Source: Meiothermus sp.
GTDB lineage: Bacteria > Deinococcota > Deinococci > Deinococcales > Thermaceae
Length of the DNA: 64,000 bases
Direction of reading: 5' to 3'
Assembly: GCF_026004075.1 (NCBI RefSeq)
Contig: NZ_BPIK01000001.1
Location: 1,156,041 to 1,220,040, forward strand
The translations under genes were made by a program, and so were the position numbers. Position 1 is the first letter of the stretch. Every line of letters begins with the position of its first letter. A model generated the notes under the pieces. The model saw only the letters and a list, made by a program, of their open reading frames with translations. It had not been told where the DNA came from and searched no databases. This document shows positions 1-64,000 of the stretch, piece by piece.

Positions 1-659
1 CGGCCCTTGGGGTTTTGCTCACCCCAGACCACACCAGCGATGCCTTCTTGCACCAGGGCCTGGGCGGTTTTTTTGAAATACCGGGCAGCCCCCCCAATAA
101 ACCCGACCTGTACTTTGTTTTCGTACACCGAGCCCCGCAATACCACCTCCTCGAGGCTGGCCAGTGGCCAGCTGCTCAAAAGTTCGAAAGCAGGCTGGAG
201 CGGCTCTGCAATCAGAGGGTCGTAGCTGATACGCACGAGCTCGTTGGACTGTGGCAGGCGATAGGCTAGGCCACCCAGGGGATGCAGGGCATACTGGGCG
301 GCGGTGCGGTAGTGCAGGCCAGCCCGCTCGCCGTAGCTAGGGGAAGGCTGTATTGGGGCCACCTCAAAACTTAGCTTCGCGATACGCTCGAGCGATTCTT
401 GCACGAAGCTCTGTTTGATAGGTAACTGGGCTTCGTACTCCAGCGGCAGGTCGGCTGAAGGGGGTAGGGGCTCTGGGTAACGCGCAGGATGCGGTTTTAG
501 TATCCGTGAAACCTGGCCCTCGAGGTGGTTTTTTCGGGGTGTCAGATGGGCCTCAACCACCTCGCCCGGAAGCCCGCCACGTACCAGTGCGGTGCCCTGC
601 GGTGTTCGCGCAAGCCCCAACCCACCTACCACCAGCTTTTCGATTTCAATCCATGCCAC
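1..659 (-). CDS. 23S rRNA/tRNA uracil-5-methyltransferase family protein, partial (N-terminal 219 residues)
   Basis: An open frame runs leftward from a GTG at 659 to the window edge; an in-frame TGA lies two codons before the GTG, which fixes the start. The N-terminus ([17 protein letters not shown], then [13 protein letters not shown]) is a TRAM RNA-binding domain (about residues 1-55), as in the RumA/TrmA family of SAM-dependent RNA m5U methyltransferases. The catalytic SAM domain lies outside the window. The stretch after the TRAM domain, where RumA-type enzymes carry cysteines for a 4Fe-4S cluster, has no cysteine here; none is present in the visible part. Exact target (rRNA or tRNA, which uridine) cannot be read from this fragment. 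It is transcribed away from the TRAP genes. Confidence 0.75.
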
Positions 660-700
660 ACTTCACCATACCCTAACCCAGGGCAAGCTATCCACGGAGG

Positions 701-729
701 TTGACGTGGTGCTCAGGCTGGGGAATAAT
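701..729 (+). promoter_or_regulatory. Sigma-70 type promoter of the TAXI/TRAP operon
   Basis: TTGACG at 701-706, a 17-nt spacer and AATAAT at 724-729, about 30 nt before the binding-protein start at 760. An AAGGAGG ribosome site follows just upstream of the ATG. Confidence 0.7.
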
Positions 730-759
730 CAACCCGGTTAGCACAAGGAGGAGACTGGG

Positions 760-1707
760 ATGAAAAAGACGTTGTTGCTGCTGGCCTCGCTCGCTTTAGC
801 GGGTTCTGCCGTTGCACAGACCTTTGTCACCATCGGTTCAGGCGGTACTACTGGGGTTTACTTCCCCGTGGCTACCGGGATCGCCAAGCTGGTGAACGAC
901 GCCAACATCGGGGTAAGGGCCAACGCTCGCTCTACTGGTGGTTCGGTATTTAACATCAATGCCATCGCATCGGGCGAGCTTCAGATGGGCCTGGCCCAGA
1001 ACGACATCGCCTACTATGCCTATAACGGGACGGGGATTGCTGCCTTTGACGGCAAGCCCGTGAAGAATATCCGGGCGGTGGGTATCCTGTACCCCGAGGT
1101 GGTGCACGTGGTGGCCCGCGCCGGGGCTGGTATCAACACCGTCGCCGATCTTAAAGGCAAGCGGGTTGTAATTGGCGATGTGGGTTCTGGAACAGAGCAA
1201 AATGCCCGTCAGGTGCTCGAGGCCTACGGACTCAGCCTTAGCGACTTGCGCGAAGCCATCCGGGTCAACCCCAACAACGCCCTGGCCCTCATGCAAGATG
1301 GCCGCGCCGATGCCTTCTTCTTTACCGGAGGATTGGGGGCTTCAGTGATCAGCCAGGCAGCCCAGACCCTCCGCATTCAGCTTGTTGAGGTAGAGTACCG
1401 CCGGGTACAGGAGCTGGCCAAAAAGTACCCCTTCTATCGGGCTTTCAATATCGACGGTGGAATCTACCGAGGCGTGGACGTGACCACCCCTTCCGTGGCC
1501 GTTCTCTCGATGTGGATTGCAGCCGAAAGTCTGAGTGCCGATGTGGTCTACAACATGCTCAAGGCCACCTTCGATAACCCCGAGTTCAAGTCCATCCACC
1601 CTAACCTGCAACGCTTCTTCAACGTTAACTCGGCTGCCCGCAACCTTCCGATTCCACTGCACCCAGGCGCCGAGCGCTACTACCGCGAAAAGCGCATCAT
1701 CCGCTAG
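760..1707 (+). CDS. TAXI-family TRAP transporter solute-binding protein
   Basis: This 315-residue secreted protein has a clear Sec signal peptide (MKKTLLLLASLALAGSAVAQ, cleavage near residue 20). The mature start (TFVTIGSGGTTGVYFPVATG) is the hallmark of the TAXI group of TRAP periplasmic binding proteins. Such proteins capture a small carboxylate and deliver it to a DctQM-type membrane unit. The Thermus TAXI protein of known structure binds glutamate/glutamine, so an amino-dicarboxylate is a fair guess, but the ligand is not proved by sequence. Strong promoter (701-729) and ribosome site precede it. A hairpin terminator follows, then the fused permease, so the binding protein should be made in excess of the permease. 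Confidence 0.93.
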   Translation: MKKTLLLLASLALAGSAVAQTFVTIGSGGTTGVYFPVATGIAKLVNDANIGVRANARSTGGSVFNINAIASGELQMGLAQNDIAYYAYNGTGIAAFDGKPVKNIRAVGILYPEVVHVVARAGAGINTVADLKGKRVVIGDVGSGTEQNARQVLEAYGLSLSDLREAIRVNPNNALALMQDGRADAFFFTGGLGASVISQAAQTLRIQLVEVEYRRVQELAKKYPFYRAFNIDGGIYRGVDVTTPSVAVLSMWIAAESLSADVVYNMLKATFDNPEFKSIHPNLQRFFNVNSAARNLPIPLHPGAERYYREKRIIR

Positions 1708-1722
1708 GTTCTAAACTATATC

Positions 1723-1751
1723 AAGGCCGACCATCGCGTCGGCCTTGCTTT
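1723..1751 (+). terminator. Intrinsic (attenuating) terminator between binding protein and permease
   Basis: A 9-bp perfect stem, AAGGCCGAC (1723-1731) with GTCGGCCTT (1738-1746), a 6-nt loop and a following CTTTTT run. It sits 15 nt after the binding-protein stop, which suggests partial termination before the permease. Confidence 0.75.
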
Positions 1752-2020
1752 TTGCAGAACCAAAACTACGTCGGTCTGGAACGGTTTAAAGGAAGAATGG
1801 TACAATCCCAATCACAAGAAATGTTTTCCCAAGCTTATTTTTTGCCGCCGTACGAAAGCGAGCATGCGTCTGATGCCTTCGAGTTATCTAGCGACAAAAA
1901 TAGTGAAGATCGCTGTGGAGGCGTGGAAGGCTTGTGGCTCTGGGCATGCGCTAGCGCTGCGCCTCGAGCAGACAGATAAGACCCACGTCAAGACATGACA
2001 TCGCGCTGTGGAGGTAATTA
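1752..2020 (+). other. Intergenic stretch before the TRAP permease
   Basis: The gene-free stretch 1708-2020 holds the terminator at 1723-1751 and the permease ribosome site GGAGGT near 2012. The phrase CGCTGTGGAGG occurs near 1911, and a near copy in front of the permease start. A TACAAT box at about 1799 could be a secondary promoter. A TTG-started frame of 75 codons (1752-1979) has no recognisable protein and no ribosome site, so I do not call it a gene. Confidence 0.5.
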
Positions 2021-4078
2021 ATGCACAACGATAAGCCGGAGGTGGCGGTACAACTGGTCGAAGAGGCCGAGCTGGGGGGCAGGAAACCCACCGACTGGTC
2101 TCGCTGGCTCATTCTGGGACTGGCGGTAGGGTGGAGCGTATTCCAGGTCTGGGCTACCTGGATAGGCTCACTGGATCAGCTATTTTTTCGGGCAGCCCAC
2201 CTGGCTTTTGCTTTCGCCCTGGTGTTTTTGGTCTATCCCTTCAACCGCCGTAGCCGACGCGACCGGATTCCCCTGTTCGATTGGATTCTGGGAATTACCG
2301 CAACCCTCTCGGCTGGCTACGTCATGTGGCAGTACAAAGAGATGATTGAGGTGCGCGGTGGACTGGCTAACCAAACCGACCTGGTTGTGGGCAGTGTAAC
2401 TATTTTGATGCTGCTGCTGGCCGGCTGGCGCTCGCTGGGGCCAGCCATGCCAATTATCTCTGTTGTGTTTATGCTGTTTGCGCTTACTGGGCCACAGGGC
2501 CTTTTCCAGTGGCAGATGCCGGGCGTGCTGGGCCAGCTGCACGCGGGGGTGCAGTGGCGCTCGCTGGTTAGCCAACTGTTTATGAATGCCTCGGATAGTA
2601 TCTGGGGTACGCCAATTGGGGTAGCAGCCCGGACGGTTTTCGTGTTTGTGCTGTTTGGGGCCATCCTCGAGCGGGCCGGGGCCGGCAAATGGTTCACCGA
2701 CCTGGCCTTTAGCCTGCTGGGCGGGGTGCGTGGAGGCCCGGCCAAAGCCTCTATCGTTTCCTCGGCCCTCACGGGCGTGGTCTCGGGCTCCTCGATCTCC
2801 AACGTAGTCACCAGTGGAACCTTCACAATTCCGGCCATGCGCCGGGCCGGTTATTCTGCCGAGAAAGCCGGTGCGGTTGAGGTAGCGGCTAGCTCCAACG
2901 GGCAGCTCATGCCCCCCGTGATGGGGGCGGCGGCTTTTATCATGGCCGACTTTCTGGGTGTACCCTACTCGGCACTGGTTCTAATGGCAGTGGTTCCAGC
3001 CTTACTAGCCTACACAACGTTGTTTATTCTGGTTGACCTCGAGGCGGTCAAGCTTGGCCTGAAGGGCTTACCTAAAGCCGATTTGCCTAAATTCTGGCCG
3101 ACCTTGCGAGCCGGTTTGCACTATGTTTTCCCCCTGGCCTATTTGCTGTACGCCCTGCTAATTATCGAGCTATCGCCCGAGCGAGCTGCCCTCAACACCA
3201 TTTTTCTAATGATCGGCGTAGCGTTGCTACAGGAGGTATATATCGCCCTGCGCTCCGGGCACGGAATAGGGAGTGGCCTGCACTCATTTGCCCGCATCGT
3301 GATTGAGGGCTTTGCCAACGGGGCCCGTAACATGGTGGGTATTGCTATTGCCACCGCACTGGCAGGCATCATCATCGCGGTGGTGCTCATTACCAACATC
3401 GGTTTTGGCCTGACCGATCTGCTCCAAACCATTTCCGGGGGTAATCTGCTGGTGGCTTTGTTTTTGGCCCAGCTCATCAGTCTGGTCTTGGGCATGGGTT
3501 TGCCGACAACCGCCAACTACGTGGTGATGGCTAGCTTGGTGGTTCCGGTGATTACCAAAATTGCTGGACAAAGCGGCATAGATTATGGCTCCCTCACTTT
3601 TTCGGGGATTGAAGTGCCAATCGTCAAAATAGTGGCTCACATGTTTGCCTTTTACTTTGGCATTATGGCCGATTCCACCCCTCCGGTGGCCCTCGCGGCC
3701 TATGCGGCCTCGGCCATTGCCAAAGGCGACCCCTTCAAGACGGGCATCCAGGGCTTTATCTACGAGCTACGGACCGCCTTGCTGGCCTATATGATCTTCT
3801 TCAACCCCGGCTTGCTGATGATTGGGGTGGAGAGCGTGCTCGAGGGCGGGCGCATCGTCGGAACCGCCTTGCTGGGGCTCACGGCGTTCTCGGCAGCCAC
3901 ACTTGGATATTTGCTGGGGCCGGCAAACGGATTGCAGCGCCTGCTTTATCTGGTCGCAGCTTTTATGCTTATGCCCAATAATCCCAATACCGAAATAGTG
4001 GGAATTGGGATAATGACCCTGACCACTCTCTGGCAGTGGTGGGTTCGAAGAGCAGCGAGTAAAACTGGGGCTGCATAG
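2021..4078 (+). CDS. TRAP transporter fused permease (DctQ-M type, TAXI-associated)
   Basis: A 685-residue polytopic inner-membrane protein. The N-terminal part (about residues 30-180) supplies the small-subunit helices and the rest is the DctM-like large permease. The stretch around residues 195-320 (GTPIGVAARTVFVFVLFGAI, then VSGSSISNVVTSGTFTIPAM and SSNGQLMPPVMGAAAFIMAD) is typical of fused TRAP permeases that work with TAXI binding proteins. A second MGLPTTANY motif lies near residue 495. It drives ion-coupled uptake of the substrate caught by the upstream protein. An excellent GGAGGT ribosome site precedes ATG 2021. No separate DctQ gene is seen, which fits the fusion. Confidence 0.93.
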   Translation: MHNDKPEVAVQLVEEAELGGRKPTDWSRWLILGLAVGWSVFQVWATWIGSLDQLFFRAAHLAFAFALVFLVYPFNRRSRRDRIPLFDWILGITATLSAGYVMWQYKEMIEVRGGLANQTDLVVGSVTILMLLLAGWRSLGPAMPIISVVFMLFALTGPQGLFQWQMPGVLGQLHAGVQWRSLVSQLFMNASDSIWGTPIGVAARTVFVFVLFGAILERAGAGKWFTDLAFSLLGGVRGGPAKASIVSSALTGVVSGSSISNVVTSGTFTIPAMRRAGYSAEKAGAVEVAASSNGQLMPPVMGAAAFIMADFLGVPYSALVLMAVVPALLAYTTLFILVDLEAVKLGLKGLPKADLPKFWPTLRAGLHYVFPLAYLLYALLIIELSPERAALNTIFLMIGVALLQEVYIALRSGHGIGSGLHSFARIVIEGFANGARNMVGIAIATALAGIIIAVVLITNIGFGLTDLLQTISGGNLLVALFLAQLISLVLGMGLPTTANYVVMASLVVPVITKIAGQSGIDYGSLTFSGIEVPIVKIVAHMFAFYFGIMADSTPPVALAAYAASAIAKGDPFKTGIQGFIYELRTALLAYMIFFNPGLLMIGVESVLEGGRIVGTALLGLTAFSAATLGYLLGPANGLQRLLYLVAAFMLMPNNPNTEIVGIGIMTLTTLWQWWVRRAASKTGAA

Positions 4079-4175
4079 GCCTGTCCAGACGGCTCCTATA
4101 CCACGTAGCACCGAGCCATGGTTATGCAGGATCTTTGCGAGACGGATATGAACCAAAACTTGACCTTCGACGCGA

Positions 4176-4598
4176 ATGAAAATTTTCTGGACGGAACTAC
4201 TTGACCATGAAGCACCCCTGGCTTTGAGGAGGCGTGGCTTAGTACAGCTCTCCGCCCTGACTTTGTTGCTTCAGCTTTTGCACCTGGGACTAGCCTGGCT
4301 GGCAGTGCCCGATTTATCGGGATTGCCGCAGTGGGTCACCTGGGGGGTGAGCGGTTTTTTTACTCTGCTGCTGCTTGCTATCGGGGCACTTCAAATTCGC
4401 CTTTTAATTAAGAAACCTCGCCTCGAGCCCGTGCGACAGGTTTTTTTGAGCGCGTTTTGGCTGGGGGCGGCCTGCCTGGCGGCTATTTTTGCCGCCCGGC
4501 TAGGTTTTCACCTTGGGGTGGGTTTTTTTTTGTTGTTGGGCTGCCTGGGCTACGGGGTTGCCTTTGGGCGCTTGTGGCTTGGGCTGCAGAAAGCGTAG
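4176..4598 (+). CDS. Small integral membrane protein, unknown function
   Basis: A 140-residue protein with about four hydrophobic segments (near residues 23-45, 54-75, 90-108 and 110-130) and no catalytic motif that I recognise. It lies 97 nt downstream of the TRAP permease in the same orientation and may be co-transcribed. Its last 99 nt overlap the 3' end of the convergent patatin gene. The C-terminal hydrophobic segment lies in that overlap, so either this frame or the patatin C-terminal tail may be over-called. Function not assigned. Confidence 0.5.
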   Translation: MKIFWTELLDHEAPLALRRRGLVQLSALTLLLQLLHLGLAWLAVPDLSGLPQWVTWGVSGFFTLLLLAIGALQIRLLIKKPRLEPVRQVFLSAFWLGAACLAAIFAARLGFHLGVGFFLLLGCLGYGVAFGRLWLGLQKA

Positions 4599-5429
4599 CC
4601 ACCAGGGCTTGTTACGTGGGGCGGGTTTCGCCAGCAGCTGCTTGATCTGAGGCAGCGCGGCCTCGGCCCGCTTTCGGCCTAGTTCATAGGCTAGATGAGC
4701 TTTAGTGTAGTCGAAGGTTTCGATGGGGGGATCGGCCTCCAACGAAATTACCAAGGCGGCCTGGGCCAGCGCAATACTCAAGAGCCGTCGACGCGAAGCC
4801 TCACCAGCCTGAAGAGCTGCCTCCAGCGCACTCTTGGGAGTATTGGGTGTTACCCGATTGGATACATCCACAGCTACAATCGGCCCAGCCTGCAAGGTTT
4901 TGGCTGCGGTAACCGGCACTTTTTCGGCTACATCACCATCTACCAACAACCTGCCATGCCAGAGCACCGGAGGAAAAATGCTGGGCACGGCACTGCTGGC
5001 GGCCAGCGCCTCGGCAACTGGCCCGGCCCGTAGCATTACGGGCTCTCCGGTGGAGAGATCGCTAGCCTGGATGACCAATGGGATAGGGCTATCTTCAATC
5101 CGACGATCGCCGAACAAAGCTCGATAGCCCTCACGAATTTTGACGCCTTCGGCTAAATAGGGCCGCCGCACGAAATCAACCAAGCGGGTCACCTGATGCA
5201 AAGCGCCATTCTTTTGCAAACGCTCGAGCTCGGGGTCTTTGAGCCACTCGCTGAGCTGGCTGTGATGCACCTTGATGCCAAAAGCAAATAAAGCAGCGGC
5301 CAGCGCGCCAGCAGAGCTACCGGCCAGTCCAGTGATGGGAATGTTGGCCTCGGTGAGCACGTCGAGTATCGCCGTATGCGCGCTGCCGCGCACACCACCA
5401 CCCCCGAGCGCCAGCACGATGCCATCCAT
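4500..5429 (-). CDS. Patatin-like phospholipase / RssA-NTE family serine hydrolase
   Basis: A 309-residue protein with the full patatin catalytic set: the oxyanion-hole motif GGGGVRG (residues 9-15), nucleophile elbow GSSAG with Ser39, and the dyad Asp164 in LVDGDV. Patatin-family bacterial enzymes hydrolyse acyl esters of membrane lipids; the natural substrate is unknown. The core ends near residue 265. The remaining tail is Lys/Pro/Gln rich and is the part that overlaps the convergent membrane protein gene (4500-4598). It has no membrane segment or signal peptide and is probably cytoplasmic. Confidence 0.85.
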   Translation of the reverse strand: MDGIVLALGGGGVRGSAHTAILDVLTEANIPITGLAGSSAGALAAALFAFGIKVHHSQLSEWLKDPELERLQKNGALHQVTRLVDFVRRPYLAEGVKIREGYRALFGDRRIEDSPIPLVIQASDLSTGEPVMLRAGPVAEALAASSAVPSIFPPVLWHGRLLVDGDVAEKVPVTAAKTLQAGPIVAVDVSNRVTPNTPKSALEAALQAGEASRRRLLSIALAQAALVISLEADPPIETFDYTKAHLAYELGRKRAEAALPQIKQLLAKPAPRNKPWWLRFLQPKPQAPKGNPVAQAAQQQKKTHPKVKT

Positions 5430-5620
5430 GTATTACCATGGTAGCAAAAAGTTAGACTTAGTGCAGTGATATTGATTAAGATTTGGCTAAAACTCTTTTG
5501 GCATGGGTTGCTCGGTGCATTCGTCCCAATTTGAAGGTGGGAGCGGAGTGCAGGCAAATGCATCGCGACCAGGGCCGGATCAAAATTAGAAGATTATCAC
5601 ATGGGGTCGGGGAATAGGGG

Positions 5621-5626
5621 TAGCAT
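5621..5626 (+). promoter_or_regulatory. Likely -10 box of trpC (leaderless)
   Basis: TAGCAT at 5621-5626 lies 7 nt before ATG 5634, the spacing seen at several other genes here. It supports 5634 rather than the upstream in-frame ATG 5601 as the start. No good -35 is visible. Confidence 0.4.
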
Positions 5627-5633
5627 AGAAGGC

Positions 5634-6413
5634 ATGATTCCAGAGCTATCCAAAGTGCCGGGCGTGCTGGGTGAGATTTCGCGCCAGCGCTTGCGTGATG
5701 TGATGGAGCTCGAGGCCCAAGAATGGCCGAAGCCGTCCCTTCCACCCTCGTTTAGCCAGGCCTTGCGCTTGCCCGGCTTATCCCTGATTGCCGAAGTAAA
5801 GCGCAAGAGCCCATCGCAAGGGGAGATTGCGCTGGAACTCGAGGCAGCCGAGGTAGCTAGAGCGTATGTGGCCGGTGGGGCCAGGGCCATCAGCGTACTT
5901 ACTGAACCACACTACTTTGCTGGATCCGTTCGGGACTTGCAGGAAGTGCGCCGGGCGGTCGACGTTCCAGTTCTTCGCAAAGACTTTACTGTGCACCCCG
6001 TTCAGATTGCCGAGACCAGGGCCCTGGGTGCTTCGGCAGTGCTGCTAATTGTGGCGGTGCTCGGACGCTGGATTGAACAATACCTGGAGTTGGCGCGGCA
6101 GGAGGGTCTGGATGCCCTGGTGGAAGTACACAGCGAAGCTGAGCTCGAGCTGGCCTTATCGGCGGGTGCTTCAATCATCGGAGTTAATAACCGCAACCTG
6201 GCCGATCTGAGCATTGACCGCAGCACCGCCCCGCGCCTGGGCCGCCTGGCTCGAGCGTCTGGTTTCCGTGGCTTGCTGGTAGCCGAGTCGGGTTATAGCG
6301 AAGCTGCACAACTGGCTGAGCTCGAGGGCCTTTTCGATGCCGTCCTAATTGGAACCAGCCTGGCCCGTAGCCACAACTGGCAAGTTGCGGTGGCTCAGAT
6401 GACCCGCTCGTAA
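5634..6413 (+). CDS. trpC: Indole-3-glycerol phosphate synthase
   Basis: A 259-residue TIM barrel that converts CdRP to indole-3-glycerol phosphate in tryptophan synthesis. Diagnostic segments are [72 protein letters not shown] and [10 protein letters not shown], which hold the catalytic Lys/Glu residues of the family. I start at ATG 5634 ([20 protein letters not shown]) because this matches the N-terminus of Thermus TrpC and has a -10 box 7 nt upstream; an in-frame ATG at 5601 would add 11 residues. It stands alone, away from other trp genes. Confidence 0.95.
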
Positions 6414-6471
6414 CAGGGGTGCGGGGCTAGACTGAAGATGAATCGGGGGTGCGCCCAACAGAGGTGTGGTT

Positions 6472-6500
6472 TTGCAGCCCCAACCGCCTTTAGGTATAGA
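6472..6500 (+). promoter_or_regulatory. Promoter of the BTAD regulator gene
   Basis: TTGCAG (6472-6477), a 17-nt spacer, and TATAGA (6495-6500). It leaves a leader of about 125 nt before ATG 6632, which is preceded by a GAGGA ribosome site. Confidence 0.6.
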
Positions 6501-6631
6501 TTGGTGCTGGGGCAGCGTTTTTGATCACGGCTCGGGTTACTTCGAAAGGTTCAGTTAACACTCGACGATAAAAAGTTCGCTCCAAACCCGCGTCCACCCC
6601 CCTGAGAGCGCCGCGATAACGCGAGGACTCC

Positions 6632-9600
6632 ATGGCCTATTACCTGAGCTTGCTTGGCCCACCTCAGCTTTGGCTGGATGGCAAGCTGGTTCCGTTGCTA
6701 CCACGCAAGGCAGTAGCAATGGCGGCCTATCTGGCTGTGGCAGGCCACCCGGTAGACCGGGGCCGTTTGGCTGATTTGCTATGGGAGGGTGACGAGGAGG
6801 GGGTTCGTAGAAACTTGCGCCAGGAGCTTTTTCGTTTAAAAAACACATCCTGGGAGCTGGTGTTTGTGCAGACCCCTACGGCAATTGGGCTGGGGCCGGT
6901 GGAGGTCGACCTCGAGGTTTTTCTGGCCCGGATGGCTAATGGCGCCTGGGGAGAGGCGGCGGCCCTGTGGCGGGGTGGCTTTCTGGCTGAACTGGAACCA
7001 AAAGCTTCGGAAAGCTTTCTGGATTGGTTGATCCCAGAACGGGAACGCTGGGCAGGCCTTTACCGCGAGGCCTTACTCGGACTGGCCCGTAGCCACGAAG
7101 CCTCGGCCAACTATCCCGAGGCCCTTAAGGTGTACTCGAGGCTTCTTGGCGATGATCCCTTGCAAGAGCCTGTGCAGATGGCAGTAATGCGCCTATACCT
7201 GCAGATGGGCGATCGTGCAGCGGCGCTACGACAGCTCGAGCAGTTTAGAAGCCAGCTACGGGATCAGCTGGGCCTGGATGTGAGCCAGGAGATGCAGGCG
7301 TTTGGAGTGCAGGTGCGCGAGGGTAGGCTCCTGACCAGCCAGAATGGTCTCCCTTATGCGTGGGGTGAGCCACCACTGGTAGGGCGCGAAAAGGATCTGC
7401 TCTGGCTCGAGGCCCACTGGGGTCAGGGCTTGCTGCTACTGCTGGGAGAGGCCGGGATGGGTAAAACCCGACTGGCACTGGAGTATGCCCGACACCGGAC
7501 GGGCACAGGGCCCGCCGAAGTACTGCGCATCCGCCAGCGCGAAAGCGGCCAGGAGATTGGGTTTAGCGCTGTTTTAGAGGTGTTGCGCCAGGCTTACGAG
7601 GATGGCAGGCTGGATCACCTGGAGTCGCCCTGGCGAGAAGAGCTGGCCCAGCTTTTGCCTGAGCTGGGTACGCCCCCTGCCAACGCTCATAAAGCCCGAT
7701 TCTTCGAGGCACTCTGCAGGGGTTTTCAAGCCATTGTGCGCCCGGGCGGGGTAGTGTTGTGGGATGACCTGCACTGGTTGGACTGGGCTAGCCTGGAGTT
7801 TTTGCCCTACCTGGTGCGCCGGGCCAGGGGTTTGGGTTTGGCGCTGATTGGTACCTCGAGGCTCGAGGCGCTGCAGAAGAATGTCCTCGTACGCAGGGTC
7901 TTGCAAGACCTGGCCCAGGAGGGACGTATGTACCAGCGGTTGCTCGAGCCCATCGATCAGCCAGCCCTGGTGCAGTTACTGCGACAGCTATCGGGCCAAA
8001 AAGAAGGGGGTGGGCGCTTTGCCGAGCGCTTGCTTCAGGCCACGGAAGGCAACATGTTTTACATCCTCGAGACCCTGCGCTACCTCTTCGACCAAGGGGT
8101 GCTACGGGCCGAAGGTGGTGCCTGGCATACCCCCTTCGATAGCTTTACTACCGACTATCGCGAGCTGCCCCTACCCCCCAACGTGCGCGATGCCCTCCTG
8201 GAGCGCTTGCGGCGTATTGGAGAGACCGCGCTGCTTATCGTGCAGGCTTTTGCTCTGGCTGATTTTCCCCTGTCTCCGGAGCTTGTGGCGTGCTTGCTGC
8301 GGGGGCTCCAGGCCCCTATTGCCGAGCTGGAAAACCTAACCCAAGGGGGATTTTTGCGATTGGACTCAACTGGCTACACCCTGCGGCACGAGCTAGTACG
8401 GCAGACCGTGCTGGCTGAGATGAGCGAGTCCCGCCGCCGCTGGTTGCATGCCCGGATTGCCGATGTACTGCGTGAAGTATCCGGCCCGCTACCTCAGATG
8501 GCAGCACACCTCGAGGCTGCCGGCCAGCGCGCAGAGGCCTATGTGGCCTACCTGGCAGCAGCGCGCAGCCTGCGCCGGGGGCCGCTGGCCCGGCAAGCAC
8601 TGGAATACTACCAGCGGGCCCAGACGCTGTGTCCACTGCTGGAACCCGAGCTCGAGCGGTTTCGTATGCTAGTCGAGGCTGCCGAAACCCGTGTCGCGCT
8701 GGGCCAGTTGCAAATTCCTGAACGCCAGGAGATAGGCCGCCTGGCTGAGAATTTGGGTGACCACGAACGCTTTCGGATGTTTTTGCTCAGTACCGATGTA
8801 GCCCTAGTCTCGGGTCGGGTGGCCGAGGGTATCCAGGCAGTGCGCGAGGCCATGCGGCTGGCCCAGACACCCTGGCAGCGGGGCCACGCCCTGTTCAAAC
8901 TGGCCTGGCTCGAGTACCGCGGTGGCGACCCCGATGCCCAGCTCGAGCCTTTGCTGGCCTCCATCCAGGCTTTCCACGATATCGGTAACCAGGCCATGGA
9001 AACCCTGGCCTTGCGCAACCTTTCGGGCTACTGGTTCCGCTTGGGCGAGCTGGAACAGCACCAACAGGTTTATACGCAGGCCTATGCGCTCGCGGCCCAA
9101 CTTAAAGACGACCTGCTGCTGCGCCGGCTGCGGGCCGATAAGCTGATGGTGGACTGGGTCAAGGGCGACTATGCCGCCAGCACGCAGGTAGCCGACCTGC
9201 TCTACCAGGAGGCCCGCGAACGCGGCGACTGGTGGGCGGTGTGGGATGCTTTACTGGGCCTCCTGCTCAATGCGGCAGCGCTGGGCCTGGAGCCCGAACT
9301 CGAGGCCACCGTACAGCGGGCCATGGTCGAGGCCGCCGAAGTCGGGGCCTGGCGCGACCTGGCCCTGCTCCGCTCCGACTACGGCAACGCCCTGATGGTC
9401 TCGGGCCGTCTGGAGGAAGCCCAGCGTGAGCTCGAGGCCGCCCTACGCGACCTGCACGAGATGGGTGAGCGGGCCCGTCTGGGCCATGTGCTTTTCAACC
9501 TGGGCTTTACCCTGCTCGAGCAGGGGCATCTTGAACAAAGCCGACAGACCCTCGAGCAGTCGGTGAAGGTCTGGCGCGACAGAAAGGAATACCGCCACAC

Positions 9601-9901
9601 TGCCCGCTCACTGGCAGCCCTGGCCCTGAACCATTTACGGGCCGGTAACCGCAAGAAAGCCCGGCAAACCTCGGCAGAGGCTTTTGAGCTGCGCGCGCCG
9701 TGGGCACTGGGCATCTATGACCTCCCCTTGGTTCTGTATATCAGGGCGCGGGCCCTGGGAGACAAGCAAGGGGCGGACTTACTGGCCGAAACCCAGAACT
9801 TGCTACGTAATTTGGCGCAGCAGCTACCCCCTCACCTTGGCGAGCGGCTTTTGCAAAACCGGTATGTGGCCTGGGCTTTGAGCAAAGTGCCTGAAAGATG
9901 A
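6632..9901 (+). CDS. Large SARP/BTAD-type transcriptional regulator with AAA ATPase and TPR domains
   Basis: A 1089-residue cytoplasmic protein. Residues 1-95 look like the winged-helix DNA-binding part of SARP-like regulators (RGRLADLLWEGDEEGVRRNL, RQELFRLKN). Residues 95-235 are the bacterial transcriptional activator (BTAD) helices. An STAND/AAA ATPase follows, with Walker A GEAGMGKTR (about 271-280) and Walker B VVLWDDLHWLD (about 372-383). The C-terminal half is TPR-like helical repeats (for example ALRNLSGYWFRLGELEQHQQ and VLFNLGFTLLEQGHLEQSRQ). Such proteins act as ligand- or protein-responsive activators. It has its own promoter and no obvious target gene next door, so the regulon is unknown. 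Confidence 0.88.
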   Translation: MAYYLSLLGPPQLWLDGKLVPLLPRKAVAMAAYLAVAGHPVDRGRLADLLWEGDEEGVRRNLRQELFRLKNTSWELVFVQTPTAIGLGPVEVDLEVFLARMANGAWGEAAALWRGGFLAELEPKASESFLDWLIPERERWAGLYREALLGLARSHEASANYPEALKVYSRLLGDDPLQEPVQMAVMRLYLQMGDRAAALRQLEQFRSQLRDQLGLDVSQEMQAFGVQVREGRLLTSQNGLPYAWGEPPLVGREKDLLWLEAHWGQGLLLLLGEAGMGKTRLALEYARHRTGTGPAEVLRIRQRESGQEIGFSAVLEVLRQAYEDGRLDHLESPWREELAQLLPELGTPPANAHKARFFEALCRGFQAIVRPGGVVLWDDLHWLDWASLEFLPYLVRRARGLGLALIGTSRLEALQKNVLVRRVLQDLAQEGRMYQRLLEPIDQPALVQLLRQLSGQKEGGGRFAERLLQATEGNMFYILETLRYLFDQGVLRAEGGAWHTPFDSFTTDYRELPLPPNVRDALLERLRRIGETALLIVQAFALADFPLSPELVACLLRGLQAPIAELENLTQGGFLRLDSTGYTLRHELVRQTVLAEMSESRRRWLHARIADVLREVSGPLPQMAAHLEAAGQRAEAYVAYLAAARSLRRGPLARQALEYYQRAQTLCPLLEPELERFRMLVEAAETRVALGQLQIPERQEIGRLAENLGDHERFRMFLLSTDVALVSGRVAEGIQAVREAMRLAQTPWQRGHALFKLAWLEYRGGDPDAQLEPLLASIQAFHDIGNQAMETLALRNLSGYWFRLGELEQHQQVYTQAYALAAQLKDDLLLRRLRADKLMVDWVKGDYAASTQVADLLYQEARERGDWWAVWDALLGLLLNAAALGLEPELEATVQRAMVEAAEVGAWRDLALLRSDYGNALMVSGRLEEAQRELEAALRDLHEMGERARLGHVLFNLGFTLLEQGHLEQSRQTLEQSVKVWRDRKEYRHTARSLAALALNHLRAGNRKKARQTSAEAFELRAPWALGIYDLPLVLYIRARALGDKQGADLLAETQNLLRNLAQQLPPHLGERLLQNRYVAWALSKVPER

Positions 9902-9944
9902 CCCCGCCACAAAACTGAAAAGCAAACGATGGATTGAAGTGCGC

Positions 9945-9973
9945 TTTACTCAGAACAGTAACGGCGATATAAC
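9945..9973 (+). promoter_or_regulatory. Promoter of the lipoprotein gene
   Basis: TTTACT (9945-9950), 17-nt spacer, TATAAC (9968-9973), about 70 nt before the start at 10043. Confidence 0.55.
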
Positions 9974-10042
9974 GCCAGCCTTGCTAGCCTCTAGCTGGCT
10001 ACAACCTGAAACCCATCAACATGGTTGAGCTCGGAGGTTTGT

Positions 10043-11635
10043 ATGAAACGTTTATTGTGGCTCCTGAGCATGTGTTTGATTTCCCTGCTGACGGCCTGCT
10101 CCGGTGGGGGCGGCGGGGGCACCACCCCGAGCCTGGTGGTCTCGCCCAAGACCGCGACCCTAGCCGCGGGCACCGGCAACGCCACCTTCAACGCCACCCT
10201 CAGCAACGCCACCGGCACCATCAACTGGGCACTGAGCCCTAACCTTGGTACGCTCTCTGCCACCACCGGCACCTCCGTCACCTACACCCCGCCCGCCACC
10301 GTGGCCAGCACCACCAGCGTCACCCTCACGGCTACCTCGGGCAGCCTGAGCGATACCGCCACGATTACAATTAACCCGCCTACTACCATCACGGTAGCCG
10401 GTAAGGTGCTCAAGTTCAACGGCGATCCCATTGACGGCGTGAGTGTCCAGGTCAGGGACTCGACCGGCGCGAAACCGCTGGTGCTTTCCAACGCGTCGGG
10501 CGACTTCAGCGTTTCGGGCGTGCAAACCCCATATACCCTGTCGGTAGTTCCCAACGCGGCGACCGGCCTGCTGCCCGTCACCTACGCGAACGTGACCCGC
10601 ACCGACCCCAAAGTGGTGGTGACTACGCTGGCCGCGCCGCCCACCTTCTGCACCCTGGCCAACTCGACCCTGAACATCACACTCTCGGCTGCGGTGGGTG
10701 CCGGGAACACAGGCCGGGTCTACTTCGTGGGGGACGGTGTGAGCATCGCCCCGCTAATCTCCTTCCGGCAGTCGGGCGCCTTGGCCCCAGGAGCGACCAA
10801 CACCTCCATTTCGATCACCCACGATAACTCCCTCTGCGTTCCCACTATCAACGGTAAGGCGTTGTTTATCGAGCGGGACGGGGGTGGTACGGTCGTTAAG
10901 GTAGCCATTGACGATGTTAGTGTCACCACCGGCAACGTGACCAACAAGAGCCTGACCGTCGTGCCCGCCACCTCCAGGACGATTTCGGGCTCTGTAGCCT
11001 TCCCATCCGGCATCGCTTCTGCACAGGTGGTCGCCTCCATTAAGGTGAACAACTCCTACGTCCAACTACAGCCATTCGCCAGTACAACTACGGCCAGCCC
11101 CAACTACACGCTGGCCGTAGTGGATCTGCCCGGAATCCAGTATCGCGTGACCGCTATTGGTGGTGCTTTCCCGCAGCAAAGCTGGGAGCATAGCGACATC
11201 CTCAACGTCGCCCCTGGCAACCTGACCGGGATTAACCTGAGCTTGGCGAGCTTGGCCGCCACGGTTGGTCCGGTTGGGGCCATCAACACCACCACGCCGA
11301 CCTTCTCCTACACCCCGGTGAGCGGGAAGAACTTCTACTACACATATATGGCTGGGGGCGCAGGTGACACGTGGCTGGGAGCCACCACCGATACCTCCAT
11401 CACCCTTCCCAGTGGCCTGCCAGCGCCGGCCCGCAACGCGGTTGGGAGCGCTTACGCCTGGTACGCGCTCAACGCAATCAACGTCCGCAATCCCGGCTCC
11501 AACGTAGCGGATGCAATCCTGGACGGCCGTCTAGTCAAACACTCGTTCTTCTACAACTTAGCGCTCTACGAGCCCGACCAGATCGCCTCAGGTTCACTCA
11601 ACTTTACCGCGACCAACTACAACATCATTCCATAG
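10043..11635 (+). CDS. Surface lipoprotein with Ig-like and carboxypeptidase-regulatory-like domains
   Basis: A 530-residue exported protein. The start ATG 10043 (MKRLLWLLSMCLISLLTACS) is set by a GGAGG ribosome site 5 nt upstream; an upstream in-frame start at 10025 lacks one. The signal peptide ends in a lipobox (LLTAC), and the lipidated Cys19 is followed by a Ser/Gly linker. Residues of about 28-115 resemble a bacterial Ig-like domain (SPNLGTLSATTGTSVTYTPP). Residues 118-180 look like a carboxypeptidase-regulatory-like beta sandwich (GKVLKFNGDPIDGVSVQVRD). The rest is Thr/Asn/Ser-rich beta structure of unknown role. CTCGAG is almost absent in it, unlike its neighbours, which may hint at foreign origin or different selection. 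Confidence 0.75.
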   Translation: MKRLLWLLSMCLISLLTACSGGGGGGTTPSLVVSPKTATLAAGTGNATFNATLSNATGTINWALSPNLGTLSATTGTSVTYTPPATVASTTSVTLTATSGSLSDTATITINPPTTITVAGKVLKFNGDPIDGVSVQVRDSTGAKPLVLSNASGDFSVSGVQTPYTLSVVPNAATGLLPVTYANVTRTDPKVVVTTLAAPPTFCTLANSTLNITLSAAVGAGNTGRVYFVGDGVSIAPLISFRQSGALAPGATNTSISITHDNSLCVPTINGKALFIERDGGGTVVKVAIDDVSVTTGNVTNKSLTVVPATSRTISGSVAFPSGIASAQVVASIKVNNSYVQLQPFASTTTASPNYTLAVVDLPGIQYRVTAIGGAFPQQSWEHSDILNVAPGNLTGINLSLASLAATVGPVGAINTTTPTFSYTPVSGKNFYYTYMAGGAGDTWLGATTDTSITLPSGLPAPARNAVGSAYAWYALNAINVRNPGSNVADAILDGRLVKHSFFYNLALYEPDQIASGSLNFTATNYNIIP

Positions 11636-11654
11636 CAATCCCGCCTACATGGCA

Positions 11655-11685
11655 AAGGCCGGGGAGCGATTCCCCGGCCTTCTTT
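11655..11685. terminator. Bidirectional terminator between lipoprotein gene and sodA
   Basis: An 11-bp perfect stem, AAGGCCGGGGA (11655-11665) with TCCCCGGCCTT (11671-11681), loop of 5 nt, then CTTTC. The A/T ends let it serve both convergent genes. Confidence 0.8.
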
Positions 11686-11695
11686 CGCAGGTGGC

Positions 11696-12301
11696 TCAAA
11701 ACCGGCTGGCCACCCTGTCCCAGTTAATCACGTTCCAGATGGCCGCCAGATAGTCGGGGCGACGGTTCTGGTACTTGAGGTAGTAGGCGTGCTCCCACAC
11801 GTCAATGCCCAAAAGCGGTGTGTGGCCTTCCATCAGGGGGGAGTCCTGGTTGGCAGTGCTATAGACCTGCAGCTTGCCGTCTTTGTCCTTGACCAGCCAG
11901 GCCCAGCCGGAGCCAAAGCGGGTCGCGCCAGCCTGGGTTAGCTTGGCTTTCAGTTCCTCGAAAGAGCCGAAGGTGGCATTGATGGCCTCGGCCAGCTTGC
12001 CGGTGGGCTCTTTGGAGCCACCGGGGGTAAGGATGTCCCAGAATAGGGTGTGGTTGTGGTGGCCGCCGCCGTTGTTGCGCACCGCGGTGCGGATGTCTTC
12101 GGGCACCTGGTCAATTTTGGTCAGCAGATCCTCGAGGCTCCAGCTATGCAGCTCGGGGTGCTTTTCCAGAGCTGCATTCAGATTGTTCACATAGGCCGCA
12201 TGGTGCTTGCCATGGTGAATCTCCATGGTCAACGCGTCAATGTAGGGCTCCAGTGCATCCTTGGGATAACCGAGTTCGGGTAGTTTGAACGGATAACTCA
12301 T
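11696..12301 (-). CDS. sodA: Superoxide dismutase (Mn/Fe family)
   Basis: A 201-residue cytoplasmic enzyme that dismutes superoxide. Metal ligands by family alignment are His29 (in IHHGKHH), His84 (in NNGGGHHNH), Asp167 and His171 (in [14 protein letters not shown]). The [11 protein letters not shown] segment and close likeness to the Thermus MnSOD favour manganese. A GGAGG ribosome site precedes the ATG. It lies 71 nt downstream of fumC on the same strand and could be co-transcribed or have its own promoter. Confidence 0.96.
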
Positions 12302-12372
12302 AGTTGAACCTCCCAGGTGTACTCTATTACCGCATGTCCGGTTCGGGCTGTGACTGAGGTCTCAAAATGCCG

Positions 12373-13764
12373 CTAGTTGTGGGTCATCTCTAGGGGCACC
12401 ACCCACTTATCAAATTCTTCCTCGGTTAGGTAGCCCAGCGCCAGGGCTGCTTCTTTGAGACTGGTACCTTCTTTGTGGGCCTTTTTAGCGATGGCTGCAG
12501 CCTTGTCGTAGCCGATGTGGCGGTTGAGGGCGGTGACCACCATTAGGTTTTTCTCTAGGTTTTCTCGGATACGAGGTAGGTTGGGTTCAATACCCACCGC
12601 ACAGTTGTCGTTGAAGGCGGCGCAGGCATCCCCCAGCAGTTGAATGCTGGTCAGGACGTTGTACACCATAACCGGCTTGAACACGTTGAGCTGGAAATTG
12701 CCCTGGGAACCCGCAAAAGCCACCGCCGCATCGTTCCCAAAGACCTGGACGCACACCATGGTCATAGCTTCGCTCTGGGTGGGGTTGACCTTTCCTGGCA
12801 TGATGGAGCTGCCGGGTTCGTTCTCAGGGATGATAATCTCGCCAATCCCATTGCGTGGGCCCGAGGCCAGCCAGCGTACATCGTTGGCCATCTTCATCAG
12901 AGCCCCGGCCAGGGTACGCAGGGCGGCGCTGGTGGTGACCAGAGCATCGTGGGCTGCGAGTGCGGCAAATTTGTTTTTGGCCGAAACAAAGGGGAAGCCA
13001 GTTTCCTTGGCAAAATACGAGGCGGCCAGGTCACCAAACTTGGGGTGGGCGTTAAGACCAGTACCCACCGCCGTTCCGCCAATGGCCAGCTCATAGAGGC
13101 CCTGCTCGGCGTGGCGAACCTCTCCAAGACAGTAGTCTATCTGGGCTACCCAGCTTCCAATTTCCTGCCCCAGGGTAATGGGGGTGGCGTCCTGCAGGTG
13201 GGTGCGGCCAACCTTCACCACATCCTTATAGGCCTCGGCCTTGGCGGCCAGGGTATCGCGCAGCTTTTGCACATTGGGGTATAGCTGTCGGTGCAGCTCC
13301 TCTACTACCGCGATGTGCATGGCCGTAGGGAAGGTGTCGTTGGAGGACTGGCCGCGGTTGACATCGTCGTTGGGATGAATAGGTTTTTTGGAGCCCAGCG
13401 GACTCCCGGCCAGCTCATTGGCCCTGTTGGCAATGACCTCGTTGGCGTTCATGTTGGTCTGGGTACCGGAGCCAGTCTGGAAGACCACCAGTGGAAAGTG
13501 GTCATCCAGCTTGCCGGCAATTACCTCGTCGGCAGCCCGCACGATGAGGTCGGCCTTCTCTCGAGGCAGCTCACCCAGATCGGCGTTGGCTAAAGCCGCC
13601 CCTTTTTTTAGGATGCCCATGGCCCGGATGATGGAGCGGGGCATCTTGAAGCGCTCCTGCCCAATCGGGAAGTTCTGTAACGAACGCTGGGTCTGGGCCC
13701 CCCAGTAGCGGCTTTCTTCGACCTGCACTTCGCCCATGGTGTCGGTTTCGATTCGGTATCCCAT
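12373..13764 (-). CDS. fumC: Fumarate hydratase class II
   Basis: A 463-residue enzyme of the fumarase/aspartase superfamily that interconverts fumarate and malate in the TCA cycle. The signature [16 protein letters not shown] (with the mobile-loop Ser) is intact, as are [30 protein letters not shown] and [13 protein letters not shown]. Length is typical of iron-free class II fumarases. The other TCA genes of the window (sucA, sucB, lpd) lie 46 kb away, so this is not a TCA operon. Confidence 0.96.
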
Positions 13765-13876
13765 AGCGGCTATATTCTATGGGCTTTGGCGGTCGGGATG
13801 TAGGGACGGCCTGCCCAGTTAGAACGCTCGAGCGCTATTCCTAACTGCTGAACGGTACAACCTGCTTTAGAAAAGC

Positions 13877-15055
13877 CTAAACAGTGATGCCTCGCTGGAG
13901 TTTCCAATAAACAAAACCGTAAAAGAGGATCAATAGCCCGCACACCACAGCCCCGCCCCAAAATGGGCCGCTGGGGCCCAGCCAGTCCCATAAAAACCCA
14001 CCTACCGCCGGTCCGGTGGCCGCACCCAGTCCTTCCACTACCATCAAAGATCCCCAGATGGCTGCCCGATTCTCTGTGGGTAACAAGCGCACCAAGAGCG
14101 CATTCCAGCTAGGCACGAAGGTGGCAAAAGCCGCACCGCCCAGCAGGCACAATAGCAGGAATTGGGGGTACGAGGGTTGCTGCGCAATCAACAAGAAGAT
14201 GGCTGCTAAAGTGCCCAAGCTTGCAGTTAAGGGAAGCCAGACCCCTTTGCGGTCAGGCAGGCGACCGAAAACACCTGCACCCAAAAAAACCACCACCGCC
14301 GCCAAGCCGATGGCCAGGTAAAGCTGCCACTCGGTGAGCTTGAGCTGTGTCAGAGTGAACTTAAGGATAATCAGATTGAAGAGGTTTTGCAAAAAAAGCT
14401 GAGCGAAGGCGGTTGGAACGACGATCAATACCGGCACGAGCTGTCGAAGGCTAAGGCTATGTTTCGGCAAAGGCTCCCGGACGCCCAGGCTAATCAGACC
14501 CAGCAGGGTGACCAAACCCAGGGCAACAAAGAGAAGCAGCGAGGTGCTTTCAGGCAGATTTTTTATAAAAAAGGTTCCTAAAACCCAGCCCAGACCAATC
14601 CAGGGCATTACCAGAAACTGTGAATAGGCGATGGCCCTTCCTTCCCGTCCGGACACGGCAATTCGGCTAGCAAAAGATAGATAGCCCGGCTGCAAACCAG
14701 AGATACTAAGGCCCCACAGCAACATACTGCCCAGTAAAAACCAGCCATTTGGGTTGAGAATTGTACCGGACAAAGCCAGCAGGCCTACCAGGCCCGAAAG
14801 CACACCCACTGCGCCAAAGCCTATGCGCTGAACCAGAAAACCACCCACTCCGCGACTCAAAGCTTCGGTTAGAGAGTGAACAACCCAGGCCAGGCCGACC
14901 AGACTCAGGCTAAGACCTAATTCCTTGGATGAGAAGGGCATGTATACCCAGAAGAAGGCCGAGCGAGTGAACTCCAAGAGTCCCAGCGTGGAGAGCATCG
15001 CGATGAATTTGGGAAATTCTTGCTTCTGCCATGGAAGCTTGTCCAAGGCGTTCAT
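13877..15055 (-). CDS. MFS transporter
   Basis: A 392-residue protein with about 12 hydrophobic segments and the loop motif GRLPDRKGVWLPL between helices 6/7 halves, typical of the major facilitator superfamily. Residues 1-20 are cytoplasmic. A GAGGAGGG ribosome site precedes ATG 15055. Substrate cannot be predicted from sequence. It lies between fumC and the GT2/LpxB-like operon, all on the minus strand, separated by gaps of 112 and 251 nt, so it is probably a single-gene unit. Confidence 0.85.
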   Translation of the reverse strand: MNALDKLPWQKQEFPKFIAMLSTLGLLEFTRSAFFWVYMPFSSKELGLSLSLVGLAWVVHSLTEALSRGVGGFLVQRIGFGAVGVLSGLVGLLALSGTILNPNGWFLLGSMLLWGLSISGLQPGYLSFASRIAVSGREGRAIAYSQFLVMPWIGLGWVLGTFFIKNLPESTSLLLFVALGLVTLLGLISLGVREPLPKHSLSLRQLVPVLIVVPTAFAQLFLQNLFNLIILKFTLTQLKLTEWQLYLAIGLAAVVVFLGAGVFGRLPDRKGVWLPLTASLGTLAAIFLLIAQQPSYPQFLLLCLLGGAAFATFVPSWNALLVRLLPTENRAAIWGSLMVVEGLGAATGPAVGGFLWDWLGPSGPFWGGAVVCGLLILFYGFVYWKLQRGITV

Positions 15056-15306
15056 ATGACCCTCCTCGGGGCTCTGGGAGCTCTAAGGCTGGCTCTAAAC
15101 CAAAGGCAATATAAAAGATATGCTGCCGTCATTGTACTAAGCGGCCCATTGAGCCGAGCCGGCTCTGCTTGGTGGAAACCCATACTGCGATTCTAACAGC
15201 CTATCCGGCGCTCAATAAGCAAAAGGTATCGACTACGAGATGCTGCTTGCTTTTGACCCGCGTACTTTCCCTCGTTGTTGGCCGTTCGGTTTTGCGGAAA
15301 CTCATA

Positions 15307-16188
15307 TTAAAGCTGATTGTTTGATTCCGGGGAGGTACGGAACCCCTCGAGCCAGCCTTTCCAGATGGGTTTTATACCCTGTGGCCCCTTTTTCAGGAGG
15401 CGAACCGCGAACACCCCCAGGCTATTCAGTAGCCAGTAGGTTTTGCCAAGGGGCCCAAAGGCATCGGAGCGCACCAGCCAGGCCCGGTTGCGGGCCTCGA
15501 GGTAAAACACCTCGTCCGAAGCGTTGATTGCCGAGCTATAGGGGTTGCGGGTTTTGTGCACCACCAGGCTGTCTCGCACGAGGTAGCCCACCCCCCGGCG
15601 CAGCAGGCGCCCGCTGTACTCGAGGTCGTCGTTGTACAAAAAATAGGCCGCCGTTGGAAGGGGATGGGTTTGGGCGGCTCGCAGATTGACCAGCATGGAG
15701 GCATACGTGCCAAAGCGAACTGGCATCAGACCTTGGGAATGTGCTTTGAGCATAAGAGCCGGCCTGCGGAGATCGGGCCAGGGTATGCCCATGGGATGAA
15801 CGCGCCCGTCTACCCAGAGCAGGCGGCTCAGCACAAGGTTGGGCTCGGGGCCGATACCTCGAGCCCGCTCCAGGCCCTCCAACAGCTTCTGGAGGCTGTC
15901 GGGCCTTGGGTGGGCGTCGTCGTCGAGGAGCCAGACCCAGTCGAAATCCCTTCGGCGGGCCTCGGCCAGCCCAAAGTGGAAACCCCCGGCAGCCCCGGTA
16001 TTGCGCTCGAGGCGCAGGTGTTCAACCTCACGCTCAGCCAGCAGGGCCGGGGTGCCGTCGGTAGAGGCGTTATCAACCACCAAAACATGATCGGGGGGGC
16101 GATCCTGCGCGGCCAGTAAGTCCAGGCACTCGGCCAGCAGGTGCTTGCGGTTGTGGGTGACGACCAGGGCCAGTACTTTTTCGTTCAT
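15307..16188 (-). CDS. Family 2 glycosyltransferase
   Basis: A 293-residue GT-A fold enzyme. The N-terminus (VLALVVTHNRKHLLAECLDL, VLVVDNASTDGT) is the nucleotide-sugar site, and WVWLLDDDAHP (about residues 84-94) holds the metal-binding Asp triad. Downstream FLYNDDLEYSGRLLRRG is like the acceptor site of rhamnosyl/galactofuranosyl transferases of the GlfT2/WbbL kind. A soluble or peripheral enzyme for cell-envelope glycan is likely. The start overlaps the preceding LpxB-like gene by 4 nt, indicating translational coupling; it is the last gene of the four-gene operon. Confidence 0.88.
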   Translation of the reverse strand: MNEKVLALVVTHNRKHLLAECLDLLAAQDRPPDHVLVVDNASTDGTPALLAEREVEHLRLERNTGAAGGFHFGLAEARRRDFDWVWLLDDDAHPRPDSLQKLLEGLERARGIGPEPNLVLSRLLWVDGRVHPMGIPWPDLRRPALMLKAHSQGLMPVRFGTYASMLVNLRAAQTHPLPTAAYFLYNDDLEYSGRLLRRGVGYLVRDSLVVHKTRNPYSSAINASDEVFYLEARNRAWLVRSDAFGPLGKTYWLLNSLGVFAVRLLKKGPQGIKPIWKGWLEGFRTSPESNNQL

Positions 16189-17360
16189 AGTATCGCTTGG
16201 ATTTCTGCGGCAATTTTAGGTATAGCTCCCTGCGGCCCATTGCGCTCAAACCCCTCTCGCCGTGCCTCCTCCCGGGCTTCAGGGTTCAGCAAAAACAGCC
16301 GAACTGCCTCCGCTATGGTTTCTGGTTTAGCCTCCACTAAGCGCATAGCCTTGCCCAGCAACCGGCTTTGCCGCAGGGCGTTGGGGTAGATGTACTGCGG
16401 CCCTGGGGTGGGGAAGGCCACCACCGGGATACCCATTCCGGCCGCCTGTTCGCTGGCAGTGCCGGCGGTGCCAATAGCCACATATCCCACGTGCAGAATA
16501 GCCGAAAAGCCCCCCCGCAAGAGCCAGACCTGCTGACCGTTGTGTTGGGCGATGGCGGTTTGCTCATCCTGGATGGCCAGGGCCCAGCCCTCGGCCAGCG
16601 GTACGTTGGTAAAGTCGCCGGCCCAGGCCACCAGGGGTTGCAGCTCAGGTAGCAGCGCAGCAGTTTGCAGCATGAGGGGCAGGCTGAAGCGCACATCGGC
16701 CCGGGTGCCGGGCAAGAGCACCAGCACCTTGCGCCCGTCCAGCAGCCCGTTCAAATCGCGCTCAGGAGGGCCCAGGGTGTCCATAGCCATACTGCCCACA
16801 AAACGGGCCTTATGCATGCCAAGCTGCTGGGCCCGCTGCTCACTGAGCTTGTCCCGCACATATACGGCCCGTACAAAGCGGTGCATCCAGCGCTCGTAGA
16901 ACATATAGTCTTCGGCGGCGAACTGGTTGGGCTGGCGCAACCGCTCCCACACACTTCGTCCTGCCCAGTAATGGTGCGAAATTTGAGGCTGAAGGTGAAA
17001 AAGGGGCAGCCGCCCCCAGTCCGAGGCCAGCACCCCCACGGCCAGCGCGTAGGCATCGCCTACCACCGCAACAGCCCGCACCTCGCGGCGGGCAAGCTGG
17101 GCTGCGCGGATTTGCAGGACGATTTCTTGCAAAAAACCCGCCTGCAGGTCGGCCAGCAGGTTTTCCAGGCTGTTGAAGGGAAAGCCCCCGGAGGGCATCT
17201 GTTTGCGTGGCCCCAGGATGCGTTCAACGCGGCCTTCGTAGCGCCGGCCCGGGCCTACCAGGGGCAGCGCAACCAGTCGCAGGCCCTCCAGGTGCTGGCA
17301 GAGGGTGGCCCCAATCAGGTCTTCGGCGTTGCCGCCCGAGATGATAAGTACGTCGGTCAT
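16185..17360 (-). CDS. Lipid-A-disaccharide synthase-related glycosyltransferase
   Basis: A 391-residue GT-B type protein that resembles the LpxB-related family known from cyanobacteria and Thermus. Visible pieces are an N-terminal MTDVLIISGGNAED loop, a middle KVLVLLPGTRADVRFSLPLM donor-domain start (about 210-230), and the C-terminal GTAGTASEQAAGMGIPVVAF nucleotide-sugar site (about 296-315). True lipid A genes are not known in this lineage, so it more likely makes a glycolipid other than lipid A; that is inference. It overlaps vapC by 4 nt upstream and the GT2 gene by 4 nt downstream, so all are read as one unit. Confidence 0.7.
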   Translation of the reverse strand: MTDVLIISGGNAEDLIGATLCQHLEGLRLVALPLVGPGRRYEGRVERILGPRKQMPSGGFPFNSLENLLADLQAGFLQEIVLQIRAAQLARREVRAVAVVGDAYALAVGVLASDWGRLPLFHLQPQISHHYWAGRSVWERLRQPNQFAAEDYMFYERWMHRFVRAVYVRDKLSEQRAQQLGMHKARFVGSMAMDTLGPPERDLNGLLDGRKVLVLLPGTRADVRFSLPLMLQTAALLPELQPLVAWAGDFTNVPLAEGWALAIQDEQTAIAQHNGQQVWLLRGGFSAILHVGYVAIGTAGTASEQAAGMGIPVVAFPTPGPQYIYPNALRQSRLLGKAMRLVEAKPETIAEAVRLFLLNPEAREEARREGFERNGPQGAIPKIAAEIQAIL

Positions 17361-17761
17361 GGTGTTTTGGAAGGGGGGCTGGTGAACCCCTGCTCGAGAA
17401 AGTGTTGATCAAAAGCGAAAGCCTGGCGGATGTTTTGTTCTCGCATCCACAAAAAGCTCACCCAGTCTACCAGGCTTACCTCTCGACGCCCGGCGCTAAG
17501 CAAGGCAGCCAACGCCTGCTGATGCAGGGCCAGGCTCACAGGGTATAAGGCTATCACGCCCATTAACGCCTCGAGCGCGCGCACGGCTTCTATCCCCAGC
17601 CGGCGCTGTACCAGGGCAGTGATTTCTACCCCCACATAGGTGTGCGTGCAAAGGGGCTCACCTTCTTCCAGGAGCATCTCCCAGCGTTCTTTGGCTTCTA
17701 GATGGTTTTGGTCGTCCCGATCTAGAAGGGCATACAGGGCCGAGGTGTCAACGAGGGTCAA
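17357..17761 (-). CDS. vapC: PIN-domain ribonuclease toxin (VapC family)
   Basis: A 134-residue PIN domain. The four acidic active-site positions are all present: Asp5 (VDTSAL), Glu46 (GVEITAL), Asp99 (SLVDW) and Asp118 (FAFDQHF). Such toxins cleave tRNA or rRNA with Mg2+ when free of antitoxin. The gene starts inside the last 14 nt of the antitoxin gene and ends in a 4-nt overlap with the LpxB-like gene. The toxin looks intact. Confidence 0.85.
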   Translation of the reverse strand: MTLVDTSALYALLDRDDQNHLEAKERWEMLLEEGEPLCTHTYVGVEITALVQRRLGIEAVRALEALMGVIALYPVSLALHQQALAALLSAGRREVSLVDWVSFLWMREQNIRQAFAFDQHFLEQGFTSPPSKTP

Positions 17762-17996
17762 AGGCCTCCTCCAGGTAGCGGTCGTGGTTTTTGCTCACAT
17801 CCTGCAGGCCCGAAGCAAAGCGCCCCACCACGCCCAGGGCCTGTTCTTTGCGCCAGCGGTAGGCTTGTTGTTTTTCTTCCAACATTCGATCTACGGCCCT
17901 GCGCACGGCCTCCGCAACGGAGATACCCTCGCGCTGAGCCATTTCCCGCAGTTGTTGCCACTGTGCTTCCCCGAGCTGTACCTGAGTACGAACCAT
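17748..17996 (-). CDS. vapB: Ribbon-helix-helix antitoxin (VapB-like)
   Basis: An 82-residue protein with an N-terminal ribbon-helix-helix DNA-binding region (VRTQVQLGEAQWQQLREMAQ, then GISVAEAVRRAVDRML), and a polar C-terminal tail suited to wrap the toxin. It is the first gene of a coupled operon vapB-vapC-LpxB-like-GT2. A TATCAT box 6 nt upstream of ATG 17996 suggests a leaderless transcript. By family knowledge, the antitoxin should repress its own operon, and thereby the downstream glycosyltransferases. Confidence 0.82.
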   Translation of the reverse strand: MVRTQVQLGEAQWQQLREMAQREGISVAEAVRRAVDRMLEEKQQAYRWRKEQALGVVGRFASGLQDVSKNHDRYLEEAFDPR

Positions 17997-18129
17997 GCTT
18001 AAATGATAACATCAGACGCTACAATGATGGCATTCGCCCGCTAGAGCCGCCGGTAGTGCAATCGGCGCTGTCCCTGTAGACTGGAGCCGACACCCCCCAG
18101 GTTTTCCTGGTGGGCTTCGATGATTTGTT

Positions 18130-21093
18130 ATGAACCTTACCGAGCCCTCTGTTCTGAACCGCTACCTGCCCGGCCTGCCCCAGGTGGCCCGCGCGCTGAT
18201 CTTCGCCCAGCACCCAGGCCCCCGGGTGCTGCTCTGCCCCGAGGAGCGGCTGGGTTTGTATTCCGACCTGGGCGCGCTGGGGGTCTCGGCCTATGTGAAC
18301 CCTGGTTTGGAAGCCATCGGCGAGGCCGGGGTGGTGGTGATGAGCTACCGCGCGGCTCTCGAGGGCTTTCCCTCCCAGCCCGAAGACTGGCGGCTGGTGC
18401 TCGAGGTGGGCCGGCGCTACCTGCGCGACGAGCTGCTGGAGCGCCTTTTGCGCATGGGATACCTGCGCGAAGAGGACTACCGCGTACAGGGGGACGTCCT
18501 CGAGCTGGGCGGGGTGCGCCTCGAGTTTTTTGGTGACGAGCTCGAGGTGCTGAAGGTAGACGGCCAGCCCCGCCAGCGCCACGTCCTCACGGCCCGTGCG
18601 GGCAAGGCCGAAGCCTGGGACTCCCACAAGATTCTGCACTTCCCCGGCCCGGTCTTCCTCGACACCCCGGCCCTGGCCCCGGAGGCACTGTGGCCTTTGC
18701 TGGCCGGGCGGGATCGGGTGGCCTTTGGCCTGGGGGGGCCCGAACTGCCCACCTTGTCCCTGGACTACAAGCCCCTGCCCCCCTACCGGGCCCGCATCTC
18801 CCAGTTTGTCGAGGATGTGCATAACTGGGTGGGGGCGGGCTGGTCGGTGGTGTTCTTTTATCGCCACGCCAAAAGCCGAAACTACCTGCTCTCCAAGCTT
18901 CAGGCCCGCTACCCCGACCTGGCCGTGGTTTCCACCCCCACCCTGGGCCCCCGTCCCGGCAGCCTCAACCTGGTACCGGCCTCCTTCGAAGGGGCTTTCC
19001 TCGAGCCCGAGCGCCGCACCGTCTACCTGAGCGAGGCCCACCTGTACGCCTTCGGCGGGGCCGAGGTGCTGCGTAACCGCAAGCTGCTCTCCGGCGAGGA
19101 AACCGACCCCGGCGCCCTGGCCGTGGGCGACTACCTGATCCACCCCGAGCACGGCATCGGCCAGTACCTGGGCCTGGAGACCCGCGAGGTGCTGGGGGCC
19201 CAGCGCGACTACCTGGTGCTGCGCTATGCGGGCGAGGCCCGGATGTACCTGCCGGTCGAGCTGCTCCCGCTCCTGAAGCGCCACCCTGGCACCACCGACG
19301 ACCCCCCGGCGCTTTCCTCGCTGGGCAAGGGCGAGTGGAAGCGGAGCCGCGAAAAAGCCGCCAAAGATGCGGAAGAACTGGCCCAGCGTATGCTGGTGCT
19401 GCACGCCAGGCGCGAGGCCACGCCGGGACGGGCTTTTGGGCCGCTGCCGGACTGGGATGTTCTTATTGAGCAAAACTTCCCCTTCGAACTCACCCCCGAC
19501 CAGCAGAAGGCCCTCGAGGAGGCCCTGCGCGACCTCGAGGCCCCCCGGCCCATGGAACGCCTGATCTCGGGTGACGTGGGCTTTGGCAAGACCGAGGTGG
19601 CCCTGCGGGCGGCCTTCCGGGTGGTGGGGCATGGGGCCCAGGTGGCGGTGCTGGTGCCCACCACCCTCCTGGCCGAGCAGCACAAGGAGACCTTTCAGAA
19701 GCGCCTGGCGGGCCTGCCGGTGCGGGTGGCGGCGCTCTCGCGCTTCACTTCCGAGCGCGAGGCCCGCGAGGTACTGCGGGGCCTCGAGCAGGGCACGGTA
19801 GACATCGTGATCGGCACCCACCGGCTGCTCTCGCCCGACGTGCGCTTCAAAGACCTGGGCCTACTGGTAGTGGACGAGGAGCACCGCTTTGGGGTGGGCC
19901 AGAAGGAGCGCATCCGCGAACTCAAAGAGGCCGTGGACACCCTCTACCTCTCGGCCACCCCCATCCCCCGCAGCCTCTACAGCGCCCTGGTGGGCCTGCG
20001 CGACCTCAGCAGCATCCAGACCCCGCCCCCCGGCCGCAAGCCCATCCGCACCCTGCTGGCCCCCTACGACCCGGCCCTGGTGCGGCAAGGCATTATGGAC
20101 GAGCTCGAGCGCGGTGGCAAAGCCTTCTACGTGCACGACCGGGTCGCCACCATCCTGGCCCGGCGTAGCTACCTGGAAGCCCTGGTGCCCGAGGCCCGCT
20201 TCGGGGTGGTGCATGGGCAGATGCACGAGTCCGAGGTGGAGGAGACCATGCTGGCCTTTGCCGAGGGGGCCTTCGATGTACTTCTAGCCACCACCATCAT
20301 TGAGTCCGGCCTCGACATCCCCGAGGCCAACACCATCCTGGTTGAGCGGGCCGATAAGCTGGGCCTGGCCGCGCTCTACCAGCTCCGGGGCCGGGTGGGG
20401 CGGCGCGACCAGGAGGCCTGGGCCTACCTCTTCCACCCCCTGCGCCTCACCGAAGGGGCCGAACGCCGCCTGGCCGCCATTGCCGACCTCTCCGACCTGG
20501 GCTCCGGCCACCTGCTGGCCGAAAAGGATATGGAAATCCGCGGGGTGGGCAACCTGCTGGGCCCCGAGCAGCACGGCCACATCCGCGCGGTGAGCCTGGA
20601 AATCTACACCGAGCTGCTCTCCGAGGCCATCCGCAAGCTAAAGGGCGAACAGACCGAACCCGAGCGCCACGTGACCCTCGACCTACAGCTCTCGGCCCGG
20701 CTCTCCCCGGAGTACATCCAGAGCCCCGCCGCCCGCAGCCGCTACTATGGCCGCCTGGCCGAGTGCAAAAACCTGGCCCAGCTCGCCCGCCTGGTCAAAG
20801 AACTCAAGGAGCGCTACGGCCCGGCTCCCCAGGAGGTGGAGAACTTCCTGGCCCTCACCCGCCTGCGCCTGCTGGCCGAGGGCCGGGGGGTGGTCTCCAT
20901 CACCGAGGACATGCTGCACTTGCAAATCGCCTTCCAGACCTCCGCCCTCGACTACGACGCCAAAGCCCTGCGGGCCCTGCCCTTCCGGGTCGAACCCACC
21001 CAGTACCCCCCCGGCTTCCGCATCCCCAAAAAAGGCCTGCGCCCCGAGGAGTATGTGCAGGCCCTGAGCGAGGTGCTGTACCTGGTGGGTTGA
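18130..21093 (+). CDS. mfd: Transcription-repair coupling factor
   Basis: A 987-residue SF2 DNA translocase that removes stalled RNA polymerase and recruits UvrA. In order: UvrB-homology region (about 1-290), RNA polymerase-interaction domain with GDYLIHPEHGIGQYLGLE (about 330-400), and a RecG-like motor with Walker A GDVGFGKTEVAL (about 481-492) and DEEH box (582-585). Then come the TRG-like region (LYQLRGRVGRRDQEAWAYLF) and the C-terminal D7 domain. It is shorter than the E. coli protein, mainly in the N-terminal part, as is usual in Thermus. It is transcribed divergently from vapB. Confidence 0.97.
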   Translation: MNLTEPSVLNRYLPGLPQVARALIFAQHPGPRVLLCPEERLGLYSDLGALGVSAYVNPGLEAIGEAGVVVMSYRAALEGFPSQPEDWRLVLEVGRRYLRDELLERLLRMGYLREEDYRVQGDVLELGGVRLEFFGDELEVLKVDGQPRQRHVLTARAGKAEAWDSHKILHFPGPVFLDTPALAPEALWPLLAGRDRVAFGLGGPELPTLSLDYKPLPPYRARISQFVEDVHNWVGAGWSVVFFYRHAKSRNYLLSKLQARYPDLAVVSTPTLGPRPGSLNLVPASFEGAFLEPERRTVYLSEAHLYAFGGAEVLRNRKLLSGEETDPGALAVGDYLIHPEHGIGQYLGLETREVLGAQRDYLVLRYAGEARMYLPVELLPLLKRHPGTTDDPPALSSLGKGEWKRSREKAAKDAEELAQRMLVLHARREATPGRAFGPLPDWDVLIEQNFPFELTPDQQKALEEALRDLEAPRPMERLISGDVGFGKTEVALRAAFRVVGHGAQVAVLVPTTLLAEQHKETFQKRLAGLPVRVAALSRFTSEREAREVLRGLEQGTVDIVIGTHRLLSPDVRFKDLGLLVVDEEHRFGVGQKERIRELKEAVDTLYLSATPIPRSLYSALVGLRDLSSIQTPPPGRKPIRTLLAPYDPALVRQGIMDELERGGKAFYVHDRVATILARRSYLEALVPEARFGVVHGQMHESEVEETMLAFAEGAFDVLLATTIIESGLDIPEANTILVERADKLGLAALYQLRGRVGRRDQEAWAYLFHPLRLTEGAERRLAAIADLSDLGSGHLLAEKDMEIRGVGNLLGPEQHGHIRAVSLEIYTELLSEAIRKLKGEQTEPERHVTLDLQLSARLSPEYIQSPAARSRYYGRLAECKNLAQLARLVKELKERYGPAPQEVENFLALTRLRLLAEGRGVVSITEDMLHLQIAFQTSALDYDAKALRALPFRVEPTQYPPGFRIPKKGLRPEEYVQALSEVLYLVG

Positions 21094-21109
21094 TGTGTAC
21101 TGCGAGAGT

Positions 21110-21502
21110 TTAGGCCTTAAGTTGCATTTCCACCCAGGCCACCACCCGCCGGGCAAGCTCGAGGGCTTCTAGGTAGGCGGCCTCATCCAGATCGGGGTAA
21201 TCCCCTGGGTAGCGGGTTACCACGGCGTAAAAAGACAGCACCTCGGCAGCTTTGATCTCCTCCGGTACGGCCATGCCTGCTGCTTCCAACTGCTGCAACA
21301 AGAGGCCGATGTCGTGTGTTTTGGGGAAGGGCTGATGGTATGCCAGCAGCAGGGCCTAGAGGGCTTTTTCGGTGGCTTGCTGCGCGTCGAAGCAGAGGTC
21401 TTCGTAAAGAATTTCTGGGGCGAGGCGGCCTGCGTTGGCGCGGGCAAGGCTACCTTTGGCCCGCAGTAACCAGGCTTTTGGGTTGTTGCCCTTACCCGGC
21501 AT
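21110..21502 (-). pseudogene. HEPN-domain protein interrupted by an in-frame amber codon
   Basis: Reading from ATG 21502 gives a complete 130-codon HEPN protein (PGKGNNPKAWLLRAKGSL at the start, DLCFDAQQATEKAL in the middle, QPFPKTHDIGLLLQQLEAAG after). A TAG stands at 21358-21356 where a Gln or Lys codon is expected. After the stop the frame stays open and family-like to TAA at 21110. HEPN proteins paired with MNT nucleotidyltransferases are RNase toxins or related effectors. The gene overlaps the MNT gene by 11 nt, the standard arrangement. Truncation after 48 residues should abolish function unless the codon is read through. Confidence 0.82.
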
Positions 21503-21809
21503 ACACAATCTGACCGTTGCGCTGCGCTTCGGAGTAGATGGGCATCCAAGCCTTGCGCGCGCGCTCGAGCTGTTCAGGTGTAGTCAGAATCAAATCTACC
21601 CCAAAGCTCCGCCTAACCTGACCAAGGCAGCGGTACAAGGCTTTATAGTTTTCTAGGGTGATGTACTCCTCTGGTACCACCACCAGCAAATCGTAATCGC
21701 TGTCGGGGCGGCCTTGGCCTTTGGCCCTCGAGCCAAACAAAATAATCTGCCGGGCCGGCACCACCTCCAGGATGCGCTCCAACACCGGCTTTAGCTCGGG
21801 GTGGTTCAT
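21492..21809 (-). CDS. MNT-type nucleotidyltransferase (antitoxin partner of HEPN)
   Basis: A 105-residue minimal nucleotidyltransferase. The motif GSRAKGQGRPDSDYDLLV (residues 26-43) gives the GS...D-x-D active site with Asp38 and Asp40; Asp72 in VDLIL is the third acidic residue. By family knowledge, MNT antitoxins AMPylate the partner HEPN toxin. Here the gene is intact while its HEPN neighbour carries a stop codon, so it may be an orphaned antitoxin on the way to loss. Confidence 0.85.
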   Translation of the reverse strand: MNHPELKPVLERILEVVPARQIILFGSRAKGQGRPDSDYDLLVVVPEEYITLENYKALYRCLGQVRRSFGVDLILTTPEQLERARKAWMPIYSEAQRNGQIVYAG

Positions 21810-21818
21810 GCTTTTATG

Positions 21819-21895
21819 CTAGCACGCCATCTGTGCTTCTACCCAGGCCACCACCTGTCAAGCCAGATATCCAGCACTTCAAGCGCTGAAGGATT
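21819..21895 (-). pseudogene. Fossil C-terminus of a second HEPN gene
   Basis: The minus strand encodes QVVAWVEAQMAC followed by a stop at 21819, matching the end of the adjacent HEPN gene (RVVAWVEMQLKA). At the DNA level 18 of 20 bases match between 21838-21857 and 21127-21146. Just upstream, in another frame, ALEVLDIWLDR resembles the preceding helix, so the remnant is frameshifted. It ends 9 nt before the MNT start. Confidence 0.55.
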
Positions 21896-21945
21896 TGGCC
21901 TTTGACAACTGGTCGTTTCCTGCGGCCGTACCGTAAGATAAGCGT

Positions 21946-22359
21946 ATGGACAGAAGAATACGGGTACTCATAGCAAAACCAGGTCTCGATGGTCACGACC
22001 GAGGGGCCAAGGTGGTGGCCCGGGCCCTGCGCGATGCAGGAATGGAGGTCATTTATACGGGCTTGCGGCAAACCCCAGAGATGATAGTCTCTGCTGCTTT
22101 GCAGGAAGACGTAGATGCTATTGGCTTATCGGTGTTGTCGGGGGCGCACATGCACTACTTCAGCGAGGTGCGGCGGTTGCTAAAAGAACAGGGCGCCGAC
22201 GACATTTTGCTCTTTGGCGGTGGCATTATCCCCGACGAAGACGTACCCTATCTCAAAGAGATGGGCGTGGCGGCGGTTTTTGGGCCTGGTACCAGCACCC
22301 AGGACATTGTCGACTTCCTAAAGAAAGCCACCCCGCAACGCTGGGCTGCTCAGGGATAA
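21946..22359 (+). CDS. Cobalamin-binding subunit of methylmalonyl-CoA mutase type
   Basis: A 137-residue stand-alone B12-binding domain. [20 protein letters not shown] contains the DxHxxG motif (Asp15, His17, Gly20) that displaces the lower axial base of cobalamin. [10 protein letters not shown] and [14 protein letters not shown], then VFGPGT, are the other family segments. It should pair with a separate large mutase subunit (not in this window) in propionyl-CoA/methylmalonyl-CoA conversion. A TAAGAT box 6 nt before the ATG suggests a leaderless mRNA. The next gene follows at 19 nt. Confidence 0.9.
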
Positions 22360-22378
22360 GCCACTCGGGAGGATAACC

Positions 22379-23023
22379 ATGGCAACCCCTCGAAAAACCC
22401 CCAAGGCCAGCGGAAAAAAAACCACCTCTAAAACCAAATCCCAAGCAAAGCCCACCGCATGGGTCAGGGTGCCCGACGAAAACGAGGTGCCCGAGGATGT
22501 GCGGGTGTTGTTTGGCAAGTTCAAGGAAAAAACCGGCTTTATCCCCAACGTAGCCCGCAACTTTGCTCTCACCCCCGAGCACTTCCTGCGCTGGTTTCGC
22601 TACTACGACTATTTGATGCGCAACGAAGGCCAGAGCCACCTGACCCGCAAAGAGCGCGAGATGATCGCAGTGGTGGTCTCTTCGGCCAACGAGTGCGAGT
22701 ACTGCCTGGCCTCCCACTCGGCCTATTTGCGCGAGATTGCCGGCGACCCTGTGCTGCCCGACGTGCTCGCGGCCAACTACCGGCGGGCCCACCTGACGCC
22801 CAGAGAGCACGCCCTGCTCGAGTTCGCCCACCAGATAACCGTGGACTCTGCGGTGATGAGTTCTGCCGATGTGCAGATGCTTCGCGCCATTGGGCTTTCC
22901 GACGAGGCCATTTTCGAAGCCGCTCAGGTTGCGGCCATGTTCAACTTCACCAACCGCATTGCCAACGCGATGGGTTGGGTGCCCAACGAGGAGTACTACT
23001 ACCAGCACCGGGACAAAAAGTAG
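22379..23023 (+). CDS. AhpD-like peroxidase-related protein
   Basis: A 214-residue protein of the carboxymuconolactone decarboxylase/AhpD fold. The motif ECEYCLASH (Cys106, Cys109, His113) is the redox CxxC-xxx-H of the family. FNFTNRIANAMGWVPNEEYY near the C-terminus matches the 'peroxidase-related' subgroup. The N-terminus has a Lys/Thr-rich, probably disordered extension of about 26 residues. It likely reduces peroxide or serves as a thiol antioxidant; the electron donor is unknown. It seems co-transcribed with the B12-subunit gene and the small membrane protein behind it. Confidence 0.85.
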   Translation: MATPRKTPKASGKKTTSKTKSQAKPTAWVRVPDENEVPEDVRVLFGKFKEKTGFIPNVARNFALTPEHFLRWFRYYDYLMRNEGQSHLTRKEREMIAVVVSSANECEYCLASHSAYLREIAGDPVLPDVLAANYRRAHLTPREHALLEFAHQITVDSAVMSSADVQMLRAIGLSDEAIFEAAQVAAMFNFTNRIANAMGWVPNEEYYYQHRDKK

Positions 23024-23032
23024 ACTGATGCT

Positions 23033-23209
23033 ATGGAAGGCTTGAAGCCTTTTGGCTTGTGGGGATTAATTGCGGTTTTGGTGGGGGGCCTGATTTACCT
23101 CGCCCAGTGGCAGGGCTGGATTCCCGGTACGTTTCCGTACTGGGCGCTGGGCGTAGTGCTGATACTTGCGCTGGGATTTGCCAATTTGCTGGCCAGAGGG
23201 CCCCGGTAA
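23033..23209 (+). CDS. Small two-helix membrane protein
   Basis: ATG 23033 opens a 58-residue frame (MEGLKPFGLWGLIAVLVGGL ...) with two hydrophobic segments (about residues 9-25 and 36-53) separated by a short polar/aromatic loop WQGWIPGTFPYW. It begins 9 nt after the AhpD-like gene, so it is probably the last gene of that operon. The frame is flanked by stop codons and the composition is that of a real membrane peptide. Function unknown. Confidence 0.6.
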   Translation: MEGLKPFGLWGLIAVLVGGLIYLAQWQGWIPGTFPYWALGVVLILALGFANLLARGPR

Positions 23210-23241
23210 CCCACAGACTTTATGCTATCCCTGTAGCCCGT

Positions 23242-23847
23242 TTATCGGGTGCCTAGCGTTCTAAAGATGAGTGTACAGTACTGGTTCGAAAGCGCCTCGA
23301 GGGTTAGTTTGCCGCCGGGGCGATACCAGTGATACGTCCAGTTAAGAGCCGAAAGAACAAATAGGGCAGCAAGCCGAACATCTTCAACCTGAAACTGGCC
23401 CTGCTGCACACCTGCTTCAATCACTCTACGAAAATGCGCTTCGTAGGCATCCCGCCGGGCGGTAATTTTACGTTGTAGCTCGGGGTTTAAGAACTTCCAC
23501 TCGTGAAAGAAAACCGTGGCATTGTCCAGCTCACGCACGATGACCTCGAGGTGTCCCCGCACGAGACGCTCGAGCTGCTCCTTGGGTGAAAGATCGGGGG
23601 ATATCGCTTCGGCGCTGCTCAAAAACTCATCCGCGGCCCGATTAACCAGCTCAAACAACACCTCTTCTTTCGACTGGATGTGGGCGTACAGGCTGCCTCC
23701 CTGTAGATTTACAGCCCTGGCCAGATCCCGCATCGACGTTGCATGAAACCCCTGACGGCTAAATAACTGGCCTGCGGCATCGAGAATTTCATCTCGACGA
23801 TTGGCCTTTTCTCCTTTAGCCTCTTCAAACGAACGATTGTTTGACAC
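23242..23847 (-). CDS. TetR-family transcriptional repressor
   Basis: A 201-residue regulator: N-terminal TetR helix-turn-helix (NRRDEILDAAGQLFSRQGFH, ATSMRDLARAVNLQGGSLYAHIQSKEEVL), then an all-helical ligand domain. I place the start at GTG 23847 because a strong promoter ends at 23858 on this strand; an in-frame ATG at 23904 lies upstream of that promoter. Fatty-acid or phenylacetate-responsive TetR proteins of Thermus look similar, so an acyl-CoA ligand is plausible but unproved. It is convergent with the B12/AhpD-like operon. Confidence 0.88.
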   Translation of the reverse strand: MSNNRSFEEAKGEKANRRDEILDAAGQLFSRQGFHATSMRDLARAVNLQGGSLYAHIQSKEEVLFELVNRAADEFLSSAEAISPDLSPKEQLERLVRGHLEVIVRELDNATVFFHEWKFLNPELQRKITARRDAYEAHFRRVIEAGVQQGQFQVEDVRLAALFVLSALNWTYHWYRPGGKLTLEALSNQYCTLIFRTLGTR

Positions 23848-23857
23848 CCTGGCGCCG

Positions 23858-23886
23858 AGTATAGGATTTGTAGGGCACTGCGTCAA
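23858..23886 (-). promoter_or_regulatory. Promoter of the TetR gene
   Basis: On the minus strand TTGACG (23886-23881), 17-nt spacer, TATACT (23863-23858). The predicted start of transcription is only about 4 nt before the GTG at 23847. Confidence 0.7.
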
Positions 23887-23939
23887 TCCAAGAGCCTGCT
23901 TCAAGCAATTATTGCGCCGACTTGCCCGCTTTGGCTGGC

Positions 23940-23968
23940 TTGACGTTAAGAGGGGTGGAGCCTACAAT
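23940..23968 (+). promoter_or_regulatory. Promoter of the tRNA-His/tRNA-Leu unit
   Basis: TTGACG (23940-23945), 17-nt spacer, TACAAT (23963-23968), about 20 nt before tRNA-His. Confidence 0.75.
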
Positions 23969-23988
23969 ACCTTTTGCTGTTGCGGCGC

Positions 23989-24066
23989 GGTGAGCGTAGC
24001 TCAGCCGGTTAGAGCACCGGTCTGTGGAACCGGGGGTCGTGGGTTCAAGTCCCATCGCTCACCCCA
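23989..24066 (+). tRNA. tRNA-His (GTG)
   Basis: Cloverleaf with acceptor GTGAGCG pairing with CGCTCAC, anticodon loop CTGTGGA (anticodon GTG) and T-arm GTTCAAGTC. A G at -1 (23989) faces the discriminator C, the tRNA-His hallmark. The CCA end is encoded (24064-24066). Confidence 0.95.
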
Positions 24067-24106
24067 AAACTCGAAGGGAAAGGCCTGTAGAGGCTTTTCT
24101 CCTCAT

Positions 24107-24191
24107 GCGCGGATGGTGGAACTGGTAGACACGCAAGACTTAGGATCTTGTGCCGCAAGGTGTGGGGGTTCAAGTCCCCCTCCGCGCACCA
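24107..24191 (+). tRNA. tRNA-Leu (TAG)
   Basis: Acceptor GCGCGGA pairs with TCCGCGC; anticodon loop CTTAGGA gives anticodon TAG. The long variable arm (class II tRNA) and encoded CCA (24189-24191) fit leucine. It is co-transcribed with tRNA-His. Confidence 0.95.
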
Positions 24192-24194
24192 CAC

Positions 24195-24219
24195 AACCCC
24201 GGAATGAGCCGGGGTTTTT
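24195..24219 (+). terminator. Terminator of the tRNA unit
   Basis: Stem AACCCCGG (24195-24202) with CCGGGGTT (24209-24216), 6-nt loop, followed by TTT. Confidence 0.8.
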
Positions 24220-24327
24220 GCGTTTTATAGCGACTGTTTTTTTGATGACAATCTATCCGATACGACCTTCGATAAGAAAAACCCCTCTGCAAAGAGAGGG
24301 GAAGGAGGAGGGGCGATGCCAACAAAC

Positions 24328-25536
24328 CTAGGGTAGGAAGGACCAGCCGTTGCGGTACTTGAGCAGGAGCGCTTTTTCAACCAACACTTTGTTGAAGTCG
24401 CCAAGCACGTTGGGTAGCATCACCTGGAATTGCCGCGGCGGGAATAGATGATTGCCAAGGATGATGACCTCCTTGTTTCCGGCGTCCATCACGCATACCG
24501 CGGGCATGGAGCCAAAGGACTTGCAATGTAGGTTGTTGAGATTGCCGTGCAGAATCTCACTGATGTTGCGGGCAGCAACCTTGGCCATCTCATCTGTAGG
24601 GAAGCCGGTTTTGGGAACACCGAAAGGCACATCGCCCTTGAAGGGGTTGGGTACTTTGGCCGCCAAGCCTACGGCAAAAACGTTGGGATAACGGGTGCTT
24701 TGGTAGCCGTCTGTTACCTCCACAAAGCCTTTGGCATCGGTTAGCTCGGGGGTATTTTTCATCACGTCGGCACCCTCGAAGGGTGGTACCAACATGGTGA
24801 ACTTTGAAGGCAGAAACTCGCCGGAAGCGAGCATCACACCATCGGGACGAACCTCGGTGATGGCGGCATTAGCGCGGTAATCAATGCCCTGCATTTTCAG
24901 GAAGGTCTTGAGCATGGTTTCCCCACCGCTCATGCCACCGATGCCGAAGTGTCCGAGTTTGGGCTCGGGAGTAACCCAAGTGATACTGACCTGCTTACGC
25001 TTGCCGGCCTTGCGTACCTGATGGTCGAAATTGAACAGATACTCGTAGCCTGCGCCCATGCAGCTAGCACCCGGCACTGCACCAATTACTACCGGGCCTG
25101 GGTTTTGCAGGAATTGCTTATAGGCCTCGTAGGTTTTTTCAGCGTCGGGTGGGGTGAAGATCGAGTGCGAATAGCCCTTGGGCCCCAGGCCTGGCACGGC
25201 ATCCCAGGCCAGCTTAGCACCCGTAGCGATGACCAAGAAGTCGTAGTCGATGACGGTTCCGTCGGCTAGCTCTACCTGGTTATCCTGCGGCCTAACCTTG
25301 GTGGCCTCACCCAAGATGAACTCGATACCTCCACGACGGAAGGTTTTTTCGGCGTCGAAAGTGATATCCGACACCTTGCGGCGACCAAATGGCACCCAGA
25401 TGAGGGAGGGGATGTAAACAAACTCTTTTTGCCTCGAGACCACCATAATCCTGGCCTCTTTGCCCAGCCTACGCTTTAGCTCGAAAGCGCTGGTCATTCC
25501 ACCGAAGTTTCCGCCTAGTACGACGATGTTTTTCAT
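24328..25536 (-). CDS. Sulfide:quinone oxidoreductase-like flavoprotein
   Basis: A 402-residue two-dinucleotide-binding-domain flavoprotein. Residues 3-16 (NIVVLGGNFGGMTS) form the FAD Rossmann motif and LVIATGAKLAWD (101-112) the second conserved segment. Cysteines at 159 (GASCMGAGYE), 338 and 348 (GSMPAVCVMD) match positions used by sulfide:quinone reductases for the sulfur-bridge redox pair. The C-terminal PNVFAVGLAAKVP contacts FAD. It would oxidise sulfide at the membrane and pass electrons to quinone. A type II NADH dehydrogenase is the main alternative, but the cysteines argue for SQR. An AAGGAG ribosome site precedes the ATG. Confidence 0.75.
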   Translation of the reverse strand: MKNIVVLGGNFGGMTSAFELKRRLGKEARIMVVSRQKEFVYIPSLIWVPFGRRKVSDITFDAEKTFRRGGIEFILGEATKVRPQDNQVELADGTVIDYDFLVIATGAKLAWDAVPGLGPKGYSHSIFTPPDAEKTYEAYKQFLQNPGPVVIGAVPGASCMGAGYEYLFNFDHQVRKAGKRKQVSITWVTPEPKLGHFGIGGMSGGETMLKTFLKMQGIDYRANAAITEVRPDGVMLASGEFLPSKFTMLVPPFEGADVMKNTPELTDAKGFVEVTDGYQSTRYPNVFAVGLAAKVPNPFKGDVPFGVPKTGFPTDEMAKVAARNISEILHGNLNNLHCKSFGSMPAVCVMDAGNKEVIILGNHLFPPRQFQVMLPNVLGDFNKVLVEKALLLKYRNGWSFLP

Positions 25537-25728
25537 ATCTTGCTCCTTGCTTCACAAACTACTACATACGGGCAGGGGGTATACAGGGTCAGGTGTCCCG
25601 CCTACATCCGCTTCCGAAATTGCCGATACAACACTGAGGGTCGGAGGGCTCGCTGATGTTGCCGGTGTGTTGGCTTTACTCAAAGATCTCTGCAAAACAC
25701 TTCGAACTGTGTTACTGGAGATGCCGCA

Positions 25729-25761
25729 GGTGCATCTCAAATGCACCCGGGGTTGTAAACT
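25729..25761 (+). promoter_or_regulatory. Inverted repeat and -10 box upstream of tig
   Basis: A perfect 7-bp inverted repeat, GGTGCAT (25729-25735) and ATGCACC (25741-25747), spaced by 5 nt, covers the place where a -35 box would lie for TAAACT at 25756-25761. It may be an operator; no regulator is identified. Confidence 0.35.
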
Positions 25762-25801
25762 ATGACCTTGGCGACCCCTGCGGTCGAACTCGAGGTGTGT
25801 T

Positions 25802-27025
25802 GTGGCAGAAATTTTAGAACGCGATGGCTACAAGGTAAAAATCAAGGTGGAGGTTCCCGCCAGCCAGGTTGAGCAAACTTACCGCTCGGTTTTGAGCGAC
25901 TATGCCAGCCGGGTCAGGGTTCCAGGTTTTAGGCCAGGGAAGGCTCCGGCCAAGGTTATCGAGGCGAAGATAGGGAAAGAGTCCCTGCTCGACGAAGTCA
26001 AAGAGGTTTTGCGCGATGAAACTTTCCCCAAAGCTGCCCGCGAACTTTCACTCCTGCCGGTGGGTGCTCGAGTTCTGGAAGAACACCTGACCTTTGGAGA
26101 GCCTTTCGTTTACACTGTTGAGGTCGAGAACTACCCGGAAGTAAAGCTTCCCGACTGGCGCTCGATCAAGCTCGAGGTCGAAACGCCCGAGCTTACCGAA
26201 GATGTGGTCAACCGTGCGCTAGAGGATTTGCGCAGCCGCTACGGCGAAATGGTGGCCGTGGAGCGGGAAGCCCAGGCCAGCGACCACGTGTTTATCGAGA
26301 CCGACGACGGCGGCCGCTTCCCGGTGGTAATGGAGAATGCACAGCCCCACGTGCGCGAGGCCTTGCTGGGCAAGAAGGCCGGTGACGAGGTGTTGGTACC
26401 GGTAAAAGACGGTGAAAGCGTAGTGCGCGAGGTTAAGACCAAGGTGCTGGAAGTCAAGACCTTGCAGTTGCCTGAACTTGACGACGAGTTCGCCAAAACG
26501 GTGGGCGAAGATAACCTCGAGGCCCTCAGGGCCAAGGTTCGGGAAAGCCTCAAGGCACAGTTTGAGCGCGAAACCCAAAACACCAAGGCTTCGCAACTAC
26601 TGGACAAGCTGGCCGAGGCGCTCGAGGTTGAAATTCCCCCTACCATGCAGCTACGTGAGGAGCGCAGTTTGCTGGAAAGCCTGGCTGAAGACCTACAGCA
26701 GCAAGGGATCGATATTAACGAGTATCTCAAGCAACTTGAAAGTGAAGGCAAGCTCGAGGAGTTCAAGCAAAACCTGAGCCAGAGCGCAAGTAAACGCCTG
26801 CGCCGCTCCCTGGCGGTGGAAGCCCTGGCCGAAGAACTCAAGACCGAGCTAAGCCAGGAAGAGTTCAACGAATTTTTGGCCGAAGTGGCCCGCTCATACC
26901 GTACAACACCCTCGAGGCTCCAGAGCGAACTTGGGCAGGAAGCCATTGCCCGCTTACGAATCCAGCGCTTGCACGACAAGGCCCTCATGGAGGCTGTAAA
27001 AATCCTCGAGGGTGCTCAAGCCTGA
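25802..27025 (+). CDS. tig: Trigger factor
   Basis: A 407-residue ribosome-associated chaperone with peptidyl-prolyl isomerase activity. The N-terminal ribosome-binding signature is GFRPGKAPAKVIEAKIG (about residues 41-57). The PPIase domain (about 145-230) reads ASDHVFIETDDGGRFPVVME and the C-terminal arms are charged helices. The start is GTG 25802. It heads the proteostasis block with clpP and clpX, but a terminator follows, so it is a separate transcript. Confidence 0.96.
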   Translation: MAEILERDGYKVKIKVEVPASQVEQTYRSVLSDYASRVRVPGFRPGKAPAKVIEAKIGKESLLDEVKEVLRDETFPKAARELSLLPVGARVLEEHLTFGEPFVYTVEVENYPEVKLPDWRSIKLEVETPELTEDVVNRALEDLRSRYGEMVAVEREAQASDHVFIETDDGGRFPVVMENAQPHVREALLGKKAGDEVLVPVKDGESVVREVKTKVLEVKTLQLPELDDEFAKTVGEDNLEALRAKVRESLKAQFERETQNTKASQLLDKLAEALEVEIPPTMQLREERSLLESLAEDLQQQGIDINEYLKQLESEGKLEEFKQNLSQSASKRLRRSLAVEALAEELKTELSQEEFNEFLAEVARSYRTTPSRLQSELGQEAIARLRIQRLHDKALMEAVKILEGAQA

Positions 27026-27044
27026 GCAATACTGATACTGATAA

Positions 27045-27069
27045 CGGCAGGGTCGGGGAGACCCTGCCG
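27045..27069 (+). terminator. Terminator after tig
   Basis: Stem CGGCAGGGTC (27045-27054) with GACCCTGCCG (27060-27069), 5-nt loop; the following T run is short (TTTT at about 27076). Confidence 0.65.
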
Positions 27070-27337
27070 GATCCGTTTTGACTGGTGTGAACTGTTTTGC
27101 GCCAGTACCAACCTCGATTGGTTTGCTGCTATACGGTAGCGGAAGCTTTTCTATTCGACAGCTCCGCCATGCTCCGACCAGCCTGGCAACAATGCTTCTG
27201 GAGCGCGGCAGCCGTAGGATTCAACAGGATGGCTTTCTTATTTTCCTTCGGTTAGGAAGGCCTTCTAATCCGGCATAACAGCCCTATGTGCGCCAATGCC
27301 CTCTTGACCTCAACTTCAGTCATACAATAGAGCCGAT
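27070..27337 (+). other. Intergenic stretch tig-clpP
   Basis: The gene-free stretch 27026-27337 contains the tig terminator, about 230 nt with no recognisable gene or RNA, a short palindrome around 27252-27268 (TTAGGAAGGCCTTCTAA), and the clpP promoter region at its end. A 66-codon frame at 27078-27278 has no ribosome site or family likeness. Confidence 0.5.
27323..27328 (+). promoter_or_regulatory. -10 box of clpP (near-leaderless transcript)
   Basis: TACAAT ends 9 nt before ATG 27338 and there is no Shine-Dalgarno. TTGACC at 27304-27309 is only 13 nt upstream, too close for a normal -35. Confidence 0.5.
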
Positions 27338-27925
27338 ATGATCGTTCCATATGTCATCGAACAAACTGCCCGTGGCGAGCGAGTCTACGATATTTATAGT
27401 CGCTTACTCAAAGATCGCATCATTTTTTTGGGTACGCCCATAGATGCTCAGGTAGCCAATACGGTTGTGGCGCAAATCCTCTTTCTGGCAGCGCAAAACC
27501 CCAATCAGGAGATTCGCATGTACATCAACTCACCTGGTGGCGATGTGGATGCGGGGTTAGCCATTTACGACACCATGCAGTTTGTGACGGCCCCGGTTTC
27601 GACCATTTGTGTCGGGCTTGCGGCTTCGATGGGCGCCGTGCTGCTGGCGGCTGGTGAGCGCGGTAAACGCTATGCCTTGCCGCATTCCAAGGTAATGATT
27701 CATCAGCCCTGGGCGAGGGGTTTGGGTGGACAAGCCACCGATATTGCAATCCAGGCCGAACAGATACTAAAGACCCGTAAGGTGCTCAACGAGATTCTTG
27801 CCCGGCACACTAACCAGCCGCTGGAAAAAGTCGAGCGCGATACCGAGCGCGATTACTACCTTACTGCCGAAGAAGCGGCGGGCTATGGACTGGTAGATCA
27901 GGTGGTTAGCCGTGAGACGCTCTAA
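27338..27925 (+). CDS. clpP: ATP-dependent Clp protease proteolytic subunit
   Basis: A 195-residue serine protease that forms the double heptameric barrel of ClpXP/ClpCP. Catalytic Ser97 lies in [12 protein letters not shown] and His122 in SKVMIHQP; the Asp of the triad is in the ERDTERD segment (about 167-172). [20 protein letters not shown] is the oxyanion region. No propeptide is evident. It overlaps clpX by 14 nt, so the two are translationally coupled. Confidence 0.98.
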
Positions 27926-29108
27926 GCCTTCTTGTAGCTTCTGTGGCAAAAAACACCCTGAGGTAGAGCATCTGATTGAGTCGCCCCTGGGCGAGGTGTA
28001 CATCTGTAATGAGTGCGTCGAGCGGGCCAACGATCTTCTGACTGCTGAACCCAAGCCCAACTTTGTAGGGCCGCGCCACCTACCCAAGCCGGCTGAAATC
28101 AAAAGCTTTCTCGATCAGTACGTGATCGGCCAAGAGTTGCCCAAGAAGACCCTTTCAGTTGCAGTGTACAACCACTATAAGCGTCTTCTGCACCCGGAGG
28201 CCGAGGTTCAGAAGTCCAACGTGCTGCTGATTGGCCCGACCGGAACTGGAAAAACCCTGCTGGCCGAGACCCTGGCCCGAATGCTGGATGTACCATTTGC
28301 TATCGCCGACGCCACCACCCTCACCGAAGCAGGATATGTTGGCGAGGATGTGGAAAATGTCTTGCTGCGCCTGCTTCAAGCAGCCGACTTCGATGTTCAA
28401 GCAGCAGAGAAGGGTATCATCTACATCGACGAGATCGACAAAATTGCCCGCAAGTCTGAGAACCCCAGCCTAACCCGTGACGTTTCGGGAGAGGGTGTAC
28501 AGCAAGCTTTGCTGAAGATCATCGAGGGCACGGTGGCCAACGTTCCGCCACAGGGCGGTCGTAAGCACCCCCATCAGGAGTTCATCGCGCTGAATACCAA
28601 GAACATTCTGTTTATTTTGGGTGGGGCTTTTGATGGCCTCGAGCGTATTGTGCTTTCGCGTGTGGACCAGAACCCCATTGGTTTTACACGCCCTAAGAAG
28701 GCCGAAGAAAAGCCCGAGGTGATCCCCGAAGACCTCGTTCGATTTGGCTTGATTCCGGAATTTGTAGGCCGTATGCCGGTGATGGTGCAGCTCGAGGCCC
28801 TCGACGAAGAAGCCCTGGTACGTATCCTGACCGAGCCCAGGAACGCCCTCATTCGCCAATACCAAGAGTTGCTGCGTATGGAGGGCATCGAGATTAGGTT
28901 TACGCCGGGCGTTCTTCGCGAAATTGCCCGCCGCGCCCTTAAGCGCGGTACAGGTGCGCGTGGTCTGCGCTCTGTTATCGAAAAGGCTATGGTGGAGCTG
29001 ATGTTTGAGCTGCCTTCCTCTGGCGTCAAGGAGCTGGTCTTCGATCTACCTCACCTCGACAAACCGCTGATGGCGCTCGAGGAAGCACGCTTACGCCAGG
29101 CCTCCTGA
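27912..29108 (+). CDS. clpX: ATP-dependent Clp protease ATP-binding subunit ClpX
   Basis: A 398-residue AAA+ unfoldase. The N-terminal zinc-binding domain uses Cys8, Cys11, Cys32 and Cys35. Walker A is [12 protein letters not shown] (about 107-118) and Walker B is [10 protein letters not shown]. The sensor II region ([13 protein letters not shown], about 338-350) is present. The pore loop GYVGEDVE is intact. It starts inside clpP and the transcript ends at the strong hairpin at 29193-29221. Confidence 0.98.
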
Positions 29109-29192
29109 TACTTTTTTATCGCGCCGTACTACAGGGGTACGCATTCAATCCATCAAAGAGCCACACCTCTGCCAAAGCTTCTATACCGAACC

Positions 29193-29224
29193 AAAAAAGC
29201 CCCGCCTAGCGGGGCTTTTTTCTT
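29193..29224. terminator. Bidirectional terminator clpX / zinc peptidase
   Basis: A GC-rich stem AGCCCCGC (29198-29205) with GCGGGGCT (29209-29216), 3-nt loop, flanked by a run of A on the left and T on the right, so it can act for both convergent genes. Confidence 0.88.
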
Positions 29225-29231
29225 TATGCAC

Positions 29232-29906
29232 TTACTCACGATTTGAGTTCATGATGGCTATGTAGTGCAGGATGGTGGCCAGGGAGTTGGCCAAAGCAGC
29301 CACGTAGGTCATGGCAGCAGCGGTTAGAACGGCACGAGCGCCCTTCATCTCGCTGCTGTCAAGGAAGTTCATCTTTTTGAGGATGCTCAGGGCCCGGTTA
29401 GAGGCGTCAAACTCCACTGGAAGCGTTACAAGCTGGAATAGCGCGGCAGCAGCAAAGAGCCAGATGCCGATGTTCATCAGCCCGGTCGCGCCCATGAACA
29501 TCCCGGCGATGAAAATCCAGGGCCCCCACATGCTGCCGATGCTGGCTACCGGCAGGATGCTATGACGTACCCGCAACCAGGCGTAGCCCTTAGCGTCCTG
29601 CAGGGCGTGTCCTACCTCGTGCGCCGCTACCGCGAGGGCGGCAGCCGAGGGGGAGTGGAAATTGGGCTCCGAAAGTCGCACAGCTTTAGCGATGGGGTCG
29701 TAGTGGTCGGTCAGAGCCCCTGGTACCATCTCAACCCGCACGTTGTGCAGACCGTAGGCGTCTAGAATTGCCCGGGCTACCTGCTCGCCTGTAACACCTC
29801 GACTATTGGCGACCCGACTATAACGGGCATAGGTGCTCTGGAGCCAGAACTGGATAAAGAGCGTGGCTACAAAAACTATGATCATCAACAAGAACGTTAT
29901 CGTCAT
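29232..29906 (-). CDS. Membrane zinc metallopeptidase, YugP-like
   Basis: A 224-residue membrane protein: N-terminal helix (about 3-22), a periplasm- or cytoplasm-facing domain with AAHEVGHALQD (His96, Glu97, His100 of an HExxH-type site), and two or three further hydrophobic helices (about 118-165, 195-215). The DHYDPIAKAVRLSEPNFHSPS stretch just before the site is diagnostic of this neutral zinc peptidase family. Substrates are not established for the family. Convergent with clpX. Confidence 0.85.
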   Translation of the reverse strand: MTITFLLMIIVFVATLFIQFWLQSTYARYSRVANSRGVTGEQVARAILDAYGLHNVRVEMVPGALTDHYDPIAKAVRLSEPNFHSPSAAALAVAAHEVGHALQDAKGYAWLRVRHSILPVASIGSMWGPWIFIAGMFMGATGLMNIGIWLFAAAALFQLVTLPVEFDASNRALSILKKMNFLDSSEMKGARAVLTAAAMTYVAALANSLATILHYIAIMNSNRE

Positions 29907-30008
29907 TAACTCCTCCTACACATACAAAGGTAGCAGAACCACTATAAGTAATCTGAGCTTTGGGTCACTAGCTTACGAAATTTCTACATTCGAGCCAAAG
30001 CCGCCTGA

Positions 30009-30281
30009 CTACGGCTGCAAAGGCTGACTGCGCACCGTGAAGCGCAGGGCGGTACGTTCCTCGCTCTCGAGTTCTAACTTTACAAAGGCTGGCTTCACAA
30101 CCAAATCAAGGTTATCTGGAGCAATGTACCCCCTGGCAATGGCAATGGCCTTAACAGCTTGATTGACGGCTTCAGGGCCGATGGCCTGCACCTCAACCTC
30201 GTTTTGGGAGCGCAGCAGTGCAGCTATAGCGCCTGCAACAGAGTTGGGACGTGACTTGCCGGATACACGCAGCGTTTCCAC
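30009..30281 (-). CDS. spoVS: Stage V sporulation protein S homologue
   Basis: A 90-residue SpoVS/Alba-like protein (ETLRVSGKSRPNSVAGAIAA, then EVQAIGPEAVNQAVKAIAIA and RGYIAP) of typical length. GTG 30281 is preceded by a TAGGAGG ribosome site. In Bacillus SpoVS influences spore septation; related proteins may bind nucleic acid. This lineage does not sporulate, so the role here is unknown. Confidence 0.93.
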   Translation of the reverse strand: METLRVSGKSRPNSVAGAIAALLRSQNEVEVQAIGPEAVNQAVKAIAIARGYIAPDNLDLVVKPAFVKLELESEERTALRFTVRSQPLQP

Positions 30282-30575
30282 AAAACCTCCTAGTACACCG
30301 TCCGCTGATAAGAACCACGTAACATTAACAAATGTACGAAAACTGCCGGATTTACTCCATAACTGGCCCCACTTTTACCCTGATGGGTTGTATGGGCCGG
30401 TAGACGTAACGCACTTACCAGCATTCTAAGAGCAGAGGCGAAGCGATGTCAAGAAAATACGTATGCATAGGGGATCTCATGGGCTTGCACGAGCTGACCA
30501 ACTGCTCCCAGATAAACCCTGCACACACTGGGCTCCAAACTGCAAATTGCGGGGTTCTTACACCAAACCCTTGTA
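30282..30575. other. Intergenic stretch spoVS-gltB (divergent)
   Basis: Within the gene-free stretch 30282-30675, the left 290 nt must hold the minus-strand spoVS promoter, although I could not pick a confident one. I see no RNA gene or riboswitch signature. Frames at 30163-30429 and 30446-30679 do not look like proteins. Confidence 0.4.
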
Positions 30576-30604
30576 TTGACGAGGGCTGGGGTGATTCGTA
30601 TACT
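30576..30604 (+). promoter_or_regulatory. Promoter of gltB
   Basis: TTGACG (30576-30581), 17-nt spacer, TATACT (30599-30604). Transcription should start near 30611, leaving a 65-nt leader with a hairpin at its 5' end. Confidence 0.75.
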
Positions 30605-30611
30605 GCTTCAA

Positions 30612-30635
30612 ATCTTCGCAAACTTATGCGAAGAT
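30612..30635 (+). promoter_or_regulatory. Leader hairpin of gltB
   Basis: An 8-bp perfect inverted repeat ATCTTCGC (30612-30619) / GCGAAGAT (30628-30635), loop of 8 nt, begins right at the predicted transcription start and is followed by eight C residues. It could be an mRNA-stabilising 5' hairpin or an operator. Confidence 0.5.
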
Positions 30636-30675
30636 CCCCCCCCTTACATCATGCTCAAACCCGGAGGTCTGATAG

Positions 30676-33600
30676 ATGAAATTTAGTGAGGCATATCCTG
30701 GTATACCAAACGGCCGTGACGCTTGTGGCATCATTGCAATCGCCGAGAAAAGTGCGCGCCCAAGCCACGCCAACGTGCAGCGTACCATCGAAAGCCTCTA
30801 TAGAATGGCGCACCGGGCCGGTTTGATTCGGGGGGAAGGCGATGGTACGGGCATTCAGACCGACCTACCGCGGGAACTCTGGGCTGGCTACCTCTACGAA
30901 GCGGGGCTGGATAGCAACCTGGCGCAAAACCCCCGTTTTTTTGTGGGGCACTTCTTCGTACCCAAAAGCGAAGGCGCCCGCATCCAGGAACTGTTTGACC
31001 TGTTCCGGGTAGAGGGCTCCAAACGGGGCATCAAGCTCCTCTTAGAGCGCAAAGGGGAGACCAACAGCCGTGTGCTGGGGCCGGTCGGCAGGCGCACCGA
31101 GCCGCTTTTTTACCAGGTGGCGGGCCTATCCACCGACGGCGACGGCCCCTTGTGGGAGCTGGGCCTCTTGCTCGAGCAGCGCTTCCCGGTGCACGTGGTT
31201 TCGCTCTCCACCGCCACCGTGGTCTACAAGGTGCGTGGCTCTGCCGAGATTCTCAAGCGCTATTTCCCCGAGCTTTCGCGGGCCGAGTACAAGTCCACCA
31301 TCACCCTGGGCCACAACCGCTACTCCACCAACACCATGTCCACCTTCGAGGCGGTGCAGCCCTTTGGCCTCCTGGGCCACAACGGTGAGATCAACACCAT
31401 CGAGCGGCTGCGGCGCGAGGGGCGCTTTCTGGGCATCCCGCTTACCGGCGGCTCCGACTCGCAGGATCTGAACCGCATTTTAGAGGGCCTGCTTTACCGC
31501 TTTGGTCTCTCCTTGCCGGAGGCCATGGATGTGGCCTTCCCGCCCATCCTGGGTGAGATTAAGAACTACTCCCCAGCCCTGCAAGACCTGTACATGAACC
31601 TGCGCCAGCGTTTTGGCCCGCTGGCCCAGGGCCCCGCCGCCCTGGTGACACGCCACCGCGAAGAGGCGGTGTTCGGCACCGATGCCATGGGCCTGCGCCC
31701 CTTGTGGTTTGTCGAGACCGATTCGGAGTACGTTTTTAGCTCGGAGCGGGGCGTGTTTACCGTGGAGGAGTTTGTTTCGGAGCCGCGCCCGTTTGCCCCC
31801 GGCGAGAAGATGTACCTGCGCCTCACCCCCGACGGGGCCCGCCTTTTCCCCTTCGATCGTCACCAGCGGCAGGTGCTCGAGCGCATTCTGACCAAAACCC
31901 ACAGCCTCGAGGGCTACGCCGCCCACCTGGCCGGGCCCCGCTATGCCTCGGTTCCGCCGCTGGCGGGGGGTAGCGAGGCTCAGGTCGAAGACAAGCCCGC
32001 TCCGCCTTCGCTAAACCTCGAGCGGGCCTACGGCTGGGATCGCTGGGATGCGGGCTACCTCGAGGCCCTGGCCGAAAACGGCAACGAGCCCATCGGCTCG
32101 CTGGGCTACGACGGCCCCATCGCGGCTTTGAACCCCGAAAAACCCAACCTCTCGGAGTTCTTCAAGGAAACTGTGGCGGTGGTGACCAACCCCGCCATCG
32201 ACCGCGAACGCGAGATTGAGCACTTCTCCACCCGCAGCATCCTGGGCCGGCGCCCCCTGCCCGACGGGCGCGGGGCGGGCCACGTGGAAGAGCTGGTGGT
32301 GCCCCTGCTGCTCGAGGAAACCACCTCCTCGGTGGGGGCCATTGCCCAGGGTCAGGGCACCCTCACCTACGAGGAGGCCCTGCGCCGCTTCCAACACGCC
32401 GTCTTGCCGTTGCAGTTTTCGGTAGAGGAAGGAATTGTCGCAGGCCTCAAGCGCCTGCAGGAGGCGGCGGTCGAGGCTGTCCGGGGTGGGGCGGAGCTGC
32501 TGGTGCTCTCGGATCGCGGGGCTTTTGAGGGCGGGGTCTGGCTGGATGTGTACCTGGCCCTGGCGGCGGTGGGCCGGGCCCTGGAGGAGGCCCGCGACGA
32601 AGAGGGCATTTCGCTACGCCGGCGCACCTCGCTCCTGGTGCACTCCGGCGGGGTGCGCAACCTGCACGATATAGCAGTCTGTTTGGGTCTGGGGGCCGAT
32701 GCGGTGGCCCCCTGGCTGATGCAGCAAAAAGCCCAGGCTTCCAAGGGTACGCTGGGCTTACAGAACCTGCTCGAGGGCCTCAAGAAGGGCCTGGAAAAGG
32801 TCATTTCCACCATGGGCATCCACGAGGTGCGGGGTTATGGGCGCATCTTCAGCGCCATTGGCCTCAAGCCCGAGCTGGCCGAGTACTTTGGCATCCGCAA
32901 CTTTTTGGGTTCCGAGCGGGCAGGTTATGGCCTGCTGGAGCTCGAGCGCACCCTTCTGGAGCGGCTCAACCTGCTCAACGCCGAGAAGGTACCCCCGGCC
33001 AAAGACTTCCGCTTCAACTCCCGCATTTTCAAGGCGGCCATGGATGTTTCCTCGGGCCAGTCGCCCTACGAGCACTTCCAGGAAAAGGTACGGGGGCTCG
33101 AGCACGAGTCGCCGGTTGCAGCCCGGCAGCTTCTGGGGGTCAGGTTCCTGGACAAGCCCGGGATCAACCCCGAGGAAGTGGACCTGAGCGTGGGCGGGCA
33201 CTCGCTGCCGTTTGTGATCACCGCCATGAGCTTCGGCTCCCAGGGCGAGGCCAGCTTCCGGGCCTACATCGAGGCCGCCAAAAAGCTCAACATGGTCTGC
33301 ATCAACGGCGAGGGCGGCGAAATCCCCGATATGCTGGGCAAGTACACCCACTGGCGCGGCCAGCAGGTGGCCTCGGGCCGCTTCGGGGCGCACGCCTACA
33401 TGCTCAACTCGGCGGGCTTCATCGAGATTAAAATCGGCCAGGGGGCTAAACCCGGTGAGGGGGGCCACCTGCCCGGCAAAAAAGTTACCGCAAAGGTGGC
33501 CGCGGCGCGCAACGCGGTGCCGGGTGTAGACCTCATCTCACCCTCCAACAACCACGACCTCTACTCCATCGAAGACCTGGCCCAGCTCATCGAAGAGCTC

Positions 33601-35172
33601 AAAACCGTGAACCCCAAGGCCAAGGTCTCGGTCAAGGTGCCGGTGATCCCCGGTATCGGTACCATTGCGGTGGGTATCGCCAAGGCCGGAGCCGACGTAA
33701 TCGCCTTGTCGGGCTTCGAGGGGGGTACGGGGGCGGCCCGCTGGCACGCCCTCAAGTACGCTGGTCTGCCGGTGGAGATTGGGGTGCGCCGGGCCCACCG
33801 GGCGCTGGTGCGGGCGGGTATGCGCGACCGGGTCGAAATCTGGGCCGATGGCGGCCTCAAAACCGCCTACGATACCCTCCGCATGGTGCTACTGGGCGCC
33901 GATCGGGTGGGCATGGCGACCATGGCCATGGTGGCGATTGGCTGTACCATCTGCCGCCAGTGCCAGATGGACACCTGCCACGTGGGCATCGCCACCCAGA
34001 TCGAGACCGTGGAGCAGGCCCAGGCCCACGGGCTCAAGCGCTTTGTGCCCCAGGAACTCGAGCGGGCCGTGGAGCAGCTCACCACCTTTTTTGGGGCCAA
34101 GGGTCAGGAGCTGCGGCGGCTGGTGGCGGCCCTGGGCGTCGGCAGCCTGCGCGAGCTGGTCGGTCGCAGCGACCTGCTGCTGCAAGAAGGCCATACCGAT
34201 GAACTCGACCTCGGCTACTTCTTTGAGCCGGTCTCGGCCCCGGAGTGGCTGGGCGAACGTTCGGCCCATGTGCTGCGCAAGCCCCTGAACCAGCTCACCC
34301 GCTCCATCACCGAGGTCATCACCCAGGCCTATGCCGAGGGTGGGCGTGAGCTGTTGTTCCAGGAAGGGCCGGTAGGCTCCACCGACCGGGCCCTGGGCAC
34401 CCATCTGGCCGGTGAAATCGCCCGCCGCCGTCTGTACGGCAAAGGCTGGGATGCCAAGGTGGAGATTCGCTTCGATGCCGGGAGTGTGGCCGGCAACGGG
34501 GTGGCCGCGTTCAATGTGGAGGGGCTCGAGATTGTGGTGGAAGGGGGCGCCCAGGACGGCATCGCCAAGAACGCCTACGGCGGCAAGGTAGCCATCCTGA
34601 AGGGCCGCAACCCCTTTGGTCAGTACGTAGATGGCTCGGTGGGCAAATCCTTTGCCTATGGGGCCATCGGCGGCCTGCTGATTGTGGAAGGGCAGGCCGA
34701 CAGCCGCTTCTGTATCCGCCTTTCCGGGGCCGATGTGGTGCTGGCAGGGGAGCCCGACCGTCCGGTGCAGGACGAGCTGGGCAATATCGCGGCCCGGGCC
34801 CAGGCCAAGGGTTTCGCTTTCGAGTACATGACCCGCGGTCGGGCGGTGGTGCTGGGTGACCCCGGCCCCTGGATCTGCTCGGGCATGACCGGCGGGCGGG
34901 TCTACCTGCGCTACTGGCCCGAGATGGGCCTGACTGAAGAAGCCATGCAACGCCGGCTGGCCAAAGGGGCCAAGGTGGTCATCCAGAAGCTGGACGAGCG
35001 GGGCATTGCCGATGTGCGCGAACTGATGAGCGCCTACCTCGACGCTTTGCGCGCGGCGGAGCGGGAAGATAAAGTCGAGCGGTTGCTCCGGCTGCTGGCC
35101 GACCCCGCTGCCCACTTCCGCATGGTGTTGCCCGTCAACCAGCAGGTAGCGCAGGAAGTCAGCACGGAGTAG
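30676..35172 (+). CDS. gltB: Glutamate synthase large subunit
   Basis: A 1498-residue enzyme that makes glutamate from glutamine and 2-oxoglutarate. The N-terminal Ntn amidotransferase has nucleophile Cys17 (RDACGIIAIAEK), which implies removal of a 16-residue propeptide. Then follow the central domain (about 470-770), the FMN synthase barrel (about 840-1240) with the cysteine-rich 3Fe-4S site C-TI-C-RQ-C-QMDT-C (residues 1090-1101), and the C-terminal GXGXG beta-helix (about 1290-1480). GGAGGT lies 8 nt before the ATG. The small subunit gltD is not next to it; a protoglobin pair follows instead. Confidence 0.97.
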   Translation: MKFSEAYPGIPNGRDACGIIAIAEKSARPSHANVQRTIESLYRMAHRAGLIRGEGDGTGIQTDLPRELWAGYLYEAGLDSNLAQNPRFFVGHFFVPKSEGARIQELFDLFRVEGSKRGIKLLLERKGETNSRVLGPVGRRTEPLFYQVAGLSTDGDGPLWELGLLLEQRFPVHVVSLSTATVVYKVRGSAEILKRYFPELSRAEYKSTITLGHNRYSTNTMSTFEAVQPFGLLGHNGEINTIERLRREGRFLGIPLTGGSDSQDLNRILEGLLYRFGLSLPEAMDVAFPPILGEIKNYSPALQDLYMNLRQRFGPLAQGPAALVTRHREEAVFGTDAMGLRPLWFVETDSEYVFSSERGVFTVEEFVSEPRPFAPGEKMYLRLTPDGARLFPFDRHQRQVLERILTKTHSLEGYAAHLAGPRYASVPPLAGGSEAQVEDKPAPPSLNLERAYGWDRWDAGYLEALAENGNEPIGSLGYDGPIAALNPEKPNLSEFFKETVAVVTNPAIDREREIEHFSTRSILGRRPLPDGRGAGHVEELVVPLLLEETTSSVGAIAQGQGTLTYEEALRRFQHAVLPLQFSVEEGIVAGLKRLQEAAVEAVRGGAELLVLSDRGAFEGGVWLDVYLALAAVGRALEEARDEEGISLRRRTSLLVHSGGVRNLHDIAVCLGLGADAVAPWLMQQKAQASKGTLGLQNLLEGLKKGLEKVISTMGIHEVRGYGRIFSAIGLKPELAEYFGIRNFLGSERAGYGLLELERTLLERLNLLNAEKVPPAKDFRFNSRIFKAAMDVSSGQSPYEHFQEKVRGLEHESPVAARQLLGVRFLDKPGINPEEVDLSVGGHSLPFVITAMSFGSQGEASFRAYIEAAKKLNMVCINGEGGEIPDMLGKYTHWRGQQVASGRFGAHAYMLNSAGFIEIKIGQGAKPGEGGHLPGKKVTAKVAAARNAVPGVDLISPSNNHDLYSIEDLAQLIEELKTVNPKAKVSVKVPVIPGIGTIAVGIAKAGADVIALSGFEGGTGAARWHALKYAGLPVEIGVRRAHRALVRAGMRDRVEIWADGGLKTAYDTLRMVLLGADRVGMATMAMVAIGCTICRQCQMDTCHVGIATQIETVEQAQAHGLKRFVPQELERAVEQLTTFFGAKGQELRRLVAALGVGSLRELVGRSDLLLQEGHTDELDLGYFFEPVSAPEWLGERSAHVLRKPLNQLTRSITEVITQAYAEGGRELLFQEGPVGSTDRALGTHLAGEIARRRLYGKGWDAKVEIRFDAGSVAGNGVAAFNVEGLEIVVEGGAQDGIAKNAYGGKVAILKGRNPFGQYVDGSVGKSFAYGAIGGLLIVEGQADSRFCIRLSGADVVLAGEPDRPVQDELGNIAARAQAKGFAFEYMTRGRAVVLGDPGPWICSGMTGGRVYLRYWPEMGLTEEAMQRRLAKGAKVVIQKLDERGIADVRELMSAYLDALRAAEREDKVERLLRLLADPAAHFRMVLPVNQQVAQEVSTE

Positions 35173-35193
35173 CGGTGCTTTCAAGCCGATTCA

Positions 35194-35233
35194 AAAAGAT
35201 AGTCTTCAAGCAAACTCCAGAAAGCTATCTTTT
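35194..35233 (+). terminator. Possible weak terminator after gltB
   Basis: Stem AAAAGATAG (35194-35202) with CTATCTTTT (35225-35233) and a 22-nt loop. It is AT-rich, so termination here is uncertain. Confidence 0.4.
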
Positions 35234-35412
35234 CGGATCCTAGCTTTGCCACGCGGGTAACTCTGGTTGGGTTGTTTTATCAGCCCTGGTTGGCGCATTG
35301 CCCGAATCTGGTAGTTATGCAGCGTGGTGTTTTCGGGCGTGCCTAGCAAAACGCGCCCTAGATGTCCTTTCTGCTTTGTGGCGTGGGCCTGTTCAGTATT
35401 ATTGTGTCAAGG

Positions 35413-35418
35413 TACAAT
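35413..35418 (+). promoter_or_regulatory. -10 box of the first protoglobin gene (leaderless)
   Basis: TACAAT ends 8 nt before ATG 35427; no Shine-Dalgarno is present. TGTTCA at a 17-nt spacing could be the -35. Confidence 0.5.
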
Positions 35419-35426
35419 TGTCCCTG

Positions 35427-35984
35427 ATGGAAGCGGGGGCGTTGCTGAGCAAACTGATTAGCCGTACCGGCCTGCTCGATCAGCACGTCCAAACACTGCG
35501 CAGGCTCGAGCCCCTGATGGCCCCCATGGCCTCGGAAATTGCGCTGGCGTTTTATGATTACCTGGGCCGGGACGAGGAGATGCGGGCCATTTTGTGGGAG
35601 GTTCCGGGAAGGGTCGAGCGCCTGTATCAAAGTTTTGCCGACTGGTACCGGGGCCTTTTTTGTGGGCGATACGACGCAGAATATGCGGAAAAGCGCGCCC
35701 GCATTGGCCTGGTGCACGCGGCGGTGGGGGTTAAACCCAGCTTTATCATGCCGGCTTTTGGCATCGTGCAAGAACTCTCGCTCGAGCACCTGCGCAACAC
35801 CCTGCGTACCCCCGAAGTCTTTAGCGCGGTGGAAGCCTTCGAGAAAATCATGGCCATTGAGGCGGGCCTTATGCAGGACAGCTATATGCAGGCCATGGAG
35901 TATGGCTATCGCCTGGGTATGGCCGCCGACCAAGAAAAAGCCCTGGTAGTGGGAGCACGGGCCATTTTAGGAAAGACCAACTAA
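35427..35984 (+). CDS. Stand-alone protoglobin-like heme protein, copy 1
   Basis: A 185-residue globin-coupled-sensor/protoglobin domain with no output domain. The segment RIGLVHAAVGVKPSFIMPAF (residues 92-111) carries the expected proximal heme ligand His97. ALAFYDYLGRDEEMRAIL and WYRGLFCGRYDAEYAEKR are other family segments. I start at ATG 35427 (MEAGALLSKLISRTGLLDQH) because the paralogue begins the same way and a TACAAT box lies 8 nt upstream; an upstream in-frame start at 35298 would add 43 atypical residues. It probably binds O2, CO or NO; whether it stores, scavenges or senses gas is open. Confidence 0.8.
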   Translation: MEAGALLSKLISRTGLLDQHVQTLRRLEPLMAPMASEIALAFYDYLGRDEEMRAILWEVPGRVERLYQSFADWYRGLFCGRYDAEYAEKRARIGLVHAAVGVKPSFIMPAFGIVQELSLEHLRNTLRTPEVFSAVEAFEKIMAIEAGLMQDSYMQAMEYGYRLGMAADQEKALVVGARAILGKTN

Positions 35985-36018
35985 CCTTGTAGATCATGAG
36001 CCTTCCAGAGGCCTGCGA

Positions 36019-36024
36019 TAGAAT
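36019..36024 (+). promoter_or_regulatory. -10 box of the second protoglobin gene (leaderless)
   Basis: TAGAAT ends 7 nt before ATG 36032, the same layout as for the first copy (both have CCCTG between box and ATG). Confidence 0.45.
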
Positions 36025-36031
36025 CCCTGGG

Positions 36032-36583
36032 ATGAATGCCGGAGCGCTGCTGCAAACCCTGGTGCGACGCACGGGCCTGACCGAGCTGCACATACAAACC
36101 TTGCGGAGCCTCGAGCCCATCGCCGGCCCGCTGGCGCCCGAGGTGGCCCTGGCATTCTACGACTACCTGGGCCGCGACCCCGAGATGCACGAAATTCTCT
36201 GGAGCGTGCCGGGCCGGGTAGAGCGGCTATATCGGTCGTTTGCGGCCTGGTACCGCGAGCTTTTTTCCGGTCAGTATGACGCCATTTACGCTGAGCGCCG
36301 GATTCGTATCGGACTGGTACACGCCCGGGTAGGGGTACGCCCCAGCCACTACATTCCAGCGGTGGGCATTGTGCAGGAACTGACCCTCGAGCACCTTCGC
36401 AATGCCCTGCGGGGGCCCGAGATTCTGGCGGCCATGACCGCCTTTGAAAAGATTATGGCCATCGAGATTGCCCTCATGCAGGAGAGCTACTTCAGCGCTT
36501 TGACCGAGGGTCTCAAGCACACCCACGATGAGCAGGCGGCCCTGGTCGAGGGGGCACGGGTGCTACTGGAGAAAGCCTGCTGA
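36032..36583 (+). CDS. Stand-alone protoglobin-like heme protein, copy 2
   Basis: A 183-residue paralogue of the upstream gene, collinear over the full length (MNAGALLQTLVRRTGLTELH, ALAFYDYLGRDPEMHEIL, RIGLVHARVGVRPSHYIPAV). Proximal His97 is conserved at the same position, but residues near it differ (SHYIPAVG against SFIMPAFG), so ligand affinity may differ. It starts 47 nt after copy 1 ends and has its own leaderless -10 box. An alternative start at 35996 would add 12 residues that copy 1 lacks. Confidence 0.8.
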   Translation: MNAGALLQTLVRRTGLTELHIQTLRSLEPIAGPLAPEVALAFYDYLGRDPEMHEILWSVPGRVERLYRSFAAWYRELFSGQYDAIYAERRIRIGLVHARVGVRPSHYIPAVGIVQELTLEHLRNALRGPEILAAMTAFEKIMAIEIALMQESYFSALTEGLKHTHDEQAALVEGARVLLEKAC

Positions 36584-36758
36584 AACCATCACCAAAAGCC
36601 AAGTTTCCCGTGATATCAAAATCGCCTGCGCGATTCCAGTAAAGTCGCTGACCTCAGGACAAAAAATCGTGCGAAGGGCGGGAAGTCACTCAAAATAGAT
36701 CCATCACTTGCTGAAATGACGGGTTTTATTTTGCAAGTTTTGAGTATGCTGTAAGGGC

Positions 36759-37814
36759 ATGAAAACCACCCCGCTTTACCAAGCCCATCTGGCCCTGGGG
36801 GCTAAGATGGTGCCTTTTGCTGGTTACGAGATGCCCATTCAGTACACCTCCATCACCTCCGAACACCTGGCGGTGCGCGGGCTGGCGGGTATGTTCGATG
36901 TGAGCCACATGGGTGAGTTCTGGATAAAGGGGCCGGGGGCGCTGGATTTTTTGCAGTACGTCACCCTGAACGATGCGGCCAAGCTTAAGGTGGGCCGGGC
37001 CCAGTACTCCATGCTGCCCAATGCACAGGGGGGCGTGGTGGACGATATTTATATTTATCGCACCGGCGAGGAAGAGTACCTGATGGTGGTGAACGCCGCC
37101 AATATCGAGAAGGACTGGGGGCATCTTCAGCGCCTGGCGGAAGGCTTCGAGGTGAGGCTCGAGGACGCCTCAGACGCTTTCGCCCTTATCGCTGTTCAAG
37201 GCCCCAATGCTGTGGCGATATTACAAAAACTAACCGATACCGACCTGGTCTCGCGCAAAAAGAACGACACCTTTATGGGGAAGCTGGCGGGCAAGTGGGC
37301 CCGTTTCGCTCGAACCGGCTATACCGGTGAGGACGGCTACGAGGTGTTCGTGGCCCCCGACGAAGCCACAGCGGTCTGGGAAGCCCTCCTGGCTGCCGAT
37401 GTGACGCCCTGCGGCCTGGGTGCGCGCGACACCCTGCGCCTCGAGGCCGGCTTTCCCCTATACGGCCACGAACTTACCGATACCACCAACCCTCTGTGCA
37501 CACCCTTTGGCTGGGTGGTCAAGAGCCAGAAAGAGTTTTTTGGTAAACAAGCCATGCTGGAAGCCGTTTGCGACCGCCGGCTGGTGGGGCTGCTGGTCGA
37601 GGGAGGGATTCCCCGCGAGGGCTACCGGGTGCTGGGAGGGGGCAAGGAGGTCGGCATCCTCACCTCGGGAACTCACTCCCCAGTGCTCAAAAAGGGTATC
37701 GGACTGGCCTATGTGCAGTCCGAATGGGCCGAGGTGGGCACATCGCTGGAGGTTGAGATTCGTGGCAGGGCCGTGCCGGCCGCTGTGGTCGAGACGCCTT
37801 TCGTGAAGCGCTAG
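36759..37814 (+). CDS. gcvT: Glycine cleavage system T protein (aminomethyltransferase)
   Basis: A 351-residue tetrahydrofolate-dependent enzyme that takes the methylene unit from the lipoyl arm of GcvH and releases ammonia. Family segments include FDVSHMGEFWIKGP, IYIYRTGEEEYLMVVNAANI, RTGYTGEDGYEVFV and LGARDTLRLEAGFPLYGHEL with the catalytic Asp in LGARD. A TATGCT box 8 nt before the ATG suggests a leaderless mRNA. I see no glycine riboswitch in its upstream region. Confidence 0.97.
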   Translation: MKTTPLYQAHLALGAKMVPFAGYEMPIQYTSITSEHLAVRGLAGMFDVSHMGEFWIKGPGALDFLQYVTLNDAAKLKVGRAQYSMLPNAQGGVVDDIYIYRTGEEEYLMVVNAANIEKDWGHLQRLAEGFEVRLEDASDAFALIAVQGPNAVAILQKLTDTDLVSRKKNDTFMGKLAGKWARFARTGYTGEDGYEVFVAPDEATAVWEALLAADVTPCGLGARDTLRLEAGFPLYGHELTDTTNPLCTPFGWVVKSQKEFFGKQAMLEAVCDRRLVGLLVEGGIPREGYRVLGGGKEVGILTSGTHSPVLKKGIGLAYVQSEWAEVGTSLEVEIRGRAVPAAVVETPFVKR

Positions 37815-37858
37815 ATGGTGGGCCTTTTAGGCAATAAACTGACAGCCGAGGTGAGACG

Positions 37859-38239
37859 ATGAACTATCCTACAGAGCTCAAATACACCAAGACGCACGAA
37901 TGGGTTCGCCTCGAGGGCGACGTGGCCGTGGTGGGCATCACCGATTTCGCCCAGGATGCCCTGGGGGATGTGGTGTTTGTGGACTTGCCGCAGGTGGGTA
38001 AGGCCGTAGAGGCCGGGTCGGCGGTGGCGGTGGTGGAGTCGGTCAAGACCGCCTCCGACATCTACGCCCCGGTAGCCGGAGAGATTCTCGAGGTCAACAG
38101 CGCCCTTTCCGACAAACCCGAGCTTATCAACCAGTCGCCCTACGGCGAGGGCTGGCTGTTCAAAATGAAGATAAACCCGGCAGACCTGAACGGGCTCTTG
38201 TCGGCGGCGGAGTATCAGGCCGTGGCAGAAAGCCAGTAA
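37859..38239 (+). CDS. gcvH: Glycine cleavage system H protein
   Basis: A 126-residue lipoyl carrier. The lipoylated Lys63 is in [33 protein letters not shown] at the start and [15 protein letters not shown] at the end are typical. It lies 44 nt after gcvT, probably in the same transcript, with a GGTGAGACG-like ribosome site. It shuttles the aminomethyl group between GcvP and GcvT, and is reoxidised by dihydrolipoamide dehydrogenase (lpd is at 59-61 kb). Confidence 0.97.
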
Positions 38240-38269
38240 CCCCCTAGCTAAAACTGTACAAGTGTCACT

Positions 38270-38298
38270 TTTTGAGCTGTGCTGGTTTGGGCTATCAT
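38270..38298 (+). promoter_or_regulatory. Promoter of the riboswitch-gcvP transcript
   Basis: TTTTGA (38270-38275), 17-nt spacer, TATCAT (38293-38298). It starts 30 nt after gcvH and gives gcvP its own regulated transcript. Confidence 0.6.
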
Positions 38299-38325
38299 GG
38301 CTCTGGTACAAGTAGCGCGCTGCTG

Positions 38326-38470
38326 ATGGGAGAGATGGGCCCGTCCCACGCCGAAGGAGCAACCACCCCGGAAACTCTCAGGCAAAAGGACCACAGCGGC
38401 ACAATCTGGAGAGAGGCGAGAACCGCCCGCCGACGGGATAACACTCTCAGGCAAAAGGACAGATGGGGTC
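38326..38470 (+). promoter_or_regulatory. Tandem glycine riboswitch upstream of gcvP
   Basis: Two aptamers in a row, each ending in the identical conserved core CTCTCAGGCAAAAGGAC (38375-38391 and 38444-38460, 69 nt apart). Each core has a matching GGGAGAG / GGAGAGAG P1 strand upstream (38328-38334 and about 38408-38414) and the CGCCGA-type P3 region in between. By family knowledge, glycine binding turns the switch on. The gcvP ribosome site GGAGGAG (38474-38480) lies right after aptamer II, so control of ribosome access is more likely than termination. Confidence 0.95.
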
Positions 38471-38485
38471 AGTGGAGGAGACCGC

Positions 38486-41332
<2,847 letters not shown>

Positions 41333-41350
41333 GGGTTGATACCGTTTCCG

Positions 41351-41411
41351 CTTGAATCTGAATCCTTCACCGCTATGCGTAGCCAAAGGCGAAGGATTCA
41401 AGGGATTCAAG
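41351..41411. repeat. Nested inverted repeat downstream of gcvP
   Basis: CTTGAATC (41351-41358) with GATTCAAG (41404-41411) enclose TGAATCCTTC (41359-41368) with GAAGGATTCA (41391-41400); the loop has a small GCTA/TAGC stem. There is no T run. It lies between the convergent gcvP and metX genes. Confidence 0.6.
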
Positions 41412-41432
41412 CCGACCGAAGGGAGTAGAAAA

Positions 41433-41480
41433 GCATTTCGGCAGTATTGTTTTCAAAAGTGAACGATACTGCCGAAATGC
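41433..41480. repeat. 19-bp hairpin in the gcvP-metX convergent gap
   Basis: GCATTTCGGCAGTATTGTT (41433-41451) pairs with the arm at 41462-41480 with one G-T wobble; loop of 10 nt. It lacks a following T run on either strand, so it is not a textbook terminator, though it could stop or stabilise transcripts. Confidence 0.7.
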
Positions 41481-41580
41481 GTATTGAGTGGCCCGCCAAT
41501 CTCCAGCGCGAGGTTTTACCCCGGCTAAGGCAGGTTCGAACACTCGCAAATGAGCTGGTGTGATGCCGGAAAACGCGGTG

Positions 41581-42720
41581 CTAGAGAAAATCACCCAGAA
41601 TGCGCTCCACCTGGTCGGTTTCGATTAGAAAGGCATCGTGACCGTGCGGGCTGTGAATTTCGCGGTAGATGCCGCCGCTCAGAGCGGCCATCTCACGGAC
41701 TTCCTGGGCGGTATAGAGCACATCGGTATTGATGCCGACGAACAGGCTGGGGATATGCTTTAGCTGGCGCAGGGCTGCCTCGAGGCTCCCACGTCCGCGG
41801 CCCACATCGTGGGTATCCATAGCCTCTGAGAGGGTTAGGTAGGCGTTGGCATCGAAGCGTTTGGCGAATTTTTCGCCCTGGTACAGCACATAGCTCTCCC
41901 CTCGCTCCGGGTGCTGCTGCCAGCGCAGCCGGAAGGAATCGGGGGAGCGAAAAGAGAGCATGGCAATGGCCCGGCCGAGCTGAAGCCCCAAGGGCTGTTC
42001 GGTGTAATAGCCGCCTCGGTAGCCGGGGTCGGCCAGCACCGCCTCGCGCGAGAGTCGGTTGAAGGCCCGGGCCCAGGGGCTGTGCACCGGCGGCGCGGCC
42101 AGCACCACCATCTTGTTCACCCGTTCGGGGTACAGCAGGGCAAACTCCAGCGCCACCATGCCCCCCAGGCTGCCGCCCAGCAGGGTCACCTGTTCGATAC
42201 CCAGAAAGTCCAGCAGCTTGGCCTGGGCTCGAGCCAGGTCGCGCACGGTGAGCTTGGGAAACTCCGGGCCATACGGGCGACCGGTCTCGGGGTTCTGTGA
42301 GAGCGGGCCGGTTGAGCCGTAGCAACTGCCGATGTGATTGGCGCAGATAACGAAATATTTATCGGTATCCAGCATCCGGCCCGGCCCGGCCAGCTCGTCC
42401 CACCAGCCATCGGGCCCGAAGGCCTGATCCAGTTTGGGCAGGCTGCGCAGGGTTTCCTGGGTATAGGTTCCGGCCAGATGTGCCGAGCCTGTCCAGGCGT
42501 GGAAGACCAGCACCGCGTTGCTGCGCTCAAAGTTAAGCTGGCCGTAGGTCTCGTAGCGCATGCGCAGCTCGGGCAGCACGCCGCCGTACTCGAGGCGGAA
42601 CCCGCCTGCCACCAGGGCCTGGGCCGGTACCGGCGGCGGCACCCGGCCCCGGCTTTTGGGCGGCTTGATCAGCAGGGCTTCGTGGTCGCCCCAGGCTTCT
42701 TGAATAAGCAGATCAGTCAT
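41581..42720 (-). CDS. metX: Homoserine O-acetyltransferase
   Basis: A 379-residue alpha/beta hydrolase-fold acyltransferase that activates homoserine for methionine synthesis. LLGGSLGGMVALEFA gives the nucleophile Ser184; NHIGSCYGSTGP and WTGSAHLAG are further family motifs. The catalytic Asp (GINTDVLY) and His (SPHGHDAFLIE) lie near the end. It lies 32 nt downstream of metY in the same operon and shares its SAM-I leader. Acetyl versus succinyl specificity cannot be read with certainty, but pairing with MetY supports acetyl. Confidence 0.95.
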   Translation of the reverse strand: MTDLLIQEAWGDHEALLIKPPKSRGRVPPPVPAQALVAGGFRLEYGGVLPELRMRYETYGQLNFERSNAVLVFHAWTGSAHLAGTYTQETLRSLPKLDQAFGPDGWWDELAGPGRMLDTDKYFVICANHIGSCYGSTGPLSQNPETGRPYGPEFPKLTVRDLARAQAKLLDFLGIEQVTLLGGSLGGMVALEFALLYPERVNKMVVLAAPPVHSPWARAFNRLSREAVLADPGYRGGYYTEQPLGLQLGRAIAMLSFRSPDSFRLRWQQHPERGESYVLYQGEKFAKRFDANAYLTLSEAMDTHDVGRGRGSLEAALRQLKHIPSLFVGINTDVLYTAQEVREMAALSGGIYREIHSPHGHDAFLIETDQVERILGDFL

Positions 42721-42752
42721 CTTATGCGCCCTCGGTACGCTGCAACGCGGGG

Positions 42753-44160
<1,408 letters not shown>

Positions 44161-44205
44161 AGACGTTCTTTTATGACTGGAAGGGGGTACGGCTTGTGCG
44201 TTCCC

Positions 44206-44385
44206 TTCTCTTATCTTTCCCAGCTGCCAGGCTATGCCTAGCCTCGAACATTGTGTGCCTACAAAGTTCGGCAGTTGGGCCGGAATTAGCACCGTGCAAA
44301 AAGCTTTCTGGTGATGATCAGAAACTTTTTGTGGGTTGCTGCGACTTCACAGGGCCGAATCCCTCCATCGCTCTGGATAAAAGAA
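44206..44385 (-). promoter_or_regulatory. SAM-I (S-box) riboswitch aptamer of metYX
   Basis: On the minus strand, P1 is TTCTTTTATC (44385-44376) with GATAAGAGAA (44215-44206). In between are the S-box cores GGAGGGATTCGGCCC (44366-44352), GCAACCC (44339-44333), GGTGCTAATTCC (44293-44282), a long P4 arm (44279-44219), and GGGAAAGATAAG closing P1. These match the known SAM-I consensus in order. SAM binding stabilises P1 and should reduce metYX expression. Confidence 0.92.
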
Positions 44386-44424
44386 CTTTCTGATTTTGGC
44401 CGCGCCCCAGCGCGGATAGAAGTG

Positions 44425-44453
44425 AGTGTAGATAGACAACCGGTGTATGTCAA
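44425..44453 (-). promoter_or_regulatory. Promoter of the SAM-I/metYX transcript
   Basis: On the minus strand TTGACA (44453-44448), 17-nt spacer, TACACT (44430-44425). Transcription should start about 30 nt before the riboswitch P1. Confidence 0.78.
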
Positions 44454-44482
44454 GCCCGAAGCCTGCGGGGCTTTGGGTAGGT

Positions 44483-44511
44483 TTGACACAAAGCGGACTG
44501 ACCTCTAAAAT
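44483..44511 (+). promoter_or_regulatory. Promoter of tRNA-Gln
   Basis: Consensus TTGACA (44483-44488), 17-nt spacer, TAAAAT (44506-44511), divergent from the metYX promoter with only about 30 nt between the two -35 boxes. Confidence 0.78.
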
Positions 44512-44567
44512 ACCGATTGCTGTCCTGCGGGATTCGCAGCAAGCGATTCCGAACGACTGATCCGAAC

Positions 44568-44641
44568 TGGGGCATCGTCTAATGGCAGGACAACGGTCTT
44601 TGGAACCGTCGGTCGTGGTTCGAGTCCACGTGCCCCAGCCA
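44568..44641 (+). tRNA. tRNA-Gln (TTG)
   Basis: Acceptor TGGGGCA pairs with TGCCCCA, anticodon loop CTTTGGA gives TTG, T-arm GGTTCGAGTCC; CCA is encoded (44639-44641). Confidence 0.95.
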
Positions 44642-44654
44642 GCAACAGGGCGCC

Positions 44655-44692
44655 AAAACCCGAGGGTGAATATCCCTCGGGTTTTGTCTTTT
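44655..44692 (+). terminator. Terminator after tRNA-Gln
   Basis: A 12-bp stem AAAACCCGAGGG (44655-44666) with CCCTCGGGTTTT (44674-44685), 7-nt loop, then GTCTTTTTT. Confidence 0.88.
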
Positions 44693-44863
44693 TTGGGTGA
44701 TTCTGTGGTTTGTGGGTTCAGGTTTTGGCCCGCGGCGGCTCTCCACGTCCACTGCCCAGCCCTGCGGCTTGAGCAAGATGCTGGCTTGGAAAAGGCTTTG
44801 GTTTTACAAGCTGTGATATTTGGGGCTAGGGCCTGGCGTTCGGTTTGGTACTATTTGACCTAT

Positions 44864-45256
44864 ATGGCGGACGCAGTGCCAAGCAATAAAGTGTTGGTGG
44901 TTACCTCGAGCCAGACCTTACGCGCATTACTCGAGCTGGTTATAGAGGAGCACGGTATTGAAGTTCAATTCCACGAGACAGCTAAAGAGGGCCTGGATTA
45001 CCTGAAAGCGCACACCCCCCGTGCAATTGTGCTGGACGATGCAATAGAAATAGATCCTTTCTCAATCGCTTCCAGGCTCAAAATGAGCCGCCGACTGAGG
45101 GAAGTGCCGGTCGTGCTCCTTACCACTGATGGAGACGAGCGAACCAAGCTAACGGCCGAGTTCGCTAGAGTCGATCACGTGATTTCTAAACCGGTAGACC
45201 GTAAGGCATTTTCTAACATCCTTCGCCACCTGCCACAACAGCAACCCAGCGCATAG
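44864..45256 (+). CDS. Degenerate receiver-domain (response-regulator-like) protein
   Basis: A 130-residue single-domain protein with the CheY-like fold pattern. Asp58 (PRAIVLDDAIE) is at the phosphoacceptor position, LLTTDGDE gives the Thr/Ser, and VISKPVD the conserved Lys. However, the acidic pair that binds Mg2+ after strand 1 (normally DD) is replaced by Thr-Ser-Ser (VLVVTSSQTLR, residues 10-20). It may therefore not be phosphorylated normally. The start ATG 44864 has a TACTAT box 9 nt upstream; a longer frame from 44582 overlaps tRNA-Gln and is rejected. No kinase or output partner is adjacent. Confidence 0.75.
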   Translation: MADAVPSNKVLVVTSSQTLRALLELVIEEHGIEVQFHETAKEGLDYLKAHTPRAIVLDDAIEIDPFSIASRLKMSRRLREVPVVLLTTDGDERTKLTAEFARVDHVISKPVDRKAFSNILRHLPQQQPSA

Positions 45257-45445
45257 GAGTGAGAAATACCTCAGCTGATCCACAACTGTAACCCGGTGTG
45301 AATGTAGCTTTTTTACCCTGCGCAGAATACGGCATCGCCTGCTGCTGTTTTGGGGTCAAGCTGTGAGCAGAATCGGACAATTTGTGGCTTTTTGCCAAAA
45401 CTGCTCTTACAAACCCTCTAATCTACTGCTGCTAAACTGAAGCAC

Positions 45446-47692
45446 GTGCATAGATTGATCCGAGTTTTGCGGGTGGTCATATTTGCAGGGATTCTGGGGG
45501 TTCTTGGGGCTGGGGGATATGTATCCTGGTTGCTGCTGCGCGACCTGCCCAGCCTCGAGACCCTCGAGGATCTGCGTTTTACAGCAACCTCAACATTTTT
45601 TACCCGCGATGGCATACCCATCGCCGACCTGGCCTCGGTAGAGAATGGACGCGCTATTGCCCGGCAGCTGGTACGGTTATCCGAAGTATCGCCAGCTGCA
45701 GCCGTAGCGGTAGTGGTTTCGGAGGATCAGCGTTTTTTTAGGCACTACGGTATAGATTTTATCCGCCTGCTGGGTGGCCTGTACTACACCTTCCGTGGCG
45801 ACCTGCAGGGGGGCTCCACCATCACTACCCAAGTGGTTAAAAACACCCTGCTCAAGGATCTGGCCTTTGAGCGCAGGGGTATAAGCGGCCTCGAGCGTAA
45901 GCTCAAGGAGTTTCCACTGGCCATCCAGGTCGAGCGGCGCTACTCCAAAGAAGAAATTTTGGAAATGTATTTGAACGTGGTGCCTTGGGGGGGGAACGCA
46001 CAGGGAATATGGGCGGCTGCCCAGGCCTATTTTGGCAAGGAACCTTCCGAACTCAACCTGGCCGAGGGAGCTTATCTGGCCGTTCTGATACCTGCGCCCA
46101 ACACCCGCTACCTGGACTTTAGCGCAGCCCGGCGCCGCATGAAGGTTCTGCTCAGCAATATGGTTTCGGAGGGGTGGGTTAGCCAGGCCGAAGCGGATGC
46201 GGCTTGGCGCTACAATTTAGTGCCCAAGGGCTGGGAAGTGGTCTACGACGAGAACGGTAACCTAAAATCGGCCAAGCTTGTTGACCCCAGTGTTCGCATC
46301 GTACCTGAGCGAAATGTACGCCTGGCCCCTTACTTTGTGTACGAGGTACAGCGCTACTTGAAAGAAAAACTTGGCGCAGACAAGCTCCGCGATCAGGGGG
46401 GCTTGCGTATCATTACTACCCTCGACCTCAGAATGCAATCCGCTGCCGAAAAGGCCGTTACGGGTCGTCGCCTGCCCGACCAGGCGCAGCTGGCCTTGGT
46501 GGGCCTCGAGCCCAATTCGGGCGAAGTGCTGGCTATGGTGGGGGCACGCCCTGGCACCGAAGGTGAATTTAATCGGGCTACCCAGGCCTGGCGTAGCCCC
46601 GGCTCGGCCATCAAGCCATTTACCTATGGTGTGGCCCTGGAGGCTGGCTGGACGCAGGCCACTACCGTGCGGGACTCGCCGGTGGAGTACCCCACACCCA
46701 GGGGCGTATGGCGACCCAAAAACTTCGATGGAACCTACCTCGATCGCCCGGTCAGCATCCGCTATGCCCTGGATCGATCTTTGAACCTGCCGGCCATTCG
46801 TACGGCAGAGGCCATCGGGGTTCAGCGACTGGGCGATAAACTCCGGGCTGCTGGCTTTCGCCTGACCAACAATATGGCCGTGCTGGCTAACGCGATTGGT
46901 GGAGGGGCTGATATTACACCCATGGGCCTAGCAGCGGCTTACGCCAGCTTTGTCAATGGCGGCTACCGAGTCGAACCACAGCTTGTGCTTCGTGTAGAGG
47001 ATAGCAATGGTCGCATAATCTTTCAGCCTGAACCCAAAAAAGTTTTGCTCTGGACGCCACAGGTCGCCTACCAGATATGGGACATGCTTAAAGGCTACGT
47101 TTACGATGTGCCCCCTGGGTTTCGCTCGAGCCTGGCAGCAGGGGCCCGAATTCCTGGTCGCATTGTCGGCGGAAAAACGGGAACCAGCGACGAGGCCATT
47201 GACCTGTGGTTTGCAGGAGCGACACGAGGCCTGGTAGCCACCCTGTGGATCGGCCGGGACGACCACAAACCCCAGCGTATGGGCGGCGTAGAACCGAGCA
47301 GTTCGATGGTAAACCCCCCGATCTGGCGCGACTTCGTAGAACAGGCACTGCGTGGCCGCCCGACGGGTGATTTTCCGCAGCCCTCGGGACTGGTCTTGGC
47401 CAACTTCGACTTGCTTACCGGCAACATAAGCTCTAGTGGTGTAGCAGCGCTGTTTCCTGCCCGCCAGCTACAGCGTATCCAGGCTTCCAATACCCAGCCT
47501 GCCGTGCTGGATGCCCCACCACAACCCACCTACATCACGCGTCCGGGCCCGGCAGTGGCCTCGGGCAAGGCCTACCTTACCATCGCGGTAGACCGTGTGA
47601 CCAACTGCTTGGCTGCCCCAGACACCCCTACCGAACGGGTGGTATGGCTGCAAGTTTCGGAGGGTGGGATTGGCGAGTACCAATGTAACTGA
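45446..47692 (+). CDS. Class A penicillin-binding protein (peptidoglycan glycosyltransferase/transpeptidase)
   Basis: A 748-residue bifunctional cell-wall synthase. A membrane anchor (about residues 8-30) is followed by the GT51 domain with EDQRFFRHYGID (about 93-104) and GGSTITTQVVKNTL. The transpeptidase domain has the SxxK motif in SPGSAIKPF (about 386-394), an SLN motif (DRSLNLPAIR) and GGKTGTS (about 575-581). The start is GTG 45446, with TAAACT 7 nt upstream, so a leaderless mRNA. PBP1A-like by layout. The C-terminal 90 residues are a Pro/Thr-rich extension ending in VSEGGIGEYQCN. Confidence 0.93.
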   Translation: MHRLIRVLRVVIFAGILGVLGAGGYVSWLLLRDLPSLETLEDLRFTATSTFFTRDGIPIADLASVENGRAIARQLVRLSEVSPAAAVAVVVSEDQRFFRHYGIDFIRLLGGLYYTFRGDLQGGSTITTQVVKNTLLKDLAFERRGISGLERKLKEFPLAIQVERRYSKEEILEMYLNVVPWGGNAQGIWAAAQAYFGKEPSELNLAEGAYLAVLIPAPNTRYLDFSAARRRMKVLLSNMVSEGWVSQAEADAAWRYNLVPKGWEVVYDENGNLKSAKLVDPSVRIVPERNVRLAPYFVYEVQRYLKEKLGADKLRDQGGLRIITTLDLRMQSAAEKAVTGRRLPDQAQLALVGLEPNSGEVLAMVGARPGTEGEFNRATQAWRSPGSAIKPFTYGVALEAGWTQATTVRDSPVEYPTPRGVWRPKNFDGTYLDRPVSIRYALDRSLNLPAIRTAEAIGVQRLGDKLRAAGFRLTNNMAVLANAIGGGADITPMGLAAAYASFVNGGYRVEPQLVLRVEDSNGRIIFQPEPKKVLLWTPQVAYQIWDMLKGYVYDVPPGFRSSLAAGARIPGRIVGGKTGTSDEAIDLWFAGATRGLVATLWIGRDDHKPQRMGGVEPSSSMVNPPIWRDFVEQALRGRPTGDFPQPSGLVLANFDLLTGNISSSGVAALFPARQLQRIQASNTQPAVLDAPPQPTYITRPGPAVASGKAYLTIAVDRVTNCLAAPDTPTERVVWLQVSEGGIGEYQCN

Positions 47693-47828
47693 GGGTGATT
47701 GGCACAAAGATCACCCCAGCCTGAAAAGCACCCTTGCGAAGCCGGCAATGATGTCACCCACAGGGCTCACTCCTCAAAAATCGTATGCCGTGCTACACTG
47801 CCTTCTAGCAGCTTTCTTAGGGTGCGTA

Positions 47829-47858
47829 TTGTGCCTTTGCGTGTAGATGTGTTACACT
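47829..47858 (+). promoter_or_regulatory. Promoter of rpoB
   Basis: TTGTGC (47829-47834), 18-nt spacer, TACACT (47853-47858), giving a leader of about 180 nt. A second TACACT near 47801 lacks a -35. Confidence 0.55.
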
Positions 47859-48046
47859 AACGTTTGTGTTTTGTGGCCTGCACCCCAGGTGTGCCCCACA
47901 AAAAGCGTAAGAGCCAGCCGCCGCAGGGATTTTTTTCGCCTGCGGAAGAACCCTGTTAGCTTACGAAAACCCCCTAACGACCCCAAGCATGTCGTAGCTG
48001 CACCGACTGGGTGCAGACAAGAGCCCACGGGTTATGAGGTGTTTTG
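47859..48046 (+). other. Structured 5' leader of rpoB
   Basis: In the gene-free stretch 47693-48046 the transcribed part contains several helices. These are CCGCAGG (47921-47927) with CCTGCGG (47939-47945), around a T-rich loop, and CTGCACC (47998-48004) with GGTGCAG (48010-48016). A short GTTAG/CTAAC pair lies between them. The ribosome site GAGGTG is at 48036-48041. I do not match it to a known leader family; it may mediate feedback on rpoBC. Confidence 0.45.
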
Positions 48047-51421
<3,375 letters not shown>

Positions 51422-51505
51422 TTGTGGATTGAATTCCTGGTGCGAGACAGTAAGCACAAAAGGAATGGCGCCATTTCTTCAAACTGGCAGTGCACGGAGT
51501 GAGCG

Positions 51506-56086
<4,581 letters not shown>

Positions 56087-56151
56087 AACCCTGCTATGGG
56101 CTGTAGGCTGTTGGCGCTGGCTAGCGGCCTACAGCGCTGGTTTGGTGGAGA

Positions 56152-56757
56152 ATGAAAGCCAAACTTTACCTAACTTTTCAGCAGGTGGGAGCTGATTTAT
56201 TTGCAGCAGGGCTGGCCTCGGCCACCTCGGGCAACTATTCCGTTCGTGTGGGGGAGGGCCTCTGGATAACCCGCTCGGGTGCTCAGAAGGCCCACCTAAC
56301 TCCGGAAGATATCATGCTCTTGCCCCTCGAGTCTGACCCCGAAAAAGACCGGGGCGCGTCGGTGGAGCGGGTGATCCACCGTGCCATCTATCATCAAACC
56401 GATGCCACCGCCGTGGTGCACGCCCATCCGCGCCACGCCATTGCCCTGTCGTTTCACCTCGATGCCATCGAACCGATTGACCTCGAGGGGCGCTATTACT
56501 TCGAGCGAATCCCGGTGGTAGCCCCTAAAACACTTTCAGGAACCCAGGAAGCAGCCGAGGCAGTAGCAGAGGCTCTTGAGCAGCACTCTGCTTGCGTGGT
56601 TCGCGGCCACGGGGCCTTTGTTAAAAGTAGCCTGGAGGCTCCGGAGCAGGCCCTACTGCAAGCTTACTCGTTGATGACGAGCCTCGAGGAAGCCTGTGAA
56701 GTGCTTTTTCTCGAGCGTCTGTGGTGGGGAGGTCGTAGTAGGGCTTCCTCGAAGTGA
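56152..56757 (+). CDS. Class II aldolase/adducin family protein
   Basis: A 201-residue zinc-dependent aldolase-like protein. SATSGNYSVRVGEGLWIT (about 23-40) binds phosphate/substrate in L-fuculose-phosphate aldolases, Glu73 in SVERVIHRAIY is the catalytic acid position, and His90/His92 (VVHAHPRHA) and a later His (VRGHGAF) bind zinc. Substrate unknown. The last 25 codons (SLEEACEVLFLERLWWGGRS...) are repeated in diverged form right after the stop (see the repeat entry). Confidence 0.85.
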   Translation: MKAKLYLTFQQVGADLFAAGLASATSGNYSVRVGEGLWITRSGAQKAHLTPEDIMLLPLESDPEKDRGASVERVIHRAIYHQTDATAVVHAHPRHAIALSFHLDAIEPIDLEGRYYFERIPVVAPKTLSGTQEAAEAVAEALEQHSACVVRGHGAFVKSSLEAPEQALLQAYSLMTSLEEACEVLFLERLWWGGRSRASSK

Positions 56758-56836
56758 GCGTCTCGAGGAAACCTGCGAGGTGCTGTTTCTCGAGCACCTA
56801 TGGCGGGGAGGGCAAAGCGGGGCTTCATCGAAGTAA
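56683..56836 (+). repeat. Imperfect tandem repeat, 79-bp period, at the aldolase 3' end
   Basis: The 75 nt from CTCGAGGAA to the TGA stop (56683-56757) recur at 56762-56836 with 60 of 75 bases the same, ending in TAA. The second unit, in another frame, encodes LEETCEVLFLEHLWRGGQSG, parallel to the real C-terminus. Most differences are at third codon positions, so it looks like the tail of a former paralogous gene. Confidence 0.85.
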
Positions 56837-56887
56837 GAGGAAGCTACAGAAGGGTTCCGGTGCGGCTTAGGGGTAGACTGGGCCTTG

Positions 56888-57106
56888 ATGAAGGTGCTTT
56901 TCGTAGAAGGTAAGAACCCGGAACCCCTGCACCAGCTCGCCCGGCAACATCCCTATCCCTACCGTCTGCTTCACCGGCCTGAACAGGGGCTTTACCTGCT
57001 CGAGGTCTGGGCGTATGGCCCCGAGCTGGAGACAGCGGCGATGGCGCTCGAGGGTTTTCATAGCTGGAGCTTTGAACTGCTCGAAGAAGGGCTTTGCCGC
57101 CCCTGA
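56888..57106 (+). CDS. Small hypothetical protein
   Basis: A 72-residue frame (MKVLFVEGKNPEPLHQLARQ ... ALEGFHSWSFELLEEGLC) with alpha/beta character and no signal or membrane segment. ATG 56888 lies 8 nt after a TAGACT box (56874-56879), a leaderless layout like other genes in this window. It is followed after 9 nt by the alpha/beta hydrolase gene, so both are likely on one transcript. I do not recognise a family. Confidence 0.6.
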   Translation: MKVLFVEGKNPEPLHQLARQHPYPYRLLHRPEQGLYLLEVWAYGPELETAAMALEGFHSWSFELLEEGLCRP

Positions 57107-57115
57107 AGGAACCTT

Positions 57116-57985
57116 ATGCGTGAAGAAATTGACCTGATTGCAGTGGACGATGGTGTAGAAGTTTATGTAGAGGACACCGGCCCGCTCGAAGCCCCGGCGA
57201 TTGTGGTGCTGCACGGCGGGCCGGGGAGTAGCAGCTATATCTTGCGGGAGGGTCTGGAGGAGTACCTCGAGGGCTTTCGCGTAATTTACCTAGATCAGCG
57301 TGGGGGTGGGCGCAGCCCGGCCCTGCCCGAGATACCAGGTCTTTTTACCATTGATGCTCTGGTAAGCGACCTTTTCCACCTGCGCGACCACCTGGGCCTC
57401 AGTTCCTGGACGCTGTTGGCGCACGGCTTCGGAGGCGTGCTGGCGCTAGATTATGCGCGCCGCTCGCCCGATACCACCGAGCGTCTGGTGCTCATCAACC
57501 CCTGGACCAACTTCCCCTGGCTGGCCCGGCAGCTTTACCGGGCCTCGCTGGCGCTGCGGGGCATGGATGAAAATGCCGATATACCGCTGCCCGAAGACGG
57601 CACCCGGCTATTGCAGGAGGCCTTTGCATCCGTAGACCCCAAAGCAGCCTTCGACCAACTGCTGTTTCCCAGCCAGCACAGCCGAATGGAGTACGAGTGG
57701 CTGGCCGAGGGTTCAACTGTCGTGGGTGCCGATACGCCGGGGCGGATGTTTGTGCTCAACGGCCTCTGGCGGCTGGATTACACCCCTTACGTGCTCGAGG
57801 TTCGCTCGGACACTACGGTGCTGGTTGGTACCCTGGATGCCAGCAGCTACCCGGAAGCCCAGACCGTCGCCGATCTGGTGGGGGGCCGACTCGAGCTCAT
57901 CGAGGGGGCGGGCCATTATCCCTGGATAGATCAACCCTACGCCTTCGAGGAGGCACTGCAAAACGCCTTGCCAGACCTACTTTGA
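57116..57985 (+). CDS. Alpha/beta-hydrolase, proline iminopeptidase-like, nucleophile Ser replaced by Gly
   Basis: A 289-residue alpha/beta-hydrolase. The oxyanion motif HGGPGSS (33-39) and DQRGGGRS (60-67) are those of proline iminopeptidases. At the nucleophile elbow the chain reads LLAHGFGGVLALDY; Gly104 stands where GxSxG enzymes have Ser. The other triad members appear present: Asp241 (VGTLDASS) and His267 (GAGHYPWID). A classic serine peptidase mechanism is therefore not possible. A related Thermus protein is known as 'proline iminopeptidase-related' and may share this. It could be a binding protein or use another mechanism. Confidence 0.8.
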   Translation: MREEIDLIAVDDGVEVYVEDTGPLEAPAIVVLHGGPGSSSYILREGLEEYLEGFRVIYLDQRGGGRSPALPEIPGLFTIDALVSDLFHLRDHLGLSSWTLLAHGFGGVLALDYARRSPDTTERLVLINPWTNFPWLARQLYRASLALRGMDENADIPLPEDGTRLLQEAFASVDPKAAFDQLLFPSQHSRMEYEWLAEGSTVVGADTPGRMFVLNGLWRLDYTPYVLEVRSDTTVLVGTLDASSYPEAQTVADLVGGRLELIEGAGHYPWIDQPYAFEEALQNALPDLL

Positions 57986-58136
57986 GGCTAGACTTTCGCT
58001 ACGGCCAGCTCGCCATCGCTGCATTTCAGCAAAGACAGCTAACAAATTGCCCAAGAAGCTGTAGCCCCGTCTTAGGTTAAGTTCAATACACAACCTCCCA
58101 AGGTTTGGCCGTAGCCTGAACCTCGGGAGGAAGACC

Positions 58137-58589
58137 ATGAAAAAGTGGATGATGATTGTTGGCTTGTTGTTTGTTGGTGTGGTGGTGGCTCAGGTATCCA
58201 GCCTTGCTGAGAATATCCGCGCCTACGCAAGCTGGACTCGAGTAAATGTTAACAAGATCAACTCTGCTGGAGCACACCCCTTGGGTAAGGATGTGTATGT
58301 CAACCTGACCCCCGACAAGCTGCTGGGCACAAACGGCAATTACAAACTACCCTTTGCCCAGGGGACGATTTTTGTCAAGGAGCGCGTAGATCCCCAGACC
58401 CTGCAGGTAACCAATATCTGGGTGATGCAAAAACGCAGCGACAGGGCGGGCGACTGGGCCTGGGCCGCCTACGAGCGTAAGGACAACACATTCCAGGGCG
58501 GCGCACTGGCCGACCCAGCGATGTGCGTGGGTTGCCACCAGCAGGCTAATTCAACCGACCAAGTTTTTACCCAGTGGGGCCGGCGGTAA
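58137..58589 (+). CDS. Exported cytochrome P460-like c-type heme protein
   Basis: A 150-residue protein with a signal peptide (MKKWMMIVGLLFVGVVVAQV, cleavage near residue 18-19) and one heme-c site CVGCH (Cys130, Cys133, His134) near the C-terminus. The region YASWTRVNVNKINSAGAHPL ... GTIFVKERVDPQTLQV resembles the cytochrome P460 beta-sandwich fold. It is probably periplasmic; electron transfer or small nitrogen-compound chemistry are both possible. A GGGAGGAAG ribosome site precedes ATG 58137. Its stop touches the stop of the convergent Crp/Fnr gene with no gap. Confidence 0.75.
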   Translation: MKKWMMIVGLLFVGVVVAQVSSLAENIRAYASWTRVNVNKINSAGAHPLGKDVYVNLTPDKLLGTNGNYKLPFAQGTIFVKERVDPQTLQVTNIWVMQKRSDRAGDWAWAAYERKDNTFQGGALADPAMCVGCHQQANSTDQVFTQWGRR

Positions 58590-59276
58590 CTAAGCCAACT
58601 CACCGAAGCCCTCGAGCCAGCGCTCGAGGGCTTGCAAGTTAACCCGATACCGGCCCCTTGTGCCCTCCACCAGCCCCAGGTTACGCAACTCACCCAGTGT
58701 GTTGGTAACGGTAACCCGGGTGGTTCCGCACATGGCGGCCAGATCTTCCTGCCTGAGTTCCATGGGTAATTCGCGCCAAGGGGAAAAGTCGGGCACGCTA
58801 AAGCGCTGGGCCAGCCAGGCGAATGCACGACCCAGACGATAGGCCGCTGGTGCGGCGGAAGCCTCGAGCTGACCTTCGAGCTGGCTTACCCTTTCAGCCA
58901 GTACCTGGGCCAAGCGCAGCGGAACATTGGGTAGCTCTTTAGACACCTGTATAAGCTGGCTTTTCTCGACCGGGCAAATTATCACCCGACTGAGGCAGAT
59001 GGCCGTAGTGGTATGCGTAGCGTCCGGGGATAGGAAATTGATGCCCAGTAGGTCGCCGCCCCCAGCCACATACACGATGCGCTCCTGGCTTCCGCTGCCC
59101 AGCTTCAGTAGCTTGACCTGGCCCTCGATTAAAATAAACAGGCTTAAGCAAGGGTCGCCTTGGTGGAAAAGCACCTCCCCTGGCTCGAATGCTCGAGGTG
59201 GGCAGAACTGCCCTAGCATCTGGCGCTCGTGCTCGCTTAGCTGCTCCAGAAAACTGGGTTGGCGTATATAAGCCAT
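58590..59276 (-). CDS. Crp/Fnr-family transcriptional regulator
   Basis: A 228-residue regulator: cyclic-nucleotide-binding-type beta barrel (about 5-120; PGEVLFHQGDPCLSLFILIE, GDLLGINFL) and C-terminal winged helix (LRQEDLAAMCGTTRVTVTNT, then LGELRNLGLVEGTRGRYRVN). The Cys residues are few and not spaced as in an Fnr iron-sulfur site, so a nucleotide or no ligand is more likely. I start at ATG 59276 (MAYIRQPSFLEQLSEHERQM) because TATAAT ends 8 nt upstream; a TTG at 59285 is part of that region. Its target may include the convergent P460 gene's unit, but no binding site is shown. Confidence 0.88.
   Translation of the reverse strand: MAYIRQPSFLEQLSEHERQMLGQFCPPRAFEPGEVLFHQGDPCLSLFILIEGQVKLLKLGSGSQERIVYVAGGGDLLGINFLSPDATHTTTAICLSRVIICPVEKSQLIQVSKELPNVPLRLAQVLAERVSQLEGQLEASAAPAAYRLGRAFAWLAQRFSVPDFSPWRELPMELRQEDLAAMCGTTRVTVTNTLGELRNLGLVEGTRGRYRVNLQALERWLEGFGELA
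58606..58633. repeat. 12-bp perfect hairpin inside the crp 3' end
   Basis: AAGCCCTCGAGC (58606-58617) and GCTCGAGGGCTT (58622-58633) with loop CAGC. It lies 17 nt after the P460 stop and within the Crp codons for ALERWLEG, so it may end the P460 transcript. Confidence 0.6.
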
Positions 59277-59284
59277 GATGCGCA

Positions 59285-59290
59285 ATTATA
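59285..59290 (-). promoter_or_regulatory. -10 box of the Crp/Fnr gene (leaderless)
   Basis: TATAAT on the minus strand (59290-59285), 8 nt before ATG 59276; no Shine-Dalgarno and no clear -35. Confidence 0.55.
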
Positions 59291-59353
59291 CCTGTATACC
59301 TGCGCTCTTCTGGCGCTTTGGTAATACGCTTTGCACCACGCAACCGACCGAGC

Positions 59354-60736
59354 CTATATGTGAAGCGCTTTGTCCCAGGTGGCCAACGCAGCTTCCTTGA
59401 GCACTTCGGCCAGGGTGGGGTGGGCGTGGGAGGCGCGGGCCAGATCCTCCGAAGAGGCATGGAAGGCCATGGCAACGGCTGCCTCGGCTATCAGGTCGCC
59501 CGCTCGAGGCCCGATGATGTGAACCCCCAGGATGCGGTCGGTCTCGGCGTGGGCCAGAATTTTTGCGAAGCCGTCGGTGTCGTTCATGGCTCGAGCCCGT
59601 CCGTTGGCCGAGAACGGGAAGGAGCCTTTTTTGTAGGGAATGCCCGCCGCCTTGAGTTCCTCTTCGGTCTTGCCTACTGAGGCAATTTCGGGATGGGTAT
59701 ATACCACGTTGGGTATGGAGCTGTAGTCGACATGCCCATAGCCCGTCACCATATACTCCACCGCGGCGTAACCTTCCTCCTCGGCTTTGTGGGCCAGCAT
59801 GGGGCCAGCGATCACGTCGCCAATGGCAAAGATATTTGGCACCGCAGTCTGGTAATGGGCGTTGACGGGAATCCGGCCCCGCTCGTCGGTGCGGAGGCCC
59901 ACGTTTTCCAGGCCCAGCCCATCGGTGTTGGGGATGCGCCCGGTAGCCAGCAGAACCCGGTCGGCCACAAGAGGTTCGCCACCTTCGTACTCCACAACGC
60001 CTTTCCCATCTTTGGCGTAAGCCGCAGTCACCCGCACCCCGGTGCGGATGTCCAGGCCCTGTTTTTTGAAAATCTTTTCGGCGGCTCTGGCGACCTCGCT
60101 GTCCATGCCCCCCAGGATGTGGGGGAGGTACTCCAGCACTGTTACCTTGGCCCCCAGACGGTTCCATACCGAGCCGAGCTCGAGGCCGATCACCCCACCC
60201 CCGATCACCACTAGGCGCTCGGGCACGCTGGGGTAGGCGATGGCCTGATCCGAGGTACCCACGATCTCGTAGTCGAGCCGAACCCCTTTGAGGGGGGCCA
60301 CCTTGGAGCCCGTCGCAATCAGGATGCGCTCGGTCTCGAGCTCCTGCACCCCTTCGGGGCCTTCGACCCGCACCTTATTGGGGGTGAGAATCGTGCCGTG
60401 GCCCAGGTAGCGCGTCACCTTGTTTTTCTTGAACAGGTACTCCACGCCCCCGGTGTTGGCTTTGACCACCTTGTCCTTGTGGGCCATCAGAGCCGCCAGA
60501 TCCAGCTCGACCTGGCCGATTTTGGCTCCGATGATCTGGTTATGCTGGGCGGCGTGGATTTTTTCGCTCGCGTCCAGAAGGGCTTTGGAGGGTATGCAGC
60601 CCACCCGCAGGCAGGTGCCACCCAGGGCTTGCTCTTTTTCCACGCAGGCCACATCCAGACCGAGCTGGGCCGCCTTGATGGCCGCCACATACCCGCCGGG
60701 CCCCGCGCCGATAACCACAAGTTGATGTTTGGGCAT
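59354..60736 (-). CDS. lpd: Dihydrolipoamide dehydrogenase
   Basis: A 460-residue flavoprotein disulfide reductase, E3 of 2-oxoacid dehydrogenases. The N-terminal FAD motif is VVIGAGPGGYVAAIKAAQLG, redox cysteines are Cys42 and Cys47 (GGTCLRVGCIPSK), and the NAD motif is VVIGGGVIGLELGSVWNRLG. The C-terminal His-Glu pair is in ASHAHPTLAEV. It is the last gene of sucA-sucB-lpd, 16 nt after sucB. As the only E3 seen here it may also serve the glycine cleavage system. Confidence 0.97.
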   Translation of the reverse strand: MPKHQLVVIGAGPGGYVAAIKAAQLGLDVACVEKEQALGGTCLRVGCIPSKALLDASEKIHAAQHNQIIGAKIGQVELDLAALMAHKDKVVKANTGGVEYLFKKNKVTRYLGHGTILTPNKVRVEGPEGVQELETERILIATGSKVAPLKGVRLDYEIVGTSDQAIAYPSVPERLVVIGGGVIGLELGSVWNRLGAKVTVLEYLPHILGGMDSEVARAAEKIFKKQGLDIRTGVRVTAAYAKDGKGVVEYEGGEPLVADRVLLATGRIPNTDGLGLENVGLRTDERGRIPVNAHYQTAVPNIFAIGDVIAGPMLAHKAEEEGYAAVEYMVTGYGHVDYSSIPNVVYTHPEIASVGKTEEELKAAGIPYKKGSFPFSANGRARAMNDTDGFAKILAHAETDRILGVHIIGPRAGDLIAEAAVAMAFHASSEDLARASHAHPTLAEVLKEAALATWDKALHI

Positions 60737-60752
60737 ATTTCCTCACCAAAGT

Positions 60753-61940
60753 TTAGATTTCCAGGGTTAGCCGTACGGGGTTTTCGATGAGTTCCTTGAT
60801 GCGCTTGAGGAAGGTGACGGCCTCCCGCCCATCCACAATGCGGTGATCGTAGGAAAGGGCCAGGTTCATCATGGGGCGGATGACCACCGCGCCGTTTTTG
60901 GCAACCGGACGCTCGACGATGGCGTGCATGCCCAGGATGCCCACCTGGGGCGGATTAAGAATGGGTGTGGAGTTGAGCGAGCCGTAGATGCCCCCGTTGG
61001 TGATGGTGAAGGTGCCGCCCATCAACTCTTCGGGTTTGATTTTCTTTTCCCGCACCCGGGCCCCGAAGTCGGCGATCACCGCCTCAATCTGGGCCATCGA
61101 GAGCCGGTCGGCATCGCGAATCACCGGTACCACCAGGCCTTCGCCCCCGCCCACAGCGATGCCGATGTCGTAGTAGCGGTGGTAAACGATATCGGTTCCG
61201 CGGATTTCGGCGTTGAGCTGCGGGATTTCTTGCAGGGCCTGCACCACTGCTTTCACAAAGAAGCTCATGAAGCCCAGCTTGAAGCCGTATTTTTTCTGGA
61301 AGGCCTCGCCGTACTCCTTGCGGAGTTCCATCACCGCGCTCATATCGGCTTCGTTGAAGGTGGTGAGCATGGCGGTGTTCTGCTTAGCTGCCAGCAAGCG
61401 CTCGGCGATGCGGCGGCGCAGGGGGGTCATGGGCACCACGTCCTCGCGGCGCTCACCCTTTTGCACCGGTGGGACGGGTGGGGCGCTGGGTGTGGGCTGT
61501 GGGGCGGGGGGCGGTGTGGCTACGGCTCGCTGCACGTCTTCTTTCAAGACCCGGCCGCCGGGGCCGCTCCCAGGGATGCTCGAGGCCTGCAAACCGGCCT
61601 GCGCTGCCAGCCGCTCGGCCGCCGGCATCACCTTGCTCTCGGCAGCCGCGGCCTGGCTCGGGGCGGGCGCGCTCTGGGCAGGGGTGCTGCTCGAGGCCTC
61701 GGCGACGCCTTCTTCTATTAAAGCCACTACATCGCCCACCTTGGCCTGTCCGCTGGGGATGAGGATTTTGCTTAGCCGCCCGGCCACCGGTGCGGGTAGC
61801 TCGAGGGTGGCTTTATCGGTAACCAGTTCCACCAGGGGCTCATCGACCTTAACCGTATCCCCTTCCTTCTTAAGCCACTGACCAATCTCAACTTCGGTGA
61901 TGGACTCACCAACTGCGGGTATTTTGAGTTCCAAGCCCAT
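60753..61940 (-). CDS. sucB: 2-oxoglutarate dehydrogenase E2 (dihydrolipoamide succinyltransferase)
   Basis: A 395-residue E2. Lipoyl domain at the N-terminus ([20 protein letters not shown]) with lipoyl Lys43 ([10 protein letters not shown]). An Ala/Pro/Ser-rich linker follows, then the E1/E3-binding domain ([20 protein letters not shown]) and a second linker. The catalytic acyltransferase core ends with [16 protein letters not shown]. The GES in the lipoyl domain and neighbourhood of sucA favour the succinyl type. ATG 61940 has GGAGG upstream; an in-frame start at 61970 is less likely. Confidence 0.95.
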
Positions 61941-62016
61941 ACTGCCTCCATCCGCGGGTATCACACCCAAACTTGAACTTTACCTCATCTATGCCAAGCT
62001 CGATCTGCGCGAGGCC

Positions 62017-64000
62017 TCACAGCCCCAGGGCTGCCGAAACGATCGCCTGCTGCTCTTTATCGTGCACTTTTTTCGAGCCCACTGCCGGGCTGCTGGACTC
62101 GGGCCGGGCCACCACGCGCAACGGGTGCCCAAACATGCGGTCGCCAAAGCGGGCCCGGATAAACCACCAGGCTCCCATGTTGGCAGGTTCTTCCTGCACC
62201 CAGACCACCTCGGTTGGCTCGGGGTAGGGGGCCAGGGCAGCCTCGAGCTCTTTGTTCGGGAAGGGATACAGCTGCTCGAGGCGAACGATGTCCACATCGT
62301 CTTTCTGAGCGGCCTTGCGGGCGGCCTCGAGGTCGTAAAAAACCTTCCCCGAGCAGAGTATGACCCGCTTGGCTTTGCTGTTGGGCGTACCGGCCAGTAC
62401 GCGCTGGAACCGACCTTGCGCCAGCTCCTCGAGGCGGGAGACCGCATCGGGGTTACGCAGGAGGCTCTTGGGGGTCATCACAATAAGGGGCTTACGCCAG
62501 GGCCGCACCACCTGACGGCGCAGCAGGTGGAAGTACTGGGCTGGGGTGGTGGGGTAGGCGACCTGCATGTTGTCGTTGGAGCAAAGCTGCAAGAAGCGCT
62601 CGAGGCGGGCGCTGCTGTGCTCGGGGCCGCCCCCCTCCATGCCGTGCGGGAGCAGCAGCACAATCCCCGAAAGTCGGCTCCACTTGGCCTCGGCCGAGGC
62701 GATAAACTGGTCGATAATCACCTGAGCCGTGTTGACGAAGTCGCCATACTGGGCCTCCCAGCCCACCAGGGCCTCGGGCATATCCAGGCTATAGCCGTAC
62801 TCAAAGCCCAGCACCCCCGCTTCCGATAGGGCCGAGTTGTACAGCTCTACCGGGGCCTGCCCTTCAGCCAGGTGATTGGCTGGGATATACCGTTCCCCAG
62901 TGATGTGATCGGTGTAGCCGCCGTGACGCTGGGTAAAGGTTCCCCGTACCACATCCTGCCCGGAGATGCGTACTCGGTGCCCCTCCACCGCCAGCGAAGC
63001 AAAGGCCAGCATCTCGGCAGCGGCCCAGTCCAACGGGCGCTTGCCTAGCCCCATCTCGCGCCGGGCCTCCACGAACCGCGCCAGCTTGGGGTGTAACTGA
63101 AAACCCTCGGGTAGGTGGGTTAGCCGCTCCATTAAGGCCGCGAGCTTCTCCGTGGCAACCCCGGTCTCAGGGTCGGGAACCCCTTCCTCCGGGCCGCCCA
63201 GATAGCCCTTCCAGACCCCACCACCGGCAGGGGGGCGGGTGGGTGTGGGTTCCCGTCGGGCCCCTGAGAAGGCGGCCTCGAGGGTGTCCTGATATTGTTT
63301 GGCCAGGGCTTCACAGGCTTCGGGGGTGCACAGGCCTTCCTGCTCGAGCTTAGCCTGGTAGCTAAGGTACAGGGGCTTCTTGGCCGCAATGCGGCGGTAC
63401 ATATCGGGCTGGGTAAAGCTGGGCTCGTCGGTTTCGTTGTGGCCGCGCTTGCGGTAACCAATCAGGTCGATGAACACGTCTCGCTTGAACTCCTTGCGGA
63501 AGTCCATGGCCAGCGCTACCACGCCCACCAGGGCCTCGGGGTCTTCGGCATTGACGTGGAAGATGGGGGACTCCACCATCTTGGCGATCTCGGTGGAGTA
63601 ACGCCCGGCGGTGTACTCGTGGGGCTCGGTGGTGAAGCCCACCTGGTTATTCAGGATGATATGCACTGCCCCGCCCACGGTGTAAGCCGGCAGTCCAGAA
63701 ATATTAAGTGTTTCCTGCACGATGCCTTCGCCAATAAAAGCAGCATCGCCGTGCACCAGCAAGAGCATGCCTTTTTCCCGCTTTACATCCCCAAAGCGGT
63801 CTTGCTTGGCGCGGGTTCGACCCATAGCCACCGGGGCCACAAACTCCAGGTGGGAGGGGTTGAAGTTGAGCGACAGATGCAGCTTGCCGTAAGGGGTCTC
63901 GATATCGTTGGAATAGCCCAGGTGGTACTTCACATCGCCGTGGTAGCCCTCGGGAAAGTGCTCCTCGAACTCCAGGAAGATGTCCCGCATGGGCTTCTTA
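62017..64000 (-). CDS. sucA: 2-oxoglutarate dehydrogenase E1, partial (C-terminal part)
   Basis: The frame is open to the right edge, so the N-terminus is outside the window; about 661 codons are visible. The TPP-binding part shows LSLNFNPSHLEFVAPVAMGR, VHGDAAFIGEGIVQETLNIS, AVHIILNNQVGFTTEPHEYT and the NAEDPEA motif. The C-terminal transketolase-like part has FEYGYSLDMPEALVGWEAQYGDF. It decarboxylates 2-oxoglutarate and reductively succinylates the lipoyl arm of SucB. First gene of the sucA-sucB-lpd operon; 76 nt separate it from sucB. Confidence 0.96.
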   Translation of the reverse strand, partial: KKPMRDIFLEFEEHFPEGYHGDVKYHLGYSNDIETPYGKLHLSLNFNPSHLEFVAPVAMGRTRAKQDRFGDVKREKGMLLLVHGDAAFIGEGIVQETLNISGLPAYTVGGAVHIILNNQVGFTTEPHEYTAGRYSTEIAKMVESPIFHVNAEDPEALVGVVALAMDFRKEFKRDVFIDLIGYRKRGHNETDEPSFTQPDMYRRIAAKKPLYLSYQAKLEQEGLCTPEACEALAKQYQDTLEAAFSGARREPTPTRPPAGGGVWKGYLGGPEEGVPDPETGVATEKLAALMERLTHLPEGFQLHPKLARFVEARREMGLGKRPLDWAAAEMLAFASLAVEGHRVRISGQDVVRGTFTQRHGGYTDHITGERYIPANHLAEGQAPVELYNSALSEAGVLGFEYGYSLDMPEALVGWEAQYGDFVNTAQVIIDQFIASAEAKWSRLSGIVLLLPHGMEGGGPEHSSARLERFLQLCSNDNMQVAYPTTPAQYFHLLRRQVVRPWRKPLIVMTPKSLLRNPDAVSRLEELAQGRFQRVLAGTPNSKAKRVILCSGKVFYDLEAARKAAQKDDVDIVRLEQLYPFPNKELEAALAPYPEPTEVVWVQEEPANMGAWWFIRARFGDRMFGHPLRVVARPESSSPAVGSKKVHDKEQQAIVSAALGL

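Follow-up and report, generated by a model that had tools for sequence, protein, structure and literature searches.

Tandem repeats of gene ends past the stop codon in Meiothermus: a probable array of displaced C-terminal tails behind a class II aldolase gene

Variable-number tandem repeats are head-to-tail units whose copy number differs among relatives. In the rhs genes, as set out by Jackson et al. (2009; PMC2935791), an intact gene has behind it a row of displaced C-terminal ends; each arriving end moves the previous one to a silent downstream position, and exchange takes place between lineages. For an orphan Rhs toxin of Salmonella, Koskiniemi et al. (2014; PMC3967940) describe how a downstream orphan end recombines with the main gene, which then carries the orphan end. 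The repeated gene ends of Meiothermus described here may, by analogy, work like Rhs displacement without being members of Rhs. Neither of the two genes concerned, an aldolase (PF00596) and a permease (PF00528), is an rhs or polymorphic toxin gene with a core and a variable tip. No report of such arrays was found among the listed titles and beginnings of abstracts in a thin search on Meiothermus repeats and gene transfer, on duplication past the stop and on homology-facilitated illegitimate recombination.

The window, the whole stretch of 64 kb that was analysed, comes from a genome (G000) of the same genus as the named Meiothermus species, and in it a 79-bp repeat extends across the stop codon of a gene for a class II aldolase (Table 1). 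The repeat search gave a direct repeat of period 79 with copies of 76 nt (56683-56758 and 56762-56837) that are 80% identical. Tandem Repeats Finder scored the array (56683-56834) at 206, the higher of its two rows in the window. Copy 1 is the end of the aldolase ORF at 56152-56757, that is, its last 24 codons and the stop. Copy 2 begins after 4 further nucleotides past that stop, lies in the +1 frame, ends in its own stop and reads LEETCEVLFLEHLWRGGQSGASSK. Judged by reading frame, only unit 1 would belong to the aldolase gene, and we take unit 2 as a silent tail. A recount over 75 nt confirmed the identity given in the original prediction and its 9 third-position differences among 15, the others being 3 at first and 3 at second positions. 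The third-position excess over one third has a one-sided binomial p = 0.031, and the dN/dS comparison which that prediction had proposed gave dN 0.107 and dS 0.824 over 24 codons.

Table 1. Features of the aldolase locus and of the second array in the same genome
Feature	Position	Strand	Basis
rpoC, upstream neighbour	51506..56086	+	label from recognition of protein sequence
Class II aldolase/adducin-family gene, PF00596, 201 aa; its end is unit 1	56152..56757	+	ORF and domain match
Unit 1, 79 nt: last 24 codons, TGA stop, GCGT	56683..56761	+	repeat search, Tandem Repeats Finder, species comparison
Junction GCGT/CTCGAG, identical in G003 and G013	56758..56761	+	species comparison
Unit 2, putative silent tail: 24 codons and TAA, +1 frame relative to gene	56762..56836	+	repeat search, frame
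Inverted repeat CTTCCTCGA...TCGAGGAA across the unit junction; one exact match in own genome	56744..56770	.	genome search
GAGGAAGC, abutting unit 2 at its 3' side; possible third-unit relic, weak	56837..56844	+	sequence
72-residue ORF, downstream	56888..57106	+	ORF
Alpha/beta hydrolase gene, PF00561	57116..57985	+	ORF and domain match
Further tail array across a stop codon, with three tails, behind an ABC-type permease gene	L080:18367-18578 (G000:C1:978367-978578)

The similarity between the two units is not due to chance. The coding tail of the aldolase scored 45 against its own spacer, the shuffle maximum was 13, and 0 of 300 shuffles scored as high. The copies are alike at 40 of 48 positions, which sets them as far apart as the tails of different species. 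All 35 candidates scored in the window genome gave no further locus with the unit; an interspersed mobile repeat was rejected, since the unit occurs at one locus only in its own genome. We read the repeat as two tandem copies of a 79-bp unit, composed of C-terminal codons, stop and 4 bases, and consider it rather probable that Rhs-like tail displacement produced them.

Among the genomes compared, G003 is M. hypogaeus, G010 M. taiwanensis, G009 M. rufus, G001 M. granaticius and G022 Calidithermus chliarophilus; G016 is presumably M. ruber. The neighbourhood varies among them. The 72-residue ORF of the window gave no Pfam or NCBIfam match at E 0.001. Many outgroup genomes have, in place of the spacer at window positions 56757-56888, an aldolase stop that runs into the start codon of the gene behind it (ATGA; gap 2), and the outgroups G018, G022 and G001 have spacers. 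In the clade with arrays the spacer after the aldolase measures 11 to 261 nt, often with a promoter-like TACAGT/TAGACT near the ATG (by eye). Unlike the window, the loci of G012, G016 and G010 (L016, L017 and L013) have the aldolase, 72-aa and hydrolase genes away from rpoBC, with rpoB on other contigs or about 190 kb away.

We searched 61 genomes for the aldolase at the protein level and obtained a match in 43, with one match each in 40 of these. The window genome showed the gene and one extra tail, G003 the gene and two extra tails, and G035 a second match, 29% identical, on another contig. Gene end and spacer were then read at 30 loci, including all 18 genus genomes. There are two tail copies in G000, three in G003 (whose extra tails are also present at L003), two in G013, and one in each of the other 15. 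Thus the copy number varies between species. The 79-nt period and the junction recur in G000, G003 and G013, each time behind a single aldolase gene, and in each species copy 2 begins with the same base of the tail. Head-to-tail copies, a fixed period and a copy number that varies among relatives make the locus an array like the variable-number tandem repeats. It differs from these in that its unit spans a stop codon and its silent copies can keep a coding signature.

These comparisons bear on the history that the original prediction had drawn from the identity and the third-position excess, namely two tandem aldolase paralogues that became one by recombination, with the downstream copy's tail remaining as a scar. 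Among the 43 matching genomes, not one showed two full-length aldolases in tandem. Moreover, a single gene with the same 3' repeat in relatives, which that prediction had itself named as speaking against it, occurs in G003 and G013, which lie in different branches and carry three and two copies of the 79-nt unit. The common starting base of copy 2 in the three species also speaks against this history. We therefore regard the paralogue history as very improbable, and a codon-biased repeat past a stop need not imply a lost paralogue.

Within the arrays of the relatives, the copies are much alike. In G003, copies 1 and 2 differ at 1 of 75 positions and copies 1 and 3 at 5; the two copies of G013 differ at 5. 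Such near-identity would be as in a recently turned-over array. No clear third-position bias exists among them (2 of 5 differences for c1/c3, 2 of 6 for c2/c3 and 0 of 1 for c1/c2 in G003; 3 of 5 in G013). The tail of single-copy G002 has its last bases in common with c3 of G003, which suggests that the last unit is probably the old one. In the window, GAGGAAGC at 56837-56844 is possibly, on weak grounds, what is left of a third unit. When the query was limited to the coding tail, relics of silent tails in nine single-copy genomes with a spacer stayed within the shuffles in eight; the score of G006 was borderline, being reached by 4 of 300 shuffles.

Two further readings concern what unit 2 might do where it stands. 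It could be kept as a post-stop RNA structure, a hairpin across the junction. An inverted repeat does span the unit junction, and the region folds somewhat better than shuffles (z -2.0, 6/200). Against this, 15 of the 18 genus genomes are without a second unit, the arms are the two unit ends and are already in single-copy G002, and no T-run was seen by eye behind the hairpin, so that we hold this function highly unlikely. A +1 frameshift at the stop could also extend the aldolase through unit 2, which in G000 lies within an open stretch of 52 codons in that frame. Any unit 2 at a 79-nt period falls in the +1 frame, the stop contexts are not the same across the three species (AAG TGA, TCG TAG, AAG TAA), and no known shift signal was found by eye; we give this reading next to no chance.

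A more serious competitor of tail displacement is that the gene end was simply duplicated in tandem and copy 2 then drifted neutrally, the bias being due to chance and to selection on copy 1 only. This would fit the changes of copy number and the near-identical copies in G003 and G013. Between 11 species, 66% of the differences in the first 48 nt of unit 1 are at third positions. We simulated unit 2 conditioned on 15 differences. If it was neutral from birth, at least 9 of 15 third-position differences had P 0.08-0.10, and at most 5 changed residues without a stop had P 0.02-0.04. Two coding copies fitted the differences well in the simulation, and a mixture of half coding and half neutral was nearly as good (log L for 9/15 of -1.90 vs. 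-1.69). Taken alone, the codon bias is weak (p = 0.03) and a unit 2 that was neutral from birth is mildly disfavoured. That coding constraint shaped part of the divergence of unit 2 is the favoured view, though a weak one if only the aldolase locus is considered. The original claim that unit 2 was once coding thus stands in part, and stronger ground for it comes from the permease array, for which plain duplication fails. For the aldolase we think plain duplication unlikely, though well short of negligible.

The second array was found by scanning sampled stretches of G000 (1.26 Mb) for gene ends repeated past the stop. It lies behind a gene for a binding-protein-dependent transport permease (PF00528), with two more tails past the stop, and it is the clearer example of displaced tails. 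The expressed tail (c1) and the first silent tail (c2) of G000 differ at 8 of 42 positions, and 8 of 8 differences are at third positions. For a neutral silent tail, this has P <= 0.0005. Corresponding counts are 7 of 7 in G012 (not independent of G000), 4 of 4 in G006 and 8 of 11 in G013; the third tail of G000 is less biased, with 5 of its 9 differences from c1 at third positions. A silent tail matching the tail expressed in another lineage, as Rhs-like displacement would have it, was found here: c2 of G000 is identical at 41 of 42 positions to the expressed tail of G016, and the sole difference is in the stop codon. The expressed tails of G000 and G013 differ at 3 of 42, and between the silent tail of G013 and the expressed one of G008 there are 6 differences. 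The third-only differences between c1 and c2 together with the G016 match indicate that silent tails can have a coding past; those of the permease have one and match tails expressed by other species.

By eye, a post-stop permease tail is present in 8 of 20 loci (G000, G012, G010 in decayed form, G006, G013, G003, G002 and G005), a short remnant in 2 (G008 and G015) and none in 10. The exact 17-base linker between the permease tails gave 15 matches in 37 genomes, 13 of them at the permease locus, and none elsewhere in its own genome, where it is confined to this single locus. Identity around the permease is 80-98% among G000, G012, G016 and G010 over most of the gene and is mosaic-like; this pattern does not tell which tail came first.

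Displaced tails would be the likeliest account of the aldolase codon bias as well. Recombination or slippage between units would add and remove copies. The exchange of aldolase alleles among Meiothermus species would import tails that evolved as coding sequence elsewhere, and the incoming tail would push the resident tail downstream into a silent position. A deletion between two units could then return a silent tail to the gene in frame. We infer the direction of these events from sequence comparison.

Exchange between species was approached with a species tree from rpoB, G005 being left out with rpoB split over two contigs. The tree of rpoC tails was unreliable, because several loci have no rpoC beside the aldolase, and it was replaced by that of rpoB. 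In the rpoB tree, G000 groups with G010, G012 and G016, and G003 with G002, G006 and G015; the position of G013, at the base of the same clade of 11 species, is not resolved, and the three genomes with arrays are in different branches. Parsimony by hand made three gains cheaper than one gain and five losses. The shared junction and period, on which a common origin of the three arrays rests, favour an array as old as the clade with frequent loss, and parsimony favours repeated origin with the same ends. The aldolase tree rejects the rpoB clade of G002, G003, G006 and G015 (p-AU 4e-5; with G004 added, p-AU 3e-4). It keeps G000, G010 and G016 together (support 74/58), and G000, G010, G016 and G008 as a group were not rejected (p-AU 0.13). 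The rejection of rpoB clades shows that aldolase alleles have moved between Meiothermus species. Between G000 and G010 or G016, the aldolase body is 77-78% identical, the rpoC segments (two of the tail compared) 92-95% and the hydrolase 88%. Receipt of a foreign aldolase allele by G000 itself is suggested. A match of the silent tail to one expressed in another lineage is seen for the permease; for the aldolase, unit 2 took no resolved place on the species tree. Limited gene flow or recombination between Meiothermus populations is mentioned in an earlier report (PMC10130571).

The resemblance to Rhs C-terminal displacement, as described by Jackson et al. (PMC2935791), thus lies in a gene followed by displaced C-terminal ends, in shunting and in exchange between lineages. 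Rhs tips are non-homologous and carry core fragments there, whereas the Meiothermus tails are homologous, comprise 13 (permease) or 24 (aldolase) codons, and belong to metabolic genes with no known benefit of variation. A recombination such as that of the Salmonella orphan end is proposed for the G016 permease tail; the account of the former (PMC3967940) concerns selected toxin activation in the laboratory, and here species comparison is the only source. It is conceivable, and we put it forward tentatively, that some Meiothermus metabolic genes end in arrays of interchangeable tails, that is, silent and once-expressed C-termini that would be restorable by deletion and would record interspecies allele exchange. 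If this is right, C-terminal displacement as described for Rhs genes extends to metabolic genes in which no selection for variety is obvious, and short repeats past a stop are a fossil record of alleles that a lineage formerly carried.

A census of genes whose end recurs in the 400 nt downstream of the stop, at a score of at least 22, gave 8 of 1,167 genes in 1.264 Mb of G000 (two stretches with masked runs, 7,500 N in all). Five of the eight cases are in one repeat-rich stretch of L081. Another, a rhodanese gene (PF00581), has a similar stretch farther along and was discounted as probably a repeated domain. This leaves the aldolase and the permease. Elsewhere the census gave 0 of 379 genes in G013, 0 of 382 in G016 and 1 of 363 in G032, which is of the same family and another genus; the last case is without third-position bias (8, 9, 7). 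An upstream control, with the 400 nt before the gene, gave 6 cases in G000 (5 in L081), 1 in G013, 0 in G016 and 1 in G032 (the same gene), and random downstream stretches gave 0 at score 22 or more in each set. Because the excess of G000 outside L081 is only 3 vs. 1, the permease case rests on relatives and not on the census. In the first 464 kb, a shift scan found 24 repeats, of which 20 were in L081, one was a masked run, one was weak in L089, and two were the permease and aldolase arrays. The region L081:3000-7400 is repeat-rich, with units mostly about 67-74 nt apart or about twice that, and judged by this spacing only it looks like a CRISPR array.

The palindrome CTCGAG, with which both aldolase units start, occurs 2.4 times per kb, which is 7.5x the zero-order and 1.2x the Markov expectation. 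Because it is near the Markov expectation, no weight was given to it as a breakpoint mark. Its frequency in the samples of G000, G013 and G016 is 2.2-2.6 per kb (6.6 to 7.7x zero-order, about 1.2x Markov), and 0.99 per kb in G032.
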